A stretch of DNA of 64,000 nucleotides from Blastococcus saxobsidens DD2. GTDB taxonomy: Bacteria; Actinomycetota; Actinomycetes; Mycobacteriales; Geodermatophilaceae. The position numbers were made by a program, and so were the translations under genes. The stretch is from the NCBI RefSeq assembly GCF_000284015.1, contig NC_016943.1, positions 1,281,541 to 1,345,540 on the forward strand. Direction: 5' to 3'. The notes below the pieces were generated by a model. The model worked only from the letters and a program-made list of their open reading frames with translations, searched no databases and was not told the DNA's origin. Below are positions 1-64,000 of the stretch, piece by piece (position 1 is the first letter of the stretch; every line of letters starts with the position of its first letter).

Positions 1-1970
<1,970 letters not shown>

Positions 1971-2112
1971 AGCCGCAGCTTGTCATGCGGGGACGACGGT
2001 CCGCCCGCCCGTACGCGGGCCTCCCCGGGGAACAAGCCCACCCCCACCTGGCTTGCCACCAGCAGAGACGGCCCCGGGCGCGCCTGCCCGGGCCACGGAA
2101 CGAGGAGAACGC

Positions 2113-2775
2113 ATGACCGACGCAGTGCAGAGCGCCCCCACCAAGGCCCGCGTGGACTTCTGGTTCGACCCGCTGTGCCCGTGGGCCTGGCTGACCAGCC
2201 GCTGGGTGCTGGAGGCGGCCAAGGTGCGCGACATCGACCTGCACTGGCACGTCATGTCCCTCGCCGTCCTCAACCGCGGACGGGACTTGTCCGAGGACTA
2301 CCAGGAGATGATGAAGCAGGCGATCGGGCCGGTCCGGGTCGCGACCGCCGCCGCCCAGCAGCACGGCGACGAGGTGCTCGGGGACCTCTACACCGCCATG
2401 GGCACGCTGCGGCACCACGAGGGCCGCGAGCTGGAGGAGATCATCGCCCCCGCGCTCGAGCGGGTCGGTCTGCCGGCGTCGCTGGCCGAGGCCGCCACCT
2501 CGACGGAGTACGACGAGGTGCTGGAGAAGAGCCACCACGCGGGCATGGACCCGGTCGGCGACGACGTCGGCACGCCGGTCATGCACATCGACGGGGTCGC
2601 CTTCTTCGGCCCGGTCATCAGCAAGGTGCCCACCGGGGAGGAGGCCGGCAGGGCGTTCGACGGCGCGGTCCTGCTGGCGAACCTGCCCGACTTCTGGGAG
2701 CTCAAGCGCACCCGGCTCTCCGGCCCCGACATGGACTCCGTCCCGGCCGATGCCCTGGAGCTCACCCGCCGCTGA
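2113..2775 (+). CDS. DsbA-family oxidoreductase, mycothiol-dependent nitroreductase type
   Basis: 220-residue thioredoxin-fold protein of the DsbA/2-hydroxychromene isomerase type, resembling mycobacterial Rv2466c, which uses mycothiol. The active-site stretch near residue 20 reads DPLCPWAW, so only the first cysteine of the usual CPWC is present, which favours a monothiol or mycothiol-linked mechanism. A cis-Pro motif (GTPV) is visible near residue 155. The ATG at 2113 follows a good ribosome site (ACGAGGAGAAC). A strong hairpin lies just after the stop. Function in mycothiol redox or nitro-reduction is inferred from family. Confidence 0.85.
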
Positions 2776-2780
2776 CCCCT

Positions 2781-2806
2781 CCCGCACTCATGGACATGAG
2801 TGCGGG
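2781..2806. terminator. Near-perfect 12-bp palindrome after the DsbA-like gene
   Basis: CCCGCACTCATG and its exact reverse complement are separated by two bases, just after the stop at 2775 and before the GTG at 2834. No T tract follows, as is common in high-GC actinobacteria. A rho-independent-like terminator is the simplest reading; the symmetry could also be an operator for the following gene. Confidence 0.55.
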
Positions 2807-2833
2807 TCCGGTGGGGTGCGGCATGCTGTCGGG

Positions 2834-3595
2834 GTGCCGCACCCCACCCGCCAGCGCATCTTCATCTCCGGGGCCAGCTCCGGCCTGGGCGAGGGCATGG
2901 CCCGCCGGTTCGCGGCCATGGGCCGCGACCTCGCCCTCTGCGCCCGCCGCCTCGAGCGGCTCGAGGCGCTCCAGGCCGAGCTGCGGTCCGCCCACCCGGG
3001 AATCCGGGTCGAGGTCGCGGCCATGGACGTCGACGACCCGCGATCGGTGGCCACCGTCTTCTCCGAGCTGGCCGACCGGCTCGGCGGCTTCGACCGGGTG
3101 ATCGTCAACGCCGGCATCGGCAAGGGCGCCTCGGTGGGCACCGGGGGAGAGGCGGCCAACCGCGCCGTCCTGCACACGAACGTGCTGGGCTCGCACGCCC
3201 AGTGCGAGGCGGCGATGGAGCTGTTCCGCCGCCAGGGGATGGGTCACCTGGTGCTCATCTCGTCGGTGGCCTCGGTCCGCGGCATGCCCGGCAGCCGGAC
3301 CGCCTACGGGGCGAGCAAGGCGGCACTCAACGCACTGGCCGAGGGCATCCGCTCCGACGTCTACGGGTCGCAGATCGAGGTCTCCACGATCCTGCCCGGC
3401 TACATCGCCACCGACATCAACGTCGGCCGGCGCGGACCGCTCACCGTGGGCCTGGACAAGGGCGTCGACGCGCTCACCGAGGTGATCGAGCGGGAGCCGG
3501 TGCGCGGCTACGTGCCCCCGTTCCCCTGGCGCCCGGTGGCCCGCCTGCTCCGGGTGCTGCCGCTGTCGGTCGTCCGGCGGGTCACCGGCTCCTAG
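2834..3595 (+). CDS. Short-chain dehydrogenase/reductase (SDR)
   Basis: 253-residue classical SDR. The nucleotide-binding motif GASSGLGEG is near the N-terminus, NAG sits in the middle, and the catalytic Ser (ISSVASV) and YGASK (Tyr-x3-Lys) are intact. Substrate is not predictable. The GTG start at 2834 places the Rossmann motif at the usual distance; an upstream ATG at 2750 would overlap the previous gene and the palindrome. Cytoplasmic, monocistronic by spacing. Confidence 0.9.
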   Translation: MPHPTRQRIFISGASSGLGEGMARRFAAMGRDLALCARRLERLEALQAELRSAHPGIRVEVAAMDVDDPRSVATVFSELADRLGGFDRVIVNAGIGKGASVGTGGEAANRAVLHTNVLGSHAQCEAAMELFRRQGMGHLVLISSVASVRGMPGSRTAYGASKAALNALAEGIRSDVYGSQIEVSTILPGYIATDINVGRRGPLTVGLDKGVDALTEVIEREPVRGYVPPFPWRPVARLLRVLPLSVVRRVTGS

Positions 3596-3654
3596 AGGGA
3601 CCCCGTCCTCCTCACCCCGCGCAGGCTCGCGGCGAGCCTCCGGATGGAGCCTGA

Positions 3655-4332
3655 CTACCAGCAGATGCGCATCGGCCGGCCCCGGCTGTCGGTCGTGCCG
3701 TCCCCGATGCACTCGCCCGCATCGCGGGCCAGCCGGTGTGCCGACCAGGCAGCGGCGCAGGCGTCCAGGGCATCGATCACCGGGACGCCGACGGGGGCCC
3801 CGGCGAGTGCGGTCTCGACGTCCATCACCGCACGCAGCGCGTGCAGCCGCTGCATCGTGCCGCGCGCACTGCCCTTCCGGTCCCGGACGGCGCGATCGAG
3901 GGCGCGGAAGGCCAGCTCCGGGTGCACCTCGACCACCCGGTCGGTGGGCGGGTCACCGAGTGCGTCGTCGAGGTCGCGGATGGCCTTCACCAGCTGGAAG
4001 GCCTGGGCGGAGGGCGCGCGGGGGGGAACCGTCGCCGCCCGCGACAGCCGGCGCGCCTCGGCGTAGTCGTCGGTGGCCAGCACCGCGCGCACCGGCGTCG
4101 GGAAGACCGAGCCGGCCGCGCCCAGGCCCTTGAGGCGGTCAGCCGCCGCCACGTCGCACGCACGGACCCCGTCGTCCGAGAGCCCGATCGGCATGTCGAT
4201 CGCGATCAGCTCGACGTCGGGGACGCCGAGCACCGCGGCGACGTCGTCCAGGACCAGCAAGCGCACCGACCGCTCCCGCAGCAGCGCTCCCACCCAGCGT
4301 CCCCGCCAACCGTCGACCCCCAGGACCGCCAC
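3655..4332 (-). CDS. DUF429 family protein
   Basis: 225 residues. It starts with GVDGWRGRW and has a conserved AIDMPIGL block near residue 45, both typical of DUF429 proteins, which have an RNase H-like nuclease fold by family annotation. No biochemical function is established. It diverges from rpiB with only 26 bp between start codons, so the promoters must overlap. Confidence 0.8.
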   Translation of the reverse strand: MAVLGVDGWRGRWVGALLRERSVRLLVLDDVAAVLGVPDVELIAIDMPIGLSDDGVRACDVAAADRLKGLGAAGSVFPTPVRAVLATDDYAEARRLSRAATVPPRAPSAQAFQLVKAIRDLDDALGDPPTDRVVEVHPELAFRALDRAVRDRKGSARGTMQRLHALRAVMDVETALAGAPVGVPVIDALDACAAAWSAHRLARDAGECIGDGTTDSRGRPMRICW

Positions 4333-4358
4333 GGCGGGAGCCTGTCAGACTCGCCGGC

Positions 4359-4850
4359 ATGCGCGTCTTCATCGGCACCGACCACGCCGGCCTGGAGTTC
4401 AAGGAGCACCTGAAGCAGGTGCTCGCCGAGGCCGGTCACGAGCCGGTCGACTGCGGCGCCTTCGAGTACGACGCACAGGACGACTACCCGCCGTTCTGCT
4501 TCGAGGTGGGGGAGCGGACGGTCGCCGAGCCGGGCTCGCTCGGCGTCGTCATCGGCGGGTCGGGCAACGGCGAGCAGATGGCCGCCAACAAGGTGCCCGG
4601 GGTCCGCGCCGCGCTGGTGTGGAACACCGCCACCGCACAGCTGGCCCGGGAGCACAACGACGCCAACGTGGTCTCCATCGGCGCTCGTCAGCACAGCGAC
4701 GAGGAGGCCGCGGCGCTGGTGCTGGAGTTCCTGAAGACCCCGTTCAGCGGGGACGAGCGGCACGTCCGCCGGATCGGCATCATCAGCGACTACGAGCGCG
4801 ACCGGCACCGCCCGGCCGGCGGCCTGCCCACCCGCTCCGCGCACCCCTGA
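4359..4850 (+). CDS. rpiB: Ribose-5-phosphate isomerase B
   Basis: 163 residues of the RpiB/LacAB family, interconverting ribose-5-phosphate and ribulose-5-phosphate in the pentose phosphate pathway. The phosphate-binding N-terminus (GTDHAG) and the GGSGNGEQMAANK block are intact. The general-base position often occupied by Cys is Ser in GGSGNG, as in many actinobacterial RpiB. The C-terminus has about 20 extra basic residues. ATG chosen directly after a short divergent spacer. Confidence 0.93.
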   Translation: MRVFIGTDHAGLEFKEHLKQVLAEAGHEPVDCGAFEYDAQDDYPPFCFEVGERTVAEPGSLGVVIGGSGNGEQMAANKVPGVRAALVWNTATAQLAREHNDANVVSIGARQHSDEEAAALVLEFLKTPFSGDERHVRRIGIISDYERDRHRPAGGLPTRSAHP

Positions 4851-4854
4851 CCCG

Positions 4855-6099
4855 TCAGAACGAGTCCGGGCACCACGGCGTGACCGGCCAGCCGAACGCC
4901 GCGCTGGCCAGCGTGACCGCGCCCGGGCTGACCTCGGTGACGCGGCCGGCCGCCTGCAGCGTGGCCAGCGAGACGCCACCCAGGTAGGCGGCCGACAGCT
5001 CCTCGATCCCGAGCACGATGTCGGGGTCGCGGTCGGTGCGGCCGCAGTACCCGCCGGCCGGGTGGCCGGACAGCCGCCAGCGGCCGTCGTTCCACGGGCA
5101 GAACGGGTCCCGCACCTCGAGCACCAGGTCGATCGGCGTCGGGTAGCGGCGGGTGGCCAGCGCCCGGTCGACGTCGACCAGCCGGACCCAGAGCCCGTCG
5201 ACCGGCGTGCTGTGCAGCGCACGGCCGTCGGTCACCAGCCAGCGCAGCGGGTCGTCCGGGGAGGACGCCTGGTACTTCAGCGTGCGGACGAGGTCGACCG
5301 ACAGGAGGAGCTGCCAGAGCGCGGCGTAGGCCGGGGTGCTGGTCGCCCGCACCTCCTCGACGATCAGCGTGCCGTCGGGCTCACCGGTGTCGGTCCAGGA
5401 GTCCGTCACCCGGTACGTGGCGTACCCGGTGACCGTGCCGTCGGCCTCCCGGTGCAGCAGGTACCGGCGGGCCGTCGCGCCCTTGCGCTGGGACGGGTCG
5501 TCGCGCAGCTGCCGGTCCCACCAGCGCTCGTCGCGCGCCATGTTCCCGGGCACGAACCGGTGCACCGCCCGGTGCACGGCCACGGCGGCGGGCCGGTACT
5601 CCTCGACGGAGACCTGCTCCACCCGGCCCGTCCCCAGGTCGACGTCCGGCCGCAGCCGCAGCCGTTCCGTGCGGCCGGAGAAGCGGGCCTCCACGGTCGC
5701 CGGCGCGTAGCCGAAGCGGCCGTAGATCGGGTACTCGGCCGCCCAGAGCCCGGCCACCGGCTCCCGCTGCTGCTCGTGCAGCTCGGTGAGCTGGCGGCGC
5801 ATGATCGCGGTGAGCACGCCGCGCCGGCGGTGGGTCGGCGCGACCGTGACCCAGGTGACCCCGGCGCAGGGCACCACCGCGCCGGGGACGGTGAGGGTGC
5901 GGCTGTAGATGCCGGCGGTCGCGGCCACCCGGTCGCCGTCCCACAGTGCCAGGGACCGGTCGAGCTCGGCCACCGGCGACGGGCGCTCGGCGAAGTCGGC
6001 GGGCGGATCCTCGGCGAACACGGCATGCATGGCCTCGGTGAAGGCCGGCCACTCGTCCGCGGTGATCGGGCGCAGCTGGGAGAAGACGTCGTCGGCCAC
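4855..6099 (-). CDS. GNAT N-acetyltransferase, Eis-like
   Basis: 414 residues with the Eis layout: an N-terminal GNAT domain with the acetyl-CoA motif VAPTHRRRGVLTAIM near residue 88, a central second GNAT-like domain, and a C-terminal SCP2-like domain after about residue 300 that ends at a terminal carboxylate (WCPDSF). Eis proteins acetylate amines such as aminoglycosides or protein lysines; the substrate here is unknown. Ends 4 bp after rpiB, convergently. Confidence 0.85.
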   Translation of the reverse strand: MADDVFSQLRPITADEWPAFTEAMHAVFAEDPPADFAERPSPVAELDRSLALWDGDRVAATAGIYSRTLTVPGAVVPCAGVTWVTVAPTHRRRGVLTAIMRRQLTELHEQQREPVAGLWAAEYPIYGRFGYAPATVEARFSGRTERLRLRPDVDLGTGRVEQVSVEEYRPAAVAVHRAVHRFVPGNMARDERWWDRQLRDDPSQRKGATARRYLLHREADGTVTGYATYRVTDSWTDTGEPDGTLIVEEVRATSTPAYAALWQLLLSVDLVRTLKYQASSPDDPLRWLVTDGRALHSTPVDGLWVRLVDVDRALATRRYPTPIDLVLEVRDPFCPWNDGRWRLSGHPAGGYCGRTDRDPDIVLGIEELSAAYLGGVSLATLQAAGRVTEVSPGAVTLASAAFGWPVTPWCPDSF

Positions 6100-6422
6100 G
6101 GGTGCTGTCTACCTGGCGGGGCCGACAGGATGCCAACGAGTTCCGGCGGTCAGCCCCGGAGATCGGCGAGCGTGGCCGGGAAGCGGCGGTGGCTGAGGCC
6201 TGGCACCGGCGGGCGGAGGGACCCATCCCGGTGGCCGGCCGGTTCCGGGTCGGGCTGACCCGACTGCCGCTCCGTCGTCATCTCGGCGCGGATGGTCCCC
6301 GCCGCGCGGGGGCGGTGTCCAGCCACCGGGCCGGTTGCCATCGCCCGCTAGGCTCGGACTCTCCGACGCCGTCGTCGCCGTGCTCCGCGCACCGTCGGCG
6401 TGCCCGACCGACGGAGGCTCCC
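6100..6422. other. Divergent intergenic region
   Basis: About 320 bp between the divergent starts of the Eis-like gene and the lipoprotein gene. A start upstream of 6423 would be in frame but lacks any protein-like character, so the stretch is read as promoter DNA for both genes. No operator or RNA element was recognised. Confidence 0.4.
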
Positions 6423-8123
6423 GTGCGCTCTCGCGCGTTCCCGCTCGTGCTCAGCGCCACCCTGCTCGCCGCCTGCACGTCCTCGTCCGGAGAGGAGCCG
6501 GACGAGGGCGCGACCGAGGCCCCGGTCGCCGAGGTCGCGGTCTCCGCGCCCGACGAGGCCCTGACCGTCGTCGCCGACACCGATCCGGTCGGCTCGGCGA
6601 TCGGCACCAGCCGGGCGCTGTTCGACTCCGCCGACGTGGCGGTGCTCGCGGCCGAGGACGACCGTCCCGGGATGCTGCTGGGCGCCTCGGCGGCGGTGGC
6701 GCTCGGCGTCCCGTTGCTGGTCACCACCGGCCAGGCGGCACCGGAGCCGGTGACCGCCGAGCTCGAGCGGCTCGGTGTCGACACGCTGCTCGCCGTCGGC
6801 GAGGCCGCCGGTGCGGTGCCGGAGAGTGGCCCGGAGGTCGTGGTGGTCGACGCGGACGCCGGCGCCGTCGCCGCGGTGATCGGGACGGACCTGGCCGAGG
6901 GCGAGCCGGTGCCGGCCGACGGAGCGGCCGGGGCCGTGGCGGCGCTCGATGCGGAGGCTCCCGTGGCGCTGCAGCCGGACGCCGGGGCCCCGGACGCCGA
7001 GACCGAGACCGAGGCCGAGACGACCGAGGCCGAGGAGACCGAGCCGGCCACCACGGACGAGGTCCTGCCGGAGGTGGACCGTCCCGAGCCGCTCGAGGAC
7101 ACGATGGTGCTGGCGACGGGTCTTCCGGAGTCGGTGGCCGGGATCGCGACCGCCCGGGCGGCCGGCGCGCGCGTGCTGCTGACCGGGGGGACGACCGACC
7201 CGCGTGCGTCCGAGGCGGTCGTGGACGCCATGGCCGAGCAGTCGCCGGAAACGGTCGTCGCGCTCGGGGCGGGCTTCGCCGCCGAGGACGGGCTGGACTG
7301 GAAGGTGGCCACGGCCGCCACCGGGGTCGAGCTCCCGGGGGGCGGGCAGCTGCTCTTCCCCGGCCGGCTGCTGGTCGCCCTCTACGGGCACCCCGGCACC
7401 GGCGCCCTCGGCCTGATGGGGGAGCAGCCCCTGGAGGCGGCCATCGAGCGGGCGCGGGCGCACGCCGCCCCGTACGAACCGCTGGTCGACGAGACCGTCG
7501 TGCCGACGTTCGAGATCATCGCGACCATCGCCTCGTCGTCGGCCGGCGCCGACGGCGACTACTCCAACGAGGCCGACATCGAGATGCTCCGGCCCTGGGT
7601 CGAGGCGGCGGGGGAGGCCGGGATGTACGTCGTCCTGGACCTCCAGCCCGGGCGCACCGACTTCGTCACCCAGGCGGAGCTGTACCGGCCGCTGCTGGAG
7701 ATGCCGCACGTCGGGCTGGCCCTCGATCCCGAGTGGCGGCTGGGGCCGAACGAGGTGCACCTGGTCCAGATCGGCTCGGTCGGGATCGAGGAGGTCAACC
7801 GGGTGGTGCACTGGCTGGCCGACCTGACGAGGGAGAACCGGCTGCCGCAGAAGCTGCTCGTGCTGCACCAGTTCCGGCTCGACATGATCCCCGGCCGCGA
7901 GCGGCTGGACATGAGCCGCGACGAGCTGGCGATCATGGTGCACGCCGACGGCCAGGGTGGGCAGGGTGCCAAGCAGAGCACCTGGGAGGTGCTGCGCCGG
8001 GATGCGCCCGAGGGGCTGCGGTGGGGATGGAAGAACTTCTACGACGAGGACATCCCGATGCTCACCCCGGAGCAGACGATCAGTGACGTGGAGCCCGACC
8101 CGGAGCTGATCACCTACCAGTAG
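6423..8123 (+). CDS. Secreted lipoprotein with cell-wall-binding-like repeats
   Basis: 566 residues. A short signal peptide ends in a lipobox (SATLLAAC, Cys18), so it is likely lipid-anchored outside the membrane. Residues about 60-150 and 215-320 look like cell-wall-binding repeat 2 units (VAVLAAEDDRPG..., GVPLLVTTG, VDTLLAVGEAAG), separated by an acidic Thr/Glu linker near residue 200. The C-terminal 200 residues form a separate globular domain with conserved-looking YVVLDLQPG and LVLHQF stretches; this resembles a TIM-barrel hydrolase-like region but no catalytic set is certain. GTG 6423 chosen because it places the signal peptide first. Confidence 0.75.
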   Translation: MRSRAFPLVLSATLLAACTSSSGEEPDEGATEAPVAEVAVSAPDEALTVVADTDPVGSAIGTSRALFDSADVAVLAAEDDRPGMLLGASAAVALGVPLLVTTGQAAPEPVTAELERLGVDTLLAVGEAAGAVPESGPEVVVVDADAGAVAAVIGTDLAEGEPVPADGAAGAVAALDAEAPVALQPDAGAPDAETETEAETTEAEETEPATTDEVLPEVDRPEPLEDTMVLATGLPESVAGIATARAAGARVLLTGGTTDPRASEAVVDAMAEQSPETVVALGAGFAAEDGLDWKVATAATGVELPGGGQLLFPGRLLVALYGHPGTGALGLMGEQPLEAAIERARAHAAPYEPLVDETVVPTFEIIATIASSSAGADGDYSNEADIEMLRPWVEAAGEAGMYVVLDLQPGRTDFVTQAELYRPLLEMPHVGLALDPEWRLGPNEVHLVQIGSVGIEEVNRVVHWLADLTRENRLPQKLLVLHQFRLDMIPGRERLDMSRDELAIMVHADGQGGQGAKQSTWEVLRRDAPEGLRWGWKNFYDEDIPMLTPEQTISDVEPDPELITYQ

Positions 8124-8132
8124 GCGCCGTGC

Positions 8133-8190
8133 CCCCTCCCGTTCTGTCGGTGGGCTGTGGTCTGCTGACGCGCACACCGACCGGGAGGGG
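8133..8190 (+). promoter_or_regulatory. Stem-loop that contains the sigma-gene ribosome site
   Basis: CCCCTCCCG plus GTCGGTG (8133-8152, with a 4-nt bulge between) pair with CACCGACCGGGAGGGG (8175-8190), giving a 16-bp interrupted stem with a 22-nt loop. The 3' arm holds the Shine-Dalgarno GGGAGGGG, 6 nt before the GTG at 8197. It may be a terminator for the lipoprotein gene, an RBS-masking structure for the sigma gene, or both. Confidence 0.5.
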
Positions 8191-8196
8191 ACTCAG

Positions 8197-9180
8197 GTGA
8201 CCAGCGTCGCGCTCGGCCCGACCGACCAACTGGACCCGCGCCTGCTCGAACACCGCCGCGAGCTGACCGGCTACTGCTACCGGATGCTCGGGTCGGTGTT
8301 CGACGCCGAGGACGCGGTGCAGGAGACGATGGTCCGCGCGTGGCGCGGGCTGGCGGACTTCGAGGGACGGTCGGCGGTCCGGTCCTGGCTCTACCGGATC
8401 GCCACGAACGTCTGCCTCGACCAGCTGAACGGCCGGCAGCGCCGGGCGCTGCCGATGGACCTCGCCGGCTCGCCCTACCCGCCGGTCGAGGCGTCGCTGG
8501 CCGGGCGTCGCCCGGCGGCGGCGTGGATCGAGCCGGTGCTCGACCGCCAGGTCCTGCCCGAGGACGGCGACCCGGCCGACCAGGCGGTGGCGCGGGAATC
8601 GGTGCGGCTGGCGTTCGTGGCCGCGCTGCAGCACCTGCCCCCGAAGCAGCGGGCCGTGCTGATCCTCCGCGAGGTCCTGCGCTGGAAGGCCGAGGAGGTC
8701 GCCGGGCTGCTCGAGACCACGGTGGCGTCGGTGAACAGCGCGCTGCAGCGGGCGCGGGCCACGCTCGCCGACGTCGGCGGCCGGCCGGCGCCGCGCACCC
8801 TCGACGACGACGACCGGGCGCTGCTGGCCCGCTACCTCGACGCCTTCGAGCGCTACGACATCGACGCGTTCGTACAGCTGTTGCACGACGACGCCACCCA
8901 GCACATGCCGCCGTTCGAGATGTGGCTGCGCGGCCGGGACGACCTGGCCACCTGGATGCTCGGCCCGGGCGCCGGTTGCCGCGGGTCACGGCTGATCCAG
9001 ACCTCGGCCAACGGGACGCCGGCGTTCGCGCAGTACCGGCCTGCGGAGGGCGGTGGTCACGTGCCGTGGGGCCTGCACGTGCTGGAGATCGAGGACGGCC
9101 GGATCGTCCACATCTCCAGCTTCCTCAACCTCGACTGCGAGCTGTTCGCCGCGCTCGGCCTGCCGACCGCGCTGGACTGA
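8197..9180 (+). CDS. ECF sigma factor with SnoaL-like C-terminal domain (SigG-like)
   Basis: 327 residues. Sigma-70 region 2 lies at about residues 17-85 (YRMLGSVFDAEDAVQETMVRAW) and region 4 at about 145-190 (LPPKQRAVLILREVLRWKAEEVA), followed by a C-terminal SnoaL/NTF2-like domain from about residue 205. This fused layout is typical of SigG/SigJ-type extracytoplasmic-function sigma factors, where the extra domain tunes activity instead of an anti-sigma factor. No anti-sigma gene is adjacent. The GTG at 8197 has a strong GGGAGGGG ribosome site buried in a hairpin. Confidence 0.9.
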   Translation: MTSVALGPTDQLDPRLLEHRRELTGYCYRMLGSVFDAEDAVQETMVRAWRGLADFEGRSAVRSWLYRIATNVCLDQLNGRQRRALPMDLAGSPYPPVEASLAGRRPAAAWIEPVLDRQVLPEDGDPADQAVARESVRLAFVAALQHLPPKQRAVLILREVLRWKAEEVAGLLETTVASVNSALQRARATLADVGGRPAPRTLDDDDRALLARYLDAFERYDIDAFVQLLHDDATQHMPPFEMWLRGRDDLATWMLGPGAGCRGSRLIQTSANGTPAFAQYRPAEGGGHVPWGLHVLEIEDGRIVHISSFLNLDCELFAALGLPTALD

Positions 9181-9249
9181 ACGGGTCACCGGCGAGTCCG
9201 CCGCGTTCCGCTTCCGCTTGACCCCGGGCCGCTGCGCGGCCAGCCTGGG

Positions 9250-9618
9250 GTGATGACGGCTGCGGTGCTGCCCGTGCACGGGCGTTGGACGTGGGATGCG
9301 CGTGGTGAGGGACGAGCGGTCCGGGTCTCGACCCACGTCGAGCAAGGTCTGGTCAACCTCAGCCTGTGGCGCGGTGAGACCTGTGTCGGCACCGCGCGGC
9401 TCGCTCCCGACGACGTGGCGGGTCTGGTCACCGGGCTGACCGAGGGCCTGGCCACACTCGCCGCCCGCCCGCGGGTGGTCGGCCCGGATGCCACCCGGGT
9501 GGCCGACCTGGAGGCCCGGCTGGCGGTTCTCGAGCGCCGGCGGCAGCCGGTGTGGCGCCGGGCAGCCGACGCCGTCACCGGCTGGGGGATCCGCGCTGCG
9601 GTCCGCTCGAAAGGCTGA
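9250..9618 (+). CDS. Hypothetical protein, 122 residues
   Basis: Not recognised. It begins with tandem GTG-ATG codons. A beta-rich N-terminal half (VRVSTHVEQGLVNLSLWRG) is followed by a helical stretch (PDDVAGLVTGLTEGLATLAA) and a short coiled-coil-like segment (VADLEARLAVLERR). No signal peptide or membrane segment. Codon use matches neighbours, so it is probably a real small actinobacterial protein. Confidence 0.55.
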   Translation: MMTAAVLPVHGRWTWDARGEGRAVRVSTHVEQGLVNLSLWRGETCVGTARLAPDDVAGLVTGLTEGLATLAARPRVVGPDATRVADLEARLAVLERRRQPVWRRAADAVTGWGIRAAVRSKG

Positions 9619-9751
9619 CCGCACTCCCCGCTCAGGCACCGGGGTCCGGCCAACTGGTTCACCGCGACGTGGTCGTGCAGCAGATCGATGGGCACCAGTG
9701 GGGGCTCGACCGATGAAGCCGTGACATGTGCCCGGTGCGCCCCGATCCCGC

Positions 9752-11314
9752 TCAGGACGCATCCGGGCGGACGCCGTCCGGCGGTGGTCCCTCCGTCGGC
9801 GCCTGCGCCGGTGGGTGCATGGCCGGGCCGGTGATGCCGCACTGCGGGCGCTCCTCCATGGGGGTGCGCTCTGACCCGGCGGGGTCCGTCGGCGCCGGGG
9901 CCGGTACGCCACCCAGCGGGTGCCGGACGAAGGCCACGGCGACCAGCGCCCCGGCGGCCAGGAGCCCGGCCAGGATGAGCAGGGCGGTCCGGAAGCCGTC
10001 GGCGAACGCCGGCGGGTCGGTGTAGTCGTCGCCGCCGAGGCCTGCGGCGACCGGGACCACGGCCACCGCGAGCAGGCCGGCCGCACGGGCCACGGCGTTG
10101 TTCACCCCGGAGGCGACGCCGGCATAGCGGTCCTCGGCGGAGGCCAGCACGGTCGCGGTCAGCGGGGCGACCAGCAGGGTGAGACCCGCACCGAAGAGGA
10201 CGGCGGCGGGCAGCACGTCGAACAGGTAGGAGGCGTCCGGGCCGATGCGCAGCATGAGCAGCACCCCGGCGGCGGCCACCAGCGGCCCGGCGGTGAGCAG
10301 CGGACGCGGTCCGATCCGCTGGGCCAGCGCCCCGACCCGCGCGGAGAACAGCAGCATCAGCGCGGTGACCGGGAGCAGGGCGGTGCCGGCCAGCAGCGGG
10401 CTGAACCCGGAGACCACCTGCAACTGCAGGACCAGGAGCACGAAGACGGCGCCCAGGGCGGCGTAGACGAACAGCGTCGCGGCATTGGTGGCGGTGAACT
10501 GCCGGTTCGCGAACAACGTCGGCGGCACCAAGGGATGCCGGGACCGCCGCTCGACCTGGACGAAGGCGGTCAGGGCAAGCAGCCCGGCCCCGCCCCACAG
10601 CCAGATCCCCGCTCCGGCGCCGTCGTCCCCGGCGGCGGTGAGGGCGTAGGTGAGGGCGCCGAGCCCCGCGGCGACCAGCGCCGTCCCGGCCCAGTCCAGC
10701 CGGGCGGCGGCCGCCGGGTCGCGGGATTCGGGTACGTACCGGGCCGTGACGGCGACGACGAGGACAGCCAGCGGGAGGTTGATCAGGAAGACCGCCCGCC
10801 AGCTCCACTCCACCAGCCAGCCGCCGACGAACGGGCCGATCGCGGCGGCCACGCCGGACAGGCCGGACCACGCGCCGACGGCGGCGGCCCGGTCGGATCC
10901 GGAGAACGACGCCGAGATGAGGGCCAGGCTGCCCGGGGTGAGCAGCGCACCGCCGACGCCCTGCAGCGCGCGGGCGGCCACGAGGGTGCCGATGTCAGGG
11001 GCCAGCCCGCACAGCAGCGAGGCGAGGGCGAACCAGCACACCCCGATGAGGAAGATCCGGCGGCGCCCGTAGCGGTCACTGAGCGAACCGCCCAGCAGGA
11101 TCAGCGCGGCGAGCGTGAGGGTGTAGGCGTTGACCGTCCACTGCAGGCCGGAGAAGTCGGCACCGAGATCGGCCCCGATCCGCTCCAGGGCCACGTTCAC
11201 GACCGTCGCGTCCAGCATGGCCACGCCCGAGCCCAGGACGGTCGCGAGCAGGACCCAGCGCGCCTGGGGCGTACCCATGCGCAGACCCGTGCCGACCGGG
11301 GGCGGCACAGCCAT
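9752..11314 (-). CDS. MFS multidrug exporter, DHA2 family
   Basis: 520 residues, about 14 predicted membrane helices, with the drug:H+ antiporter signature near helix 1 (MLDATVVNVALERIG) and the motif A region GGSLSDRYGRRR after helix 2. This is the EmrB/QacA-type DHA2 family; the substrate is not predictable. ATG at 11314 is chosen over an upstream in-frame start because a strong GGAGGAGG ribosome site lies 7 nt before it. Located 55 bp downstream of the AhpD-like gene in the same direction, so co-transcription with it is possible. Confidence 0.9.
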   Translation of the reverse strand: MAVPPPVGTGLRMGTPQARWVLLATVLGSGVAMLDATVVNVALERIGADLGADFSGLQWTVNAYTLTLAALILLGGSLSDRYGRRRIFLIGVCWFALASLLCGLAPDIGTLVAARALQGVGGALLTPGSLALISASFSGSDRAAAVGAWSGLSGVAAAIGPFVGGWLVEWSWRAVFLINLPLAVLVVAVTARYVPESRDPAAAARLDWAGTALVAAGLGALTYALTAAGDDGAGAGIWLWGGAGLLALTAFVQVERRSRHPLVPPTLFANRQFTATNAATLFVYAALGAVFVLLVLQLQVVSGFSPLLAGTALLPVTALMLLFSARVGALAQRIGPRPLLTAGPLVAAAGVLLMLRIGPDASYLFDVLPAAVLFGAGLTLLVAPLTATVLASAEDRYAGVASGVNNAVARAAGLLAVAVVPVAAGLGGDDYTDPPAFADGFRTALLILAGLLAAGALVAVAFVRHPLGGVPAPAPTDPAGSERTPMEERPQCGITGPAMHPPAQAPTEGPPPDGVRPDAS

Positions 11315-11369
11315 GAGGGCACCTCCTCCGCCGGCTTCGGACAGCATCAGCGCGTTGGTCGCCGCTCGC

Positions 11370-12344
11370 TCACTGGGGACCGGCGATGCCGAGCAGTCCT
11401 TCCAGGTGGCGCAGGCGCGCGGGAACGGGGCATCCGGTCGCATCCAGGATGCGGTTCATCATCTCGAAGTTCGCGCACACGCCAACCGCAGCGGCGGTCA
11501 CCCGCCTGTCGGCCACGCGGATCAGTGCGGAACGGCTCTCGTCGAGCCGTTCACCGGTCGCCATGGCCGTCGCGAGATCGCGGAGCTCGGCTCCCCAGGC
11601 GATTCCGGGGTCGATGCCGGCGTCCGCGACCGCGCGGAGATCCACGGAGGTCCCGGTCGTCGTCTGCACACTCGCACGGAGCATGTCGGCGTGCGCGAGC
11701 AGCTAGTAGAAGCAGTTGTTGAGCAGCGAGACACGTGCGGCCAGGAGCTCCATCTGTGCGCGGGACAGCCCGTCCTGGTACGCGAGATCGGCCATCTGCT
11801 CCGTGCTCAGGTAGAGGGCGGCATGGAGCCGGTTCCGGGCCTCGTTCTCCGCGGGGACAGCCGAGAGGGCGTACAGGGCGCCGTCCTCGGGGTCCGTGGG
11901 GACGAACGCATTTCGCCACCGGACCTGCCCGTTGCGCCGGCGGCTGGCCTCGCCCGGCACGGGGTCGGGGAGCGGCTCCTCCGCGGATCCGACTCCTCGG
12001 ACGTAGGAGTCCACTGCCGCCAGCCTGCTGACGACGCCGACGACCTCGACGTACTGCTCGGTCTCCAGACCCCGGGCGCGCAGGTCGGACACCCACTCCC
12101 GCGTGATGAGGTCTGCGGCGGCCGACACCGAGTGCGCGGCCTCGGTCAGCAGCGGCGGGAGGTCCGTGTCGGCGTCGGTGAACGAGCGTGCGGCCCGCGC
12201 CTCCCGGGCCACGGCCACCCGCTCGCGTCCTGACAGCCAGGTCCCGGGCCGTGCCAGTCGTACCCACTCGCGGCGCAGCTCAGCCCGGACCCCGTCGGGC
12301 ACGGGCAGCCCGGCACCGGTCAGCTCGAACGCCACCTGCGACAC
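11370..12344 (-). CDS. AhpD-like peroxidase protein with in-frame UAG at the catalytic Cys (candidate selenoprotein)
   Basis: Read through the UAG at 11705-11703, this is one 324-residue alkylhydroperoxidase/carboxymuconolactone decarboxylase-type protein ending at a TGA (11370-11372). Without readthrough it stops after 213 residues at NNCFY. The AhpD catalytic set is Glu, then Cys 12 residues on, second Cys 3 further, His 4 further. Here E199, C211, UAG at 214 and H218 match that spacing exactly, so UAG replaces the peroxidatic cysteine. The downstream half (LLAHADMLRAS...) stays in the same frame with family-like sequence. A hairpin begins immediately after the UAG. UAG-encoded selenocysteine has been reported in Geodermatophilus and Blastococcus. 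Alternatives are a plain nonsense mutation or a sequencing error. A terminator separates it from the upstream redox operon. Confidence 0.7.
11664..11702 (-). promoter_or_regulatory. bSECIS-like stem-loop immediately after the UAG
   Basis: On the mRNA strand, the 13 nt after UAG form a 5' arm closed by GCACG pairing with CGUGC. CUC/GAG and CUG/CAG pairs extend it, with GC and UGUG bulges, around an 11-nt apical loop that contains guanosines. Bacterial SECIS elements are irregular stem-loops just 3' of the Sec codon, inside the coding region. Position and form fit; the loop sequence was not compared with a covariance model. Confidence 0.5.
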
Positions 12345-12355
12345 CTTGCCGCACA

Positions 12356-12379
12356 GCTCCCCTGGGTCACCAGGGGAGC
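12356..12379 (-). terminator. Terminator hairpin between the DUF3179 and AhpD-like genes
   Basis: GCTCCCCTGG, four-base loop, CCAGGGGAGC: a perfect 10-bp stem in the 51-bp gap after the DUF3179 stop. It should end the CcdA-DUF3179 transcript and leave the AhpD-like gene on its own or on attenuated readthrough. Confidence 0.65.
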
Positions 12380-12395
12380 GGGAGATCCACCGGCC

Positions 12396-13601
12396 TCAAC
12401 CGAGGTCCGCGATCCGGGTCGTGGGATGGAAGGCGGCCCAGGCGAACCAGAACGTGTCCAGGTGGTCCACCGGTTCCAGGCGGGTGCCGGCCAGGGGTCC
12501 GTCGACCGCCTGGCCCAGGACGTTCCACCGGGAGCCGGTCCCGGCGTCGACGAAGTGGTCGCCGTCCCGGGTGAACCGCAGGGGGTCCCCGTCCACGACC
12601 GGGTCGAACGCCCCGGTGGCACCGACCGAGCGGCCCTGGTGCACCCGCTGTTCGTCCAGAGGCGAGCGCAGGCCCTCGACGGCCCAGACGACGACGGGAC
12701 CGCCGCCGACGGTCAGCTCCACCACGCCGGTCTCGACCAGATCGGCCAGCGGCACCGCGACCGGGTCCTCCGCCGCGCCGAGCCCGGCGACCCGTTGCAT
12801 GGCCGGCAGCCGGGGGTCGGGCTCGCCCTCGAAGAGGAACGGGGATCCGTCGGGGGAGTCGTAGCCGGTGTAGGGGTTGGCGCCGTAGTCACGCGAGACG
12901 CCGGTCTCCCGGCTGAGCACCCATCCGTCCGGGTTGGCCTGCTGCCACTGGGCCCAGGTGACGGTCTGCACGGGGATCCGCTCGAGCTCGGCGCCCGCGA
13001 GCACCCCGGCGATCGCCCGGCCTTCGATCTGGGAGAACAGCGACTCGGTCTGCCGGTCGTACATCACCAGGTCCGAGCGGTAGAGCAGGCCGGAGGTGCC
13101 GAACGTCAGCACCCGGTCGCCGAGCCGCCGGTCGAACGCCAGCGCCGAGTTGCACAGCGGGCAGTACGTGACGACGACGGGCCGGCCGTCGATGCTGTCG
13201 TTGACGACCTCGTGCCAGATCATGATCCGCACGGGATAGGCCCGGGCCGTCTCGCCGATGGCGGGGGCGAGCACGGGCTCGTCGGGGGTCAGCCAGTTGA
13301 CGCTCGCGGCCGGGACGAAACGGGGAGTGTCGATCGGCGGTATCCCGTCCGGCGGTGGACCTCCGCTGATCACCTCGGCCGGATCGACCAGCGGCTCGGG
13401 CAGCGCCGGGTCGTCGATGCGCTCCAGTGCGGAGGGGACCTCCTCCGGCGGGGAGCCGGTGACCTCCTCGAGCAGCACGGAGTTCGTGGACACGATGCCC
13501 GTCTCCGTGCCGGCGCTCGCATCCGTCGGGTCGTCGGCCGGGCTGCCGCAGGCAGCCAGCAGCAGCAGCGCCGTCGCCAGCAAAGACGCGCGGCGGCTCA
13601 T
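12396..13601 (-). CDS. DUF3179 domain lipoprotein
   Basis: 401 residues. Signal peptide with lipobox (LLLLAAC, Cys18), so extracytoplasmic. The DUF3179 core is visible: a VNWLTPDEPV block, an IMIWHEVVND motif and the YCPLCNSALAF cysteine pair, then a conserved FGTSGLLYRSDLVMYDR stretch. The function of DUF3179 is unknown. Its start overlaps the end of the CcdA gene by 4 bp, and the next upstream genes are CcdA, TlpA-like and thioredoxin-like proteins. That context suggests the CxxC pair may be a client of extracytoplasmic thiol reduction (inference). Confidence 0.85.
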   Translation of the reverse strand: MSRRASLLATALLLLAACGSPADDPTDASAGTETGIVSTNSVLLEEVTGSPPEEVPSALERIDDPALPEPLVDPAEVISGGPPPDGIPPIDTPRFVPAASVNWLTPDEPVLAPAIGETARAYPVRIMIWHEVVNDSIDGRPVVVTYCPLCNSALAFDRRLGDRVLTFGTSGLLYRSDLVMYDRQTESLFSQIEGRAIAGVLAGAELERIPVQTVTWAQWQQANPDGWVLSRETGVSRDYGANPYTGYDSPDGSPFLFEGEPDPRLPAMQRVAGLGAAEDPVAVPLADLVETGVVELTVGGGPVVVWAVEGLRSPLDEQRVHQGRSVGATGAFDPVVDGDPLRFTRDGDHFVDAGTGSRWNVLGQAVDGPLAGTRLEPVDHLDTFWFAWAAFHPTTRIADLG

Positions 13602-14456
13602 CGGAGGGACTCCACGGCCCGGCGGCTCCGGGATCGGCGGAGCAGCAGCACCAGCACCACGACTGTGACCAGAGCGACGGCGACCAGCCCTTCCGCACCG
13701 AGGCCGGCGACCCAGCGGCTGAGCGCGGCCTGCACCTGGACGGCGGCCGACACGACCGGGTCGCTGGTCGACCGGCCCGAGAGCACCCGGATCTCGAACC
13801 ACCCGTACCAGGCGACGTACGCGCCGGCCAGCACGAGCAGCAGACCGCTGCCCCGGCTGATCAGCGCCGCGGCACGGCGCATCGAACGGACGACGGACGT
13901 ACGGGCGAGCGCGACGGCGACGCTCAGGGCGAGGACCACCGTGCCCATGCCGACCGCGTAGACGACGAAGGTGAGGACGACACCGAACGAACCGCCGGCC
14001 CGCAGGGCACCGGCGGTGACGGCCAGGAAGGGAGCCAGCGTGCAGGACAGGGACGCCAGGGCGAACGACACCCCGAAGCCGACCTGCGTCGTCCACCGCG
14101 ACGTCGGTGGCCTGCCGCGGCCGGCCAATCCCGGCACGGCCACGCTCCGGCCGGCTGCCAGCCACAGCCCGATGAGCACGAGGGCGACGCCGATCGCCAC
14201 CGTGAGCACCGGCAGGTACTGCTGCAGCGTGGACAGGACGGGCATCAGGACGAGGCCGACCGTGCCGAAAGACGAGGACGAAGCCGGTGGTCATCCCCAG
14301 TGCGAATCGCACCGCTCTGCCTGCGGCTGCGCCGCGGTCGGGCTCGGGTGCGGCCACGAGCAGGCCGAGGTAGGCGGGCAGCAGCACGAACCCGCACGGG
14401 TTGAAGGCAGCCACCGCTCCAGCCAGCAGTGCCAGGGTGAGCAGTCCGGGGTCCAT
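13598..14456 (-). pseudogene. ccdA: CcdA-type thiol transporter, single-base frameshift
   Basis: DsbD/CcdA-family membrane protein that carries reducing equivalents from cytoplasmic thioredoxin across the membrane. The N-terminal part reads AAFNPCGFVLLPAYLGLL with the first redox Cys. The rest, including ASLSCTLAPFLAV with the second Cys, is in another frame. One extra base in the AAA run at 14268-14270 (TTT on the mRNA strand) separates them; removing it gives an intact 285-residue protein with six or more membrane helices. Everything else is conserved, so a sequencing error or a very recent mutation is likely. If the frameshift is real, the 215-residue part from 14245 could only start internally. 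Confidence 0.8.
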
Positions 14457-14462
14457 GACGGT

Positions 14463-15041
14463 CTACTCCCGGTCCAGTTCCTCGACCATGGCGCGCAGCT
14501 GCTCGCCACCCAGCGAGCCCATGAAGCTCTCCGTCGTGCCGTCGCCGGTCACGAAGACGAACGCCGGCTGGGTGATCACCCCGAAGCGCTGCCACAGGCT
14601 GCCGTCCTCGTCGACGAGGTGCCGGAGACCACCGGTGCCCGTCTCGTCCACGAAGGCCTGCATCGCCTCGAGCTCGCCCCGGCCGGCCACGCCCAGCACC
14701 TCGACGCGGCCCGCGTACTCGGCCGCCACCTCGGCGACCTCGGGCGCCTCGGCCCGGCAGACGGTGCACCAGGGCGCCCAGAACCAGAGCACGACCGGCG
14801 TGCCGGCCAGCTCGGCGGCGTCGACGTTCCCGCCGTCCAGCGTGGTGCCCGAGGGGGCCAGGGCCGGGGCGGTCCCCTGCTGCGGCCCCTCCGCCACCGT
14901 TCCGCCGGCCGGCGAGGCCGGGCCGCTCCCGGTGCCCGGAGAGCAGGCGGCCGACGCGACGGCGAGTGCCGCGAGAATGGCCAACAACCGCCCTCGCACC
15001 CGTCGGTCGTGGCGCACGACGTCCTCCCTGTGCTCGGTCAA
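14463..15041 (-). CDS. TlpA-like thioredoxin lipoprotein
   Basis: 192 residues. Signal peptide and lipobox (ASAAC, Cys33) put it outside the membrane. The thioredoxin fold carries WCTVC at residues 91-95 and a cis-Pro (TQPAFVFV). It probably receives electrons from CcdA, encoded 6 bp downstream, and reduces secreted disulfides. Overlaps the upstream thioredoxin-like gene by 4 bp, so it is translationally coupled. Confidence 0.88.
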
Positions 15042-15346
15042 TTTCGGCGCCTCTCCACCAAGGCGAGCAGTTCCGCCGGCGACGGGTTGCCCAGCCAGCG
15101 CACCCGCCCGTCGACCGTGTACGTCGGGGTTCCGACCAGCCCGGCCGGGAGTGCTCGCTCCAGCGGGGTCCGGCTGAGGTCCACCACCTCGACGGCGGCA
15201 CCGGGGTGCCTGAGCAGGAGTTGCGCGACGAGCTCCCTGGCCCGTCGGCAGCTGCCGCAGCCGTCGGCGACGTATACCTGCAGGACCGGGTCCGGCGGCG
15301 GATGGGCGATCTCCGGCTCCCGCCGCGGACTCGACACATCCCTCAC
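15038..15346 (-). CDS. Small thioredoxin/glutaredoxin-like protein
   Basis: 102 residues, cytoplasmic. The redox motif CGSC is at residues 30-33, followed by a helix and a TPTY cis-Pro motif. Size and layout match glutaredoxin-like thiol proteins. It could be the cytoplasmic electron donor to CcdA in the same operon, although the family does not prove this. It follows the membrane-protein gene by 13 bp. Confidence 0.8.
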
Positions 15347-15359
15347 CGAACGGCCCGTC

Positions 15360-15749
15360 CTACGGTCGCGCGGTGCGGTGGCGGAGCATCGCCCCGACGA
15401 TCGCGCCGAGCAGCAGCCCGAAGACGAGGTGCCCGATCAGACTGTTGACAGCCATGTCGTTGACCACGAAGACGGGCATCCCCATGCGGGCCGGCATCAG
15501 CAGGAGAGGTCCCACCACCCACAGGACGGCGCCGTAGCCGAGCCCCAGCAGCGTCGCGAGGACCACGCCCTTGAGGACCGGGCCCAGCAGCACCGCGAAC
15601 GCGAGGCCGGAGACGGCGGAGATCAGCAGGTGCACGACCCAGCCCACCGCAGGGGAGCTGCTCCCCACCAGCGCCGCGACCATCGGGATCATGCCCCAGG
15701 CCTGCATCATCAGCCCGAAGACCAGACCACCGGCCAGTCCACCGGCCAC
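15360..15749 (-). CDS. Membrane protein of unknown function, four helices
   Basis: 129 residues with about four hydrophobic segments and glycine-rich helices (GGLAGGLVFGLMMQAW near the start). Resembles the YagU/DUF1440-type small membrane proteins only in general style. First gene of the redox operon. Its start lies 35 bp from the divergent Crp-like reading frame, so the promoter of one must lie inside the other gene or the regulator frame starts further in. Confidence 0.6.
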   Translation of the reverse strand: MAGGLAGGLVFGLMMQAWGMIPMVAALVGSSSPAVGWVVHLLISAVSGLAFAVLLGPVLKGVVLATLLGLGYGAVLWVVGPLLLMPARMGMPVFVVNDMAVNSLIGHLVFGLLLGAIVGAMLRHRTARP

Positions 15750-15784
15750 CCCCGCCGTTCCCCGAGGACCTGACCGCTCAGGAG

Positions 15785-16414
15785 TTGGCAGGTCTGGCCG
15801 CAGCCGCCCCGATGCGGACGGTTCCGGCCGGCACGCTGCTGTGGTCGCCGCACGACCCGCACACGGTGTTGTTCATCGTGAAGGCCGGGTCGGTGGGCCT
15901 CTACCGCTTGTCGCCGGAGGGCAGGCGGTTGACGCTGGCTGTCCTCGGCCCGGGAGCGCTGTTCGGCGAGATGGAGCTCGTCGGTCAGCGCATGGGGGAC
16001 GGGTTCGCCGAGGCCCTCGAGCCCAGCGTGCTCTGCCTGATGAGCGAGCACGACGTCCGGAGCATGCTGCTGGCCGACAGCCGCATCGCCGCCCGGATCA
16101 TCTGCGGCCTCGGCCGGCGGGTGGCCGAGGTCGAGCAGCGGCTCGCCGACACCGTGCTGAAACCTGCTCCCCAGCGGCTGGCCGCCGTCCTGTGCCAGCT
16201 CGTGGAGGCCGCTCCGCGAGCGGGACTCCTCGCCTACCGCGGGCCGGAGATCCGGCTGACCCACGAGCAGATCGCCGACCTGGTGGGAACCACCCGGGCG
16301 ACGACCACCAAGCTGCTGGGCGACCTGCGGGAGGCGGGTCTGGTCGGACTGCGTCGTGGCGGGGTGGTTGTCCTCGACCGGGACCGGCTGCGCGCCGTCG
16401 CCGACCACGGTTGA
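15785..16414 (+). CDS. Crp/Fnr-family transcription regulator
   Basis: 209 residues. An N-terminal cyclic-nucleotide-binding-like beta barrel (residues 15-115, GSVGLYRLSPEGRRLTLAVLGPGALFGEMEL) and a C-terminal winged helix with recognition helix TRATTTKLLGDLREAGLV. No Fe-S cysteines of the Fnr type are present. Start is uncertain: the TTG at 15785 is used; a CTG at 15770 is also in frame. It is divergent from the CcdA/TlpA operon, which it may control. Confidence 0.85.
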   Translation: MAGLAAAAPMRTVPAGTLLWSPHDPHTVLFIVKAGSVGLYRLSPEGRRLTLAVLGPGALFGEMELVGQRMGDGFAEALEPSVLCLMSEHDVRSMLLADSRIAARIICGLGRRVAEVEQRLADTVLKPAPQRLAAVLCQLVEAAPRAGLLAYRGPEIRLTHEQIADLVGTTRATTTKLLGDLREAGLVGLRRGGVVVLDRDRLRAVADHG

Positions 16415-16742
16415 TCACCCGGGCGCGCCGCTCGCTGCACGGGGCAGGCCCGTAGGAACCGGCCTTGTGGTCCGATTCGTGCGTGTGGGCCCGTGGCAGG
16501 GTCTCGTTCTCCGGGCGACGGCGGGCAGCCCGCCCGCCCCCCGGCTGGCCAGGCGCGCGGTCCACAACAGCAGAGATCGTGGTCCACGGCGGAGCATCAG
16601 GAACGTGTCGGCGGACTGCGGCCCGTCGAGGGAGGCTCCCGGAGACCTCCGCCGGCGGCGCGCAGGACCCATCCAGGGTCCTCGTGTCGCCCCTCGCGAA
16701 GTCTGGTTCAGTGTGCTCGTTGGGACGACGGAAGGCTGGCGC
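16415..16742. other. Intergenic region before the molybdenum hydroxylase operon
   Basis: Roughly 330 bp, presumed to hold the promoter of the downstream L-S-M operon. Reading frames that cross it show no protein-like character. No recognisable molybdenum-cofactor riboswitch or operator was seen by eye. Confidence 0.4.
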
Positions 16743-19021
16743 ATGAGCATCCTGGGCACTCGAGTGGTCCGCACCGAGGACCCGCTCTTCCTCACCCGCG
16801 GCGCGATCTACACCGACGACCTCGTGGACGAACGGCTCGCCGGAGCGCTGCACGCGACGTTCGTGCGGTCCACCGTCGCGCACGGTCGGCTGCTGTCGGT
16901 CGACACCTCCCCAGCACTCGAGGCGCCGGGTGTGGTGGCGGTCGTGACGGCGCAGGACGTCGCCGAGCTGATCCCGCTGCCACCGCCCTTCCCCTTCGTC
17001 AACCCGGCCATGACCCGTCCGTGGCTGGCGTCGGACCTGGTCCGGTTCGTCGGCGACCCGATCGCCGTCGTCCTCACCGAGGAGCGGTATCAAGGGGAGG
17101 ACGCCGCCGAGCTGGTCTCGGTCGACATCGACCCCCTGCCCGCGGTGGTCGGCACGGCCGAGGCGGCCAGGGACGAGGTGCTGCTCTTCCCCGAGGCGGG
17201 CACCAACGTCATGGCCACCTTCGGTGAACCGGCGCCGGCGGACTTCTTCGACGGCTGCGAGGTCGTCGTCACCCAGCCGATGGTCAACCAGCGGGTGGCA
17301 CCGGTACCGCTGGAGACCCGCGCCGCCGCGGCCGCCTGGGGCGAGAACGGCCGGGTCACCGTCTGGTGCACCAACCAGGGCGCCCAGCAGGCCAGGGGAC
17401 AGCTCGGGGACTGGCTGAAGATGGACCCGGACCTGATCCACCTGATCACCCCCGACGTCGGCGGCGGTTTCGGGGCCAAGATCGGTGCCGACCCGGAGTA
17501 CGCCCTCGTCGCCTGGATGGCCCGGCACGTCGGCAGGCCCGTCCGCTGGTCGGAGAGCCGGTCGGAGAACCTGATCGGCATGTTGCACGGGCGGGGCCAG
17601 GACCAGGTGGTCACCATCGGGGGTCGCCGGGACGGCACCATCGAGGCGTACAGCCTGGTGGCGGACCAGGACTGCGGCGCCTATCCACGGATCGGCGCAA
17701 CCCTCCCGCGGCTCACCATGCTGATGGCCCCTGGCGTCTACGGCATTCCGCGGGTGCACGCCAAGGCGCGCGCTCTGGCGACCACGACGACGTCCATCGG
17801 CGCCTACCGCGGCGCCGGTCGGCCGGAAGCGACGGCGGCGCTGGAGCGCGCGGTCGACCGGTTCGCCGCCGAGATCGGGATGGACCCGGCCGACGTGCGC
17901 CGGAAGAACCTGCTGCCGGCGTTCAGCGAGCCGCACACCACACCCATGGGCGCGAGGTACGACACCGGCGACTACGTCGTGGCCCTGGACAAGGTGCTGG
18001 AGGCGGCCGGCTATGCCGAACTGCGGGCCGAGCAGGCCCGGCGGCGGGAGCGCGGCGACGTGCGTCAGCTGGGCATCGGGATGTCGGTCTACGTGGAGAT
18101 CACCGGGGCCGACAACGGTGCCGGCACCGGGGAGGCCGCCGAGCTCGAGGTCCACCCGGACGGCACGGCCACGGTCCTCACCGGAACCTCGCCGCACGGC
18201 CAGGGTCACGCCACCGCGTGGGCGATGATCGCCAGCGATCAGCTGGGCATCCCGGTGGAGAAGATCACCGTGGTGCACGGCGACACCGACCGGGTGCCTC
18301 AAGGCGGCGGGACCATGGGGTCCCGCAGCCTGCAGCAGGGCGGGGCTGCGGTGCACCAGGCAGCCGATGAGCTGATCGACCTGGCCCGTGCGCGGGCCGC
18401 GCAGAAGCTGGAGGTCGACTTCGCGGACCTCGTCGTCGACCTGGGTCTCGCGGGGCTCGCCGTCCGGGGCACGCCGGGAGCGGGGGTCACCTTCGCCGAG
18501 CTGGCCGCCGACGAGCAGCTCCTGGTGCAGACAAGGTTCGACGCCGCGGCCCCGACGTTCCCCTTCGGCGCCCACGTGGTGGTGGTCGAGGTGGACGTCG
18601 AGTCCGGCAAGGCCGAGGTCAGCAGGCTGATCGCCGTCGACGACGCCGGCACGATCCTCAACCCGCTGCTCGCAGAAGGCCAGCGGCACGGCGGCTACGC
18701 CCAGGGCGTCGCCCAGGCGCTGCTGGAGGAGGTGCTCTACGACGAGGACGGCAACCCGACCACCTCCACGCTGGCCGACTACCCCTTCATCTCCGCCACC
18801 GAGCTGCCCAGTTTCGAGCTGGTCGACATGGCCACCCCGACGCCGATGAACCCCCTCGGTGCCAAGGGCATCGGCGAAGCGGGAACCATCGGCTCCACCC
18901 CGGCGGTGCAGAACGCCGTCATCGACGCCGTGGCCCATCTCGGCGTGCGACACATCGACATGCCCACCACGCCCATGCGGGTGTTCCGAGCGATCCAGCG
19001 GGCCCAGCAGGGAGGCAACTG

Positions 19022-19022
<1 letters not shown>
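16743..19022 (+). CDS. Molybdopterin-binding large subunit, xanthine dehydrogenase/CoxL form II
   Basis: 759 residues of the xanthine oxidase superfamily large subunit, which binds the Mo-MCD cofactor and oxidises the substrate. GGGFGAK (240-246) and AYRGAGR (354-360) are visible. The latter is the form-II signature and not the AYxCSFR of true aerobic CO dehydrogenase, so CO is an unlikely substrate; aromatic heterocycles or aldehydes are possible. The C-terminal GAKGIGEAG motif with the likely catalytic Glu is present. Start ATG 16743. The next gene overlaps its stop (TGATG). Confidence 0.92.
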
Positions 19023-19516
<494 letters not shown>

Positions 19517-19589
19517 CCGGGTGCGCCAGGTCGTCGACGAGCGTTGCATCCCGGGTTCCGGGCCCGCCGAGCAGCAGGGAGGTGGAGGA

Positions 19590-20405
19590 GTGATCACCTC
19601 CCCGTTCGACTACGTGAAGGTCCGCTCGGTCGACGAGGCGCTGGCGGCCCTGGCCGAGCACGGTGAGGACGCCAAGCTGCTCGCCGGTGGCCACTCGTTG
19701 CTGCCGATCATGAAGCTGCGGCTCGCCGTCCCGAGCGTGCTGATCGACATCGGCGGGATCGCCGACCTGTCCTACGTGCGGGTCGAGGGCGACGAGGTGG
19801 CGATCGGTGCCTGCACTCGCCACCACGAGCTGGAACGGGACGACGTCGCCCGTGCCGAGGTGCCGCTCCTGCCGCGCGTGGCCAGCCGGGTGGGCGATCC
19901 GCAGGTCCGGCACCGCGGCACGATCGGCGGCACCACGGCGCACAGCGACCCGGCGTCCGACCTGCCCACCGCCTTGCTCGCCCTCGGTGGCACCGTGGTC
20001 CTGCAGGGGCCCGGTGGACGCCGCGAGGTACCGGTGACCGACTTCTGGACCGGCTTCTTCGAGACGGCGATGTCGCCCGACGAGATGGTCGTCGAGCTGC
20101 GGGTGCCGCGCACCGGCTCCGCCGGATGGGGCTACGAGAAGTTCACCCGGCGGGAGAACGACTGGCCGATCGTGGCCGCGGCCGCCGTCGAGGGACGGGT
20201 CGCGCTGGCCAACATGGCCGGCACGGTGCTCCGCGCGACGGCGACCGAGGAGGCGCTGGCCCGCGGCGCCTCGATAGCCGAGGCGGCCGAGCTCGCCGAC
20301 CAGGGCACCTCGCCCGGAGCCGACATGCACGCCGACGCCGACTACCGCCGGCACCTGGCCCGGCTGCTCACCCGTCGTGCCCTGGAGCGGGCCGCTGCGG
20401 CCTGA
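19590..20405 (+). CDS. FAD-binding medium subunit of the molybdenum hydroxylase
   Basis: 271 residues. FAD motifs [10 protein letters not shown] near residue 32 and [14 protein letters not shown] near residue 110 are intact, with a C-terminal CO-dehydrogenase flavoprotein domain. GTG 19590 is chosen for the GGAGGTGGAGGA ribosome site in front. This completes an L-S-M operon; no maturation genes of the CoxD/E/F/G type follow here. Confidence 0.93.
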
Positions 20406-20723
20406 GCGTCGGTCGGATCGCGGTCAGGAGCCCGGAGACCATGCCCGGCGAGCTGGAGAAACGACCGGGAGACAACTTCTATGACGGTCTGACCTGAGGG
20501 CTCACCCGTGCACCGGCCCACGGCGGGGAATGTCTCCCCCCATGGCGGCCGGCGATTCGGAGAAGTCACGCCACGGCGCCCCGGTCTCGGACTGCCACGT
20601 GATCACTTCGATCACCTGTCGCTTGGTCACGCCACCACACATCCCGCCGACCAGATGTCGGCCCCGGCGGTCCTACTGCTCGCGCACAGCGTGCCTGCAG
20701 TAGCTGCGGGTAAGAGGTCCGCC
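20406..20723. other. Intergenic region before the hemerythrin-like gene
   Basis: About 320 bp with no supported gene; presumably carries the terminator of the hydroxylase operon and the promoter of the hemerythrin-like gene. Nothing further recognised. Confidence 0.35.
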
Positions 20724-21242
20724 ATGTCCGACTTCGAGATCACTGCCCTCGTCCTGGCCGAGCACGAAGTCTTCCGGCGGGAGTTCACCGCGCTCGATGA
20801 CCTGCCCGGCGAGGAGCTCGCCGCGGCCTGGGAGGGGCTGCACGCCAAGCTCGAGGTGCACGCCGTAGCCGAGGAGCAGCTGTTCTACCCGCTGCTCGCC
20901 CAGGAGGCGGACGGCGAGCAGGAGACGGCGGAGGGCGTGCACGACCACAACGAGATCCGGCACGCCGCGGCCGCCGTCGGGGAGCAGCAGGTCGGCAGCG
21001 ACGGTTGGTGGGAGGCGGTGCGCAACGCGCGACAGGTCAACGCCGACCACATGGCCGAGGAGGAGACGGACTTCTTCCCTCCCTTCAAGGAGGCGGTCGA
21101 CGAGGAGCAGCGCGAGGCTCTCGGGATGCAGTGGCTGGCCTTCCATGACAAGCACGAGGAGGCCGACGGGCTGTCCGGCGACGACGCGAAGGTGGCCGAG
21201 GTGGTCGCGACCGAGGTGCCGGAGGGTGACCCGTCGCTCTAG
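20724..21242 (+). CDS. Hemerythrin HHE-domain protein
   Basis: 172 residues, a four-helix HHE-type di-iron domain. Candidate ligand motifs are LAEHEVFRREF, VAEEQLFYP, HDHNEIRH and ADHMAEEETDFFP. Family members bind O2 or NO or sense redox state. The ATG at 20724 starts the conserved MSDFEITALVL helix. Ends with TAG, so UAG does act as a normal stop in this genome. Last chromosomal gene before the first tRNA-Gly fragment. Confidence 0.88.
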   Translation: MSDFEITALVLAEHEVFRREFTALDDLPGEELAAAWEGLHAKLEVHAVAEEQLFYPLLAQEADGEQETAEGVHDHNEIRHAAAAVGEQQVGSDGWWEAVRNARQVNADHMAEEETDFFPPFKEAVDEEQREALGMQWLAFHDKHEEADGLSGDDAKVAEVVATEVPEGDPSL

Positions 21243-21859
21243 GGACGCCGCCCCACTTGGCTGCGCGGGTCGCGCGGGTCCGACCCCCTCGATCGGCGCG
21301 GCCGGTCGGGGGGACCTCCTTCGCGGCTGGTGAGATCAACTGCGGCGCGAGCGAGCCTTCGATCCAGCGGTCGCCCGGCGAGAGGGCTCCGGGCGCGCGG
21401 CGATGCATCTACGGGCGCAACCCGCTGGCCCGCGTAGGGAGAACGAGGGGTCTCAGGCACGGAGAAAGCGCCGTTCCAGGGCGTTCTCCGGTACTCCTCC
21501 AGAGAACCTGACAAGCCGGTCAGCCTGCGGTTATGCGTGGAGCGGGTGACCGGGATCGAACCGGCATGGCCAGCTGGGAAGGCTTGGTTGCTCCAGCCGC
21601 AAATGCCCTGGTCAAGGACGTGTCATGTGACCGTCGTGCCTTTCACGTGCCTTACCGCCGCGATTCGATGGACGAGCTGCTCTGTGCCGTCGCCGGCTCC
21701 ACGGTCCGCGACATGGCAATCCCGCTGGCCGAGAAGGGGGAGTCCCGGTTGTCCTCCCGGTGCGGGACGGCTCACCGGACAGGTCTTGTGGGACGGGAGC
21801 CAGAGGGCACGTGCTCCGTCCTGCGATGTTCCGGTGGGTGTTCCTCCACCGAAACTGCG
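21243..21859. other. Gene-free boundary between chromosome and element A
   Basis: Roughly 600 bp with no supported gene. It holds an inverted repeat (GGAGAACG near 21437 and CGTTCTCC near 21480) and the first tRNA-Gly-derived junction, described separately. The rest looks like non-coding element DNA next to the MazF stop. Confidence 0.45.
21538..21651 (-). mobile_element. Junction 1: tRNA-Gly 3'-half fragment plus 17-base arm motif
   Basis: Bases 21538-21587, read on the minus strand, are the anticodon arm, T-arm and acceptor 3' strand of a tRNA-Gly ending in CTCCA; the D-arm and 5' strand are absent, so it is not a functional tRNA. A 36-base core (21540-21575) is identical to junction 3. 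At +97 nt lies CGTGCCTTTCACGTGCC (21635-21651), present in variant form at the same offset in junctions 2 and 3. This is typical of attachment-site debris left by tRNA-targeting integrases. It marks the left end of element A. Confidence 0.75.
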
Positions 21860-22186
21860 TCAGTCCGCGCAGTCGACCGCGACGGCGAGGGCTTCGCAGA
21901 TCTGACGCATGCGCGTGTCGGCCAACCGTCCGAGCCGCTCGACGAGGATCGCGACAGAGACGCTCTCGACCGAGTCCATGTTGACCACGCAGCAGCGGGG
22001 TACCGGGTCCTCGCCGGGCTCGAGGCCGACTTCGCTGACGAGGCCGCGGATCGTGGTGGTGCATGGTGCGACGAGTGCGCGCCGATGTCGGGGGATCACT
22101 GCGTCGCGGGAGAGGACGACGACCGGGCGGCGCCCGATCTCGGCCATCTCGCACCACCAGACCTCACCGCGCGCGGGCATCGCCAT
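21860..22186 (-). CDS. mazF: MazF/PemK-type toxin
   Basis: 108 residues, likely a sequence-specific endoribonuclease. The family N-terminus ([14 protein letters not shown]) is followed by RRPVVVLSRD and the APCTTTIRG block. ATG 22186 is chosen because it begins the conserved fold and overlaps the antitoxin stop (TGATG). With the gene upstream it forms a type II toxin-antitoxin pair at the left end of element A. Confidence 0.85.
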   Translation of the reverse strand: MAMPARGEVWWCEMAEIGRRPVVVLSRDAVIPRHRRALVAPCTTTIRGLVSEVGLEPGEDPVPRCCVVNMDSVESVSVAILVERLGRLADTRMRQICEALAVAVDCAD

Positions 22187-22422
22187 CACGACCGTCCGGC
22201 GGCTTCGCGAAACGACGCCAGGTCTCCCCATTCGTCCGGTTCGTCGAGCGGGTGCTCGTCGTACGCGGTGTAGCTCGCCTCGACTTCGGCCGAACGGTGG
22301 CGCGCCAGCAGCGCGCGGAGCGCTTCATCAATCATGGCGGCGTCGGTGTTACCGGATCGCACACGTCGAGCGGCCTGGAGGAGATCCTCGTCGACGGTGG
22401 TGCTGAGCCGTGTTCTACTCAT
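22186..22422 (-). CDS. MazE-like antitoxin
   Basis: 78 residues. Ribbon-helix-helix N-terminus ([21 protein letters not shown]) and an acidic C-terminal tail that would wrap the toxin ([17 protein letters not shown]). Translationally coupled to the toxin. Antitoxins of this type usually repress their own promoter. Confidence 0.82.
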
Positions 22423-22485
22423 GCCACCATCATGCCACGACGGTCCATGCTGCCATCCACGCCACTTCGCGCCGCGACTCATCGG

Positions 22486-25317
22486 TCAGCCGGCTAGCAG
22501 GGACGTGAGGACTCCACGCATGTGCTCGAGCGCGCCGCGCGCGCCGGTGTCCGCGCTCTCCGGCGGCGCGATCGCCTCGCGGGCTGGAGCCGTCATGAGC
22601 GGGTCACCATCGGCCGCGACGGCGAGGGCGGCCAGTTCACCGAAGCCACCGGTCGTTTCGAGATAGCGCTGGACCGGCCTCGCGTCACCTGCACGGCCCA
22701 GCGCCGACAGCATCGTGACGAACTCCAGGGCTGCGAGTCGGGCGGTGTCCATGACATCGGTCTCGAGCAGGTCATCGGCGTGGTCTCGCAGGATGGCGTA
22801 GGCGCGCGACCGGTTGCCGCATCGGAACGCCGCACGCGCCTCGACGGGCCGGTTCACCGAGAAGGTCCGCTCAGGCACATCGATGTGGGACATCTGATCG
22901 AAGAGGTCGTCCGCGTCCTGCGTCCTGCCTTGAAAGAGGGCTGAGTACCCCAGGCCCAGGAGCGTGAGGTGGAGCATCGCCGGTGGGCCGTCCGCTCGGT
23001 ACCGGGCCGCGAGGGGCGCCACGAACGTGTCGAAGGCGGCCAGCTGTCCGGTGGCCATCAACCCGGACGCCACCCCGGCCAGCTCGACGAGCGATGCGAG
23101 GTGCGGCTCGCCCATCCGTCTCAGCTCTGCGACCGCCGCGGGTGAGACGCTGCTCAGTGCGGTGCTGTCCTCGTACAGGTAGGCGCGTGTGTACGCGATC
23201 AGCGGGTGGTCGCGGTGGCCGTGGCGGTCGACGACCAGCTCGTAGCCTTGCCGGTCACCGCTGTGCATGTAGCGGTGCGCGGCCCAGGTCAGCCAGAACA
23301 CGACCCGGTCCACGTCGTCGGCCGGGACGACGGTGAGGATCCGTTCGGCCCATTCGCCGATCTCCCCTTGACGGCGCAGCGTCACCTCGGCGGCGAGTGG
23401 CCGGACTAGCGCATCCGCGAGGAGATGGTCCCCGATCCGGCAGGCGCGGTCGACGGCCGCCCGCAGGTTGGGCCACAGGGCACCGAGCTGCGCCACTCCC
23501 TCCACCTCGGCTCGGCCGACCAGCCGGTGATGGATGTGGGCGACCTCCTCCATGCACCACTCGGCGTGGCGTCGCGCGACCTGATCCGTCGCGCCGGCGG
23601 CGGCGAGGTCGGCCGCTCCGAACTCCCGCAGGGTCTCGAGCAGCCGGAAGCGACGCCCGGTCGGACCTGGCTCGACGCCGAGCATCGACTGGTCGACGAG
23701 GTCCTCCAGCAGGTCCTCGACCTGCGCCTCGTCGAGGCCTGGTTCGGCACAGACTCGGTGGACCGCCGGGAGGTCGAACCCGCCGGCGAAGACGGAGAGC
23801 CGGGCGAAGAACGTGCGGAGTTCCGGGGTGAGGAGGTCGACCGACCACTGAATGGTCGCGCGCAGGGTCCGGTGCCGGTCCGCGTTCGTCCGTGGGCCCC
23901 GCGTCAGGAGCCGGAGCCGGTCGTCCAATCGTTCGACGATCTCCGGGACGGTGAGCGTCGTGGTGCGGGCGGCCGCGAGTTCGATCGCGAGCGGCACCCC
24001 GTCGAGGGCGCGGCAGATGTCGATGATCTCGGCGCGGTGGGCTTCGGCGTCGACCGTTCGGGACGCGGCGCGGCCCCGCTCCGTGAACAGCTCGGCGGCC
24101 GGTCCGGCGGTGTCCAGCGGGGGCACCGCCAGCAGCTGTTCACCGCGTGCCCCGAGCCTCTCGCGCGAGGTGGCGAGGACGCGGAGGTCGGGACAGCCCT
24201 CGGCGAGCGCCGTGGCCATCGCGGCCGCGCCGTCGAGCAGGTGCTCGCAGTTGTCGAGCACCACCAGTGCCCGTCGGGGACGCAGTGCCGCGACGACGGC
24301 CTGCGTCGTCGTCCTGCCTGGGCCCTCGGCGACCCCGATGACCTCGGCGACGGCATGCGGCACGTCCGCGGAGGAGGCGAGGCCTGCCAGCTCGACGAAC
24401 CAGGCCTCACCCGAGCCGTCTCCCCAGGCCTGCGCCCCGGCCAGGCCCAGGCGGGTCTTGCCGATTCCCCCGGATCCGACGAGCGTCACGACCGCCGAGG
24501 TCGACAACGCGGCCGCGAGGGTTTGCACGAGGGACGCGCGGCCGATCAGGCGGTCGAGCCGCACCGGCAAGTTCCCGCGGCGCGTGGTGTCGTCCCGCTC
24601 TGAGGGCGATCTCTGCACATCGCCGAGGGACGGGCTCTGGTCGAGGATGCGGGTCTCGAGCTCACACAGCCGCAGGCCGGGCTCGACGCCGAGCTCGTCG
24701 ATGAGGTGGCTCCGGACCCGCTGGAACGCGGCCAGGGCGTCCGCCTGCCTGCCCAGTCGGTAGAGCGCGGTCATCAGGAGCGCCCAGAAGCCCTCGCGGA
24801 ACGGGTGGTCCGCCGTCAGCTCCGTCAGCGCGCCGATCGCGGCGGCGGCATCGTCGTCCACCTGACGCCCGAGCGCCGTTTCCACTGCCCCGAGTCGCTG
24901 CTCGACCAGACCGTCGACCGTGGCGGTGAGGCCGGGGACGTCCAGGCCGGCGAGCGGCGTCCCGGTCCACTCCGCCAACGCCGCCTCGACGTCCCCGGCG
25001 TCCAGGTGCTTGCGGAAGCGCACCACGTCGACCGCCTCGCCGGGCAGGTCCAGGCGGTAGGCCGCACCGGCGCGGACGATCGAGTCGTTGCCGAGGGCCT
25101 TGCGCAGCCGCGTGACGTACGACTGCAGGGTCTTCTCAGCGGTCCGCGGCGGGGCCTCACCCCAGACAGCCTCGGCAATCCGGGACACCGGGATCGCCGA
25201 CCGAGGCGCCAGGGCGAGGACCGCCAGGACCGCCAGACACTTCGCGGGACCCAGATCGAGCGGCCGACCACGGTCGTCGGTGGCGCCGACCTCACCGAAG
25301 AGCCGGATCCGAACCAC
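22486..25317 (-). CDS. SARP/AfsR-type regulator with BTAD and NB-ARC domains (SARP-1)
   Basis: 943 residues. An OmpR-like winged helix (about 1-90) and a bacterial transcriptional activation domain (about 95-245) are followed by an NB-ARC ATPase whose P-loop (GSGGIGKTR) is near residue 282, then a winged-helix/TPR-like C-terminal half. SARP proteins bind direct repeats with an 11-bp period and recruit RNA polymerase; ATP and a ligand probably gate activity. GTG 25317 follows an AGGAGGGA ribosome site. A three-fold 11-bp-period repeat lies in the divergent promoter it shares with the DUF4386 gene. Confidence 0.9.
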   Translation of the reverse strand: MVRIRLFGEVGATDDRGRPLDLGPAKCLAVLAVLALAPRSAIPVSRIAEAVWGEAPPRTAEKTLQSYVTRLRKALGNDSIVRAGAAYRLDLPGEAVDVVRFRKHLDAGDVEAALAEWTGTPLAGLDVPGLTATVDGLVEQRLGAVETALGRQVDDDAAAAIGALTELTADHPFREGFWALLMTALYRLGRQADALAAFQRVRSHLIDELGVEPGLRLCELETRILDQSPSLGDVQRSPSERDDTTRRGNLPVRLDRLIGRASLVQTLAAALSTSAVVTLVGSGGIGKTRLGLAGAQAWGDGSGEAWFVELAGLASSADVPHAVAEVIGVAEGPGRTTTQAVVAALRPRRALVVLDNCEHLLDGAAAMATALAEGCPDLRVLATSRERLGARGEQLLAVPPLDTAGPAAELFTERGRAASRTVDAEAHRAEIIDICRALDGVPLAIELAAARTTTLTVPEIVERLDDRLRLLTRGPRTNADRHRTLRATIQWSVDLLTPELRTFFARLSVFAGGFDLPAVHRVCAEPGLDEAQVEDLLEDLVDQSMLGVEPGPTGRRFRLLETLREFGAADLAAAGATDQVARRHAEWCMEEVAHIHHRLVGRAEVEGVAQLGALWPNLRAAVDRACRIGDHLLADALVRPLAAEVTLRRQGEIGEWAERILTVVPADDVDRVVFWLTWAAHRYMHSGDRQGYELVVDRHGHRDHPLIAYTRAYLYEDSTALSSVSPAAVAELRRMGEPHLASLVELAGVASGLMATGQLAAFDTFVAPLAARYRADGPPAMLHLTLLGLGYSALFQGRTQDADDLFDQMSHIDVPERTFSVNRPVEARAAFRCGNRSRAYAILRDHADDLLETDVMDTARLAALEFVTMLSALGRAGDARPVQRYLETTGGFGELAALAVAADGDPLMTAPAREAIAPPESADTGARGALEHMRGVLTSLLAG

Positions 25318-25373
25318 GGCAGGTCCCTCCTGGTCGGACCGATCTTCGCACGGTTCCTGTCGGTGCTCGCCGC

Positions 25374-25403
25374 GCTCAACCACGGCACGACCCGGGCTCA
25401 ACC
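25374..25403 (+). promoter_or_regulatory. Three-fold SARP-box-like repeat (GCTCAACC type)
   Basis: GCTCAACC at 25374, GCACGACC at 25385 and GCTCAACC at 25396 are spaced by exactly 11 bp in the 140-bp region between the divergent SARP-1 and DUF4386 genes. The repeat lies about 55 nt from both start codons. The sequence differs from the GGACAG repeats of the copper module, consistent with a second SARP of different specificity. Confidence 0.55.
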
Positions 25404-25457
25404 GGTGGCTGCCACGGTCGGAGGACAGCACGGCCCCACCGACCACAGGAGCACGTC

Positions 25458-26165
25458 ATGAAGCCCACCCAGCGGCTCGCCCGCACGGCAGGTCTGTACT
25501 ACCTCGTCGTCGCCGTGCTCGGCGCCTTCGCGCACATCGTCCGCGGCCAGGTCTACGTGCCCGGGGATGCGATGACCACGGCCGCCAGAGTGCTGGAGAG
25601 CGCCGATCTCGTCAGGTACAGCCTCGTCGCCGACCTGGTGCAGGCGACGTTCCTCGTCTTCGTCGTGCTGACGCTCCACCGGCTCCTGCACCACGTCGAC
25701 ACCCGGCTGGCGCGGGCGATGGTCCTCTTCGTCGTGATCGCCGTGGCCATCACCACGCTCAACATGGTGAACCAGCTGGGTGCGCTGCTCGTCGCGACCG
25801 ATCCGTCCTACGCCGCGGCTTTCGGCGTCGAGGGCGCCGACGCGCTGGTGATGCTCCTGCTGGACCTGCAGCACCACGGCTACCTCATCGCCCAGATCTT
25901 CTTCGGCCTGTGGCTCTTCCCCCTCGGCCTGCTCGCCTGGCGCTCGGGGATGTTCCCGCGCGTCATCGCCGCCCTCCTCGTCGCGGCGTCCACGTCTTAT
26001 CTCGTCGACGTCCTGCTGCAGTTCCTCGCACCTGCCGCCGCCGACGCCGTCAACCCCGCACTCGTGGGCCTGTTCATCCTCGCCGAGGTCTCGCTGCTCG
26101 TGTTCCTGCTCGCCAAGGGGGTCCTGAACCGGCTGCCGGCCGACCGCGCCCTGGTCGACGCATGA
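25458..26165 (+). CDS. DUF4386 membrane protein
   Basis: 235 residues with about six hydrophobic segments, starting MKPTQRLARTAGLYYLVVAV, the usual DUF4386 N-terminus. Function unknown. It diverges from SARP-1 and is the obvious candidate target of that regulator. A truncated paralogue occurs in element B at 50.1 kb. Confidence 0.8.
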   Translation: MKPTQRLARTAGLYYLVVAVLGAFAHIVRGQVYVPGDAMTTAARVLESADLVRYSLVADLVQATFLVFVVLTLHRLLHHVDTRLARAMVLFVVIAVAITTLNMVNQLGALLVATDPSYAAAFGVEGADALVMLLLDLQHHGYLIAQIFFGLWLFPLGLLAWRSGMFPRVIAALLVAASTSYLVDVLLQFLAPAAADAVNPALVGLFILAEVSLLVFLLAKGVLNRLPADRALVDA

Positions 26166-26227
26166 GCCGCAACCCGTCCAACCCGCCGTCCCGCACGCTG
26201 TCCCAGCCACACGTGAAGAGGTCTCCC

Positions 26228-27259
26228 ATGCGCACCACCCCGCTCAGCACTCAGAGCTCGAGCAGCAACCCCGCACCTCCAGCCGCGACCATGCGGGCCG
26301 TCGTGGGCCGCTCGTACGGCTCACCAGACCTCTTGGCCGTCGAGACCGTCGACCGTCCCGCCGTCGGGGAGGGGGACGTACTGGTCCGGGTCCGCGCCGC
26401 AGGACTCGACCAGGGTGTGTGGCACACCGTCACCGGCCTGCCCTACGGGATCCGGGCAGCAGGGTTCGGCCTGCGCGCACCGAAGAACCCCGTGCCCGGG
26501 CTCGACGTCTCCGGAACCGTGGCGGCCGTCGGTCGGAACGTGACGCGCTTCCAGATCGGGGACCCTGTATTCGGCACAGGCACCGGGGGGTACGCGGAGT
26601 ACGCCACCGCCCCTGAGAGCGGTTTGGTCGCCAAGCCGCCGGACGTGACCTTCGAGGAAGCCGCCGCCACCCCGTCGTCCGCGACGGCGGCCCTGCAGGC
26701 GCTCCGCGATGCCGGCCGCGTTTAGGCCGGCCAGCGGGTGCTCGTCATCGGCGCCGGAGGCGGGGTGGGCACGTTCGCGGTCCAGCTCGCGACAGCGTCC
26801 GGGGCCACGGTGACCGGTGTGTGCAGCACCTCCAAGGTCGATCTGGTCCGGTCCATCGGTGCCCACGACGTCATCGACTACACCCGCGAGGACATCGCCG
26901 ATCGGCCCTGCCGCTACGACGTCGTCATCGACACCGGAGGGGACCGGAGCGTCGGCCAGCTGCGCGCTGCCCTCACCTCCACGGGGACCATCGTGATCGT
27001 CGGGGGAGAAGGGGGCGGTCAGGTGCTGGGCCTGTCCCGGCAGCTGCAGGCGATCGCGCTGTCCCCGTTCGTCCGTCAGAGACTCGGCGTCGTCTTCTCC
27101 AGCCCGCGCCGCACCGACCTCGAACTCCTCGCGGTGATGCTCGCAGACGGCCGCGTGGTACCGGTCGTAGACCGGAGGTTCACCCTCGACGAGGTGCCGG
27201 AGGCGATCCGTCACCTGCGAGCTGGCCGCGCACGCGGCAAGGTCGTCATCGTCGTCTGA
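26228..27259 (+). pseudogene. NAD(P)-dependent quinone-oxidoreductase-type dehydrogenase with in-frame TAG
   Basis: MDR-superfamily (zinc-free quinone oxidoreductase-like) enzyme. The N-terminal catalytic domain (MRAVVGRSYGSPD...) runs to a TAG at 26723-26725, and the same frame continues at once with AGQRVLVIGAGGGVGTFAVQLA, the NAD(P)-binding motif, to a stop at 27259. Read through, it is 343 residues, the normal family length. The TAG falls in the hinge before the Rossmann fold, where family members often have Gln or another polar residue, so a CAG-to-TAG change is the simplest explanation. No Cys is expected there and no strong hairpin follows, unlike the AhpD-like case. An internal ATG at 26291 is an alternative start. 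Confidence 0.8.
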
Positions 27260-27503
27260 AGCGGCGGCAACGCAGGGGACGCTGTCGGCTGGGGATGCCG
27301 GTGCCGAATCGTTCGTCCAGCGGGCTCTGGTGGGCCTGGGCGATCGGCAAGAGGAGTTCGAGGCTGCGCGTCCGCCTGCTCGTCGGCGGAGCCGGCTGAC
27401 GCGAGAGAGGGCCGACGCAGGCGACCCCGACCCCCGACCGGCTGCTTCTCGTGCAGTGCATCAGGCCACTACGGTCAGCAGAGCAGCTAACGACGGGGGA
27501 GCG

Positions 27504-27851
27504 TTGATCGTCAAGGGAATCGTCTTCGCTGGGACGGCGACGAGTGCACGCCCGGAGATGCGGCAGTTCCTGCAGGAGGTCCTCGGGATGGTGCCCGCCT
27601 CGGTCGAGGGAGTCGAGGCAGACCTTTTCGATCTGCCGGACGGGTCGTCTTTCGCAGTGGCGTCACCGCAGGGCATGGGCGCCATCGACAGGAGCCTGGG
27701 CTTCCTGGTCGACGATCTTGATCAGGCGGTAGCGGAGCTCACGTCGGCGGGAGTCACCGTAGACGCACATGTGTCGAGCAACGAGCGCGAGCGTTACGTC
27801 CACTTCACGGCCCCCGACGGTCAGGTGTACGAACTCGTCGAACGGCTGTAG
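27504..27851 (+). CDS. VOC-family (glyoxalase/bleomycin-resistance) protein
   Basis: 115 residues with the paired beta-alpha-beta-beta-beta VOC fold: VKGIVFAGTATSARPEM, FLVDDLDQAVAELTSAGV and a C-terminal TAPDGQVYELVERL. VOC proteins are metal-dependent lyases, dioxygenases or drug-binding proteins; no specific activity can be assigned. The TTG at 27504 preceded by a GGGGGA ribosome site is used, because upstream in-frame sequence is not protein-like. Confidence 0.75.
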   Translation: MIVKGIVFAGTATSARPEMRQFLQEVLGMVPASVEGVEADLFDLPDGSSFAVASPQGMGAIDRSLGFLVDDLDQAVAELTSAGVTVDAHVSSNERERYVHFTAPDGQVYELVERL

Positions 27852-28009
27852 CGCGGGGCAATGAGTGAGCAGCCCAGCGGCGCACCATTGTGATTCCCGG
27901 GTATGAGGTCCTGGGCTTCGCGCTACAGGGACGGCTGCAGGCACAGTGGTATGAGCATGCTTGTTCGAACGTCCAGCGATACCGGCCCGGCACTGCGCGG
28001 TACGGCACC

Positions 28010-28129
28010 TCAAGTGCCGATGATCTCCAGCATGGCGGCTGCGCCGGTGGCCAGCACTTTGCGCCCGAAGTACGCGTCGCTGGTCATGGAGATATTGGCG
28101 TGGCCGAGCTGGTCCGCTGACGTCGGGTC
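28010..28129 (-). pseudogene. C-terminal fragment of a tyrosine recombinase/integrase
   Basis: The minus strand encodes about 39 residues ending in a TGA, with LGHANISMTSDAYFGRK near the centre. LGHxxxxMTxxxY is the final catalytic His/Tyr segment of phage-type integrases. The N-terminal nine tenths of the gene are missing; the frame runs back directly into flavin-monooxygenase debris. It is evidence that element A was once mobile. Confidence 0.75.
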
Positions 28130-28717
28130 TTGAGCGGCGACCGGGTCGCGAGCGACACCTCAGCCACCTGGGCGAGTTCGACGGCGATCTGGATGGCGGA
28201 GTTGCCGCGCCGACGACGACCACGCGCTGTCCGGTGTATGTCTCGGGCCGTTGGTACACGGCTGTGTGCAGCAGCTCGCCGTTGTAAATCCCCATGCCGG
28301 GCAGGTCGGGGGCCTGCGGGGCGCCGAACGGCCCGGTCGCGGCGATGACCGCTCAGGCGGTCAGCTGCTCGCCGCCGGTCAGCTCAACGACGAGACCATC
28401 GGCGTGCCGGCGGACTGCTGCGACTCAGGAGCCGGTGAGGACCGGAAGTGCGAAGTGGTCGGCGTACTGCCGCAGGTAGGCGGCGGCCTCGTCGCGGTGC
28501 GGATACCGCGCCGGGTCGCCGGGGAACGGCAGACCGGGCAGGGCGCAGTACCTGGCCGGGGGGAACAGGGTGAGCGAGTCGTAGGAGGCGCCCACGACCC
28601 ACGGGGCTGCTCGTCGGCCTCGAGCAGCGTGAAGCTGAGGCCGGTGGTGCGGAGGGCGTGACCGGCGGCCAGTCCGGCCTGGCCGGCGCCGATGACGATG
28701 ACGTCGTACTCGGGCAT
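28130..28717 (-). pseudogene. Degraded flavin-containing monooxygenase
   Basis: Starts MPEYDVIVIGAGQAGLAAGHALR with the FAD motif GxGxxG, continues as FMO-like sequence after frame changes (ALPGLPFPGDPARYPHRDEAA, then GIYNGELLHTAVY and QRVVVVGA at the NADPH site), with in-frame stops near 28430 and 28355 and at least two frameshifts. The 3' end is replaced by the integrase fragment. Non-functional. A second FMO N-terminus lies at 42.6 kb. Confidence 0.8.
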
Positions 28718-28814
28718 GGCGATCCCCAGAGGGCAGCGGTGACGGGTGGGTGGTGGCCCGGCGGCCGGCCGGCCGGTGCGGATGCGGCCGGCCGCCGGGA
28801 GCTTGTGCGGTGGG

Positions 28815-32090
<3,276 letters not shown>

Positions 32091-32156
32091 GGCTGCTCCT
32101 GGGTTGGTCGGGCGCGCTGCGGTGCGGGTGGTTCGGTGGTGAGGCTGCTCAGCGGC

Positions 32157-32174
32157 GCTGTCCGGGTGCTGTCC
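32157..32174 (-). promoter_or_regulatory. SARP-box-like repeat upstream of copA
   Basis: GCTGTCC at 32157 and again at 32168 (GGACAGC on the gene strand), exact 11-bp period, ending 67 nt before the copA start codon. Confidence 0.65.
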
Positions 32175-32516
32175 GGATGGTGTTGCGCTGGCTGGACTTG
32201 GTCAGGTGCTGGCGGGTGGCGGGTGGCGGGTCAGCGGATGCGGCGGCCCCGGCCGGGGATGAGGTCACGCCCGGGCTGGGTCGGGGTCGTCGACGCCGGC
32301 CGGGGCGGTCGTGCTCGACCCGGTGGTGAACCCGCGCCGCAGCACGCCTCCGAAGACGTCCCTGGCTTCGACGCCGGAGCGCGTCGCTGGCCGGCAGGCG
32401 AGCGCGGCGAGGCTGGGTGTGGTGAGGCCTGCGTGGCCGGGGGAGTCGATGAATCCGGCACGAGGGTGCGATGTGCTGGGCGGACGTGGCTGGGCGGGTG
32501 GGTGCCGGCTGATGTC

Positions 32517-32559
32517 CGCGCTCCGGCGGAGCAGGGGTCCGAGGCTCCGCCGGAGCGCG
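32517..32559 (-). terminator. Strong terminator after copZ
   Basis: A perfect 16-bp inverted repeat (32517-32532 with 32544-32559, beginning CGCGCTCC) with an 11-base loop, 4 nt after the copZ stop. No T tract. It would isolate copZ from copA despite their shared direction. Confidence 0.75.
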
Positions 32560-32563
32560 GTGT

Positions 32564-32770
32564 TCAGGACGCGAGGGTGTAGCCGGTCTCCTCGACCGCC
32601 TCGCGGATCTTGTCGGTGCTGACGGGCTGGTCGCTGGTGACGGTGACCGTGCCGGTGGCCAGGTCGACGTCGACTGCGGTGACGCCGGCGACGGCCCTGA
32701 CCTCGGCGCTGACCGAGCTGCTGCAGTGATCGCAGGTCATCCCGGTGACGGTGTAGGTCTCGATGCTCAT
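32564..32770 (-). CDS. copZ: HMA-domain copper chaperone
   Basis: 68 residues, a complete HMA domain with GMTCDHC (C13, C16) and the C-terminal ETGYTLAS typical of CopZ/Atx1 chaperones. It delivers Cu+ to the ATPase encoded downstream. An AAGGAGAAC ribosome site precedes the ATG. The promoter carries a pair of 11-bp-period repeats and is divergent from SARP-2. Confidence 0.92.
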   Translation of the reverse strand: MSIETYTVTGMTCDHCSSSVSAEVRAVAGVTAVDVDLATGTVTVTSDQPVSTDKIREAVEETGYTLAS

Positions 32771-32830
32771 GAGGTTCTCCTTCGTCTGGTGCCGGCGGCG
32801 TGCCGGCCGGGCGTCACAGTCGCGGCCGGG

Positions 32831-32847
32831 GCTGTCGCCGCGCTGTC
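32831..32847 (-). promoter_or_regulatory. SARP-box-like repeat upstream of copZ
   Basis: GCTGTC at 32831 and 32842 (GACAGC on the gene strand), 11-bp period, 61 nt before the copZ start. It lies back to back with the SARP-2 promoter repeat. Confidence 0.6.
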
Positions 32848-32873
32848 TGGCGCCGGCCGGATGCCACGGTCGT

Positions 32874-32892
32874 GGACAGCGTCCGGACAGCG
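32874..32892 (+). promoter_or_regulatory. SARP-box-like repeat upstream of SARP-2
   Basis: GGACAGCG at 32874 and 32885, exact 11-bp period, 68 nt before the GTG of the regulator gene. A weak -10-like TGTAGG follows at 32906. Suggests autoregulation. Confidence 0.65.
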
Positions 32893-32959
32893 GTGCTCCG
32901 TTTCCTGTAGGAGTGGGTCGCTCGGGTGCAGACTGCGGACGCCCAGGAGGGGGTGCGCC

Positions 32960-35900
32960 GTGACCGAGGTCGAGTTCCGCCTGCTCGGCGCCATGCAGCT
33001 GCGCGTCGACGATGAGCCAGCGAAGTTGCCCGGGGCGGCAGAGCGCGGTTTGCTCGCCCTGCTGCTGCTCTCACCGGGCCGGACCGTCGCCGCCAGCTCG
33101 CTCATCGACCGGCTGTGGTCGGAGTCCGCCCTGCCGGCCGACCCGCTGAACGCCCTGCAGCTGCGTGTGTCGAAGCTGCGTCGGGCGCTCGCCGCGCACG
33201 GCGTCGACGTCATCGTTCGGGAGGCATCCGGATACCGCGCCGACGTCGACCGCGACCGCGTCGACCTGCACCGATTCGTGAGCTTGGTGCAGGCCGCGCG
33301 CACCGCCGCGCGCAGCAACGCTGCAGGTGACGCGCTGGCCCTGTACGACGAGGCGCTGGCGCTGTGGCGTGATGATCCGCTCGCTGACTTTGCCGGTGAG
33401 GGGTGGGCGACCGTCGAGGCCGCCCGGTTGGATCAGCTGCACCAGGCTGCACTGACCGAGCGGGCCGAGGCGGCCCTGGTGGGGGGCCGGCACGTCGAGG
33501 TCGCCGCCGACCTCGAGCCGACCATCGCGGGGGACCCCGGGCAGGAGGCGATCGCCGGCCTGCTGATGACTGCCCTGTACCGCGCAGGGCGGCAGGCGGA
33601 CGCGCTCGAGGTGTTCGCCCGCACCCGCCGTCACCTCGACGACGAGCTCGGGCTGCAGCCCTCCGCTGCGCTCCGCACGCTGCACCAGCGCATTCTCGAG
33701 CAGGACGATGCGCTCGCAGCCGTGCCTGCACAGCCCGGTCCGGCTGGTTCGGCTGCTGCCGAGGCCGGACCGGCCGCGCCAGCAGCGCAGACCCCGGCGG
33801 TCGGCCAGGAAGCCGAGACCGGATCGAAGCGGACCCTGCCGATCCCTACTTTGCGGTTGATCGGACGCGACGACGAGCTCGCGCAGCTGAGCGACGCGCT
33901 CACTCGCCAGCACCTCGTCACCTTGGTCGGCCCTGGCGGCGCCGGGAAGACGTCACTGGCCATGGCGTCTGCCCACCAGCTCGCCGACCACTTCGAGCAG
34001 CATGTCCATCTGGCCCGTCTGGCGGCGGTGAGCAACCCGGCTGACGTGCCGCTGGCGGTCGCGGACGCGCTCGGCGTGCCGCTCGACGGTGCCGACCCGA
34101 ATGCGGCGGTACGCGCCCGCCTCCTTGCCTACCTCGTGAACCGGCGGCTGCTGCTCGTGCTGGACAACTGCGAGCACGTCATCGACGCGGTCGCGACGCT
34201 CGTGGACTCCATCCTCGGCGCGGCCGCGCACGTCACCGTGCTCGCGACCAGCCGGGAAGCCCTCGCCGTTCCCGGCGAGGTGCAGGTCAGCGTCGCGCCG
34301 CTCGCGGTGCCGCCCGAGGGGACGCCCGCCGAGCAGGTGCTGCAGTTCCCAGCCGCTGTTCTGTTCGTCGAGCGGGCGTCGGCTGTCCGCGCGAGCCTGG
34401 ATCTGTCGGAGCCGAACCTGCTGGCGCTGGCGCAGGTGTGCCGGCAGCTTGATGGGTTGCCGCTCGCGCTGGAACTCGCTGCGGCACGCATGTCGTCGCT
34501 GTCGTTGCCGGACCTGGCAGGCCGATTGGGTGACCGCTTCGGTCTGCTCACCAGCGGACGGCGCACCGCAGAGGCCCGGCAGCGGACCTTGCGTGCGACC
34601 GTCGAGTGGAGCCACGCGCTGCTGTCGCAGCCCGAGCAGCAGGCGTTCCGGCGCCTGGCCGTTTTCCACGGCGGCTGGACGCTCGAGGCAGCCGAGGCCG
34701 TCGTCGTGGGCAAGGACATCCCCGCCGGTGAGGTGTTCGACGTGCTCGACCACCTGGTCAACCGGTCGATGGTCGTGCTCGAGCCCGGCTCGCCGTCGCG
34801 GTACCGCATGCTCGAGACGCTTCGGCAGTACGCAGTCGAGGAACTCGACACCTCCGGGGAGCGAGACGACACGGCAGCCCTGCACGCGACGTTCTTCCGG
34901 CACTTCGCTGAGCAGGCCGAGCAGAGCCTGCGCGGTCACGGACAGCGGGCGGCGCTGCAGCGGCTGCGCAACGAGCACCCCAACCTGCGTGCAGCGTTGG
35001 CGAGGCTGTCGGCCGACCCGAGCCGGGTCGAAGACGGGCTACGACTAGCCGGTTCGCTCGCGCTGTTCTGGCACCTGGGACGGCACGTCGAAGGCCGCGA
35101 GGTGTTGTCGAAGCTCATCGCCACTCCCGGCGCGAGCCAGCAGGCGCGAGCCCGGGCGCTGCAGGCGGTGTCGATCGTCGAGCGTCCACGGGCCTGCCTG
35201 GTGCATCCGAGCCCGCGCTGTGCGGAGACGGCGCTCGAGAGCTTGCAGCTGTTCGAGGCTGAGGGTGAAGCGCATCGCGCTGCCCTGTCGAAGGTGCTGC
35301 TCGCAGTCGAGCTGCTCAACGGCTCAGACCCCGGCCGCTTCGCACGGCTGCTCGCCGAGGCCGAGGAGCAGTTCACCGCCCGGGCCGACCACTGGGGTCA
35401 TGCGGTCGTTGCGTTCGTCCGCCTGCAGAACTTCATCCGCCGAGGCGACGAGCCGCGGTCGCGGGCGATGGGCCGGACCGCGTCGGAGGCGTTCCGCCGG
35501 CTCGATGACGCATGGGGCCTGTCAGCTGTGCTCTACCACCTGGGCTGGGGACTGAAGGAGTTCGGCCGGTACGCCGAGGCGATACCCGTCCTTGAGCAGG
35601 CGATCGAGGTGTCAAGCTCGGCAGGGGTGTTCAACACCGCCCAGTGGGCGCTGTCCGACCTCGGCGTCGCGCTGCTGGCTCTCGGCGAACGCGAGGCGGC
35701 CTCGGGCGCGTTCGACCGAGCTGCGTCTGCCTCCGAGGAGGTCGGGGACGCCGCAGGTGCCGTCCTCGCCGGCCTGGGACGGGCGCAGATCGCGCAGATC
35801 GATGGGAATGCGACGACGGCCCGGCCGCTGTTCGAGGAGGCGGTGCGCGGCCTGACCCAACTGGGCACCCCTCTGTGGGGCGGGCACGCACTCGCCGGTG

Positions 35901-36247
35901 TCGCATGGTGCGACTGGCGCGACGGGCTGCTCGACGACGCCGCCGAGCGGTACACGCAGGTACACACTGCCGGGCAGCAGTACAGCGAACCGACCTTGCT
36001 CGCGACCGGCCTGGAAGGTCTGGCGCGCGTGGCCGCCTCGGTGGGTCAGCGGGACGAGGCGCAGGCGCGGCTGAACGAGGCCGTCGAGGTTCGGCAGGCG
36101 TCGGCGCGCCCGGCACCGCCGCACGAGCAGGCCGAGCTCGACGACCTGTGGGGTCAGGTCGACGAAGTAACCGGGGCGGCCGTCCGGCTGGGTGCGCCTC
36201 GAGCTGCGGTGGACGTAGCGAAGTCCGGGCAGCTCACGTCTCAGTAG
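32960..36247 (+). CDS. SARP/NB-ARC/TPR regulator of the copper module (SARP-2)
   Basis: 1095 residues. Winged-helix DNA-binding domain (about 1-95, VEFRLLGAMQLRVDD...), BTAD (about 100-250), an Ala/Pro linker, an NB-ARC ATPase with P-loop GPGGAGKTS near residue 323 and LLLVLDNCEHV (Walker B), then about 400 residues of TPR-like helices. GTG 32960 is chosen for the GGAGGGGG ribosome site and because it begins the SARP fold. Six promoters in the surrounding 7 kb carry GGACAG repeats of 11-bp period, the DNA shape SARPs recognise. No CsoR, CueR or CopY gene is present, so this is the best candidate regulator of the copper genes (inference). It overlaps the convergent small HMA gene by 14 bp. Confidence 0.9.
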   Translation: MTEVEFRLLGAMQLRVDDEPAKLPGAAERGLLALLLLSPGRTVAASSLIDRLWSESALPADPLNALQLRVSKLRRALAAHGVDVIVREASGYRADVDRDRVDLHRFVSLVQAARTAARSNAAGDALALYDEALALWRDDPLADFAGEGWATVEAARLDQLHQAALTERAEAALVGGRHVEVAADLEPTIAGDPGQEAIAGLLMTALYRAGRQADALEVFARTRRHLDDELGLQPSAALRTLHQRILEQDDALAAVPAQPGPAGSAAAEAGPAAPAAQTPAVGQEAETGSKRTLPIPTLRLIGRDDELAQLSDALTRQHLVTLVGPGGAGKTSLAMASAHQLADHFEQHVHLARLAAVSNPADVPLAVADALGVPLDGADPNAAVRARLLAYLVNRRLLLVLDNCEHVIDAVATLVDSILGAAAHVTVLATSREALAVPGEVQVSVAPLAVPPEGTPAEQVLQFPAAVLFVERASAVRASLDLSEPNLLALAQVCRQLDGLPLALELAAARMSSLSLPDLAGRLGDRFGLLTSGRRTAEARQRTLRATVEWSHALLSQPEQQAFRRLAVFHGGWTLEAAEAVVVGKDIPAGEVFDVLDHLVNRSMVVLEPGSPSRYRMLETLRQYAVEELDTSGERDDTAALHATFFRHFAEQAEQSLRGHGQRAALQRLRNEHPNLRAALARLSADPSRVEDGLRLAGSLALFWHLGRHVEGREVLSKLIATPGASQQARARALQAVSIVERPRACLVHPSPRCAETALESLQLFEAEGEAHRAALSKVLLAVELLNGSDPGRFARLLAEAEEQFTARADHWGHAVVAFVRLQNFIRRGDEPRSRAMGRTASEAFRRLDDAWGLSAVLYHLGWGLKEFGRYAEAIPVLEQAIEVSSSAGVFNTAQWALSDLGVALLALGEREAASGAFDRAASASEEVGDAAGAVLAGLGRAQIAQIDGNATTARPLFEEAVRGLTQLGTPLWGGHALAGVAWCDWRDGLLDDAAERYTQVHTAGQQYSEPTLLATGLEGLARVAASVGQRDEAQARLNEAVEVRQASARPAPPHEQAELDDLWGQVDEVTGAAVRLGAPRAAVDVAKSGQLTSQ

Positions 36248-36461
36248 CCGGCGCTGCGTCCACAACCTGCGGGGTGTAGTCGGAGCCGGCGAACACGGCC
36301 AGGACGTCGGCGACGGTCATCGTGCCGCCGAGGACCACCGTGCCGGTCTTCGCGTCGGCCATGATCGTCTCGACGCCGACGACGTCACGGAGCCAGCCGG
36401 TCACCTCGCGCACACAGTGCCTGCACTGCATTGAGCCGACCGAGAGCCTGACCTCGGGCAT
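36234..36461 (-). CDS. Second small HMA-domain metal-binding protein
   Basis: 75 residues: MPEVRLSVGSMQCRHCVREV with C13 and C16, then VETIMADAKTGTVVLGG. An HMA fold with a non-canonical MQCRHC loop in place of MTCxxC, so metal affinity or partner may differ from CopZ. Convergent with SARP-2 (14-bp overlap). Its promoter has its own SARP-type repeat. Confidence 0.82.
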   Translation of the reverse strand: MPEVRLSVGSMQCRHCVREVTGWLRDVVGVETIMADAKTGTVVLGGTMTVADVLAVFAGSDYTPQVVDAAPATET

Positions 36462-36518
36462 CGCGCTCACCTTCGTCCAGCGGGCGTTCCTCTTACGCCA
36501 CCCAAGCTGCCTCGCTGC

Positions 36519-36536
36519 GCTGTCCGTCCGCTGTCC
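36519..36536 (-). promoter_or_regulatory. SARP-box-like repeat upstream of the small HMA gene
   Basis: GCTGTCC at 36519 and 36530, exact 11-bp period, 58 nt before the start codon on the minus strand. Confidence 0.65.
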
Positions 36537-36581
36537 ACCGACGCGCCCCGGAACGGCGCCCGGGACCAGATGTCCGCTTCG

Positions 36582-36610
36582 GTGACAGAGGTGGGACAGG
36601 TCAGGGACAG
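36582..36610 (+). promoter_or_regulatory. Three-fold SARP-box-like repeat upstream of the 36.7-kb operon
   Basis: GTGACAG at 36582, GGGACAG at 36593 and GGGACAG at 36604, two exact 11-bp steps, ending 59 nt before the ATG at 36669. Divergent from the small HMA promoter repeat. Confidence 0.65.
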
Positions 36611-36668
36611 CGCCCCGGCCGACCGTGTGCATCGCAAGCCAATAGCGACACGAGGCCCGGAGGCCGAC

Positions 36669-37013
36669 ATGACCACCACGACAATCCGCACCACCTGCGA
36701 CAGCTGCCAGCTGACCTTCGACGTGCCCTCCACCGCGATCGTCCTCGCGCTGCCCGCTCCGACGGCGGACGCGGCCGTCGAGCCGAGCTTCGTGCACATC
36801 TGCCCCAGCTGCCTCGCGTGCGACAGCACGCCTGTCCCGTGGCGGACCGCCACCTACCTGCTCGACGCCGGCGCGACCGCCTTCACCGCCCCCGACCTCG
36901 ACCAGATCCAGCCGCGTTACCCCGAGCACCGGCCGGACAGCACCCGCCCCATGAGCCTCGACGACCTCATCGACCTGTACGCGGCGCTCGACAGCGACGC
37001 CCGCGTCCTCTGA
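36669..37013 (+). CDS. Small Cys-rich protein of unknown function
   Basis: 114 residues. CxxC at C10/C13 and CPSCLAC at C45-C51 form a likely zinc-ribbon or other metal site; the remainder is acidic (PMSLDDLIDLYAALDSDARVL). No match recognised. First gene of a probable three-gene operon (gaps of 15 and 49 bp) behind a triple SARP-type repeat, which links it to the copper response. Confidence 0.65.
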   Translation: MTTTTIRTTCDSCQLTFDVPSTAIVLALPAPTADAAVEPSFVHICPSCLACDSTPVPWRTATYLLDAGATAFTAPDLDQIQPRYPEHRPDSTRPMSLDDLIDLYAALDSDARVL

Positions 37014-37028
37014 GACGGAGCACATGAC

Positions 37029-37367
37029 ATGGACGCCTGGACCGCGCTGGTGCTCAGTCGCCAGACCGCCCGGGAGCTGCAGCGCGACGCCGCCCGGCAC
37101 CGACTCGCCAAGCTCGCCGCCGCGTCGGCACGCACCCGGCCCAGCGCGGCCATCTCCGCGTCTTGTGGCCGCTACGGCTCCCGCCTGCACGGCGCCGCCG
37201 ACGGCACCTGGTTCGGCTACGCCCGCCGGCCGGACGCCGCCATCCGCAAGCGCTGCGAGCACGGCCAGACCGAGGGCCTGCCCCTGATGGCCGCGGCGTC
37301 CGAGCATCTCGAGCAGCTGCCCGCCGAGATCGTCATCGACCTGCTCGACGAGCCACGTACCACCTGA
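37029..37367 (+). CDS. Hypothetical protein, 112 residues
   Basis: Not recognised. Helical N-terminal half rich in Ala/Arg (LSRQTARELQRDAARHRLAKLAA), then a short Gly/Arg stretch and an acidic C-terminus (LEQLPAEIVIDLLDEPRTT). One Cys at 46 and one near 75. Second gene of the putative operon after the triple SARP-type repeat. Confidence 0.55.
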   Translation: MDAWTALVLSRQTARELQRDAARHRLAKLAAASARTRPSAAISASCGRYGSRLHGAADGTWFGYARRPDAAIRKRCEHGQTEGLPLMAAASEHLEQLPAEIVIDLLDEPRTT

Positions 37368-37416
37368 CCCGCAAGCCCCTGTCACGTCCGAGAACCCATC
37401 AGCCCCGGAGTCCGCC

Positions 37417-38154
37417 ATGAACATCCCCGAACCGCGCGGGCAAGGTCTGCGCCCGTCCGGCGAGACCGTGCCGAGCAGCGCGCTGATGTCTGCGCTGACG
37501 ACCGAGCACTACACGCTGCAGGCCTCACGCTCGTCGACGATCATCGAGGCGAACGGACGCAGCTCGCTGTTCCTGTCCGCCGTCAGCGGCGCACTGGTCG
37601 CCCTGGCGCTGGTCGCCCAGCTCGACCGGCTCGGCGACACCTTCCTGGTATTCGCGTTCTCCGTCTTGCCAGCGCTGCTGATGCTCGGCGTCATGAGCTA
37701 CGCGCGCCTGGCCGACCTGGCCGTCCACGACGCGTACTACGCCCGCGCGATCGGCCGGGTCCGCAGCTTCTACTTCGACGTCGCCGGGCCGGAGGCCCGC
37801 AAGTACTGGCTGCTGAGCGCAGGCGATGACCAGCACGCCGTCATGCGGCACGCCGGTCAGCGGCTCACTGGCTGGCACCACTGGACGCATCAGGCGACGG
37901 CCGTCGCTGCGTTGACCGCGGTCATCGCCGGTGTGCTCACTGGCCTGGCGGTCAACACGGCCTCACCGCTGACCCTGCCGGTGACCGCCGTGATGGGTGT
38001 CGTCCTGGCTGTTGTGGTGCTGGTCGGCCTGCTGGCCGATCAGGAGCGTCGCTGGCGCCGCTGCGAGCAACGCTCACCGGCCCTGTTCGCACCCGATGGC
38101 ACGCCGCGGAATGCCGATGTGGCCACCGCTGGACTCACGTGCCACCTGGCGTAG
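37417..38154 (+). CDS. Membrane protein of unknown function, four helices
   Basis: 245 residues. Two helices near 50-95 and two near 165-210, with a roughly 60-residue hydrophilic loop between them and His/Trp-rich sequence (GWHHWTHQATAV) before the second pair. The N-terminus holds HYTLQASRSSTIIEANGRSSLFL, a segment seen in small actinobacterial membrane proteins without assigned function. Last gene of the putative operon. Confidence 0.65.
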   Translation: MNIPEPRGQGLRPSGETVPSSALMSALTTEHYTLQASRSSTIIEANGRSSLFLSAVSGALVALALVAQLDRLGDTFLVFAFSVLPALLMLGVMSYARLADLAVHDAYYARAIGRVRSFYFDVAGPEARKYWLLSAGDDQHAVMRHAGQRLTGWHHWTHQATAVAALTAVIAGVLTGLAVNTASPLTLPVTAVMGVVLAVVVLVGLLADQERRWRRCEQRSPALFAPDGTPRNADVATAGLTCHLA

Positions 38155-38937
38155 ACCAGACACCGGGCGGCACGGTGAGACCGGGTCACCCGCCGTCGAC
38201 GAGCTCGACGCGGACGTTGCGCATCACCACGGCGCGCCAACTGGCGGAGACGGCAAAGCGGTCTGGCCGCGCGTTCGTCATCGTGCCGGCCGGCGCAGCC
38301 GCCAGCGGCGGCTGCCGGAGTCGAGCATCCGCGCAGGCTCTGCTGACGGCGACGAGTCGCTAATCGTCAAGGCGTGCGGTGAGCCAGCCCCGGGGTCCCG
38401 AGCGGCAGGGCAAAGCGCGCTGTCCAGCGGCAGATACACGACAGCGGACGACACGCCTTGCCTGCCCTCGGTGAAGCACCCAGCGGGGGACACGACGGGG
38501 GTGTCGTCGACGGCTGCGCCGACGTCACTTGAGCCGTCGCAAACGAGTGCGTTCCCGTGGAGAGGCAGAGCGTCGATGACAGAGGCGGCGGCCTCTATCG
38601 GCGACGACGGGCGCGCGGCCACTTCCACGCCGCCGCCGCGAGGTGGAAGGGGGCCCACTGCTGGTCGGGGTCATCCTGCCCGCGAGCACGACGAGCACGT
38701 GCGCGACGATGTGAGCCTTCTCGTCCGCGGTCCCGTACGGCAGCTCGTCGTGGCGGGCGAACCCGCCGCGAGTCGACATAGGCCACGAGAGCGTCGTCGC
38801 GGACGCCGACGGCCACGAAGCTCATGCGCGGCGACAGTACGGGCCGCGGAAGACGTACCACGGCGACGGACGCATGCCGACAGGACCGGTACGGATCTCG
38901 ACGACCGCAGCTGTCGCGGGTGTGCAGTGGCGAGGAC
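38155..38937. other. Non-coding stretch with possible degraded minus-strand gene
   Basis: About 780 bp without an intact gene. On the minus strand from 38826, short protein-like pieces appear in successive frames: MSFVAVGVRDDALVAYVDS, then GGFARHDELPYGTADEKAHI and AHVLVVLAGRMTP, then ALVCDGSSDVGAAVDD. This is consistent with a frameshifted remnant but not proof. The plus-strand frame that runs into the MFS gene is not protein-like. Confidence 0.35.
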
Positions 38938-38964
38938 GACAGAGCGAGGACAGCGGCAGGACAG
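38938..38964 (+). promoter_or_regulatory. Three-fold SARP-box-like repeat upstream of the MFS gene
   Basis: GACAG at 38938, 38949 and 38960, two exact 11-bp steps, ending 68 nt before the ATG at 39032. Confidence 0.65.
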
Positions 38965-39031
38965 AGGGCCTCACGAACCTGCGTTCTTGACAGCCACCGC
39001 CGGCTGTCCTTCGCAGAAGACAGGAACCGTC

Positions 39032-40480
39032 ATGACAACCACCGCACCCGCGGCGAGTTCGACGAGCAGCCGGCGCCGGCTGGCGCTCGCGCTCATCGCC
39101 GCCGCTCAGTTCATGGTCATCATGGACACCTCGATCATCGGTGTCGCCTTGCCGAAGATGCAGGCCGACCTCGGCTTCGACCCGCAGGACCTCAGCTGGG
39201 TCTTCAACGCCTACGTCGTCGCCTTCGGCGGGCTGCTGCTGCTCGGCGGGCGGCTGTCCGACCTGTTCGGCGCCCGCCGGATCTTCATCACGGGCTGGGT
39301 GGTCCTCGTCGTCGGCTCGCTCGTCGCCGGCCTGGCCGAAGGCGTCGCGGTCGAGCTGACCGGCCGTGCGATCCAGGGTGCCGGCTCGGCGCTCATCGCC
39401 CCGGCCGCGCTCACCCTGCTGTTCCAGGTGTTCGGCGGCACCAGCGAGTTCCCGAAGGCCCTCGCCCTGTACGGCGCGGCCGCACCTGCCGGCGGCACCG
39501 CGGGTGTGTTCCTCGGCGGCGTCTTGACCGAGTACGCGTCGTGGCCGTGGGTGTTCTTCATCAACCTGCCGGTCGCCGCCGTCGTGCTGCTGCTCACCCG
39601 CTCGGTCATGCCGGCCGGGATGACCGGCCGCGGCTCGCTCGACCTCGCCGGCGCAACCACCGCCACGCTCGGCCTCGGCGCGGTCGTCTTCGCGATCGTC
39701 CGCGCCCCTGAAGCCGGCTGGACCTCCGGCAGCACCCTGCTCGCCGGCCTCGGCGGCCTCGCGCTCCTCGGTGTGTTCGTCGCACTGCAGGCCAAGCTCC
39801 GTCAGCCGCTGATGCGCCTGGGCATCTTCCGCGCACCGAACCTTGCTGCAGCCAACGTCGCGCAACTGCTGCTCGGCGCCGCCTGGATCCCGATGTTCTT
39901 CTTCGTGAACCTGTACCTGCAGCAGATCCTCGGCCTGGGTGCGTTCGCGTCCGGCGCCGCGCTCCTGCCGCTGACGATCACAATCATGATCGGGATGGTC
40001 GCGGTCGCCCCGAAGCTCATCGCCCGCTTCGGCCCGAACGCGATGACCGTCTCGGGTCTCGCCACGCTGGCCGTTGGCCTGGTGTGGCTGTCGTTCATCG
40101 ACGCCAACGGCAGCTTCGTCGTCGACATCCTGCCCGCGTCGCTGGTGACCGCCGCAGGCATGGCGATGGCCTTCATCCCCTCGCTCGGCACCGCGCTGTC
40201 GTCTGCGGCGCCCGAGGAGGGCGGCCTGGCCGCCGGGATCGTCAACACCAGCTACCAGATCGGCTCCGCGTTGGGCCTGGCGGCGATGACCGCGGTCGCG
40301 GCTGCGTTCGGTGCCGACCAGATCGGCAACCCGTCCGACCTCACCGACGGGTTCTCGGCCGCTCTGCTCGGCGCCGCCGGCATCGCCGCCGTCGGTGCGG
40401 TCCTCGCCTCCGTGCTGCTGAAGAAGCCCGCCGACAGCCCGGCCGCTAACAGCACCGACAGCGAGCCCATCGCCGCCTAG
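39032..40480 (+). CDS. MFS exporter, DHA2/EmrB-QacA family
   Basis: 482 residues, about 14 helices. Helix 1 carries MDTSIIGVALPKMQADLG and motif A is GGRLSDLFGARR; a large gap-free transporter fold follows. Substrate unknown. Its position in the copper module with a SARP-type triple repeat in front suggests it exports a metal complex or metallophore-like compound, or a toxic product of copper stress (inference). A terminator hairpin follows at 40508. Confidence 0.9.
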   Translation: MTTTAPAASSTSSRRRLALALIAAAQFMVIMDTSIIGVALPKMQADLGFDPQDLSWVFNAYVVAFGGLLLLGGRLSDLFGARRIFITGWVVLVVGSLVAGLAEGVAVELTGRAIQGAGSALIAPAALTLLFQVFGGTSEFPKALALYGAAAPAGGTAGVFLGGVLTEYASWPWVFFINLPVAAVVLLLTRSVMPAGMTGRGSLDLAGATTATLGLGAVVFAIVRAPEAGWTSGSTLLAGLGGLALLGVFVALQAKLRQPLMRLGIFRAPNLAAANVAQLLLGAAWIPMFFFVNLYLQQILGLGAFASGAALLPLTITIMIGMVAVAPKLIARFGPNAMTVSGLATLAVGLVWLSFIDANGSFVVDILPASLVTAAGMAMAFIPSLGTALSSAAPEEGGLAAGIVNTSYQIGSALGLAAMTAVAAAFGADQIGNPSDLTDGFSAALLGAAGIAAVGAVLASVLLKKPADSPAANSTDSEPIAA

Positions 40481-40507
40481 CACCACCGCACGGCCTGCGC
40501 ACGACCC

Positions 40508-40541
40508 GGCTGGCGCGGTCACTCCTGCGGCCGCGCCAGCC
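40508..40541 (+). terminator. Terminator after the MFS gene
   Basis: GGCTGGCGCGG and CCGCGCCAGCC form an 11-bp perfect stem with a 12-base loop, 27 nt after the MFS stop. Confidence 0.7.
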
Positions 40542-40578
40542 GTCCACCCTCCCCAGCTCATCGAATCGGAGAGAAGCG

Positions 40579-40818
40579 ATGACCAGCACACGCGTGCTCG
40601 CCGAGCTCGGTGAGCGCATCGCCGAGGACGGCCCCGTCGCCCACCACCGGCTCCCTCCGGGACCGAGCGCAGTCCCGCATCGCTTGCGCGGACGGGCCGG
40701 TCGCGTCATGACCGGGGCAGCCCTCCGGAGGGTGCCCCCGCGTCCGCACTACTCGCACAGCCGATTTCCCTCGACGGCCACCAGTAGGCCCCGGCTCAGC
40801 TGCACCGGCCTCCCTTGA
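40579..40818 (+). CDS. Doubtful small open frame, 79 codons
   Basis: An ATG follows a GGAGAG ribosome-like site and the first 24 residues (MTSTRVLAELGERIAEDGPV) look protein-like, but the rest is Arg/Pro-rich with no recognisable fold. It may be the start of a frameshifted gene. Apart from it and the terminator, the 386 bp before the multicopper oxidase hold nothing seen; no SARP-type repeat is present. Confidence 0.25.
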   Translation: MTSTRVLAELGERIAEDGPVAHHRLPPGPSAVPHRLRGRAGRVMTGAALRRVPPRPHYSHSRFPSTATSRPRLSCTGLP

Positions 40819-40866
40819 GCGCCCGGCCCCCGCTCGTCCTCGGCTCGACGTCGAAAGGAACGCACC

Positions 40867-42600
40867 ATGACCACTGACCACGACCTGTTCTCGACTGACA
40901 CGGTCGGGCTGGCTCAGGTCTCCCGGCCGCAGACCGTGCGGCTGGCCGACGGAAGCCGATTCGGCCTGTCGATCGGCGCGGTGCGCAAAGACCTGGAAGG
41001 GACGGACACGGGCGATGCAGGCTCGGCTGCTGAGCTGCGGATGTTGGCCTACAACGGCTCGATTCCCGGCCCGACGCTCCACGTTCCGCAGGGAGCCGAG
41101 ATAACCGTGGACATCCGCAACGACGGCGACGTGGAGACCACGGTGCACTGGCACGGGCTCCGGCTGGAAAGCCGCTTCGACGGTGTCCCGCACGAGACCC
41201 AGGAACCGATCCCGGTGGGCGGCGGCTACAGCTGCCGGGTGCAGTTCCCCGACGCCGGCTTCTACTGGTACCACCCGCACCTCCGCGAGGACTTCGCGCA
41301 GGAGATGGGGCTCTACGGAACGCTCGTCGTCGAACCAGCGGACCCCGAGTACTGGCCGGAGGTCGACCGGGAGCTGACGTTCACCCTCGACGACTTGCTC
41401 GTCGAGGACGGGCACATCGCCGCGTTCTCGCGGTCGGGGCCGAACTTCACCGCGATGGGCCGGTTCGGCAACGTGCTGCTGATCAACGGTGAGACGGCCT
41501 TCGCGGGGACGGCAGCAGCCGACGAGGTCGTTCGCTTGTACCTGGTCAACACCGCCAATACCCGGCTGTTCAACTTCGCGGTGCGCGGAGCCCGGATGAA
41601 GTTGGTCGGCGGGGACAGCGGCCGCTACGAGCGGGAGACGTTCATCGAGGACGTCCTGCTGGCGCCATCGGAGCGGGCCGTCGTCGACGTGCTCTTCGAC
41701 GCGCCGGGAGAGGTCAGGCTCGAGCACCGGACGCCGGACAAGACCTACGACCTGGGCGCGTTCACCGTCGCACCGGCAGCCAACGGCGGCGGCGCCGCGG
41801 CCGGGGCATTCGCCACGCTGCGCACCGACCCGGAACTGACCGCCGAGCGCCGGATGATCGAGCACGACCTCGACCGGGAGCCGGACAAGGTACTGGCGTT
41901 CGTGTCGAAGACGCCGCTGCTGTACGGCGAGGACGTTCCAGTTGCGTCGTCCTATGTCTGCCCGATGCACCCGGAGGTCATCGCAATCGAGCCGTCGGCC
42001 TGCCCGGTCTGCGGGATGCGGCTGGTTGCCGCCGCGCCGTCCTACGCGTGTCCGATGCGCCCGGAGATCACCGCGGTCGAGCCGTCGACGTGCCCCGAGT
42101 GCGGGATGAAGCTGGTGCCCTCGGACGCGGTACCTGCTGCCTCACACGCGGCCGACGAGTCCCATGCCCATGGCGGAGAGGGCCTGGAGTGGGAGGACCT
42201 GATGCCCGACATCAACCGGGCATCGGATCCGGGCAACATGATCTGGCAGCTCGTCGACCGGGAGACCGGCGCCGTGAACCACGCCATCGATTGGGCGTTC
42301 ACCGTCGGGGACCGGGTGAAGATCCGGCTGGTCAACGAGATGGACCAGGATCACCCGATGCACCATCCCTGGCATGTTCATGGGGCCGGGCGCTTCCTCG
42401 TCCTGTCCCGGGACGGTGCACCGGAGCCGAACCTGGTGTGGAAGGACACCGTGCTGCTGCGGGCCGGTCAGACGATCGACGTCCTGCTCGACGTCAGCAA
42501 CGCGGGACTGTGGATGACTCACTGCCACATCGCCGAACATGTCGAGAGCGGAATGATGTTCAGCTTCAACGTGGCCCGTCGCCCGGAGCCGGTCCGATGA
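40867..42600 (+). CDS. Multicopper oxidase with two inserted heavy-metal-binding modules
   Basis: 577 residues. Cupredoxin copper motifs are in order: HWHG (94-97), YWYHPH (133-138), HPMHHPWHVHG (496-506) and HCHIAEHVE (552-560). Between the second and third cupredoxin domains there are two consecutive modules, YVCPMHPE...CPVCGM (363-386) and YACPMRPE...CPECGM (392-416), which are normally separate domains of copper-efflux proteins. A His-rich patch (SHAHGGEG) follows. No Tat or Sec signal is evident, so it appears cytoplasmic, unusual for this enzyme type. It may oxidise Cu+ to Cu2+. The ATG follows GAAAGGAAC. Confidence 0.92.
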   Translation: MTTDHDLFSTDTVGLAQVSRPQTVRLADGSRFGLSIGAVRKDLEGTDTGDAGSAAELRMLAYNGSIPGPTLHVPQGAEITVDIRNDGDVETTVHWHGLRLESRFDGVPHETQEPIPVGGGYSCRVQFPDAGFYWYHPHLREDFAQEMGLYGTLVVEPADPEYWPEVDRELTFTLDDLLVEDGHIAAFSRSGPNFTAMGRFGNVLLINGETAFAGTAAADEVVRLYLVNTANTRLFNFAVRGARMKLVGGDSGRYERETFIEDVLLAPSERAVVDVLFDAPGEVRLEHRTPDKTYDLGAFTVAPAANGGGAAAGAFATLRTDPELTAERRMIEHDLDREPDKVLAFVSKTPLLYGEDVPVASSYVCPMHPEVIAIEPSACPVCGMRLVAAAPSYACPMRPEITAVEPSTCPECGMKLVPSDAVPAASHAADESHAHGGEGLEWEDLMPDINRASDPGNMIWQLVDRETGAVNHAIDWAFTVGDRVKIRLVNEMDQDHPMHHPWHVHGAGRFLVLSRDGAPEPNLVWKDTVLLRAGQTIDVLLDVSNAGLWMTHCHIAEHVESGMMFSFNVARRPEPVR

Positions 42601-42761
42601 CGGCCGGACCGGTCCGGCCGGCGTTGGACGTGCTGGTCGTCGGCGGAGGTCAGGCAGGTCTGGCGATGGGATATCACCTGGCGCAGCGCGGCCTGCGGTT
42701 CCAGATCGTCGAGTCCGGACCGGAACTGGTTGTCCCGCACCGGGTCCGATCGAGCCTCTGA
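42597..42761 (+). pseudogene. Truncated flavin monooxygenase N-terminus
   Basis: Starts inside the multicopper oxidase stop (ATGA) and encodes 54 residues, LDVLVVGGGQAGLAMGYHLAQ with the FAD motif, then loses similarity at about residue 46 and stops. The rest of an FMO (about 350 residues) is missing, cut 50 bp before the element-end palindrome. A deletion at the element end is the likely cause. Confidence 0.75.
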
Positions 42762-42812
42762 TTCGCCGGAAGGATGAGAGTCATGGCGGGACCGCGGACC
42801 CGAACGCGGCCT

Positions 42813-42967
42813 GTGTGGCGGGACACCCTAAACGATGTCCCGCCACACCGAGGTGGAGCGGGTGACGGGAATCGAACCCGCACGGTCAGCTTGGGAAGCT
42901 TGGCCCTCCGAGCGGTGTTCCCGCTGGTCAGTGGCTCGTTCGGCAGTGTTCGTGCCTCTCACATGCC
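42813..42967. mobile_element. Junction 2: end palindrome, tRNA-Gly 3' half and arm motif
   Basis: A perfect 13-bp inverted repeat (42813-42825 with 42836-42848), then a tRNA-Gly (CCC-type anticodon loop) 3' half on the minus strand (42854-42903), then CGTGCCTCTCACATGCC at 42951, exactly 97 nt from the tRNA end as in junctions 1 and 3. The left flank of junction 3 has the same order, including a homologous stretch around GTCATGGCGG. Read as the seam between the right end of element A and the left end of element B. Confidence 0.7.
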
Positions 42968-43043
42968 TCAAGGACGGGTCCCCTTTGGTGGAGACCGCGA
43001 CCGGCTCCTTCCCATGTCTTACAAGCGGTGAGACGCTTGAGAG

Positions 43044-43277
43044 GTGGCTGAGACGATCACCTTCCGCCCCGACGAAGACGCGCGCCGGGCGTTGGCCGTC
43101 CTGACGCAAGACGGCACCTCTGTCTCCGCAGCCGTTCGAGCGGCCTTGATCGATGCCGCCAAGGCAGCGGCGCAGGACAGGCTGCGCGCCGAGGCCGCTG
43201 CGCTGGCAGCCGATGACACCGACCGTGCCGAGAGCGCTCAGGTCCTCCGGGACATGGAGACGCTGCGTGCGTGGTGA
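43044..43277 (+). CDS. MazE-like antitoxin
   Basis: 77 residues. Ribbon-helix-helix-like N-terminus (VAETITFRPDEDARRAL, then GTSVSAAVRAALIDAA) and an acidic/helical tail (DRAESAQVLRDMETLRAW). GTG start at 43044. The stop overlaps the toxin start by 11 bp. Second toxin-antitoxin pair beside a tRNA-Gly junction. Confidence 0.8.
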   Translation: MAETITFRPDEDARRALAVLTQDGTSVSAAVRAALIDAAKAAAQDRLRAEAAALAADDTDRAESAQVLRDMETLRAW

Positions 43278-43578
43278 GGTCTACCGCCTGCGCTCTCCCC
43301 GCGGCGCCCAGGGCCATGAGCAGGCCGGCACCCGCTATGCCGTCGTCGTCCAGTCCGACCTGCTGCCCCTCTCGACCTGGCTGGTCGCGCCGACGTCCAC
43401 CTCGGCCCGAGCGGCCACGTTCCGTCCTGAGGTGTCCATCGACGGCCGCCCAACCCGGGTGCTGGCCGAACAGACGAGTGCGGTGGACCCGCAGCGCTTG
43501 GGTGAGTCGGCCGGGCACCTCAGCTTCGATGAACTACGCCAGGTTGACGCCGCGCTGCGCCTGGTCCTCGGCCTGTGA
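43267..43578 (+). CDS. mazF: MazF/PemK-type toxin
   Basis: 103 residues: VRGEVYRLRSPRGAQGHEQAG, then RYAVVVQSDLLPLSTWLVAPTS and a C-terminal VLAEQTSAVDPQRLG block, all typical of MazF endoribonucleases. GTG 43267 starts the fold and overlaps the antitoxin. Probably stabilises element B. Confidence 0.85.
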   Translation: MRGEVYRLRSPRGAQGHEQAGTRYAVVVQSDLLPLSTWLVAPTSTSARAATFRPEVSIDGRPTRVLAEQTSAVDPQRLGESAGHLSFDELRQVDAALRLVLGL

Positions 43579-43943
43579 CCAACACCCCGCGACCTGTCCC
43601 GCCAGCGGCTCACCGCCGAGCACGACTCATCCTCCACCAGCAGTCGCTCCTCGTGACCTACCTGCTCCTCGAGCGGCTGAAGGGGAGCGCCACGGTCCGC
43701 GTGATCACTGTCTCCTCCCACGCAGCCCCGTAGGGCTCCGCGCAGGCGTGACGAATCGCGCGGGGCTGCATGCATCCGGGTTGCAGCCGCTCTGCAACGT
43801 GCCGGGGCCATGGTCGGCGCACGGCGGAACCACCGCCCGATCGCGAGGAGCGAGTGATGACCGACACCATCGACGGTCCACGACGAGACGGCGGTATCCG
43901 GAACGCACAGATGAGTTCCGGATACCGCCGCCCGTGTGTGTGA
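43579..43943. other. Gene-free spacer between MazF and the ABC operon
   Basis: About 365 bp. Apart from the ABC-operon terminator at its right end, nothing with coding character was seen on either strand. Confidence 0.4.
43890..43929 (-). terminator. Terminator of the ABC-2 operon
   Basis: A perfect 15-bp inverted repeat starting GGCGGTATCCGG with a 10-base loop, 15 nt beyond the permease stop on the minus strand. Confidence 0.75.
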
Positions 43944-44759
43944 CTACTTGACCTCGGAGCGGCGCAGGGAGAGCAGCCCGACGACGAGGGGAATGACGAT
44001 CCAGATCATCGTGGTCGAGGCGAGCATCGCCCACTCCTCACCGGTGTTCGTGGCGCCCTCGAGAAGCGCCACCTGCGTTTCGTTCCAGTCGATCCACGGC
44101 TGCAGGTCCTCGAACCACGAGCGCACCTGGGCCAGGAGGACGAGGATGCCCGGCAGGACCAGGGAGACGACGAAGTAGCCCACGATCGCTGCCGCGGAGT
44201 TGCGCAGTACGACACCGAGGGTGAAGCCGATGGCCATGCCGACCAGGTTGAAGAGCACCATCTGGGGCGCCATGGACATCGAAATGTCCCACACGGTGTC
44301 GACGCCGGCGAGTGCGGAACCGGCCACGTTGCCGAGGGCGCCCACAGCGAAGGCGACGGCCACGGAGCCTAGGCCCACCAGGAGGGTCGCGATCGCCTTG
44401 GCGCCGATCACGCGTCCGCGGCTCGGCACCAGCGTGAATGTCGTGAGCCCACTGCGCTGGCTCCACTCACTGGTGACGGCCAGGATCGCGATCATCGGCA
44501 AGATCACCGACATCGGGAACCCGCTCGCCCTCGCGAAGCTCTCGTAGGTGACGTCGCTGTCGGGAGCGAAGATGATGACCGACCCGGTCGCGATGGGCGA
44601 CAGGACGCCGATGCTGATGAGCATCCAGAGTCCCGAGCGGGTGGTGAACATCTTGCGCAGCTCGACCGTGACGAGCCGGGTGGTCGGGATGGGACGGGCG
44701 GCCCGGCGGACCGGTGCGGCCTCCGTGGTGGTGGCCGGAGGGATGATCGTGGCGGTCAT
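43944..44759 (-). CDS. ABC-2 type transporter permease
   Basis: 271 residues with six hydrophobic segments, of the short ABC-2 exporter permease type (LVTVELRKMFTTRSGLWML near the start, then ILAVTSEWSQRSGLTTFTLVPSRGRVIGAK). ATG 44759 overlaps the ATPase stop by 4 bp. Works with the ATPase to export a drug or lipid-like molecule; substrate unknown. Confidence 0.88.
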   Translation of the reverse strand: MTATIIPPATTTEAAPVRRAARPIPTTRLVTVELRKMFTTRSGLWMLISIGVLSPIATGSVIIFAPDSDVTYESFARASGFPMSVILPMIAILAVTSEWSQRSGLTTFTLVPSRGRVIGAKAIATLLVGLGSVAVAFAVGALGNVAGSALAGVDTVWDISMSMAPQMVLFNLVGMAIGFTLGVVLRNSAAAIVGYFVVSLVLPGILVLLAQVRSWFEDLQPWIDWNETQVALLEGATNTGEEWAMLASTTMIWIVIPLVVGLLSLRRSEVK

Positions 44760-45655
44760 GCCGCAACTCCTTCGCGTTGGGTGTCGGCAGTGAGCGACAG
44801 GAACATGTCTTCGAGCCCGGCGCTCTCGGCGGACCGGAGCTCGGTGAGGGTGATGCCCGCTGTCAGGGCCACGGCCCCGACCCGAGCGGGGTCGGCGTCC
44901 GTGCGGACCGAGCCGTCCCCTGCGAGCGTGCTGGGGACCCCGGCCAGCTCGAGGGCGTGCGCGAGGTCGCGCGGTGACGTCGACCGGACGAGCGTCCCCG
45001 CTGCGGCCAGCAGCTCTTCCTTGCTGCCGGACGCGACGATCTTGCCGTTCCCGATCACGACCAGGTCGTCGGCGATGACCTCGATCTCGTGCAGCAGGTG
45101 CGAGGACAACAGGACGGTGCCGCCCTGGCTGGCGAAGCCCGTCAGCAGGTCGCGCATCCACCGGATCCCGGCAGGGTCGAGCCCGTTGGCCGGTTCGTCG
45201 AGGATCAGCACCCGGGGGTCCCCGAGCAGCGCGGTGCCGATGCCCAGTCGCTGACGCATGCCGAGGGAGTAGTTGCGCACGCGTCGCTTGGCCTCCGATG
45301 ACGTCAGGCTGACGAGCTCGAGCATCTCGTCGACGCGGCGGCGGGGCAGACCCATGGTGTCGGCGGCGATCGTGAGGATCTCGCGTCCGGTGCGACCGGC
45401 GTGCTGGGCGGAGGCGTCCAGGAGGACGCCCACCTCGAGGCCGGGGTTGGGGAGGTCGGCGAACCGTTCCCCGTTGATGGTCGCGCTGCCGGACGTCGGG
45501 ACGGTCAGGCCGACCATCACGCGCATCGTGGTGGACTTGCCGGCGCCGTTCGGGCCGAGGAAGCCGGTGACGCGACCGGGCAGGGCGGTGAAGGAGACGT
45601 TGTCGACGGCGGTGAAGCCGGCGTACCTCCGGGTCAGTGACTCAACAGTGATCAT
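44756..45655 (-). CDS. ABC transporter ATP-binding protein (drug-export type)
   Basis: 299 residues. Walker A GPNGAGKST, the signature YSLGMRQRLG, Walker B VLILDEPANGLDP and the H-loop SSHLL are intact. The closest style is the DrrA/BcrA-type exporters. ATG 45655 chosen (MITVESLTRRY); the upstream in-frame GTG adds nothing family-like. The NarL-type two-component pair 2.5 kb to the right could control it, as in BceRS/LiaRS-like pairings (inference). Confidence 0.9.
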   Translation of the reverse strand: MITVESLTRRYAGFTAVDNVSFTALPGRVTGFLGPNGAGKSTTMRVMVGLTVPTSGSATINGERFADLPNPGLEVGVLLDASAQHAGRTGREILTIAADTMGLPRRRVDEMLELVSLTSSEAKRRVRNYSLGMRQRLGIGTALLGDPRVLILDEPANGLDPAGIRWMRDLLTGFASQGGTVLLSSHLLHEIEVIADDLVVIGNGKIVASGSKEELLAAAGTLVRSTSPRDLAHALELAGVPSTLAGDGSVRTDADPARVGAVALTAGITLTELRSAESAGLEDMFLSLTADTQREGVAA

Positions 45656-46044
45656 GTGACAACCCTCGCCGCGGCGCGGCGTGCGCACATCGGTGTGATG
45701 GCCAGTCTTGACCTAGCCGAAAGCATGGGCGCCGGACCATGCCTTGGGCCGATCTCAGGACCTGGTTTGGCGCACCGCCGGTTACCGCATCGGACAGAAG
45801 CGGGCCATGAGCGAGCACCGAGCCGCGTCCCCTCGGTCGACACCAGCGCACGGCAGCTGGCAACGAGCCTGCGCCCGGTGCATGCGCCCTCCGTCGGCCC
45901 GCGCACGTCGCAGGCGAGATGAGGACGGACGACTGCCATGCCGGTCATCGAGATCTGCTACCGCTACGCGGGTTCGACCCCGCCGTGCCCCGATGCGATG
46001 ACAACCCACAGCGCGGAAGCCGGGCTGTCACGTAGCCAGAAGGG
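45656..46044. other. Promoter region of the ABC operon, otherwise empty
   Basis: About 390 bp. Open frames on both strands are Arg/Pro-rich and not protein-like. Presumed promoter for the minus-strand ABC operon; no operator recognised. Confidence 0.4.
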
Positions 46045-46440
46045 CTACCTGGGCAGGCTGCGCCACAGCAGTCGAATCCACGTCCCGGCGACGTTCGCGA
46101 GGACGCCCGCAGCCAGCAGGACCGGCACGAGCAAGACATTTCCGAACAGGAACATCCCTGTCTGGTCACGACCGGCGGCGTGCGCAGACCACGCGGCCGC
46201 GAACCCGATGGCCATTCCCATCGTCACCAGCAGCGGCCTCAGCTTCCAGGACATCAGCACCGCGACCAGGAGGTAGGTCAGGGCGCAGCCGACGACCTGC
46301 GCCGTGCGGTAGGGGCCTTGGAAGGACTGGGACACCTCGTCCCAGTAGTACTCGCTGTCCCACAGCCAGACCGCCCAGGTAACGAGACCCGTCGCGCACC
46401 CGAGCAGCAGGGTGAGCGCTGCGGTCGTCGCTCGCCTCAT
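46045..46440 (-). CDS. Small membrane protein, about four helices
   Basis: 131 residues: MRRATTAALTLLLGCATGLVT at the start, with three further helices (YRTAQVVGCALTYLLVAVL, LLVTMGMAIGFAAAWSAH, FLFGNVLLVPVLLAAGVLA). Function not recognised. ATG 46440 is chosen because upstream in-frame sequence is not protein-like. Confidence 0.65.
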   Translation of the reverse strand: MRRATTAALTLLLGCATGLVTWAVWLWDSEYYWDEVSQSFQGPYRTAQVVGCALTYLLVAVLMSWKLRPLLVTMGMAIGFAAAWSAHAAGRDQTGMFLFGNVLLVPVLLAAGVLANVAGTWIRLLWRSLPR

Positions 46441-46471
46441 GCGCGGACGGGAAGGGCTGCGCAACTGCCGG

Positions 46472-46954
46472 TCAAGGCGGTGTCGGGTCGAGCGACTGGC
46501 GCAGTGCGTCCGCCGCCAGCTCGATGTGGCCGAGGTGCTGGAACAGCTCCTTGCCCACGTAGAGCACCACGGCGGAGTCTGGGCGATCAGTTCCTGGCAG
46601 GAACTCACGTGCGCCGTTCACGCCGCCGCCAAGACCTGCCGCTATCCATTCGAGGTCCCGCGAAGCAGTGGAGACGCACGTCGCGACCCGTCGGTGCAGG
46701 TCGTCCAGTGACTCGACAGCACTGAACTCCGCTTCGCGGTCACGGTCGCTCGGCCGCCGCAGTGCGACAGGACCCAACCAGAACTCCGTCACCTCGCAGC
46801 AGTGGACGATGAGGGCGCCGACCGCATTCGTCGCGGGTCCCAGCGGTCGCTGGTGAATGCGTGGCTCTCCCAGCACCTCGGCCACGACGAGCATCTGGTC
46901 GAAGGCATGCTCGAGAAGAGCGAGGGACGTCTTCGACATCAGCTCCATGCGCAT
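46472..46954 (-). CDS. DinB-like / mycothiol-dependent isomerase-type protein
   Basis: About 160 residues with the four-helix DinB-superfamily pattern: an N-terminal helix (SKTSLALLEHAFDQMLVVAEVL), VGALIVHCCEVTEFWLGPVALRR, and a C-terminal HLGHIELAADALRQSL with the metal His. Members are metal-dependent thiol transferases or of unknown function. The start is uncertain: ATG 46954 is used; a GTG at 46993 is in frame. Its 5' half overlaps the 3' end of the upstream membrane-protein frame. Confidence 0.65.
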   Translation of the reverse strand: MRMELMSKTSLALLEHAFDQMLVVAEVLGEPRIHQRPLGPATNAVGALIVHCCEVTEFWLGPVALRRPSDRDREAEFSAVESLDDLHRRVATCVSTASRDLEWIAAGLGGGVNGAREFLPGTDRPDSAVVLYVGKELFQHLGHIELAADALRQSLDPTPP

Positions 46955-47474
46955 GTCCGTACGAGGCGCATCGTTCTCGCGACGCCGGCTCACAGCGCGG
47001 CCAAGGCATTCGCGGTTGAGCGCTCACGGCGGGCGGCACAGGGCTGCGGCGCAGAAGGATCACCGCGACGGTCAGCGGGGCTGCCACACTGCCGACGAGG
47101 ATCGGGAGCCCGAGCGACAGCGGCAGCGTGGCGCTGCTGCACACCTCTGCCTCCCCGGCTGTCTGCTCGCACACGGCGGCGCCGGTCGTCAGCAGCAGGA
47201 AGGCCGGGGTCATGCCGCCGGGTAACACCCCTGTGGCCACGCACTCCTCCGCGGTGGTCCACGATGTCGACGACCACAGAAGAGCCAGGCCGGCGACGCA
47301 TCCAAGACTGATCCCGACGACCCACCCGAACGTCCCCCCGAAGAGGCTCAGCGCGAAGCCCAGCAGCACGGGAGCGAACAGCAGCGTGTCCAGAGCCAGC
47401 AGTTCCCGTGCGGACGGGGGCTGCTGACCATCGGGAGCACTGACCCTCCGCGAGACGGTCACCGGCTCGACCAC
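46740..47474 (-). CDS. Membrane protein with an overlapping, probably shifted 3' end
   Basis: 244 codons. Residues 1-145 contain helices around LLFAPVLLGFALSLFGG, VVGISLGCVAGLALLW, GMTPAFLLLTTGAAVC and LPLSLGLPILVGSVAAPLTVAVILL. After about residue 150 the sequence is Arg-rich, not protein-like, and overlaps the DinB-like gene in another frame for more than 200 bp. The true gene probably ends near 47030, implying a frameshift or lost stop. Function unknown. Confidence 0.5.
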   Translation of the reverse strand: MVEPVTVSRRVSAPDGQQPPSARELLALDTLLFAPVLLGFALSLFGGTFGWVVGISLGCVAGLALLWSSTSWTTAEECVATGVLPGGMTPAFLLLTTGAAVCEQTAGEAEVCSSATLPLSLGLPILVGSVAAPLTVAVILLRRSPVPPAVSAQPRMPWPRCEPASRERCASYGHAHGADVEDVPRSSRACLRPDARRGRGAGRATHSPATAGTRDECGRRPHRPLLRGDGVLVGSCRTAAAERP

Positions 47475-47542
47475 AGGAACCCCAGTCGCTGCTCACCAGA
47501 GCTGCTGTCACCGACCACGGGCACCGGGCCTTGCCTCGAGCG

Positions 47543-48019
47543 TCACACCCGGGCCTGGGCGAGGTCGCGGCCGGCGGTGGCTCGAGTGGTCCGGGGCCAG
47601 GTCCAGGCGGCGCGCAGGATGAAGGCCAGGAGCAGCACCTCGAGTCCGATGGAGAGGCCGTAGAAGTAGGAGTAGCTCCAGGACTCGCCGTCCGCGTTGT
47701 ACAGCGAGGCAGGGATGTAGAGCGTTGCCACGACGAGGTTGCTGGCGCGGTTGACACGGGCGGGCAGTGTCGTGGAGAGCAGGATCATGAGGCTCGGGAT
47801 GGCCATGAGCGTGAGCGCAAGGGCGACGAAGGTCGGGCCGGTGTCGAACTCATGGACGACGCCGACCAGGATGTCGTCGATGACGCCGGGCTTGTACAGG
47901 GCGAGGTAGTCGACGTAGATGTAGAGGAACATGACGCTGGTCCAGGCCGCTGCGAGCTTCGCTTGAACCGGGAGTCGCGCTTCCTGGAATGCGCCGGCGG
48001 TTGTGCTGCTTCTGGTCAT
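47543..48019 (-). CDS. Four-helix membrane protein (DUF6326-like)
   Basis: 158 residues. RLPVQAKLAAAWTSVMFLYIYVDYLALYKPG is followed by a GPTFVALALTLMAIPSLMILLS helix, an NRASNLVVATLYIP segment and a final YGLSIGLEVLLLAFILRAAWTW. Function unknown. ATG 48019 follows an AGGAGAAG ribosome site. Confidence 0.75.
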   Translation of the reverse strand: MTRSSTTAGAFQEARLPVQAKLAAAWTSVMFLYIYVDYLALYKPGVIDDILVGVVHEFDTGPTFVALALTLMAIPSLMILLSTTLPARVNRASNLVVATLYIPASLYNADGESWSYSYFYGLSIGLEVLLLAFILRAAWTWPRTTRATAGRDLAQARV

Positions 48020-48207
48020 CACTTCTCCTGTGTGCTGGCGAGCTGGCCAGGTCGGCTCAGTCGGTGTCCTCACCATGACCAGCGTTGACAGGCGACACAT
48101 CCGCCTGCGGGCTCCAGCCGTCCTGGCCGCAGGGACGGGACATCCGCAGTACTTTCGGCTGATCCGCCCGAGCGGCGGCCCCTCTACGTTGGCGGGGAGG
48201 GGGAAGC

Positions 48208-49341
48208 ATGCTGGGTGCGTTGTGGGCCGAGCCGCGCCCCGCGGACCCGCCGGCGCGGGTCTGGCGGGATTGGGCTCTGGTCGCGGTCCTCGTCGCGGGC
48301 TCATTCGTCGAGATGCTGCTGCGCGACGACAGGGCATGGGCGCCCCTGCTCGTCAGCGTCAGCGTCGTGGTCGCGGCGTGCCTGCTGTGGCGACGCACGC
48401 GGCCGCTGGCCGCAGTCACCGTTGCCTTCGGAGCCGTCCTTGCCTTCGACGTCGCGAGGATCGTGGCTGTCGATGCCACCGGCCTGCAGAGCATCGCAGG
48501 GCTGCTCGTACTGCCCTACGCCCTGCTGCGCTGGGGGGCAGGTCGCGAGGCTGCCCTCGGACTCGGCATCATCCTCATCTGGCTCCCCGTCACCCTCATC
48601 GCGGTCCCGACCACACCCGCGGAGATCGTCGGCGGCTACGGCCTATTCCTGTTCTCGGCCGCACTCGGCGCGGCCGTGCGCTACCGCACCAGAAGCCACG
48701 ACCGCGAGATCGAGCAGGTGCGGTTGCGCCAGCGCAACGAACTGGCCCGCGAGCTGCATGACACGGTCGGACATCGCGTCTCAGCGATCGCGGTCCAGGC
48801 GCAGGCAGGTCGCGCGCTGTCGGCTGCAGATCCGAAGCGCGCGCTGGCCACGCTGGTCACCATCGAGGAGGAGGCGTCCCGGACGCTGAAGGAGATGCGG
48901 GCGCTGGTCGGTGTGCTGCGCGATGGGACCGAAGCCGATCTCGCCCCCCGCCGGGGCGTGGCGGACATCGAGCGGCTCGCTCGCCCCGGAGGCGAGGTGC
49001 TGGGCGTCCGCGTGCAGGTCTCCGGTGACGTCGATGCCGTTGACCCAGCAGTCAGCACCGCCCTCTACCTGATCGCCGCCGAGGCGGTCACCAACGCGAC
49101 CCGGCACGCAGCCGGGGCTACCCAGGTCACCATCGACGTCGCCGCATCCCGCGGCCAGGTGCGCCTGCGAGTTCACGACGACGGCGCGGCACGTACGGCC
49201 GGATCTGCTCCGGCCGGCTTCGGGCTCCGCGGCATGGCGGAACGGGCGAGCCTCCTCGGAGGCACCCTGCAGGCGGGACCTGACCCGGACGGCGGCTGGA
49301 GCGTTGACGCCTCGCTGCCTCACACGGTGCGTGCGTCATGA
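48208..49341 (+). CDS. NarL-type sensor histidine kinase
   Basis: 377 residues. Four or five N-terminal membrane helices (about 20-160) are followed by a HisKA_3 domain with H184 in ARELHDTVGH and a GHKL ATPase (AAEAVTNATRHA, then GFGLRGMAERA). No separate extracellular sensor domain, so it may sense within the membrane. ATG 48208 follows GGGGAGGGGGAAG. Its stop overlaps the response-regulator start (ATGA). Confidence 0.92.
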   Translation: MLGALWAEPRPADPPARVWRDWALVAVLVAGSFVEMLLRDDRAWAPLLVSVSVVVAACLLWRRTRPLAAVTVAFGAVLAFDVARIVAVDATGLQSIAGLLVLPYALLRWGAGREAALGLGIILIWLPVTLIAVPTTPAEIVGGYGLFLFSAALGAAVRYRTRSHDREIEQVRLRQRNELARELHDTVGHRVSAIAVQAQAGRALSAADPKRALATLVTIEEEASRTLKEMRALVGVLRDGTEADLAPRRGVADIERLARPGGEVLGVRVQVSGDVDAVDPAVSTALYLIAAEAVTNATRHAAGATQVTIDVAASRGQVRLRVHDDGAARTAGSAPAGFGLRGMAERASLLGGTLQAGPDPDGGWSVDASLPHTVRAS

Positions 49342-49994
49342 CCATCCGCGTGCTCGTCGCTGACGATCAGGACATCGTGAGGGCGGGATTGTGCATGATC
49401 TTGGACGCCCAGCCAGGCATCACCGTCGTGGGCGAGGCCGCTGACGGCCGACGGGCGATCGCCATGGCGCGTTCGCTGCGTCCCGATGTGTGCCTGCTGG
49501 ACATCCGCATGCCGGACGTCGACGGGATCGAGGCCACCCGGCAGCTCGCCGGAGCCGACATCGCCGATCCTCTGGCCGTCGTCGTCATCACCACCTTCGA
49601 CCTCGACGAGTACGTCTACGGCGCGCTGAAGGCAGGGGCCCGCGGGTTCCTCCTCAAGGACGCCGGTGCCGAACTGCTCACCCAGGCCGTCCATGCCGCC
49701 GCCCGCGGCGACGCCCTGATCGCACCGAACATCACCGCGAGGCTCCTGTCCTCCTTCGCCAACAGCCGCTCACGCTCAGTGCCACCCGAGCCCGTCGAGC
49801 CGCTGACCCCTCGGGAGGAACAGGTCCTGCTCGCTGCCGCTCGCGGGAGGACCAACAGCGAGATCGGCGATGAGCTGTCGATCAGCCTCAGCACCGTCAA
49901 GACCCACATCGCCGCCCTGATGCGCAAGCTCAATGCCCGCAACCGCGTCGAGATCGTCATGTGGGCCTACGAGACGCGCCGCATCGATACCTGA
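49338..49994 (+). CDS. NarL/LuxR-family response regulator
   Basis: 218 residues. Receiver domain with phospho-acceptor D55 (LLDIRMPDVDG) and a C-terminal LuxR helix-turn-helix (LTPREEQVLLAAARGRTNSEI, then LSISLSTVKTHIAALMRKL). Translationally coupled to the kinase. Targets unknown; the ABC-2 exporter is a candidate. Confidence 0.94.
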   Translation: MTIRVLVADDQDIVRAGLCMILDAQPGITVVGEAADGRRAIAMARSLRPDVCLLDIRMPDVDGIEATRQLAGADIADPLAVVVITTFDLDEYVYGALKAGARGFLLKDAGAELLTQAVHAAARGDALIAPNITARLLSSFANSRSRSVPPEPVEPLTPREEQVLLAAARGRTNSEIGDELSISLSTVKTHIAALMRKLNARNRVEIVMWAYETRRIDT

Positions 49995-50135
49995 TCCGCT
50001 CGCAAAGCCCCGAGGCCACAGCGGTGACGCCTCAGCCGAAGGAGCGAGGTCTCGGTCGTCCCCGCGGCCGGGGCAACGCAAGCCCACGGACGGATGCGGC
50101 CGTCACATGGCCCCGTCATCGTGAGGTCATGGTGA

Positions 50136-50636
50136 TTGTTCGAAGAGCGCTGGTCACGAGGGGCAGGCTTTGCCCGAGCCGCTGGTGCCGTCTACCTGCT
50201 CGTCGTGGTCGTGGCCGCCATCGTCCAGGTGAGCGTGCACGCCGGCATCGACGTCCCTGGAACTGCGAACGCCGGCGCTCAGAACTCCGGCGCCGGCTCG
50301 ACGCTGCTAGCTGTCGCCCGCGACGCCGACGTGTCGATGGCCGTGTCCTTCTTGCTCGTCGGAGTCACGCTGTACCTGCTGTTCCGGCACGTCGACCGGC
50401 GGACTGCGGCGGCGCCGGTCGTCTACCTGGCCGTCGGCGTCGGGCTGCTCGCGGTCAACCTGCCGTCGTCCACTGACAGCGAGGCTGGTCCATGGAGTTC
50501 TTCTGCTACCACCGTGACCGGCAAGGATCGATGGGTTTGCGCCGGGCGATGCTGGAGCGGCATTGGGACTACATGGATCAGTTCGCGGGCAGGATGGTCG
50601 CCCGCGGCCCCACCTTCGCCGACGACGGAACCCTGA
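50136..50636 (+). pseudogene. Truncated DUF4386 protein
   Basis: Residues 1-115 resemble the N-terminal half of DUF4386 (FARAAGAVYLLVVVVAAIVQVSVHAG, then VSMAVSFLLVGVTLYLLFRHVDRR), like the intact copy at 25.5 kb. Near 50480 the similarity stops and the frame runs through the YciI-like gene in a wrong frame. The usual C-terminal three helices are missing. Start appears to be TTG. Likely a deletion scar joining it to the next gene. Confidence 0.65.
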
Positions 50637-51037
50637 CGGGCAGCGTCCACATCGTGGACCTACCGGACGTGACCGCCGCGCGTGCCTTCGCCTTCGACGA
50701 GCCCGGCTACCAAGCCGGGGTGTACCGCGACGTGATGCTGCGACGATGGCGCAACATCTCGGGGCGCACGATGTGGGACTTCGTGAGCGAGCATCCTGGG
50801 CGCGGCCGCTATCTCGTACTGGGTCTCGGACGTGAAGGCCCGCCGGATGCCACCGAGCCGCCTGGCCCTGACGTGATTGCCTACGGTCCGCTTCTCTCCG
50901 ACGACGCGAGAATGACCTTGGGAACAGCCGTGCTGTTGGAAGCCCCTGACGCCGCAGGAGCGATCCACGCCCTCGGCCCTGGACGCCACGCGGCGGTCGA
51001 GGTGCACCGATGGCGGTTCGGAGGCCGGCCGAGCTGA
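50492..51037 (+). CDS. YciI-family protein, two tandem domains
   Basis: 181 residues. The first YciI-like ferredoxin fold covers residues 1-95 (EFFCYHRDRQGSMGLRRAMLERHWDYM, GPTFADDGTLTGS, ARAFAFDEPG) and a second about 105-181 (GRYLVLGLGR, VIAYGPLLSDD, APDAAGAIHAL). Function unknown. It is the last gene before junction 3. Confidence 0.75.
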   Translation: MEFFCYHRDRQGSMGLRRAMLERHWDYMDQFAGRMVARGPTFADDGTLTGSVHIVDLPDVTAARAFAFDEPGYQAGVYRDVMLRRWRNISGRTMWDFVSEHPGRGRYLVLGLGREGPPDATEPPGPDVIAYGPLLSDDARMTLGTAVLLEAPDAAGAIHALGPGRHAAVEVHRWRFGGRPS

Positions 51038-51273
51038 GGCGGTCACCGCGCCTTCCGGCAAGCGAGAAGGCATTCCTCCGCGCAATGACGTGTAACGGGC
51101 CTCCGCCTGGTGGGGGTGGTCGTGGAAGGGCAGGATCTCGCTGTGCGAGTGCAGAGGCCCGCTGCGAGGACATCCGCTGACGAGACCCTGTCCCGCGCCG
51201 GGTTCGATGGAGGCTGATATCCGCCGGAAAGAATAGAAGTCATGGCGGCACCGCAAAACGCCCGAATGTAGAC

Positions 51274-51430
51274 GGTGTCGCGAGACACCTGTGAACGGTG
51301 TCCCGCGACACCCCGGTTGAGCGGGTGACCGGGATCGAACCGGCATGGCCAGCTTGGAAGGCTGGGGCTACTGAGCGCCATTTCCGCTGGTCGGAGCGTT
51401 CCTTGCTTCATGCCGTGCCTTCTGCGTGCC
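51274..51430. mobile_element. Junction 3: end palindrome, tRNA-Gly 3' half and arm motif
   Basis: An imperfect 16-bp inverted repeat (51274-51289 with 51297-51312, one mismatch), then a tRNA-Gly (TCC-type anticodon loop) 3' half on the minus strand (51317-51366), then CGTGCCTTCTGCGTGCC at 51414, 97 nt from the tRNA end. The 36-base core (51319-51354) equals that of junction 1. Right boundary of element B; no 5' tRNA half follows, so it is not a gene. Confidence 0.72.
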
Positions 51431-51437
51431 TCTCGGC

Positions 51438-51910
51438 CGAATCGAGGCCACCTTCCCACGCACCACGGTGCATACCTGCGTGGTGCGCCTGATCCGGGCT
51501 TCGATGCGGTTCGTGGCCTGTCAGGACCGCAGGAAGATGGCCGCGGCGCTCAAGCCGATCGACACCGCGCCCACGGCCGAGGCTGCGGAGACCGCGCTGC
51601 TGGAGTTCGCCGAGTTCGACATCGGCAAGCGGAACAAGGCCACGGTGGCGACCTGGCAGAGCGCCTGGGAGCGGTTCATCCCGTTCCTGGCGTTCCCACC
51701 CGAGGTCCGCAAGATCATCTACACGTCGAACGTGATCGAGTCGCTGAACTACCAGCTCCGCAAGATCATCAAGAACCGGGGGCACCTTCCCGCGACAACG
51801 CGCTGATCAAACCGCTCTGACTGGCCATCCGCAATATCGAGGACAAGCGCGCCCCGGGAACGGGCCAAGGAGCACCGCGCAACAGCCGCAAGGTCCCCGA
51901 CAAGCTCGTC
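51438..51910 (+). pseudogene. IS256-type transposase remnant
   Basis: About 120 residues of the C-terminal part of an IS256/Mutator-family transposase: FIPFLAFPPEVRKIIYTSNV, then IESLNYQLRKIIKNRGHLP. A frameshift near 51785 separates it from LAIRNIEDKRA. The N-terminal two thirds with the first catalytic Asp residues are missing. No flanking inverted repeats found. The bases from here to 52071 hold nothing else recognised. Confidence 0.8.
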
Positions 51911-52071
51911 GAGAGCTAAGCAGCTGGTTCATTGCCGCCGTGCCCTGGCTACTCCGCCGACCCGGTCCAGACTGTCCATGAAGGCCACCCGATTCCTGGA
52001 AGCGTCGCAAACGTCAAAGGGTCAGGCGGTGGCCGCCAAGCTGCGCGGCGGCCTCGCTGACTGCTCACGCG

Positions 52072-53268
52072 CTACGCCGGTGCGTCGGACAACACCACAG
52101 AACTCACGTGCTCGGCGATCGCCAACGACGATGTTGCCGCCGGCGAGGGCGCGTTGCGCACGAACGTGACCGGCCCGCGCTGACTGATCCAGAAGTCATC
52201 GACCAGCGTTCCGTCCCTGCGGACGGCTTGGGCGCGCACGCCGGCGGGGGCCGGTTGCAGGTCGGTGAGGGTCAGTTCCGGCAGGTAGCGTCGTGCCTGA
52301 CGCAGGAAGTACCGCTTGCTGACCGAGCCCAGCAGCTCGCGAGCACCGGTGCGCCAGTGCTGCCGAGCCATCGCGCGAAACCCCGCGTACGTCAGCGTCT
52401 CCGCCAGGTCGGGCAGTGAGACGTCGCGCCTGCGATACCCCTCCAACGCCAGCGCGAGGACCGCATTCGGTCCGACGTCCACGCCACCGTCGATGCGCCG
52501 GGTCAGATGGATGCCGAGGAAGGGATAGCGCGGGTCCGGTACGGGATAGATCAGGCCGCGCACGAGATCCGCCCGGTCGGTCCGCAGTCGGTAGTATTCA
52601 CCCCGAAAGGGCACGATCTGCGGGTCGGGGTCATCGCCGGTGCGGCGTGCGAGCCGTGCCGACTGCAGCCCGGCGCAGACGATGACGCGGTCACCGATGA
52701 GGTCGCCGCCGGTGGTTTCGACGGAAGGTCGCGGCGCATCGGCGATGATGTTCTGCACCTCGCAACCCAGCCTGATCTCCACGCCGGCGAGTTCGAGTTC
52801 TGCCGCGAGTGCGCGGCTCACCGCGGCGTAGTCGACGATGGCCGTGGACGGCGAGTGCAGCGCGGCAATCCCCGCGGCGTGCGGTTCAATCTCGCGAAGT
52901 TCTGCCGCGCTCACCGTCCGGACGTCGGCGACGCCGTTCTCCTTTGCCCGTCGCTCGATCTCGGCGAGGCGGGTGAGTTCGGACGGATCCACCGCTACAA
53001 CGAGCTTTCCGGCATCCTGGAACGGGACGCCCTGCTCGAGGCAATACCGCTTCATGAGCTCGATTCCCCGCCGACAGAGGCGAGCCTTCATCGACCCCGG
53101 TTGGTAGTACAAGCCGGCATGCATGACCCCACTGTTGTGGCCGGTCTGGTGATGGGCTACCTCCAGCTCCTTGTCCAGCACCACCACGGTGTTCGACGGA
53201 TCGCTGCGCACGAGCTGCCGAGCCACAGCGAGACCGATGATCCCGCCGCCGACCACGACGTACTTCAT
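52072..53268 (-). CDS. lhgO: L-2-hydroxyglutarate oxidase-like FAD enzyme (LhgO)
   Basis: 398 residues of the DAO family. The FAD motif GGGIIGLAVARQL is at the N-terminus, followed by HHQTGHNSGVMHAGLYY, the LhgO/L2HGDH hallmark, and a C-terminal GVRAQAVRRDG block. It oxidises L-2-hydroxyglutarate or a related 2-hydroxy acid to the keto acid. ATG 53268 follows GGAGGGACGG. Last gene of a minus-strand cluster with an aldehyde and an alcohol dehydrogenase. Confidence 0.88.
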   Translation of the reverse strand: MKYVVVGGGIIGLAVARQLVRSDPSNTVVVLDKELEVAHHQTGHNSGVMHAGLYYQPGSMKARLCRRGIELMKRYCLEQGVPFQDAGKLVVAVDPSELTRLAEIERRAKENGVADVRTVSAAELREIEPHAAGIAALHSPSTAIVDYAAVSRALAAELELAGVEIRLGCEVQNIIADAPRPSVETTGGDLIGDRVIVCAGLQSARLARRTGDDPDPQIVPFRGEYYRLRTDRADLVRGLIYPVPDPRYPFLGIHLTRRIDGGVDVGPNAVLALALEGYRRRDVSLPDLAETLTYAGFRAMARQHWRTGARELLGSVSKRYFLRQARRYLPELTLTDLQPAPAGVRAQAVRRDGTLVDDFWISQRGPVTFVRNAPSPAATSSLAIAEHVSSVVLSDAPA

Positions 53269-53308
53269 CGCGGGTCCGTCCCTCCTCCGCTCACGCCCGC
53301 TGAGCAGG

Positions 53309-54769
53309 TCACGGCAGAACTCCGTGTGCGATCGCCGCCGTCTTGGTCTTGGTGTAGTAGCGCAGCGCGTCCAGGCCCTGCTCCTTGAACGAGGAGCCCG
53401 ACTGCTTGAACCCTCCGAAGGGCTGGTGGACATCCCATCCCGACGTCGGCAAGTTGACCGAGACCTGTCCGGTGTCGACCTCGTCGATGAACCGGTGAGC
53501 TGCGTGCAGGTCAGCTGTGAAGATTGCCGCCGACAAGCCGTAGTCGGATTCGTTGACCAGCGCGACCGCGTGGTCGAGATCGGCGGCGCGCACCACGGCG
53601 ATGACTGGGCCGAAGACCTCCTGGCGCCAGATCGTCATCTCTGGCGTGACGTCGCCGAGCACTGTGGGATTGACGAAGCAGCCGTGCTTTCGGTCGTCGT
53701 CCGTCGGCGCATCGCCGCCGGTGAGCACCGTCGCGCCCTGCGACTGTGCCTCATGCACGAAGCGCAGAACCGATGCCTGGTGGTCTCTGTGCACCACCGG
53801 ACCCATCACGGCACCGCGTGCACCGTCGCCCGGACGGTAGGTGGCGGCGGCAGACACCAGGCGTTCGACCAGAAGGTCATGGACGTCGCTGTGCGCGATC
53901 ACGCGACTGGTCGCGGTGCAGCGTTGACCCGCTTGCGCGAAGGCAGCGGCCGCGATGGTTTTGACGGCGAGATCGAGATCGGCATCAGGCATGACGACCG
54001 AGGCGTTCTTGCCGCCCATCTCGGCTTGAAACCGCACCGTCCGCCCGGCGAGCGCGCGCTGCAGCGCGAAGCCGGTCCGGGTTGAGCCGGTGAAGGTGAC
54101 GGCGGCGATCCGGTCGTCGGCCAGCACCGCGCTGCCCACGACCTCGTTGGCCGCGTTGACGGTGTTCAGGACGCCGGCCGGCAGGCCGGCGTCGTGCAGA
54201 GCGCGCGCCAGGTGCTGCATGGACAGCGGAGTCTCCGGCGACGGCTTGACGACGACGGTGTTCCCGGTGACCAGCGCCGGCGAGATCTTGCGCGCCGGGG
54301 TCAGCAGCGGATCGTTCCACGGCGTGATCGCGACGATCACGCCGATCGGCTCGCGACGGGTGAGCACGAAGGCGTTCGGGCGGGCGTCGTCGAGGAGATC
54401 ACCAAAGGGCAGCCGCGCAATGCCGGCGTAGTAGTCCAGGAAGTCGGCGCTCTTGATCACCTCCACACGCGCCTCGGCCAGCGTCTTTCCGTTCTCCCGG
54501 GTGATGTCCGCCGCGATCGACTCCGAGCGTTCCCGCAACAGGTCGGCGGCCCGGGAGAGAAAAACACCTCGGTCGATGGCCGACGTCCGCCGCCAGCCGG
54601 GAAAGGCCTTCACCGCCGCGTCCACCACCTCCGCAGCCTGCGCCTCCGTCGCCATGGGGTAGACACCCACGACATCGCGCTGGTCGGCCGGGTTCAGATT
54701 CGGCTGGGGAGAACCGTCCCCGTTCTGGGACCACGTGCCGTCGACCAGGTTATCGATCAGGGCCGTCAT
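53309..54769 (-). CDS. NAD(P)-dependent aldehyde dehydrogenase
   Basis: 486 residues. TPWNDPLLTPARKISPAL, the cofactor loop TFTGSTRTG, catalytic Glu in AEMGGKNA and the Cys in AGQRCTATSR are intact. Substrate unknown; neighbours suggest it oxidises the aldehyde made by the iron-type alcohol dehydrogenase. ATG 54769 overlaps that gene's stop by 4 bp. Layout resembles semialdehyde dehydrogenases. Confidence 0.92.
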   Translation of the reverse strand: MTALIDNLVDGTWSQNGDGSPQPNLNPADQRDVVGVYPMATEAQAAEVVDAAVKAFPGWRRTSAIDRGVFLSRAADLLRERSESIAADITRENGKTLAEARVEVIKSADFLDYYAGIARLPFGDLLDDARPNAFVLTRREPIGVIVAITPWNDPLLTPARKISPALVTGNTVVVKPSPETPLSMQHLARALHDAGLPAGVLNTVNAANEVVGSAVLADDRIAAVTFTGSTRTGFALQRALAGRTVRFQAEMGGKNASVVMPDADLDLAVKTIAAAAFAQAGQRCTATSRVIAHSDVHDLLVERLVSAAATYRPGDGARGAVMGPVVHRDHQASVLRFVHEAQSQGATVLTGGDAPTDDDRKHGCFVNPTVLGDVTPEMTIWRQEVFGPVIAVVRAADLDHAVALVNESDYGLSAAIFTADLHAAHRFIDEVDTGQVSVNLPTSGWDVHQPFGGFKQSGSSFKEQGLDALRYYTKTKTAAIAHGVLP

Positions 54770-55980
54770 GCGTTCGACTCCTCGAGGTACAGGTGCTTCG
54801 GGTCGGCGGCTGCCAGATCGCCGGTGTGCAGCGCCTGGAGCAGCCGGGTGAGGGGGGCGTGGTGGAAGGGCACCGGGTTGTTCGCGCGGGGATAGCGTTC
54901 GATGCACTCGGTCGCCATGTCGGTCAGTTGTGTGGCTTGGATCCCGACAGCGCCGAGCGAGGTTGGGAGTCCCACCTGCGCGGCGAGCTCGGCGACCCAG
55001 TCCGCCGCGTCCAGGAGCCGCGCCGACCGGCCACCAGTGAGGGCAAGGGCGAGATCCTCGACGCCGTCGATGTCTGCGACCGCGTTGTAGGCGAGGCAGT
55101 AGGGGAGGGCCAGTCCGCAGGTCACTCCGTGCGGCAACGGCGCGCGGTTGGCGATCGTGTAGGCCAGCGAATGTCCTAGGACCACACCCGCGTTGAGCGC
55201 GAGGCCGGCCAGGTGCGCCCCGTAGAGGGTGGCGCGCCGGGCCGGCACGTCTGATCCGTCGGCCACCGCCCGCGGCAGCGCATCCCGCAGCAGGGCGACG
55301 GCGCGCAGGCTCGCCTCCACCGACAGGGCGCTGCGGTTCGTCGAGAGGAAGGCCTCGACGGCATGCGCGAGCGCGTCCATCCCGGTGGACGCCGTCACCC
55401 CTGCCGGTAGGCCGCGCACCAGCTCGGCATCCAGAACGGCGAGGGTGGGGACGAGGGCGCGATGGCTGGAGATGACCTTCCGCCCGTCCTCGGAAAGCAT
55501 CGCGACGCGGGTCACCTCCGCGCCGGTGCCGGTCGTGGTGGGCACGAGGGCCAGCGGCAGCACGGTGCGGCCCGGCATGTCGATGCCCAGACACTCCCGG
55601 ACCTCGGTGCCGGAGCCGAGAGCCATCGCGACGATCTTGGCGACGTCCATCGCACTTCCGCCACCGACGCCGACGATGGCCGCTGCGCCGAGCCCGCGGG
55701 CGAATTCCGTGGCGCGCTCGGCGGTGTCCACCGTCGGCTCGCCCTCGATGTCGGCGAAGACGTGGGCGACCAGGCCGGCGGCGGCCACGCTGTTCAGGAC
55801 AGGATCGGCCACACCGAAGTTCACGACGGCGCGGTCGGCGATCACCGCCACCGCTCCGTCCGCCACACCCCATGTCCGCAGTGCGTCACCCAACCGCGCA
55901 GCGCTGCCGTCCCCGACCAACACCTGCCGGGGCGAGAGGTAGTCCCGCGAGTCCTCGACAAGCAGGGATGCTGACGTCAT
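54766..55980 (-). CDS. Iron-containing alcohol dehydrogenase
   Basis: 404 residues of the group III ADH family. The NAD-binding GGGSAMDVAKI and TTTGTGAEVT are followed by metal ligands in STGMDALAHAVEAF and GHSLAYTIANRAPLPHG. Likely reaction is alcohol or 2-hydroxy-compound oxidation. Second gene of a tightly packed group (ribBA, ADH, ALDH, LhgO). Confidence 0.92.
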   Translation of the reverse strand: MTSASLLVEDSRDYLSPRQVLVGDGSAARLGDALRTWGVADGAVAVIADRAVVNFGVADPVLNSVAAAGLVAHVFADIEGEPTVDTAERATEFARGLGAAAIVGVGGGSAMDVAKIVAMALGSGTEVRECLGIDMPGRTVLPLALVPTTTGTGAEVTRVAMLSEDGRKVISSHRALVPTLAVLDAELVRGLPAGVTASTGMDALAHAVEAFLSTNRSALSVEASLRAVALLRDALPRAVADGSDVPARRATLYGAHLAGLALNAGVVLGHSLAYTIANRAPLPHGVTCGLALPYCLAYNAVADIDGVEDLALALTGGRSARLLDAADWVAELAAQVGLPTSLGAVGIQATQLTDMATECIERYPRANNPVPFHHAPLTRLLQALHTGDLAAADPKHLYLEESNA

Positions 55981-56008
55981 CGCGCGATCCTCTTCGTGGA
56001 GAGCCGGT

Positions 56009-57292
56009 TCATACGATGTCCTTCTCTTCCTGTGTCAGGTGTCCCAGGCGGAGCTGTTTGGTCTGCATGTAGTGCAGGTTCTCCGGGCGCCGCGGCATCA
56101 CGAGCGGAATACGGTCCAGACCGTCCGGCAGGTAGGCACGGATTCCGGCGAGCTTGTCGGGATTGTTGGTCATGAGTTGACCGGCCCGGACGCCCAGGTC
56201 CCGCAGGATCTGACCGGCGATGCCGTACGTGCGGCCGTCGACCGGGTGCCCCAGGTGCAGGTTCGCCTCGACCGTGTCGTAGCCACGGTCCTGCAGCGAA
56301 TACGCCTTGATCTTCTCCGCCAGGCCGATGCCTCGTCCCTCCTGACCGCGCAGGTAGACGATGACACCGCGACGGAGCTCGGCAACCCGGCGCATCGCGA
56401 ACTGCAACTGGTCGCCGCAGTCGCAGCGCAGCGAGCCGAAGACCTCGCCGGTGACGCACTCGGACTGAACGCGGATCGGAACGTCCTGCCCGGACGGCTC
56501 ACCCATGACCAGCGCGAGGTGCTCGACCCCGTCAACCAGCGAGCGGTAGGAGTGCGCGGTGAAGGTGCCGAACTCGGTCGGCATCTGCGCCGTCGCCACC
56601 TTCTCGACCAGCGTCTCGCGGAGCCAGCGGTACTGGATGAGGTCCTCGATGCTGATCATGCAGAGGCCGCTCTTCTCGGCGAGCGTCCGAAGCTCCGGCC
56701 GCCTGGCCATGGCGCCGTTGGAACCCACGACCTCGGACAGCACGGCAGCCGGCTGGACCCCGGCTGCACGCGCCAGATCAACCGCCGCCTCGGTGTGGCC
56801 CGGCCGGCACAGGACTCCTCCGGGCTGGTACCGCAGAGGGAAGACGTGTCCCGGACGAACGAAATCCTGGGCCGTGCTGCGGGGATCGGCGAGGTGCTTG
56901 ATCGTGGCGGCGCGATCCGCCGCCGAGATGCCGGTGGTCGTGCCGTGCCGGAAGTCGACGGACACGGTGTACGCAGTGCCGCGGGGGTCCTCGTTGCGCA
57001 GCACCATCGGAGGCAGTGCGAGCTCGTCCAGGCGGGGACCGTCGACTGCGACGCACAGCACGCCACTGGTCAGTCGAACCATGTCGGCGACGAGCTCAGG
57101 AGTGACCAGCTCGGCGGCGGCGATGAGGTCGCCCTCATTCTCCCGATCATCGCCGTCGCACACGATCACCATCTCCCCGCGACGGATGGCGCTCACGGCT
57201 GCCTCGACCGCTAGGGCGCTCGCCAGCTGCGCCGGGACCTCGGCTGGGCCATGCTCCGCGACGGGACGGATCGCGTGCACCCGGCCCGTCAT
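56009..57292 (-). CDS. ribBA: Bifunctional DHBP synthase / GTP cyclohydrolase II
   Basis: 427 residues. The N-terminal RibB domain has DGDDRENEGD and FRHGTTTGISA; the C-terminal RibA domain has SECVTGEVFGSLRCDCGDQL (zinc cysteines) and RGQEGRGIGL. Both enzymes start riboflavin synthesis. A copy inside a catabolic cluster, away from other rib genes, may meet the flavin demand of the neighbouring FAD enzymes (inference). No FMN riboswitch was recognised upstream. ATG 57292 starts MTGRVHAIRP. Confidence 0.94.
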   Translation of the reverse strand: MTGRVHAIRPVAEHGPAEVPAQLASALAVEAAVSAIRRGEMVIVCDGDDRENEGDLIAAAELVTPELVADMVRLTSGVLCVAVDGPRLDELALPPMVLRNEDPRGTAYTVSVDFRHGTTTGISAADRAATIKHLADPRSTAQDFVRPGHVFPLRYQPGGVLCRPGHTEAAVDLARAAGVQPAAVLSEVVGSNGAMARRPELRTLAEKSGLCMISIEDLIQYRWLRETLVEKVATAQMPTEFGTFTAHSYRSLVDGVEHLALVMGEPSGQDVPIRVQSECVTGEVFGSLRCDCGDQLQFAMRRVAELRRGVIVYLRGQEGRGIGLAEKIKAYSLQDRGYDTVEANLHLGHPVDGRTYGIAGQILRDLGVRAGQLMTNNPDKLAGIRAYLPDGLDRIPLVMPRRPENLHYMQTKQLRLGHLTQEEKDIV

Positions 57293-57374
57293 GGGGTGTG
57301 TCCTGTCATCGCGGCTTCTCCCTACGTGCGTGTGGTGCATGTCTGGAGTCTGCAAACGGCGAACGCGGCAACGG

Positions 57375-57391
57375 TGTCGCAGAACGCGACG
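57375..57391 (-). promoter_or_regulatory. Possible activator site upstream of ribBA
   Basis: TGTCGC, five bases, GCGACG: a near-perfect inverted repeat 83 nt upstream of the ribBA start, in the 281-bp gap after the AcoR-like gene. AcoR-type activators bind inverted repeats of this general form upstream of their target operons. Low certainty. Confidence 0.35.
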
Positions 57392-57573
57392 CGTCTGTTT
57401 CAGTTCCGGTCCTTGCGATCGGCCAGCTGGGCCCCGTGGCGCGGCTGATCCGTCGGACTGCTTGTCGGTCGGGTGGCACACGCACCGTGCGACGAGTGAA
57501 CGAGCACTGCAGGGAGGAGGCCGTGCTCGTTCGCCGGGACTGGTGAAGCGGACAGGCTTGGTCGCCGGGCCGG

Positions 57574-59379
57574 TCAGTACGCAGTCGAGCCGAGGTCGAC
57601 GCCGTAGGCGCGGGTCTTGCGATACAGGGTCGCTCGCGAGATTCCCAGTGTCTCGGCCGCTTCCGACTTGTTGCCGTTGCTGCGCCGCACGGCAGCGAGG
57701 ATTGCGTCGCACTCGATCTGTTCCAAGAGCGTCAGACGGCGCCGCGGTGCGCGTCCGCGGAGTTCTTCCGGCAGATCCGTCGCACGGATGTCTCCGATGG
57801 GCCGAGCGAGGAGCACCCGCCGGACGATGTTCTCTAGCTCGCGCACGTTAGCGGGATAGTCGAGGCGGCTGAGCGTCTGAACCGCATCTGCCTGCCACCT
57901 TGGCGGGTCGCCCGGCGCATGCCGTTGCGTCAGTGCTGCGAGCAGCGCCGGTAGGTCGTCGAGGCGGTCACGCAGCGACGGGACGGCGACATTGATGACC
58001 GACAGCCGGTCGCTGAGTTCGCGATGCGGACCGGTGAGGTCGTCGACGGCAGACACGGTGCCGATCAAACGAGCGCCGCCCTCCACAGCTGCGTCCATGA
58101 GCCCGCACAGCGCCCGGACCACCACGCTCTCCAGGGCGTCGATCCTGCGAAGCACGACGATGCGGTCCGGAGATGCCATCGCCGCGCGCACGCCGGTGAG
58201 CCACGCCGCAGCACCCTCCAGCGGCTGGAGCGTGGCGTCGCAGACGGTCAGTCGCCCCCCTCGGTCATCCTCGGCGAACAGCGCTCTGACGAGCGCCAGC
58301 TTGCCCGTGCCGGGGGGTCCCACGACGAGCATCGGCGCCTGGTTGTGCGTGACTCGCTGGGCCTGTGAGCAGGCCTGCCGCCAGGCAGGACTGTTGCCCG
58401 CGAGGCCCGCGAGGGGTGTCCGGCCAGTGGTGGGTGGGGTGATGACGCGAGCCTGCGGCGTCGCTATCCCGGCGGGGATCTCGACGACCGCGCCGATCGG
58501 GACGCCGCCGTCCTCCACGGTGCTGCAGCGAACCCGAACCAGCCGACCGCTCCTGAGCGGCATGTCGATCTCGATGGTGCTCGCGGTGCGGATCGCTCGT
58601 GAGGCGTGCTCCCACAACAGGGCCTGCTCGATCTCGTCGGTGATCCGGTCGGCTGCCGGATTCTTGATGATGACCTGGTCGTTGAGCACTACCACCGGGT
58701 GGTTGCTGCGCTTGTGCACCTGCAGGAATCGCTCGAGAAGCAGCCGCTCCTTCCGTGAGCTCCCCAGATACAGGCGACGCTCGATCTCGTGAGCCGTCTC
58801 CAGCGCGAAGGGCAACAGGAGGCTGTTGGTGTCCTCGACCCGGCAGGTCATGTTGAGCACGCCCACGAGGCGGCGGGAGATCGGGTGCCGGATGGGCACG
58901 CCGACGCAGGCGAACGGGTGAAAGGCATCGGTGAAATGCTCCGCACCGATGATCTGCACGGGCTTGAGCTCCTCGAGCACCGTGCCGATGCCGTTGGTCC
59001 CGGCGATGCCTTCGTCCAGCAGCCAGCCACGATCGCTACCGGAGGTATCCAGGAGCTTCGCCAGCCCCTCGTCTCCGGTCCAGCGGTCCACCACGACGCC
59101 GGTGCGGTCGGCGACCAGGAGCCCGGTTGCGGTTCCGGCGAGTTGTTCGGCGCGCTTGCTGAGAACGCCTCGGGCGACACGTGCCAGGACGCCGTCCGGG
59201 TTGACTGATCCTGCCTCGGGCTGCGCCGCCACGTCCGGGCTGAGCCCGTTCATGACACATCGTCGCCAGGAGCCGGCGATCTCTGGCCGCAAGGTCTGCG
59301 TCTCCGAGAAGTCGCCCGTGTCGAGCAGATGCTCTCGCATGCGAAGCAGAACGGCGGATGGCGCACCGACCGTCGTCAT
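57574..59379 (-). CDS. AcoR-like GAF/AAA/Fis transcription activator
   Basis: 601 residues. N-terminal GAF-type sensor (about 60-210), an AAA region with a P-loop-like VVGPPGTGKLALVRALF near residue 350, and a C-terminal Fis helix-turn-helix (NGNKSEAAETLGISRATLYRK). The sigma-54 contact loop GAFTGA is absent, as expected in actinobacteria, which lack RpoN; such proteins act with ordinary sigma factors. It lies between the ribBA cluster and the divergent transporter operon, so it may control both. Confidence 0.88.
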   Translation of the reverse strand: MTTVGAPSAVLLRMREHLLDTGDFSETQTLRPEIAGSWRRCVMNGLSPDVAAQPEAGSVNPDGVLARVARGVLSKRAEQLAGTATGLLVADRTGVVVDRWTGDEGLAKLLDTSGSDRGWLLDEGIAGTNGIGTVLEELKPVQIIGAEHFTDAFHPFACVGVPIRHPISRRLVGVLNMTCRVEDTNSLLLPFALETAHEIERRLYLGSSRKERLLLERFLQVHKRSNHPVVVLNDQVIIKNPAADRITDEIEQALLWEHASRAIRTASTIEIDMPLRSGRLVRVRCSTVEDGGVPIGAVVEIPAGIATPQARVITPPTTGRTPLAGLAGNSPAWRQACSQAQRVTHNQAPMLVVGPPGTGKLALVRALFAEDDRGGRLTVCDATLQPLEGAAAWLTGVRAAMASPDRIVVLRRIDALESVVVRALCGLMDAAVEGGARLIGTVSAVDDLTGPHRELSDRLSVINVAVPSLRDRLDDLPALLAALTQRHAPGDPPRWQADAVQTLSRLDYPANVRELENIVRRVLLARPIGDIRATDLPEELRGRAPRRRLTLLEQIECDAILAAVRRSNGNKSEAAETLGISRATLYRKTRAYGVDLGSTAY

Positions 59380-59399
59380 GCATCCTCCCTGAGGCGAGA

Positions 59400-59416
59400 A
59401 TCACGTTTTGCGTGAT
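59400..59416. promoter_or_regulatory. ATCACG/CGTGAT inverted repeat in the divergent promoter
   Basis: ATCACG, five bases, CGTGAT, 20 nt upstream of the AcoR-like ATG. A small operator candidate for autoregulation or for the binding-protein gene 250 bp away. The remaining intergenic DNA to 59665 shows nothing else recognised. Confidence 0.35.
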
Positions 59417-59665
59417 CATGAGGCCATCCACAGGGCGCGCAGTGTTGCAGCTTGAAACACGCAGGTCACCGGCTGGCCGCGCGTTGGACATACGTCCGTG
59501 CGCATCGATGGGACAGCAGGAGTGCTTGCGGCCCGAGGGGATACGTGCCGTGCTCACGAACTGAGACGGGCATGTCGCAAGAAGCAACAACCCCTCACGG
59601 CCATCTCCCAGAGAGTTCTCCCCCAGCGCAGATGGCGCCGTGAGAACGTCTCCTTGGAGGAATCA

Positions 59666-60817
59666 GTGGGTAAGAGACGCCCAGTGCGGCGCGCCGCACT
59701 TGTCACGGGGGTGGCCGGCGTTCTGGCCTTCACCGTGGCCTGCAGCCCGTCGACGGCGAATTCGACAGACGATGCCGCCGCCGTCGACAGCACGAAGATC
59801 GACGAGTTCCTGCTGCCGCCCGAGGATGCGGAGAGCTTCGCAGCCGAGCCGGGCACTCCCGTCACCGCCCCCATCCAGGGCGGCACGGTCTCGCTGCCCT
59901 ACACGCACGTGCTGCCGCTGCCAGACGGTCCGATCGGAGATCCGGAGAAGACCTATACCTTCTGCTTCTCGCAGGCGCTGACCGGCTCGACCTGGGCAGT
60001 CGCCCAGCAGGAGAGCGTCATGATCGAGGCAGCGCGTCACCCCAACGTGAAGGTGTTGTACTACAACACCAACAACGACCCGTTGAAGCAGGTCGCCGAC
60101 CTCGAGAGCTGCCTGGCCCAGAAGGTGGACGCGTTCCTCATCTGGCCGCACTCGGTCGAACCGTTGACGCCGGAGATCGAGAAGCTGAACCAGGCCGGGC
60201 AGGTCGTCATCGGCATGGAGCGCACCGTCGCCACCCGCGACTATGACACCTGGATCTACCTCGACCACCGCAAGGCCACCGCCGACATGGCCGAGGCGAT
60301 CGGCGAGCAGCTCGGCGGCAAGGGCACGGTCGTGGAAACCGACGGCGCCCTCGGGTCCTCACCGCAGATCCTGTGGCGCACCCTTCTGGCGCAGAACCTC
60401 AGGGAGAAGTACCCCGACATCAAGGTCGAGTACACCGCTCCGACCGACTACAGCCGCGGCCAGGGCTACAAGGTTGCACTCGACTTCCTCCAGTCCCGTC
60501 AGGGGGAGGAGATCGATGCCTGGTTCACGCAGTACAGCGAAATCGGGTTCGGCGTGGCGCAGGCCCTGGAGGACTACGACCGCACCGACATCCCGCACTT
60601 CACGGTGGTCGACGGCAAGGTCGCCACGCAGGCGGCGATCGACGGCACGTTCTTCGCCATCTCTCCATGGACCCCGATCCACGGGGACGTCGCATTGCGG
60701 GCGGCGATCTACCACCTGACCGGCGAGGAGGTCCCGCACGACTTGGCGCTGGGGCAGCCGCCGCTCATCACCCCCGAGACGGCTCCGGGGGAGCTGCAGC
60801 GGACCTGGCCGGGCTGA
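59666..60817 (+). CDS. Sugar-type ABC substrate-binding lipoprotein
   Basis: 383 residues. A signal peptide ends in a lipobox (LAFTVAC, Cys26); the Peripla_BP_4 (ribose-binding) fold follows, with FCFSQALTGSTWAVAQQESVM, DAFLIWPHS, VVIGMERTVATRD and YDRTDIPHFTVVDG. GTG 59666 follows TTGGAGGAA. First gene of the plus-strand operon. Sugar or polyol specificity cannot be read from sequence. Confidence 0.9.
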   Translation: MGKRRPVRRAALVTGVAGVLAFTVACSPSTANSTDDAAAVDSTKIDEFLLPPEDAESFAAEPGTPVTAPIQGGTVSLPYTHVLPLPDGPIGDPEKTYTFCFSQALTGSTWAVAQQESVMIEAARHPNVKVLYYNTNNDPLKQVADLESCLAQKVDAFLIWPHSVEPLTPEIEKLNQAGQVVIGMERTVATRDYDTWIYLDHRKATADMAEAIGEQLGGKGTVVETDGALGSSPQILWRTLLAQNLREKYPDIKVEYTAPTDYSRGQGYKVALDFLQSRQGEEIDAWFTQYSEIGFGVAQALEDYDRTDIPHFTVVDGKVATQAAIDGTFFAISPWTPIHGDVALRAAIYHLTGEEVPHDLALGQPPLITPETAPGELQRTWPG

Positions 60818-60849
60818 CCCCTCAGAGGTAGCCGCGGACCGGATCGACC

Positions 60850-60889
60850 GCGGGATGTGGGAGGCGACTACCCGCCTCCCACATCCCGC
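60850..60889 (+). terminator. 17-bp hairpin after the binding-protein gene
   Basis: GCGGGATGTGGGAGGCG and its exact complement with a 6-base loop, in the 110-bp gap before the next operon gene. It probably attenuates or stabilises the mRNA so that the binding protein is made in excess. Confidence 0.7.
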
Positions 60890-60927
60890 CACCACTCCCG
60901 GCAGGCGTCAGGACAGAAGGATCCACC

Positions 60928-61488
60928 ATGACCGTAGACAACCTTCAGCTCGACCGGCCGCCCCTGGGTGGCTCTCAGGGTGTCCGATTCAGCCCTGTAC
61001 AGCACAACGTGTTGGACGCTCTCGCCGACGCGCTCGTCCCGCCGGGCGGCGGTTTCCCCGCCCCCAGCGAGGTCGACGTGGCCGGCTTCGTCGCCCGCTA
61101 CACCACGCCCACGGGGCAACTGCCCCGGTGGTACCCCTACCTGGCCGAGGACGACCTCAAGGCCCGGCTGGACGCGCTGTCGGCCCAGGCCGATGACCCG
61201 GTGGCGACGCTGACCGCGCTGGAGCAGGACGACCCCGCCTTCTTCACCGCCCTGCGCGACGTCGTCTACCTCGGCTACTACAGCCGACCGGCGGTGACCC
61301 GCGCGATCAACGCGAACGTGCCGGCGGCCCATGACTACCGCAACACCCCGCAGCCCTACGGCTACCTCGACGGGCTCGAGGAGTGGGACGCCGAGCTGCT
61401 CAGCCGGGTGCGGGGCAGCTTCCTGGCGACCACCGAGGTGAAGCCCCTCGACCGCCTGCCCAACTACGAGGACGCGAGCGAGAACTGA
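60928..61488 (+). CDS. Gluconate 2-dehydrogenase subunit 3-like protein
   Basis: 186 residues with the subunit-3 pattern: FSPVQHNVLDALADALVPPG, a central helical region and PAAHDYRNTPQPYGYLDGLEEW. These proteins are small partners of membrane GMC dehydrogenases. No Tat signal is visible at the N-terminus. Its stop overlaps the GMC start (TGATG). Confidence 0.8.
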   Translation: MTVDNLQLDRPPLGGSQGVRFSPVQHNVLDALADALVPPGGGFPAPSEVDVAGFVARYTTPTGQLPRWYPYLAEDDLKARLDALSAQADDPVATLTALEQDDPAFFTALRDVVYLGYYSRPAVTRAINANVPAAHDYRNTPQPYGYLDGLEEWDAELLSRVRGSFLATTEVKPLDRLPNYEDASEN

Positions 61489-63149
61489 TGGCGAGCTACA
61501 GCGAGGCCGACGTCCTGGTCATCGGGGCCGGCGCAGGCGGTGCGGCGGTGAGCAAGCGGCTCAGCGACGCCGGCATCACGGTGATCTGCCTGGAGCAGGG
61601 TGACTGGGTACACCCGCTGCAGCACCCGCACTTCCACTCGGAATGGGAGATCGAGAAGCGGCGCGGGTGGTCACACGACCCGAACGTGCGCCAGCTCCCC
61701 GAGGACTACCCGACCACGGGCAACACCCCACCGCTGATGTACAACGCGGTCGGCGGCTCGGCGATCATCTACGCCGGAGCTTGGCCGCGGTTCAAGCCGG
61801 TCGACTTCCGGCGCGGCACCGAGCACGGCGTCGAGGGAACGATCGACTGGCCGATCAGCTACGAGGACCTCGAGCCGTTCTACGCCATCAACGACGCCGA
61901 GGTGGGCGTGGCTCGCCGACCGGGTGACCCGGGCAACCCGGCCCGGCTGCCCGGCTGGGGCCCGGCCATCCCGCCGGGCAAGGTGGGCAACCGCCTGGCG
62001 CGCGCGTTCGACACCCTTGGCTGGCACTGGTGGCCGGCCGACCACTCGATCCTGACCCGACCCAAGGACAACCGGCTGGCCTGCAACGCCTGCGGCCCCT
62101 GCCTGGCTGGCTGCCCTCGCCACTCCATCGCCACCCCGGACGTCACGTACTGGCCCAAGGCACTGAGCAACGGTGTCGACCTGCGCACCAACGCACGTGT
62201 GGAGCGCATCAACGTGGATAAAGGGCGTGCGACGGGGGCCACGTACATCGACCGCCGCACCGGCCAACGCTCCGAGGTGCGAGCCAAGATCGTGGTGCTG
62301 TGCGCCAACGGCGTCGGCACGCCGCGGCTGCTGCTGATGTCGGCGCAGGCCGGTCACCCGGACGGGCTGGCCAACTCCAGCGGCCTCGTAGGAACACATC
62401 TGATGTTCCACGCCTGGGCCTTCGAAGACTTCTGGTTCGACGAACCCATCGAAGGCTACAAGGCCCAGGAGGCTGCGGTCCTGTACAGCCAGGAGTTCTA
62501 CAACAGCGATCCCGACCGCGGCTTCGTCAACGGGTTCTCCATCCAGGTCGGGCGCTCCTCCGGGGCTGCGCACAGCGCGCTCGGCGCCAACAGCGGAAAC
62601 CTGGCCCCTTGGGGCGCAGGCCACCGTGAGTTCTTCAACACCCACTTCGGCAGTCATCTCCTGGTCTACATCCAGGGGGAGGACCTGCCGATCGCGACCA
62701 ACCGGGTGACCCTGGACTCGACGGTCACCGACTCCAGCGGCCTGCCCGCGGCGCACGTCAACTACGAGCTCCACGAGAACGACCGGCGGCTGCTCGCGTA
62801 CGGCCGCGAACGGGCGCGGGAGGCGGCGGCTGTCGCCGGAGGGCTCATCGACACCTCGAGCAGCGGCAGTGGCGGCTACGACTTCCCGCAACCGGGCTGG
62901 CACCTGATGGGGACCGCGCGGATGGGCAACACACCCGAGGACTCGGTGACCAACAAGTTCAACCAGACCTGGGACGTCCCGAACCTGTTCATCGCCGACG
63001 GCAGCTCGCTGCCCACCAGCGCCGCCGTCAACCCGACAAGCACGCTGCAGGCGGTCGCCGTCCGGTGCGCGGAGTACATCAAGGACAACCACGCCGAGAT
63101 CCTCGGCCAGAAGACCACGCCCCGGAACCATGAACTCCCGGCCGGCTGA
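61488..63149 (+). CDS. GMC oxidoreductase (gluconate/polyol dehydrogenase-like)
   Basis: 553 residues. FAD motif GAGAGG at 12-17, a GGSAIIYAG block, and the GMC C-terminal domain with HLMGTARMG and NPTSTLQAVAVRCAEY. Residues 199-209 read CNACGPCLAGC, a C-x2-C-x2-C-x3-C motif of ferredoxin type followed by Pro, seen in a subset of GMC enzymes. It should oxidise an alcohol or sugar acid with the subunit-3 partner. No signal peptide. Confidence 0.9.
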   Translation: MASYSEADVLVIGAGAGGAAVSKRLSDAGITVICLEQGDWVHPLQHPHFHSEWEIEKRRGWSHDPNVRQLPEDYPTTGNTPPLMYNAVGGSAIIYAGAWPRFKPVDFRRGTEHGVEGTIDWPISYEDLEPFYAINDAEVGVARRPGDPGNPARLPGWGPAIPPGKVGNRLARAFDTLGWHWWPADHSILTRPKDNRLACNACGPCLAGCPRHSIATPDVTYWPKALSNGVDLRTNARVERINVDKGRATGATYIDRRTGQRSEVRAKIVVLCANGVGTPRLLLMSAQAGHPDGLANSSGLVGTHLMFHAWAFEDFWFDEPIEGYKAQEAAVLYSQEFYNSDPDRGFVNGFSIQVGRSSGAAHSALGANSGNLAPWGAGHREFFNTHFGSHLLVYIQGEDLPIATNRVTLDSTVTDSSGLPAAHVNYELHENDRRLLAYGRERAREAAAVAGGLIDTSSSGSGGYDFPQPGWHLMGTARMGNTPEDSVTNKFNQTWDVPNLFIADGSSLPTSAAVNPTSTLQAVAVRCAEYIKDNHAEILGQKTTPRNHELPAG

Positions 63150-64000
63150 CGCGCACGCCGTGGCCCCGGTTCCCCCGGCCACGGCGGCGGCCTCGCTGCT
63201 GACGCTCACCCAGATCAGCAAACGGTTTCCAGGGGTCAACGCGCTCACCGGCGTGGACCTCGAGCTGAGCGCCGGCCGCTCGCACGCCCTGGTGGGGGAG
63301 AACGGGGCAGGCAAGTCGACCCTGATCAAGGTCATCGCGGGGTCCATGGCACCGGACGAAGGGGAGATCCGGATCGACGGCCTGCCGGTGCACCTGCCCA
63401 CCCCGGCCGAGGCACGCCGACACGGCATCAGCCTGGTCCCGCAGGAGCTCTCGCTGGCAGGCGACCGCAGCGTCGCGGAGAACATCTACATGGGCCACCT
63501 GCCGCGGCGGGCCGGCCTGGTGAACCGCCGAGAGTTGCTCAAGCGGACCAGCGAGCTGCTGGACCGCCTGGGCGTGTCGATCGACCCGCGGACGCCATTG
63601 GCGTCACACCCACCAGCGGTGCGCCAGATGGTGATGATCGCCCGTGGCATCGCCTTGCGCGGCCGGCTGTTCATCCTGGATGAGCCGACCGCAGCGCTGA
63701 CCGACCCGGAGATCGAGCGCCTCTTCGCGGTGTTGTCGGAGCTCAAGGCGAATGGTGCTGCGCTGCTGTACGTCAGCCACCGGCTGCCCGAACTGGCGCA
63801 GATCGCCGACGACATCACCGTGTTGCGCGACGGGCACGTCGTCGGGCACATGCCGGCCAAGGAGGCCACCGAGGACGCCCTCGTCCGCGCCATGGTGGGC
63901 CGGCCGGTGGAGCGATTCTTCGACACCCGGAGCGCGCACCACGTCGACAAAAAGGTGGTCCTGTCGGTCAACGATCTGGGCCGTGACGGGGTGTTCTCGA
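63130..64000 (+). CDS. Sugar ABC transporter ATPase (RbsA/MglA type), cut by the window end
   Basis: About 290 residues are present. The first ABC cassette has Walker A GENGAGKST, Q-loop SLVPQELSL, an altered signature region (ASHPPAVRQMVMIAR), Walker B LFILDEPTAALT and an H-loop SHRLPEL. The second cassette would lie beyond 64000. The ATG at 63130 overlaps the GMC stop by 20 bp; a GTG at 63160 is an alternative. Pairs with the binding protein at 59.7 kb; the permease is expected just outside the window. Confidence 0.92.
   Translation, partial: MNSRPADAHAVAPVPPATAAASLLTLTQISKRFPGVNALTGVDLELSAGRSHALVGENGAGKSTLIKVIAGSMAPDEGEIRIDGLPVHLPTPAEARRHGISLVPQELSLAGDRSVAENIYMGHLPRRAGLVNRRELLKRTSELLDRLGVSIDPRTPLASHPPAVRQMVMIARGIALRGRLFILDEPTAALTDPEIERLFAVLSELKANGAALLYVSHRLPELAQIADDITVLRDGHVVGHMPAKEATEDALVRAMVGRPVERFFDTRSAHHVDKKVVLSVNDLGRDGVFS

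Follow-up and report, generated by a model that had tools for sequence, protein, structure and literature searches.

UAG-encoded selenocysteine (Sec) has been described in the Geodermatophilaceae, where tRNA-Sec with a CUA anticodon was reported from three genomes, along with UAG selenoproteins of the FDH, UGSC-motif and AhpC types (PMC5330540, citing Mukai 2016), in line with what an earlier note on this DNA had said of the 2016 survey; UAG in Blastococcus is also named in a further paper (PMC5133445). The family NF041238 (AhpD_rel_CFYUT), entered as 'AhpD-related protein (hypothetical protein 1, Sargasso Sea metagenome)' with a CxxU motif, stands in a published selenoprotein table (PMC13188914), which bears out the earlier statement that AhpD-like selenoproteins exist. 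In AhpD of Mycobacterium tuberculosis the active site is formed by Glu118, Cys130, Cys133 and His137 (PMC3141380). The locus compared here with these systems lies in a window, the whole stretch of 64,000 nucleotides that was analysed, at positions 1281541-1345540 of the 4.88-Mb single-contig genome of Blastococcus saxobsidens DD2; it holds a gene that almost certainly encodes an AhpD-fold thiol/selenol oxidoreductase with a UAG-encoded selenocysteine as its catalytic residue.

The frame is continuous apart from one UAG, as first described, with no other stop codon from 12344 down to the closing TGA (11372-11370); the UAG takes the second position in the CxxC/CxxU motif and splits a 321-codon AhpD-related gene, which standard-code annotation would break in two. 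Read through, the protein scores 238.3 bits against the NCBIfam "(seleno)protein" model NF041238 (cut-off 175), and the separate halves score 157.5 bits (5.4e-46) and 64.6 bits (9.4e-18), in agreement with the likeness to the AhpD family noticed earlier on both sides of the codon. The AhpD core domain TIGR00778 and Pfam CMD reach their cut-offs only with the UAG read through (for CMD, 26.4 bits against 17.2 for the upstream half alone, with a cut-off of 23). Alignment gives a start common to the six orthologues described below (GTG 12335 here; of the other five, four have GTG and one has ATG), three codons inside the GTG from which a 324-residue product had been counted, so 321 residues are likelier; the residues then numbered 199, 211, 214 and 218 are the same ones under new numbers (Table 1).

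Table 1. Coordinates of the features discussed, in positions of the window
Feature	Position	Strand	Details
Candidate selenoprotein gene, AhpD-related (NF041238)	11370..12335	(-)	GTG start 12335-12333, in-frame UAG, TGA stop; 321-residue product
UAG codon, second position of the CFY-U motif	11703..11705	(-)	Residue 211, putative Sec; from the codon and the alignment of orthologues and relatives
Active-site residues	11691..11750	(-)	Glu196 11750-11748; Cys208 11714-11712; Tyr210 11708-11706; Sec211 (putative) 11705-11703; His215 11693-11691
bSECIS-like hairpin	11667..11685	(-)	7-bp stem; 5-nt loop CGUGC (11678-11674); UAG-to-loop 24 nt
Upstream gene cluster	12396-15749	(-)	DUF3179, CcdA-like, thioredoxin-like, small thioredoxin-like and membrane protein genes
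CcdA-like gene (by eye)	13598-14456	(-)	In two frames, switch near 14250
Other gene-like ORF ending in UAG	6066-8123	(+)	
Other gene-like ORF ending in UAG	3655-4344	(-)	

The spacing of Glu196, Cys208, UAG211 and His215 is 12-3-4, the same as in M. tuberculosis AhpD (PMC3141380), just as the earlier note had claimed, and supplies the residue set of the AhpD-like catalytic family, with its Glu, Cys-x-x-Cys/Sec and His proton relay. All four columns are invariant across 20 aligned sequences (the window protein, five other UAG and 14 UGA sequences; the 21st, L098, was excluded as a fragment), and the UAG column aligns with the second Cys of CxxC in two solved AhpD relatives, 6k40 and 2pfx. The predicted structure has a pLDDT of 95.4 and an AhpD-like C-terminal half, with weak Foldseek E-values (none <=0.001).

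NF041238 genes are rare in the Geodermatophilaceae, being found over the cut-off in 6/112 genomes, with exactly one TAG inside every match. The carriers are the window's genome, Blastococcus sp. DSM 46786 (G005), Geodermatophilus chilensis (G043), Modestobacter caceresii (G085), Modestobacter sp. DSM 44400 (G104) and G089, labelled with the same genus as the Modestobacter genomes; the five other orthologues, whose proteins are 71-80% identical to that of the window, carry the identical UAG codon at the site, placing TAG at the catalytic codon in 6/6 over-cut-off orthologues from three genera. Outside the family, 15/15 relatives examined have TGA at the same codon, and Cys occupies it in 0/21 of the homologues examined (6 UAG and 15 UGA). 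An alignment of homologues had been proposed as a check; its outcome, a stop codon (UAG or UGA) in 21/21 homologues with Cys in the two solved relatives, upholds the argument that a UAG at this one codon goes beyond chance. Among 396 genomes drawn from the phylum, four exceed the NF041238 cut-off, namely the window's (TAG) and three others holding four such genes with one TGA each, and a scan of genome contigs with peptide patterns that left out the catalytic site itself gave 15 loci, four from named Geodermatophilaceae with TAG and eleven others with TGA; no relative was found in a scan of viral contigs. Sub-cut-off matches with an internal stop occur in four of the 112 family genomes: in G060 (one TGA) no C-x-x-stop-x-x-x-H motif was found, in G027 (one TAA) none was found at the TAA in its frame, and those of G058 and G093 are described below.

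Genes for selA (418.3 bits), selB (293.1 bits) and selD (387.7 bits) are present in the window's genome, all over curated cut-offs, together with a tRNA-Sec (65.3 bits, gathering score 47) that has a CUA anticodon (loop CUCUAAA) and lies ~30 bases before the selA ORF; selD (on the other strand), tRNA-Sec, selA and selB stand in a row ~178 kb beyond the window. Such a genome search had been suggested beforehand, and of the findings named as speaking against the selenoprotein reading, neither missing Sec machinery nor a non-Cys residue in homologues was seen; the third, a sense codon on resequencing, is opposed by the identical codon in five further genomes. RF01852 has 12 matches in the genome, the two over the gathering score being the CUA tRNA-Sec and one tRNA-Ser; no UCA tRNA-Sec is among those over the gathering score, and the exact UCA anticodon-arm pattern is absent. 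SelD of this genome has Cys (GCACK) at what we take to be its variable (Sec/Cys) site. A Guanidine-III riboswitch (L003:5448-5513) lies near the sel genes.

Across the family, 109/112 genomes have a selA match with an E-value up to 1e-60 (108 over the cut-off), the three without a match being 72-80% complete. A CUA tRNA-Sec pattern, derived from family sequences and liable to miss divergent CUA tRNAs, occurs in 75/75 family genomes drawn, the six carriers included, and in 1/322 other genomes of the order. At 30 family selA loci, the CUA tRNA is in the short flank of 22 and in the flank of none of the remaining eight; three of these eight genomes (G014, G104, G111) have it elsewhere, and the other five (G029, G067, G068, G069, G095) were outside the genomes drawn for the pattern. 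The one genome with the pattern outside the family (G230, from another family of the order; 82% complete, 3% contaminated) has a UCA and a CUA tRNA-Sec, which sit on separate small contigs (L130, L134), a double set that may be contamination.

Constraints published for bSECIS elements comprise a 3-9 nt loop, a 4-16 bp stem, a G in the first two loop positions and 16-37 nt spacing, with a minimum free energy of at most -7.5 kcal/mol (PMC13188914), and the geometry of the hairpin that follows the UAG agrees with these constraints in loop, stem, placing of the G and spacing. When 21 sequences are compared position by position from the stop, ungapped, a G occupies the second place of a 5-nt loop between complementary arms in 21/21, and 128/147 pairs are formed, with all seven in 10/21. 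Synonymous redraws of the same peptides gave a mean of 75.5 pairs (sd 6.7; highest 99 in 5000) and the same geometry slid by codons at most 75, against the 128 observed for a stem picked by eye on these same sequences, whose rows are related and, for the UAG rows, nearly identical here; taken singly, none of the UAG rows is significant, 6-7% of redraws attaining 7/7 pairs. Energies of the 19-nt hairpin alone in the UAG genes are modest, at -5.6 kcal/mol in four (the window included) and -7.9 in two; in the window the 30-nt stretch reaches -7.5 kcal/mol, and 57 nt give -12.6 with the core enforced and -17.1 when folded freely. Folded at minimum energy, the +15 to +44 stretch contains the four core pairs in 4/6 UAG sequences and 16/21 overall, and several unconstrained 54-nt folds favour other pairings.

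Low-level readthrough of stop codons is a general phenomenon, and a near-cognate tRNA could in this way place a standard residue at the UAG; the presence of a dedicated CUA tRNA-Sec, of SelB and of the bSECIS-like hairpin, together with the finding that each of the 15 outside relatives has UGA, a Sec codon, at this site, nevertheless makes this explanation very improbable.

Upstream of the gene lies a cluster (Table 1) that is also present in G. chilensis and in 0/4 of the other carriers within the flanks compared; the two-frame reading of its CcdA-like gene, which in the G. chilensis copy runs in a single frame, is to all appearance a frameshift or a sequencing error. That a neighbouring gene reads in two frames, and that pseudogenes typically show themselves by a stop within a gene that is intact in other respects, would suit the view of the UAG as a chance nonsense mutation in a decayed or wrongly sequenced gene. 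Against it stands the recurrence of TAG at this codon in every over-cut-off orthologue, in six genomes, at the identities given above, and dN/dS past the stop resembles that ahead of it: in pairwise comparisons of the six orthologues (15 pairs), dN/dS ranges over 0.18-0.30 before the UAG and 0.22-0.35 after it, and in each part the third codon position shows the most differences. The sequence after the UAG is under purifying selection like the part before it, and a pseudogene or sequencing error is hardly credible.

Decoding of the UAG as pyrrolysine might be suggested by the label 'tRNA-Pyl' that ARAGORN gives to the CUA tRNA, because of its anticodon, and by a 2013 survey that lists a tRNA-Pyl match, with none of the other scored pyl genes, in Geodermatophilus obscurus (PMC3639795), a match that possibly reflects this type of CUA tRNA, differently labelled. 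Yet no PylS over the curated cut-off is found in the genome with PylS_Cterm, the best match scoring 20 bits (cut-off 178.15) under a model that exceeded this cut-off in 1/14 control genomes and is able to detect its target; the tRNA scores as a tRNA-Sec and sits before selA, and relatives carry the Sec codon UGA at the site, leaving pyrrolysine exceedingly unlikely.

Fourteen ORFs of the window are gene-like by a GC3 filter, of which 11 end in UGA and three in UAG, one of these three being the gene under study; as UAG also closes other gene-like ORFs, recoding has to be context-dependent. A functional protein of 210 residues ending at the UAG, with or without a separate downstream product, would agree with the use of UAG to close those ORFs and with the downstream ATG ORF of 104 codons at the locus, but it would cut the CxxU motif and lose His215, and with both parts conserved as one protein under one confident model, UGA relatives included, termination is extremely unlikely.

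Sec insertion at the UAG in this enzyme, as the earlier note proposed, is the reading supported by the Sec machinery, the CUA tRNA-Sec and the stop codon common to the 21 homologues. If recoding works as in other bacteria, SelA would make Sec on the CUA-anticodon tRNA-Sec with selenophosphate provided by SelD, and SelB would bring the Sec-tRNA to the ribosome at a UAG that has the bSECIS hairpin downstream, with termination continuing at all other UAG codons. The NF041238 protein would then be expected to contain selenium, and its Sec211/Cys208 pair, with Glu196 and His215, would reduce a peroxide or disulfide as in AhpD; both this peroxidase-like activity and the substrate are putative, being predicted from sequence.

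In a protein tree the six UAG rows form one clade (100/99; 200/200 bootstrap trees) beside the UGA rows. UGA is the usual bacterial Sec codon, and because the tree is midpoint-rooted and four UGA rows are long, the direction from UGA to UAG also rests on that usage. On balance, a slight preference is given to a history in which the gene came into the Geodermatophilaceae from a UGA-Sec bacterium (Acidimicrobiia-like) and had its Sec codon converted from UGA to UAG, with two bases changed and UAA as the presumed intermediate, while the hairpin kept its place, the UAG form then spreading patchily within the family and SelB and the bSECIS being indifferent to which stop is recoded. If true, a selenoprotein gene can cross the Sec-codon barrier; matched UAG and UGA orthologues with comparable hairpins make the shift of Sec between stop codons directly testable.

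Further Sec genes were seen in the same genome and in its relatives. Two FDH genes of the window's own genome (L123 and L124, at 2908500-2914500 and 314000-320500) have UAG at the Sec site, followed by hairpins with GGUCU loops at -15.0 and -11.8 kcal/mol, stronger than that of the NF041238 gene. They belong to the FDH type found with TIGR01553, for which, among the matches listed, the 13 top rows and all 34 N-terminal pieces carry one TAG and pieces starting after the Sec site carry no stop; TIGR01591 proved the wrong FDH model, its listed matches having no internal stop except two with one TGA. One FDH match (G079:C12:812469-814946 (-), model 208-1004) has one TGA in the part after the Sec site. 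A different AhpD-like gene (L125:3687-4289, G093) contains an in-frame UAG (NDCHY-UAG-TPTH) with a hairpin of its own, near tRNA-Sec(CUA) and selA.

In G058, which bears the same genus label as G. chilensis, the usual CUA tRNA-Sec is accompanied by a UCA tRNA-Sec (81.8 bits; L128/L129/L146, G058:C17:1-6000), a pattern seen in this genome alone among 112 of the family. An AhpD-like gene whose Sec site holds UGA (TIGR01926, 112.6 bits, cut-off 81.8) lies ~450 bases from the UCA tRNA-Sec, and the predicted fold shows a 7-bp hairpin, its loop GUU, after this UGA. On this contig, over the stretches covered (1001-40000), GC content is 59-65% at 1001-6000 and 69-80% from 6001 to 40000, and the lower-GC stretch has ORFs resembling transposases, as judged by eye. 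All 26 genomes compared with a 4-kb piece starting at 28001 gave some match, mostly short, and in two other genomes of the genus the matches were long, at 74-86% identity; given those long matches, the contig as a whole is probably not of foreign origin. G058 is possibly a genome with two Sec codons, both of which would be in use if both tRNA-Sec genes are expressed.

Both halves of the present case have already been described, the use of UAG for Sec in this bacterial family and the standing of NF041238 as a family of selenoproteins; their combination was not found in the papers searched, and no AhpD-type UAG selenoprotein was found in open-licence papers, a literature covered in part. The locus adds a gene to a small, already known exception to the genetic code and extends by one the short list of enzyme families for which UAG-Sec has been reported. 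With the UAG selenoproteins reported from the Geodermatophilaceae it shares the bacterial family, the CUA tRNA-Sec and the UAG at the Sec site, whereas those are of the three types named at the outset (PMC5330540) and this one is AhpD-related. With the tabulated NF041238 entry it shares the family and the CFY-U motif (PMC13188914), and its codon is UAG where the 15 relatives outside the bacterial family have UGA. Human Sestrin2 is 14% identical to the window protein, and a common fold of this kind shows no common function. Compared with M. tuberculosis AhpD and PA0269 of Pseudomonas aeruginosa, the window protein has an extra N-terminal helical part, and it places a Sec codon where both of these have the second Cys (PMC3141380).
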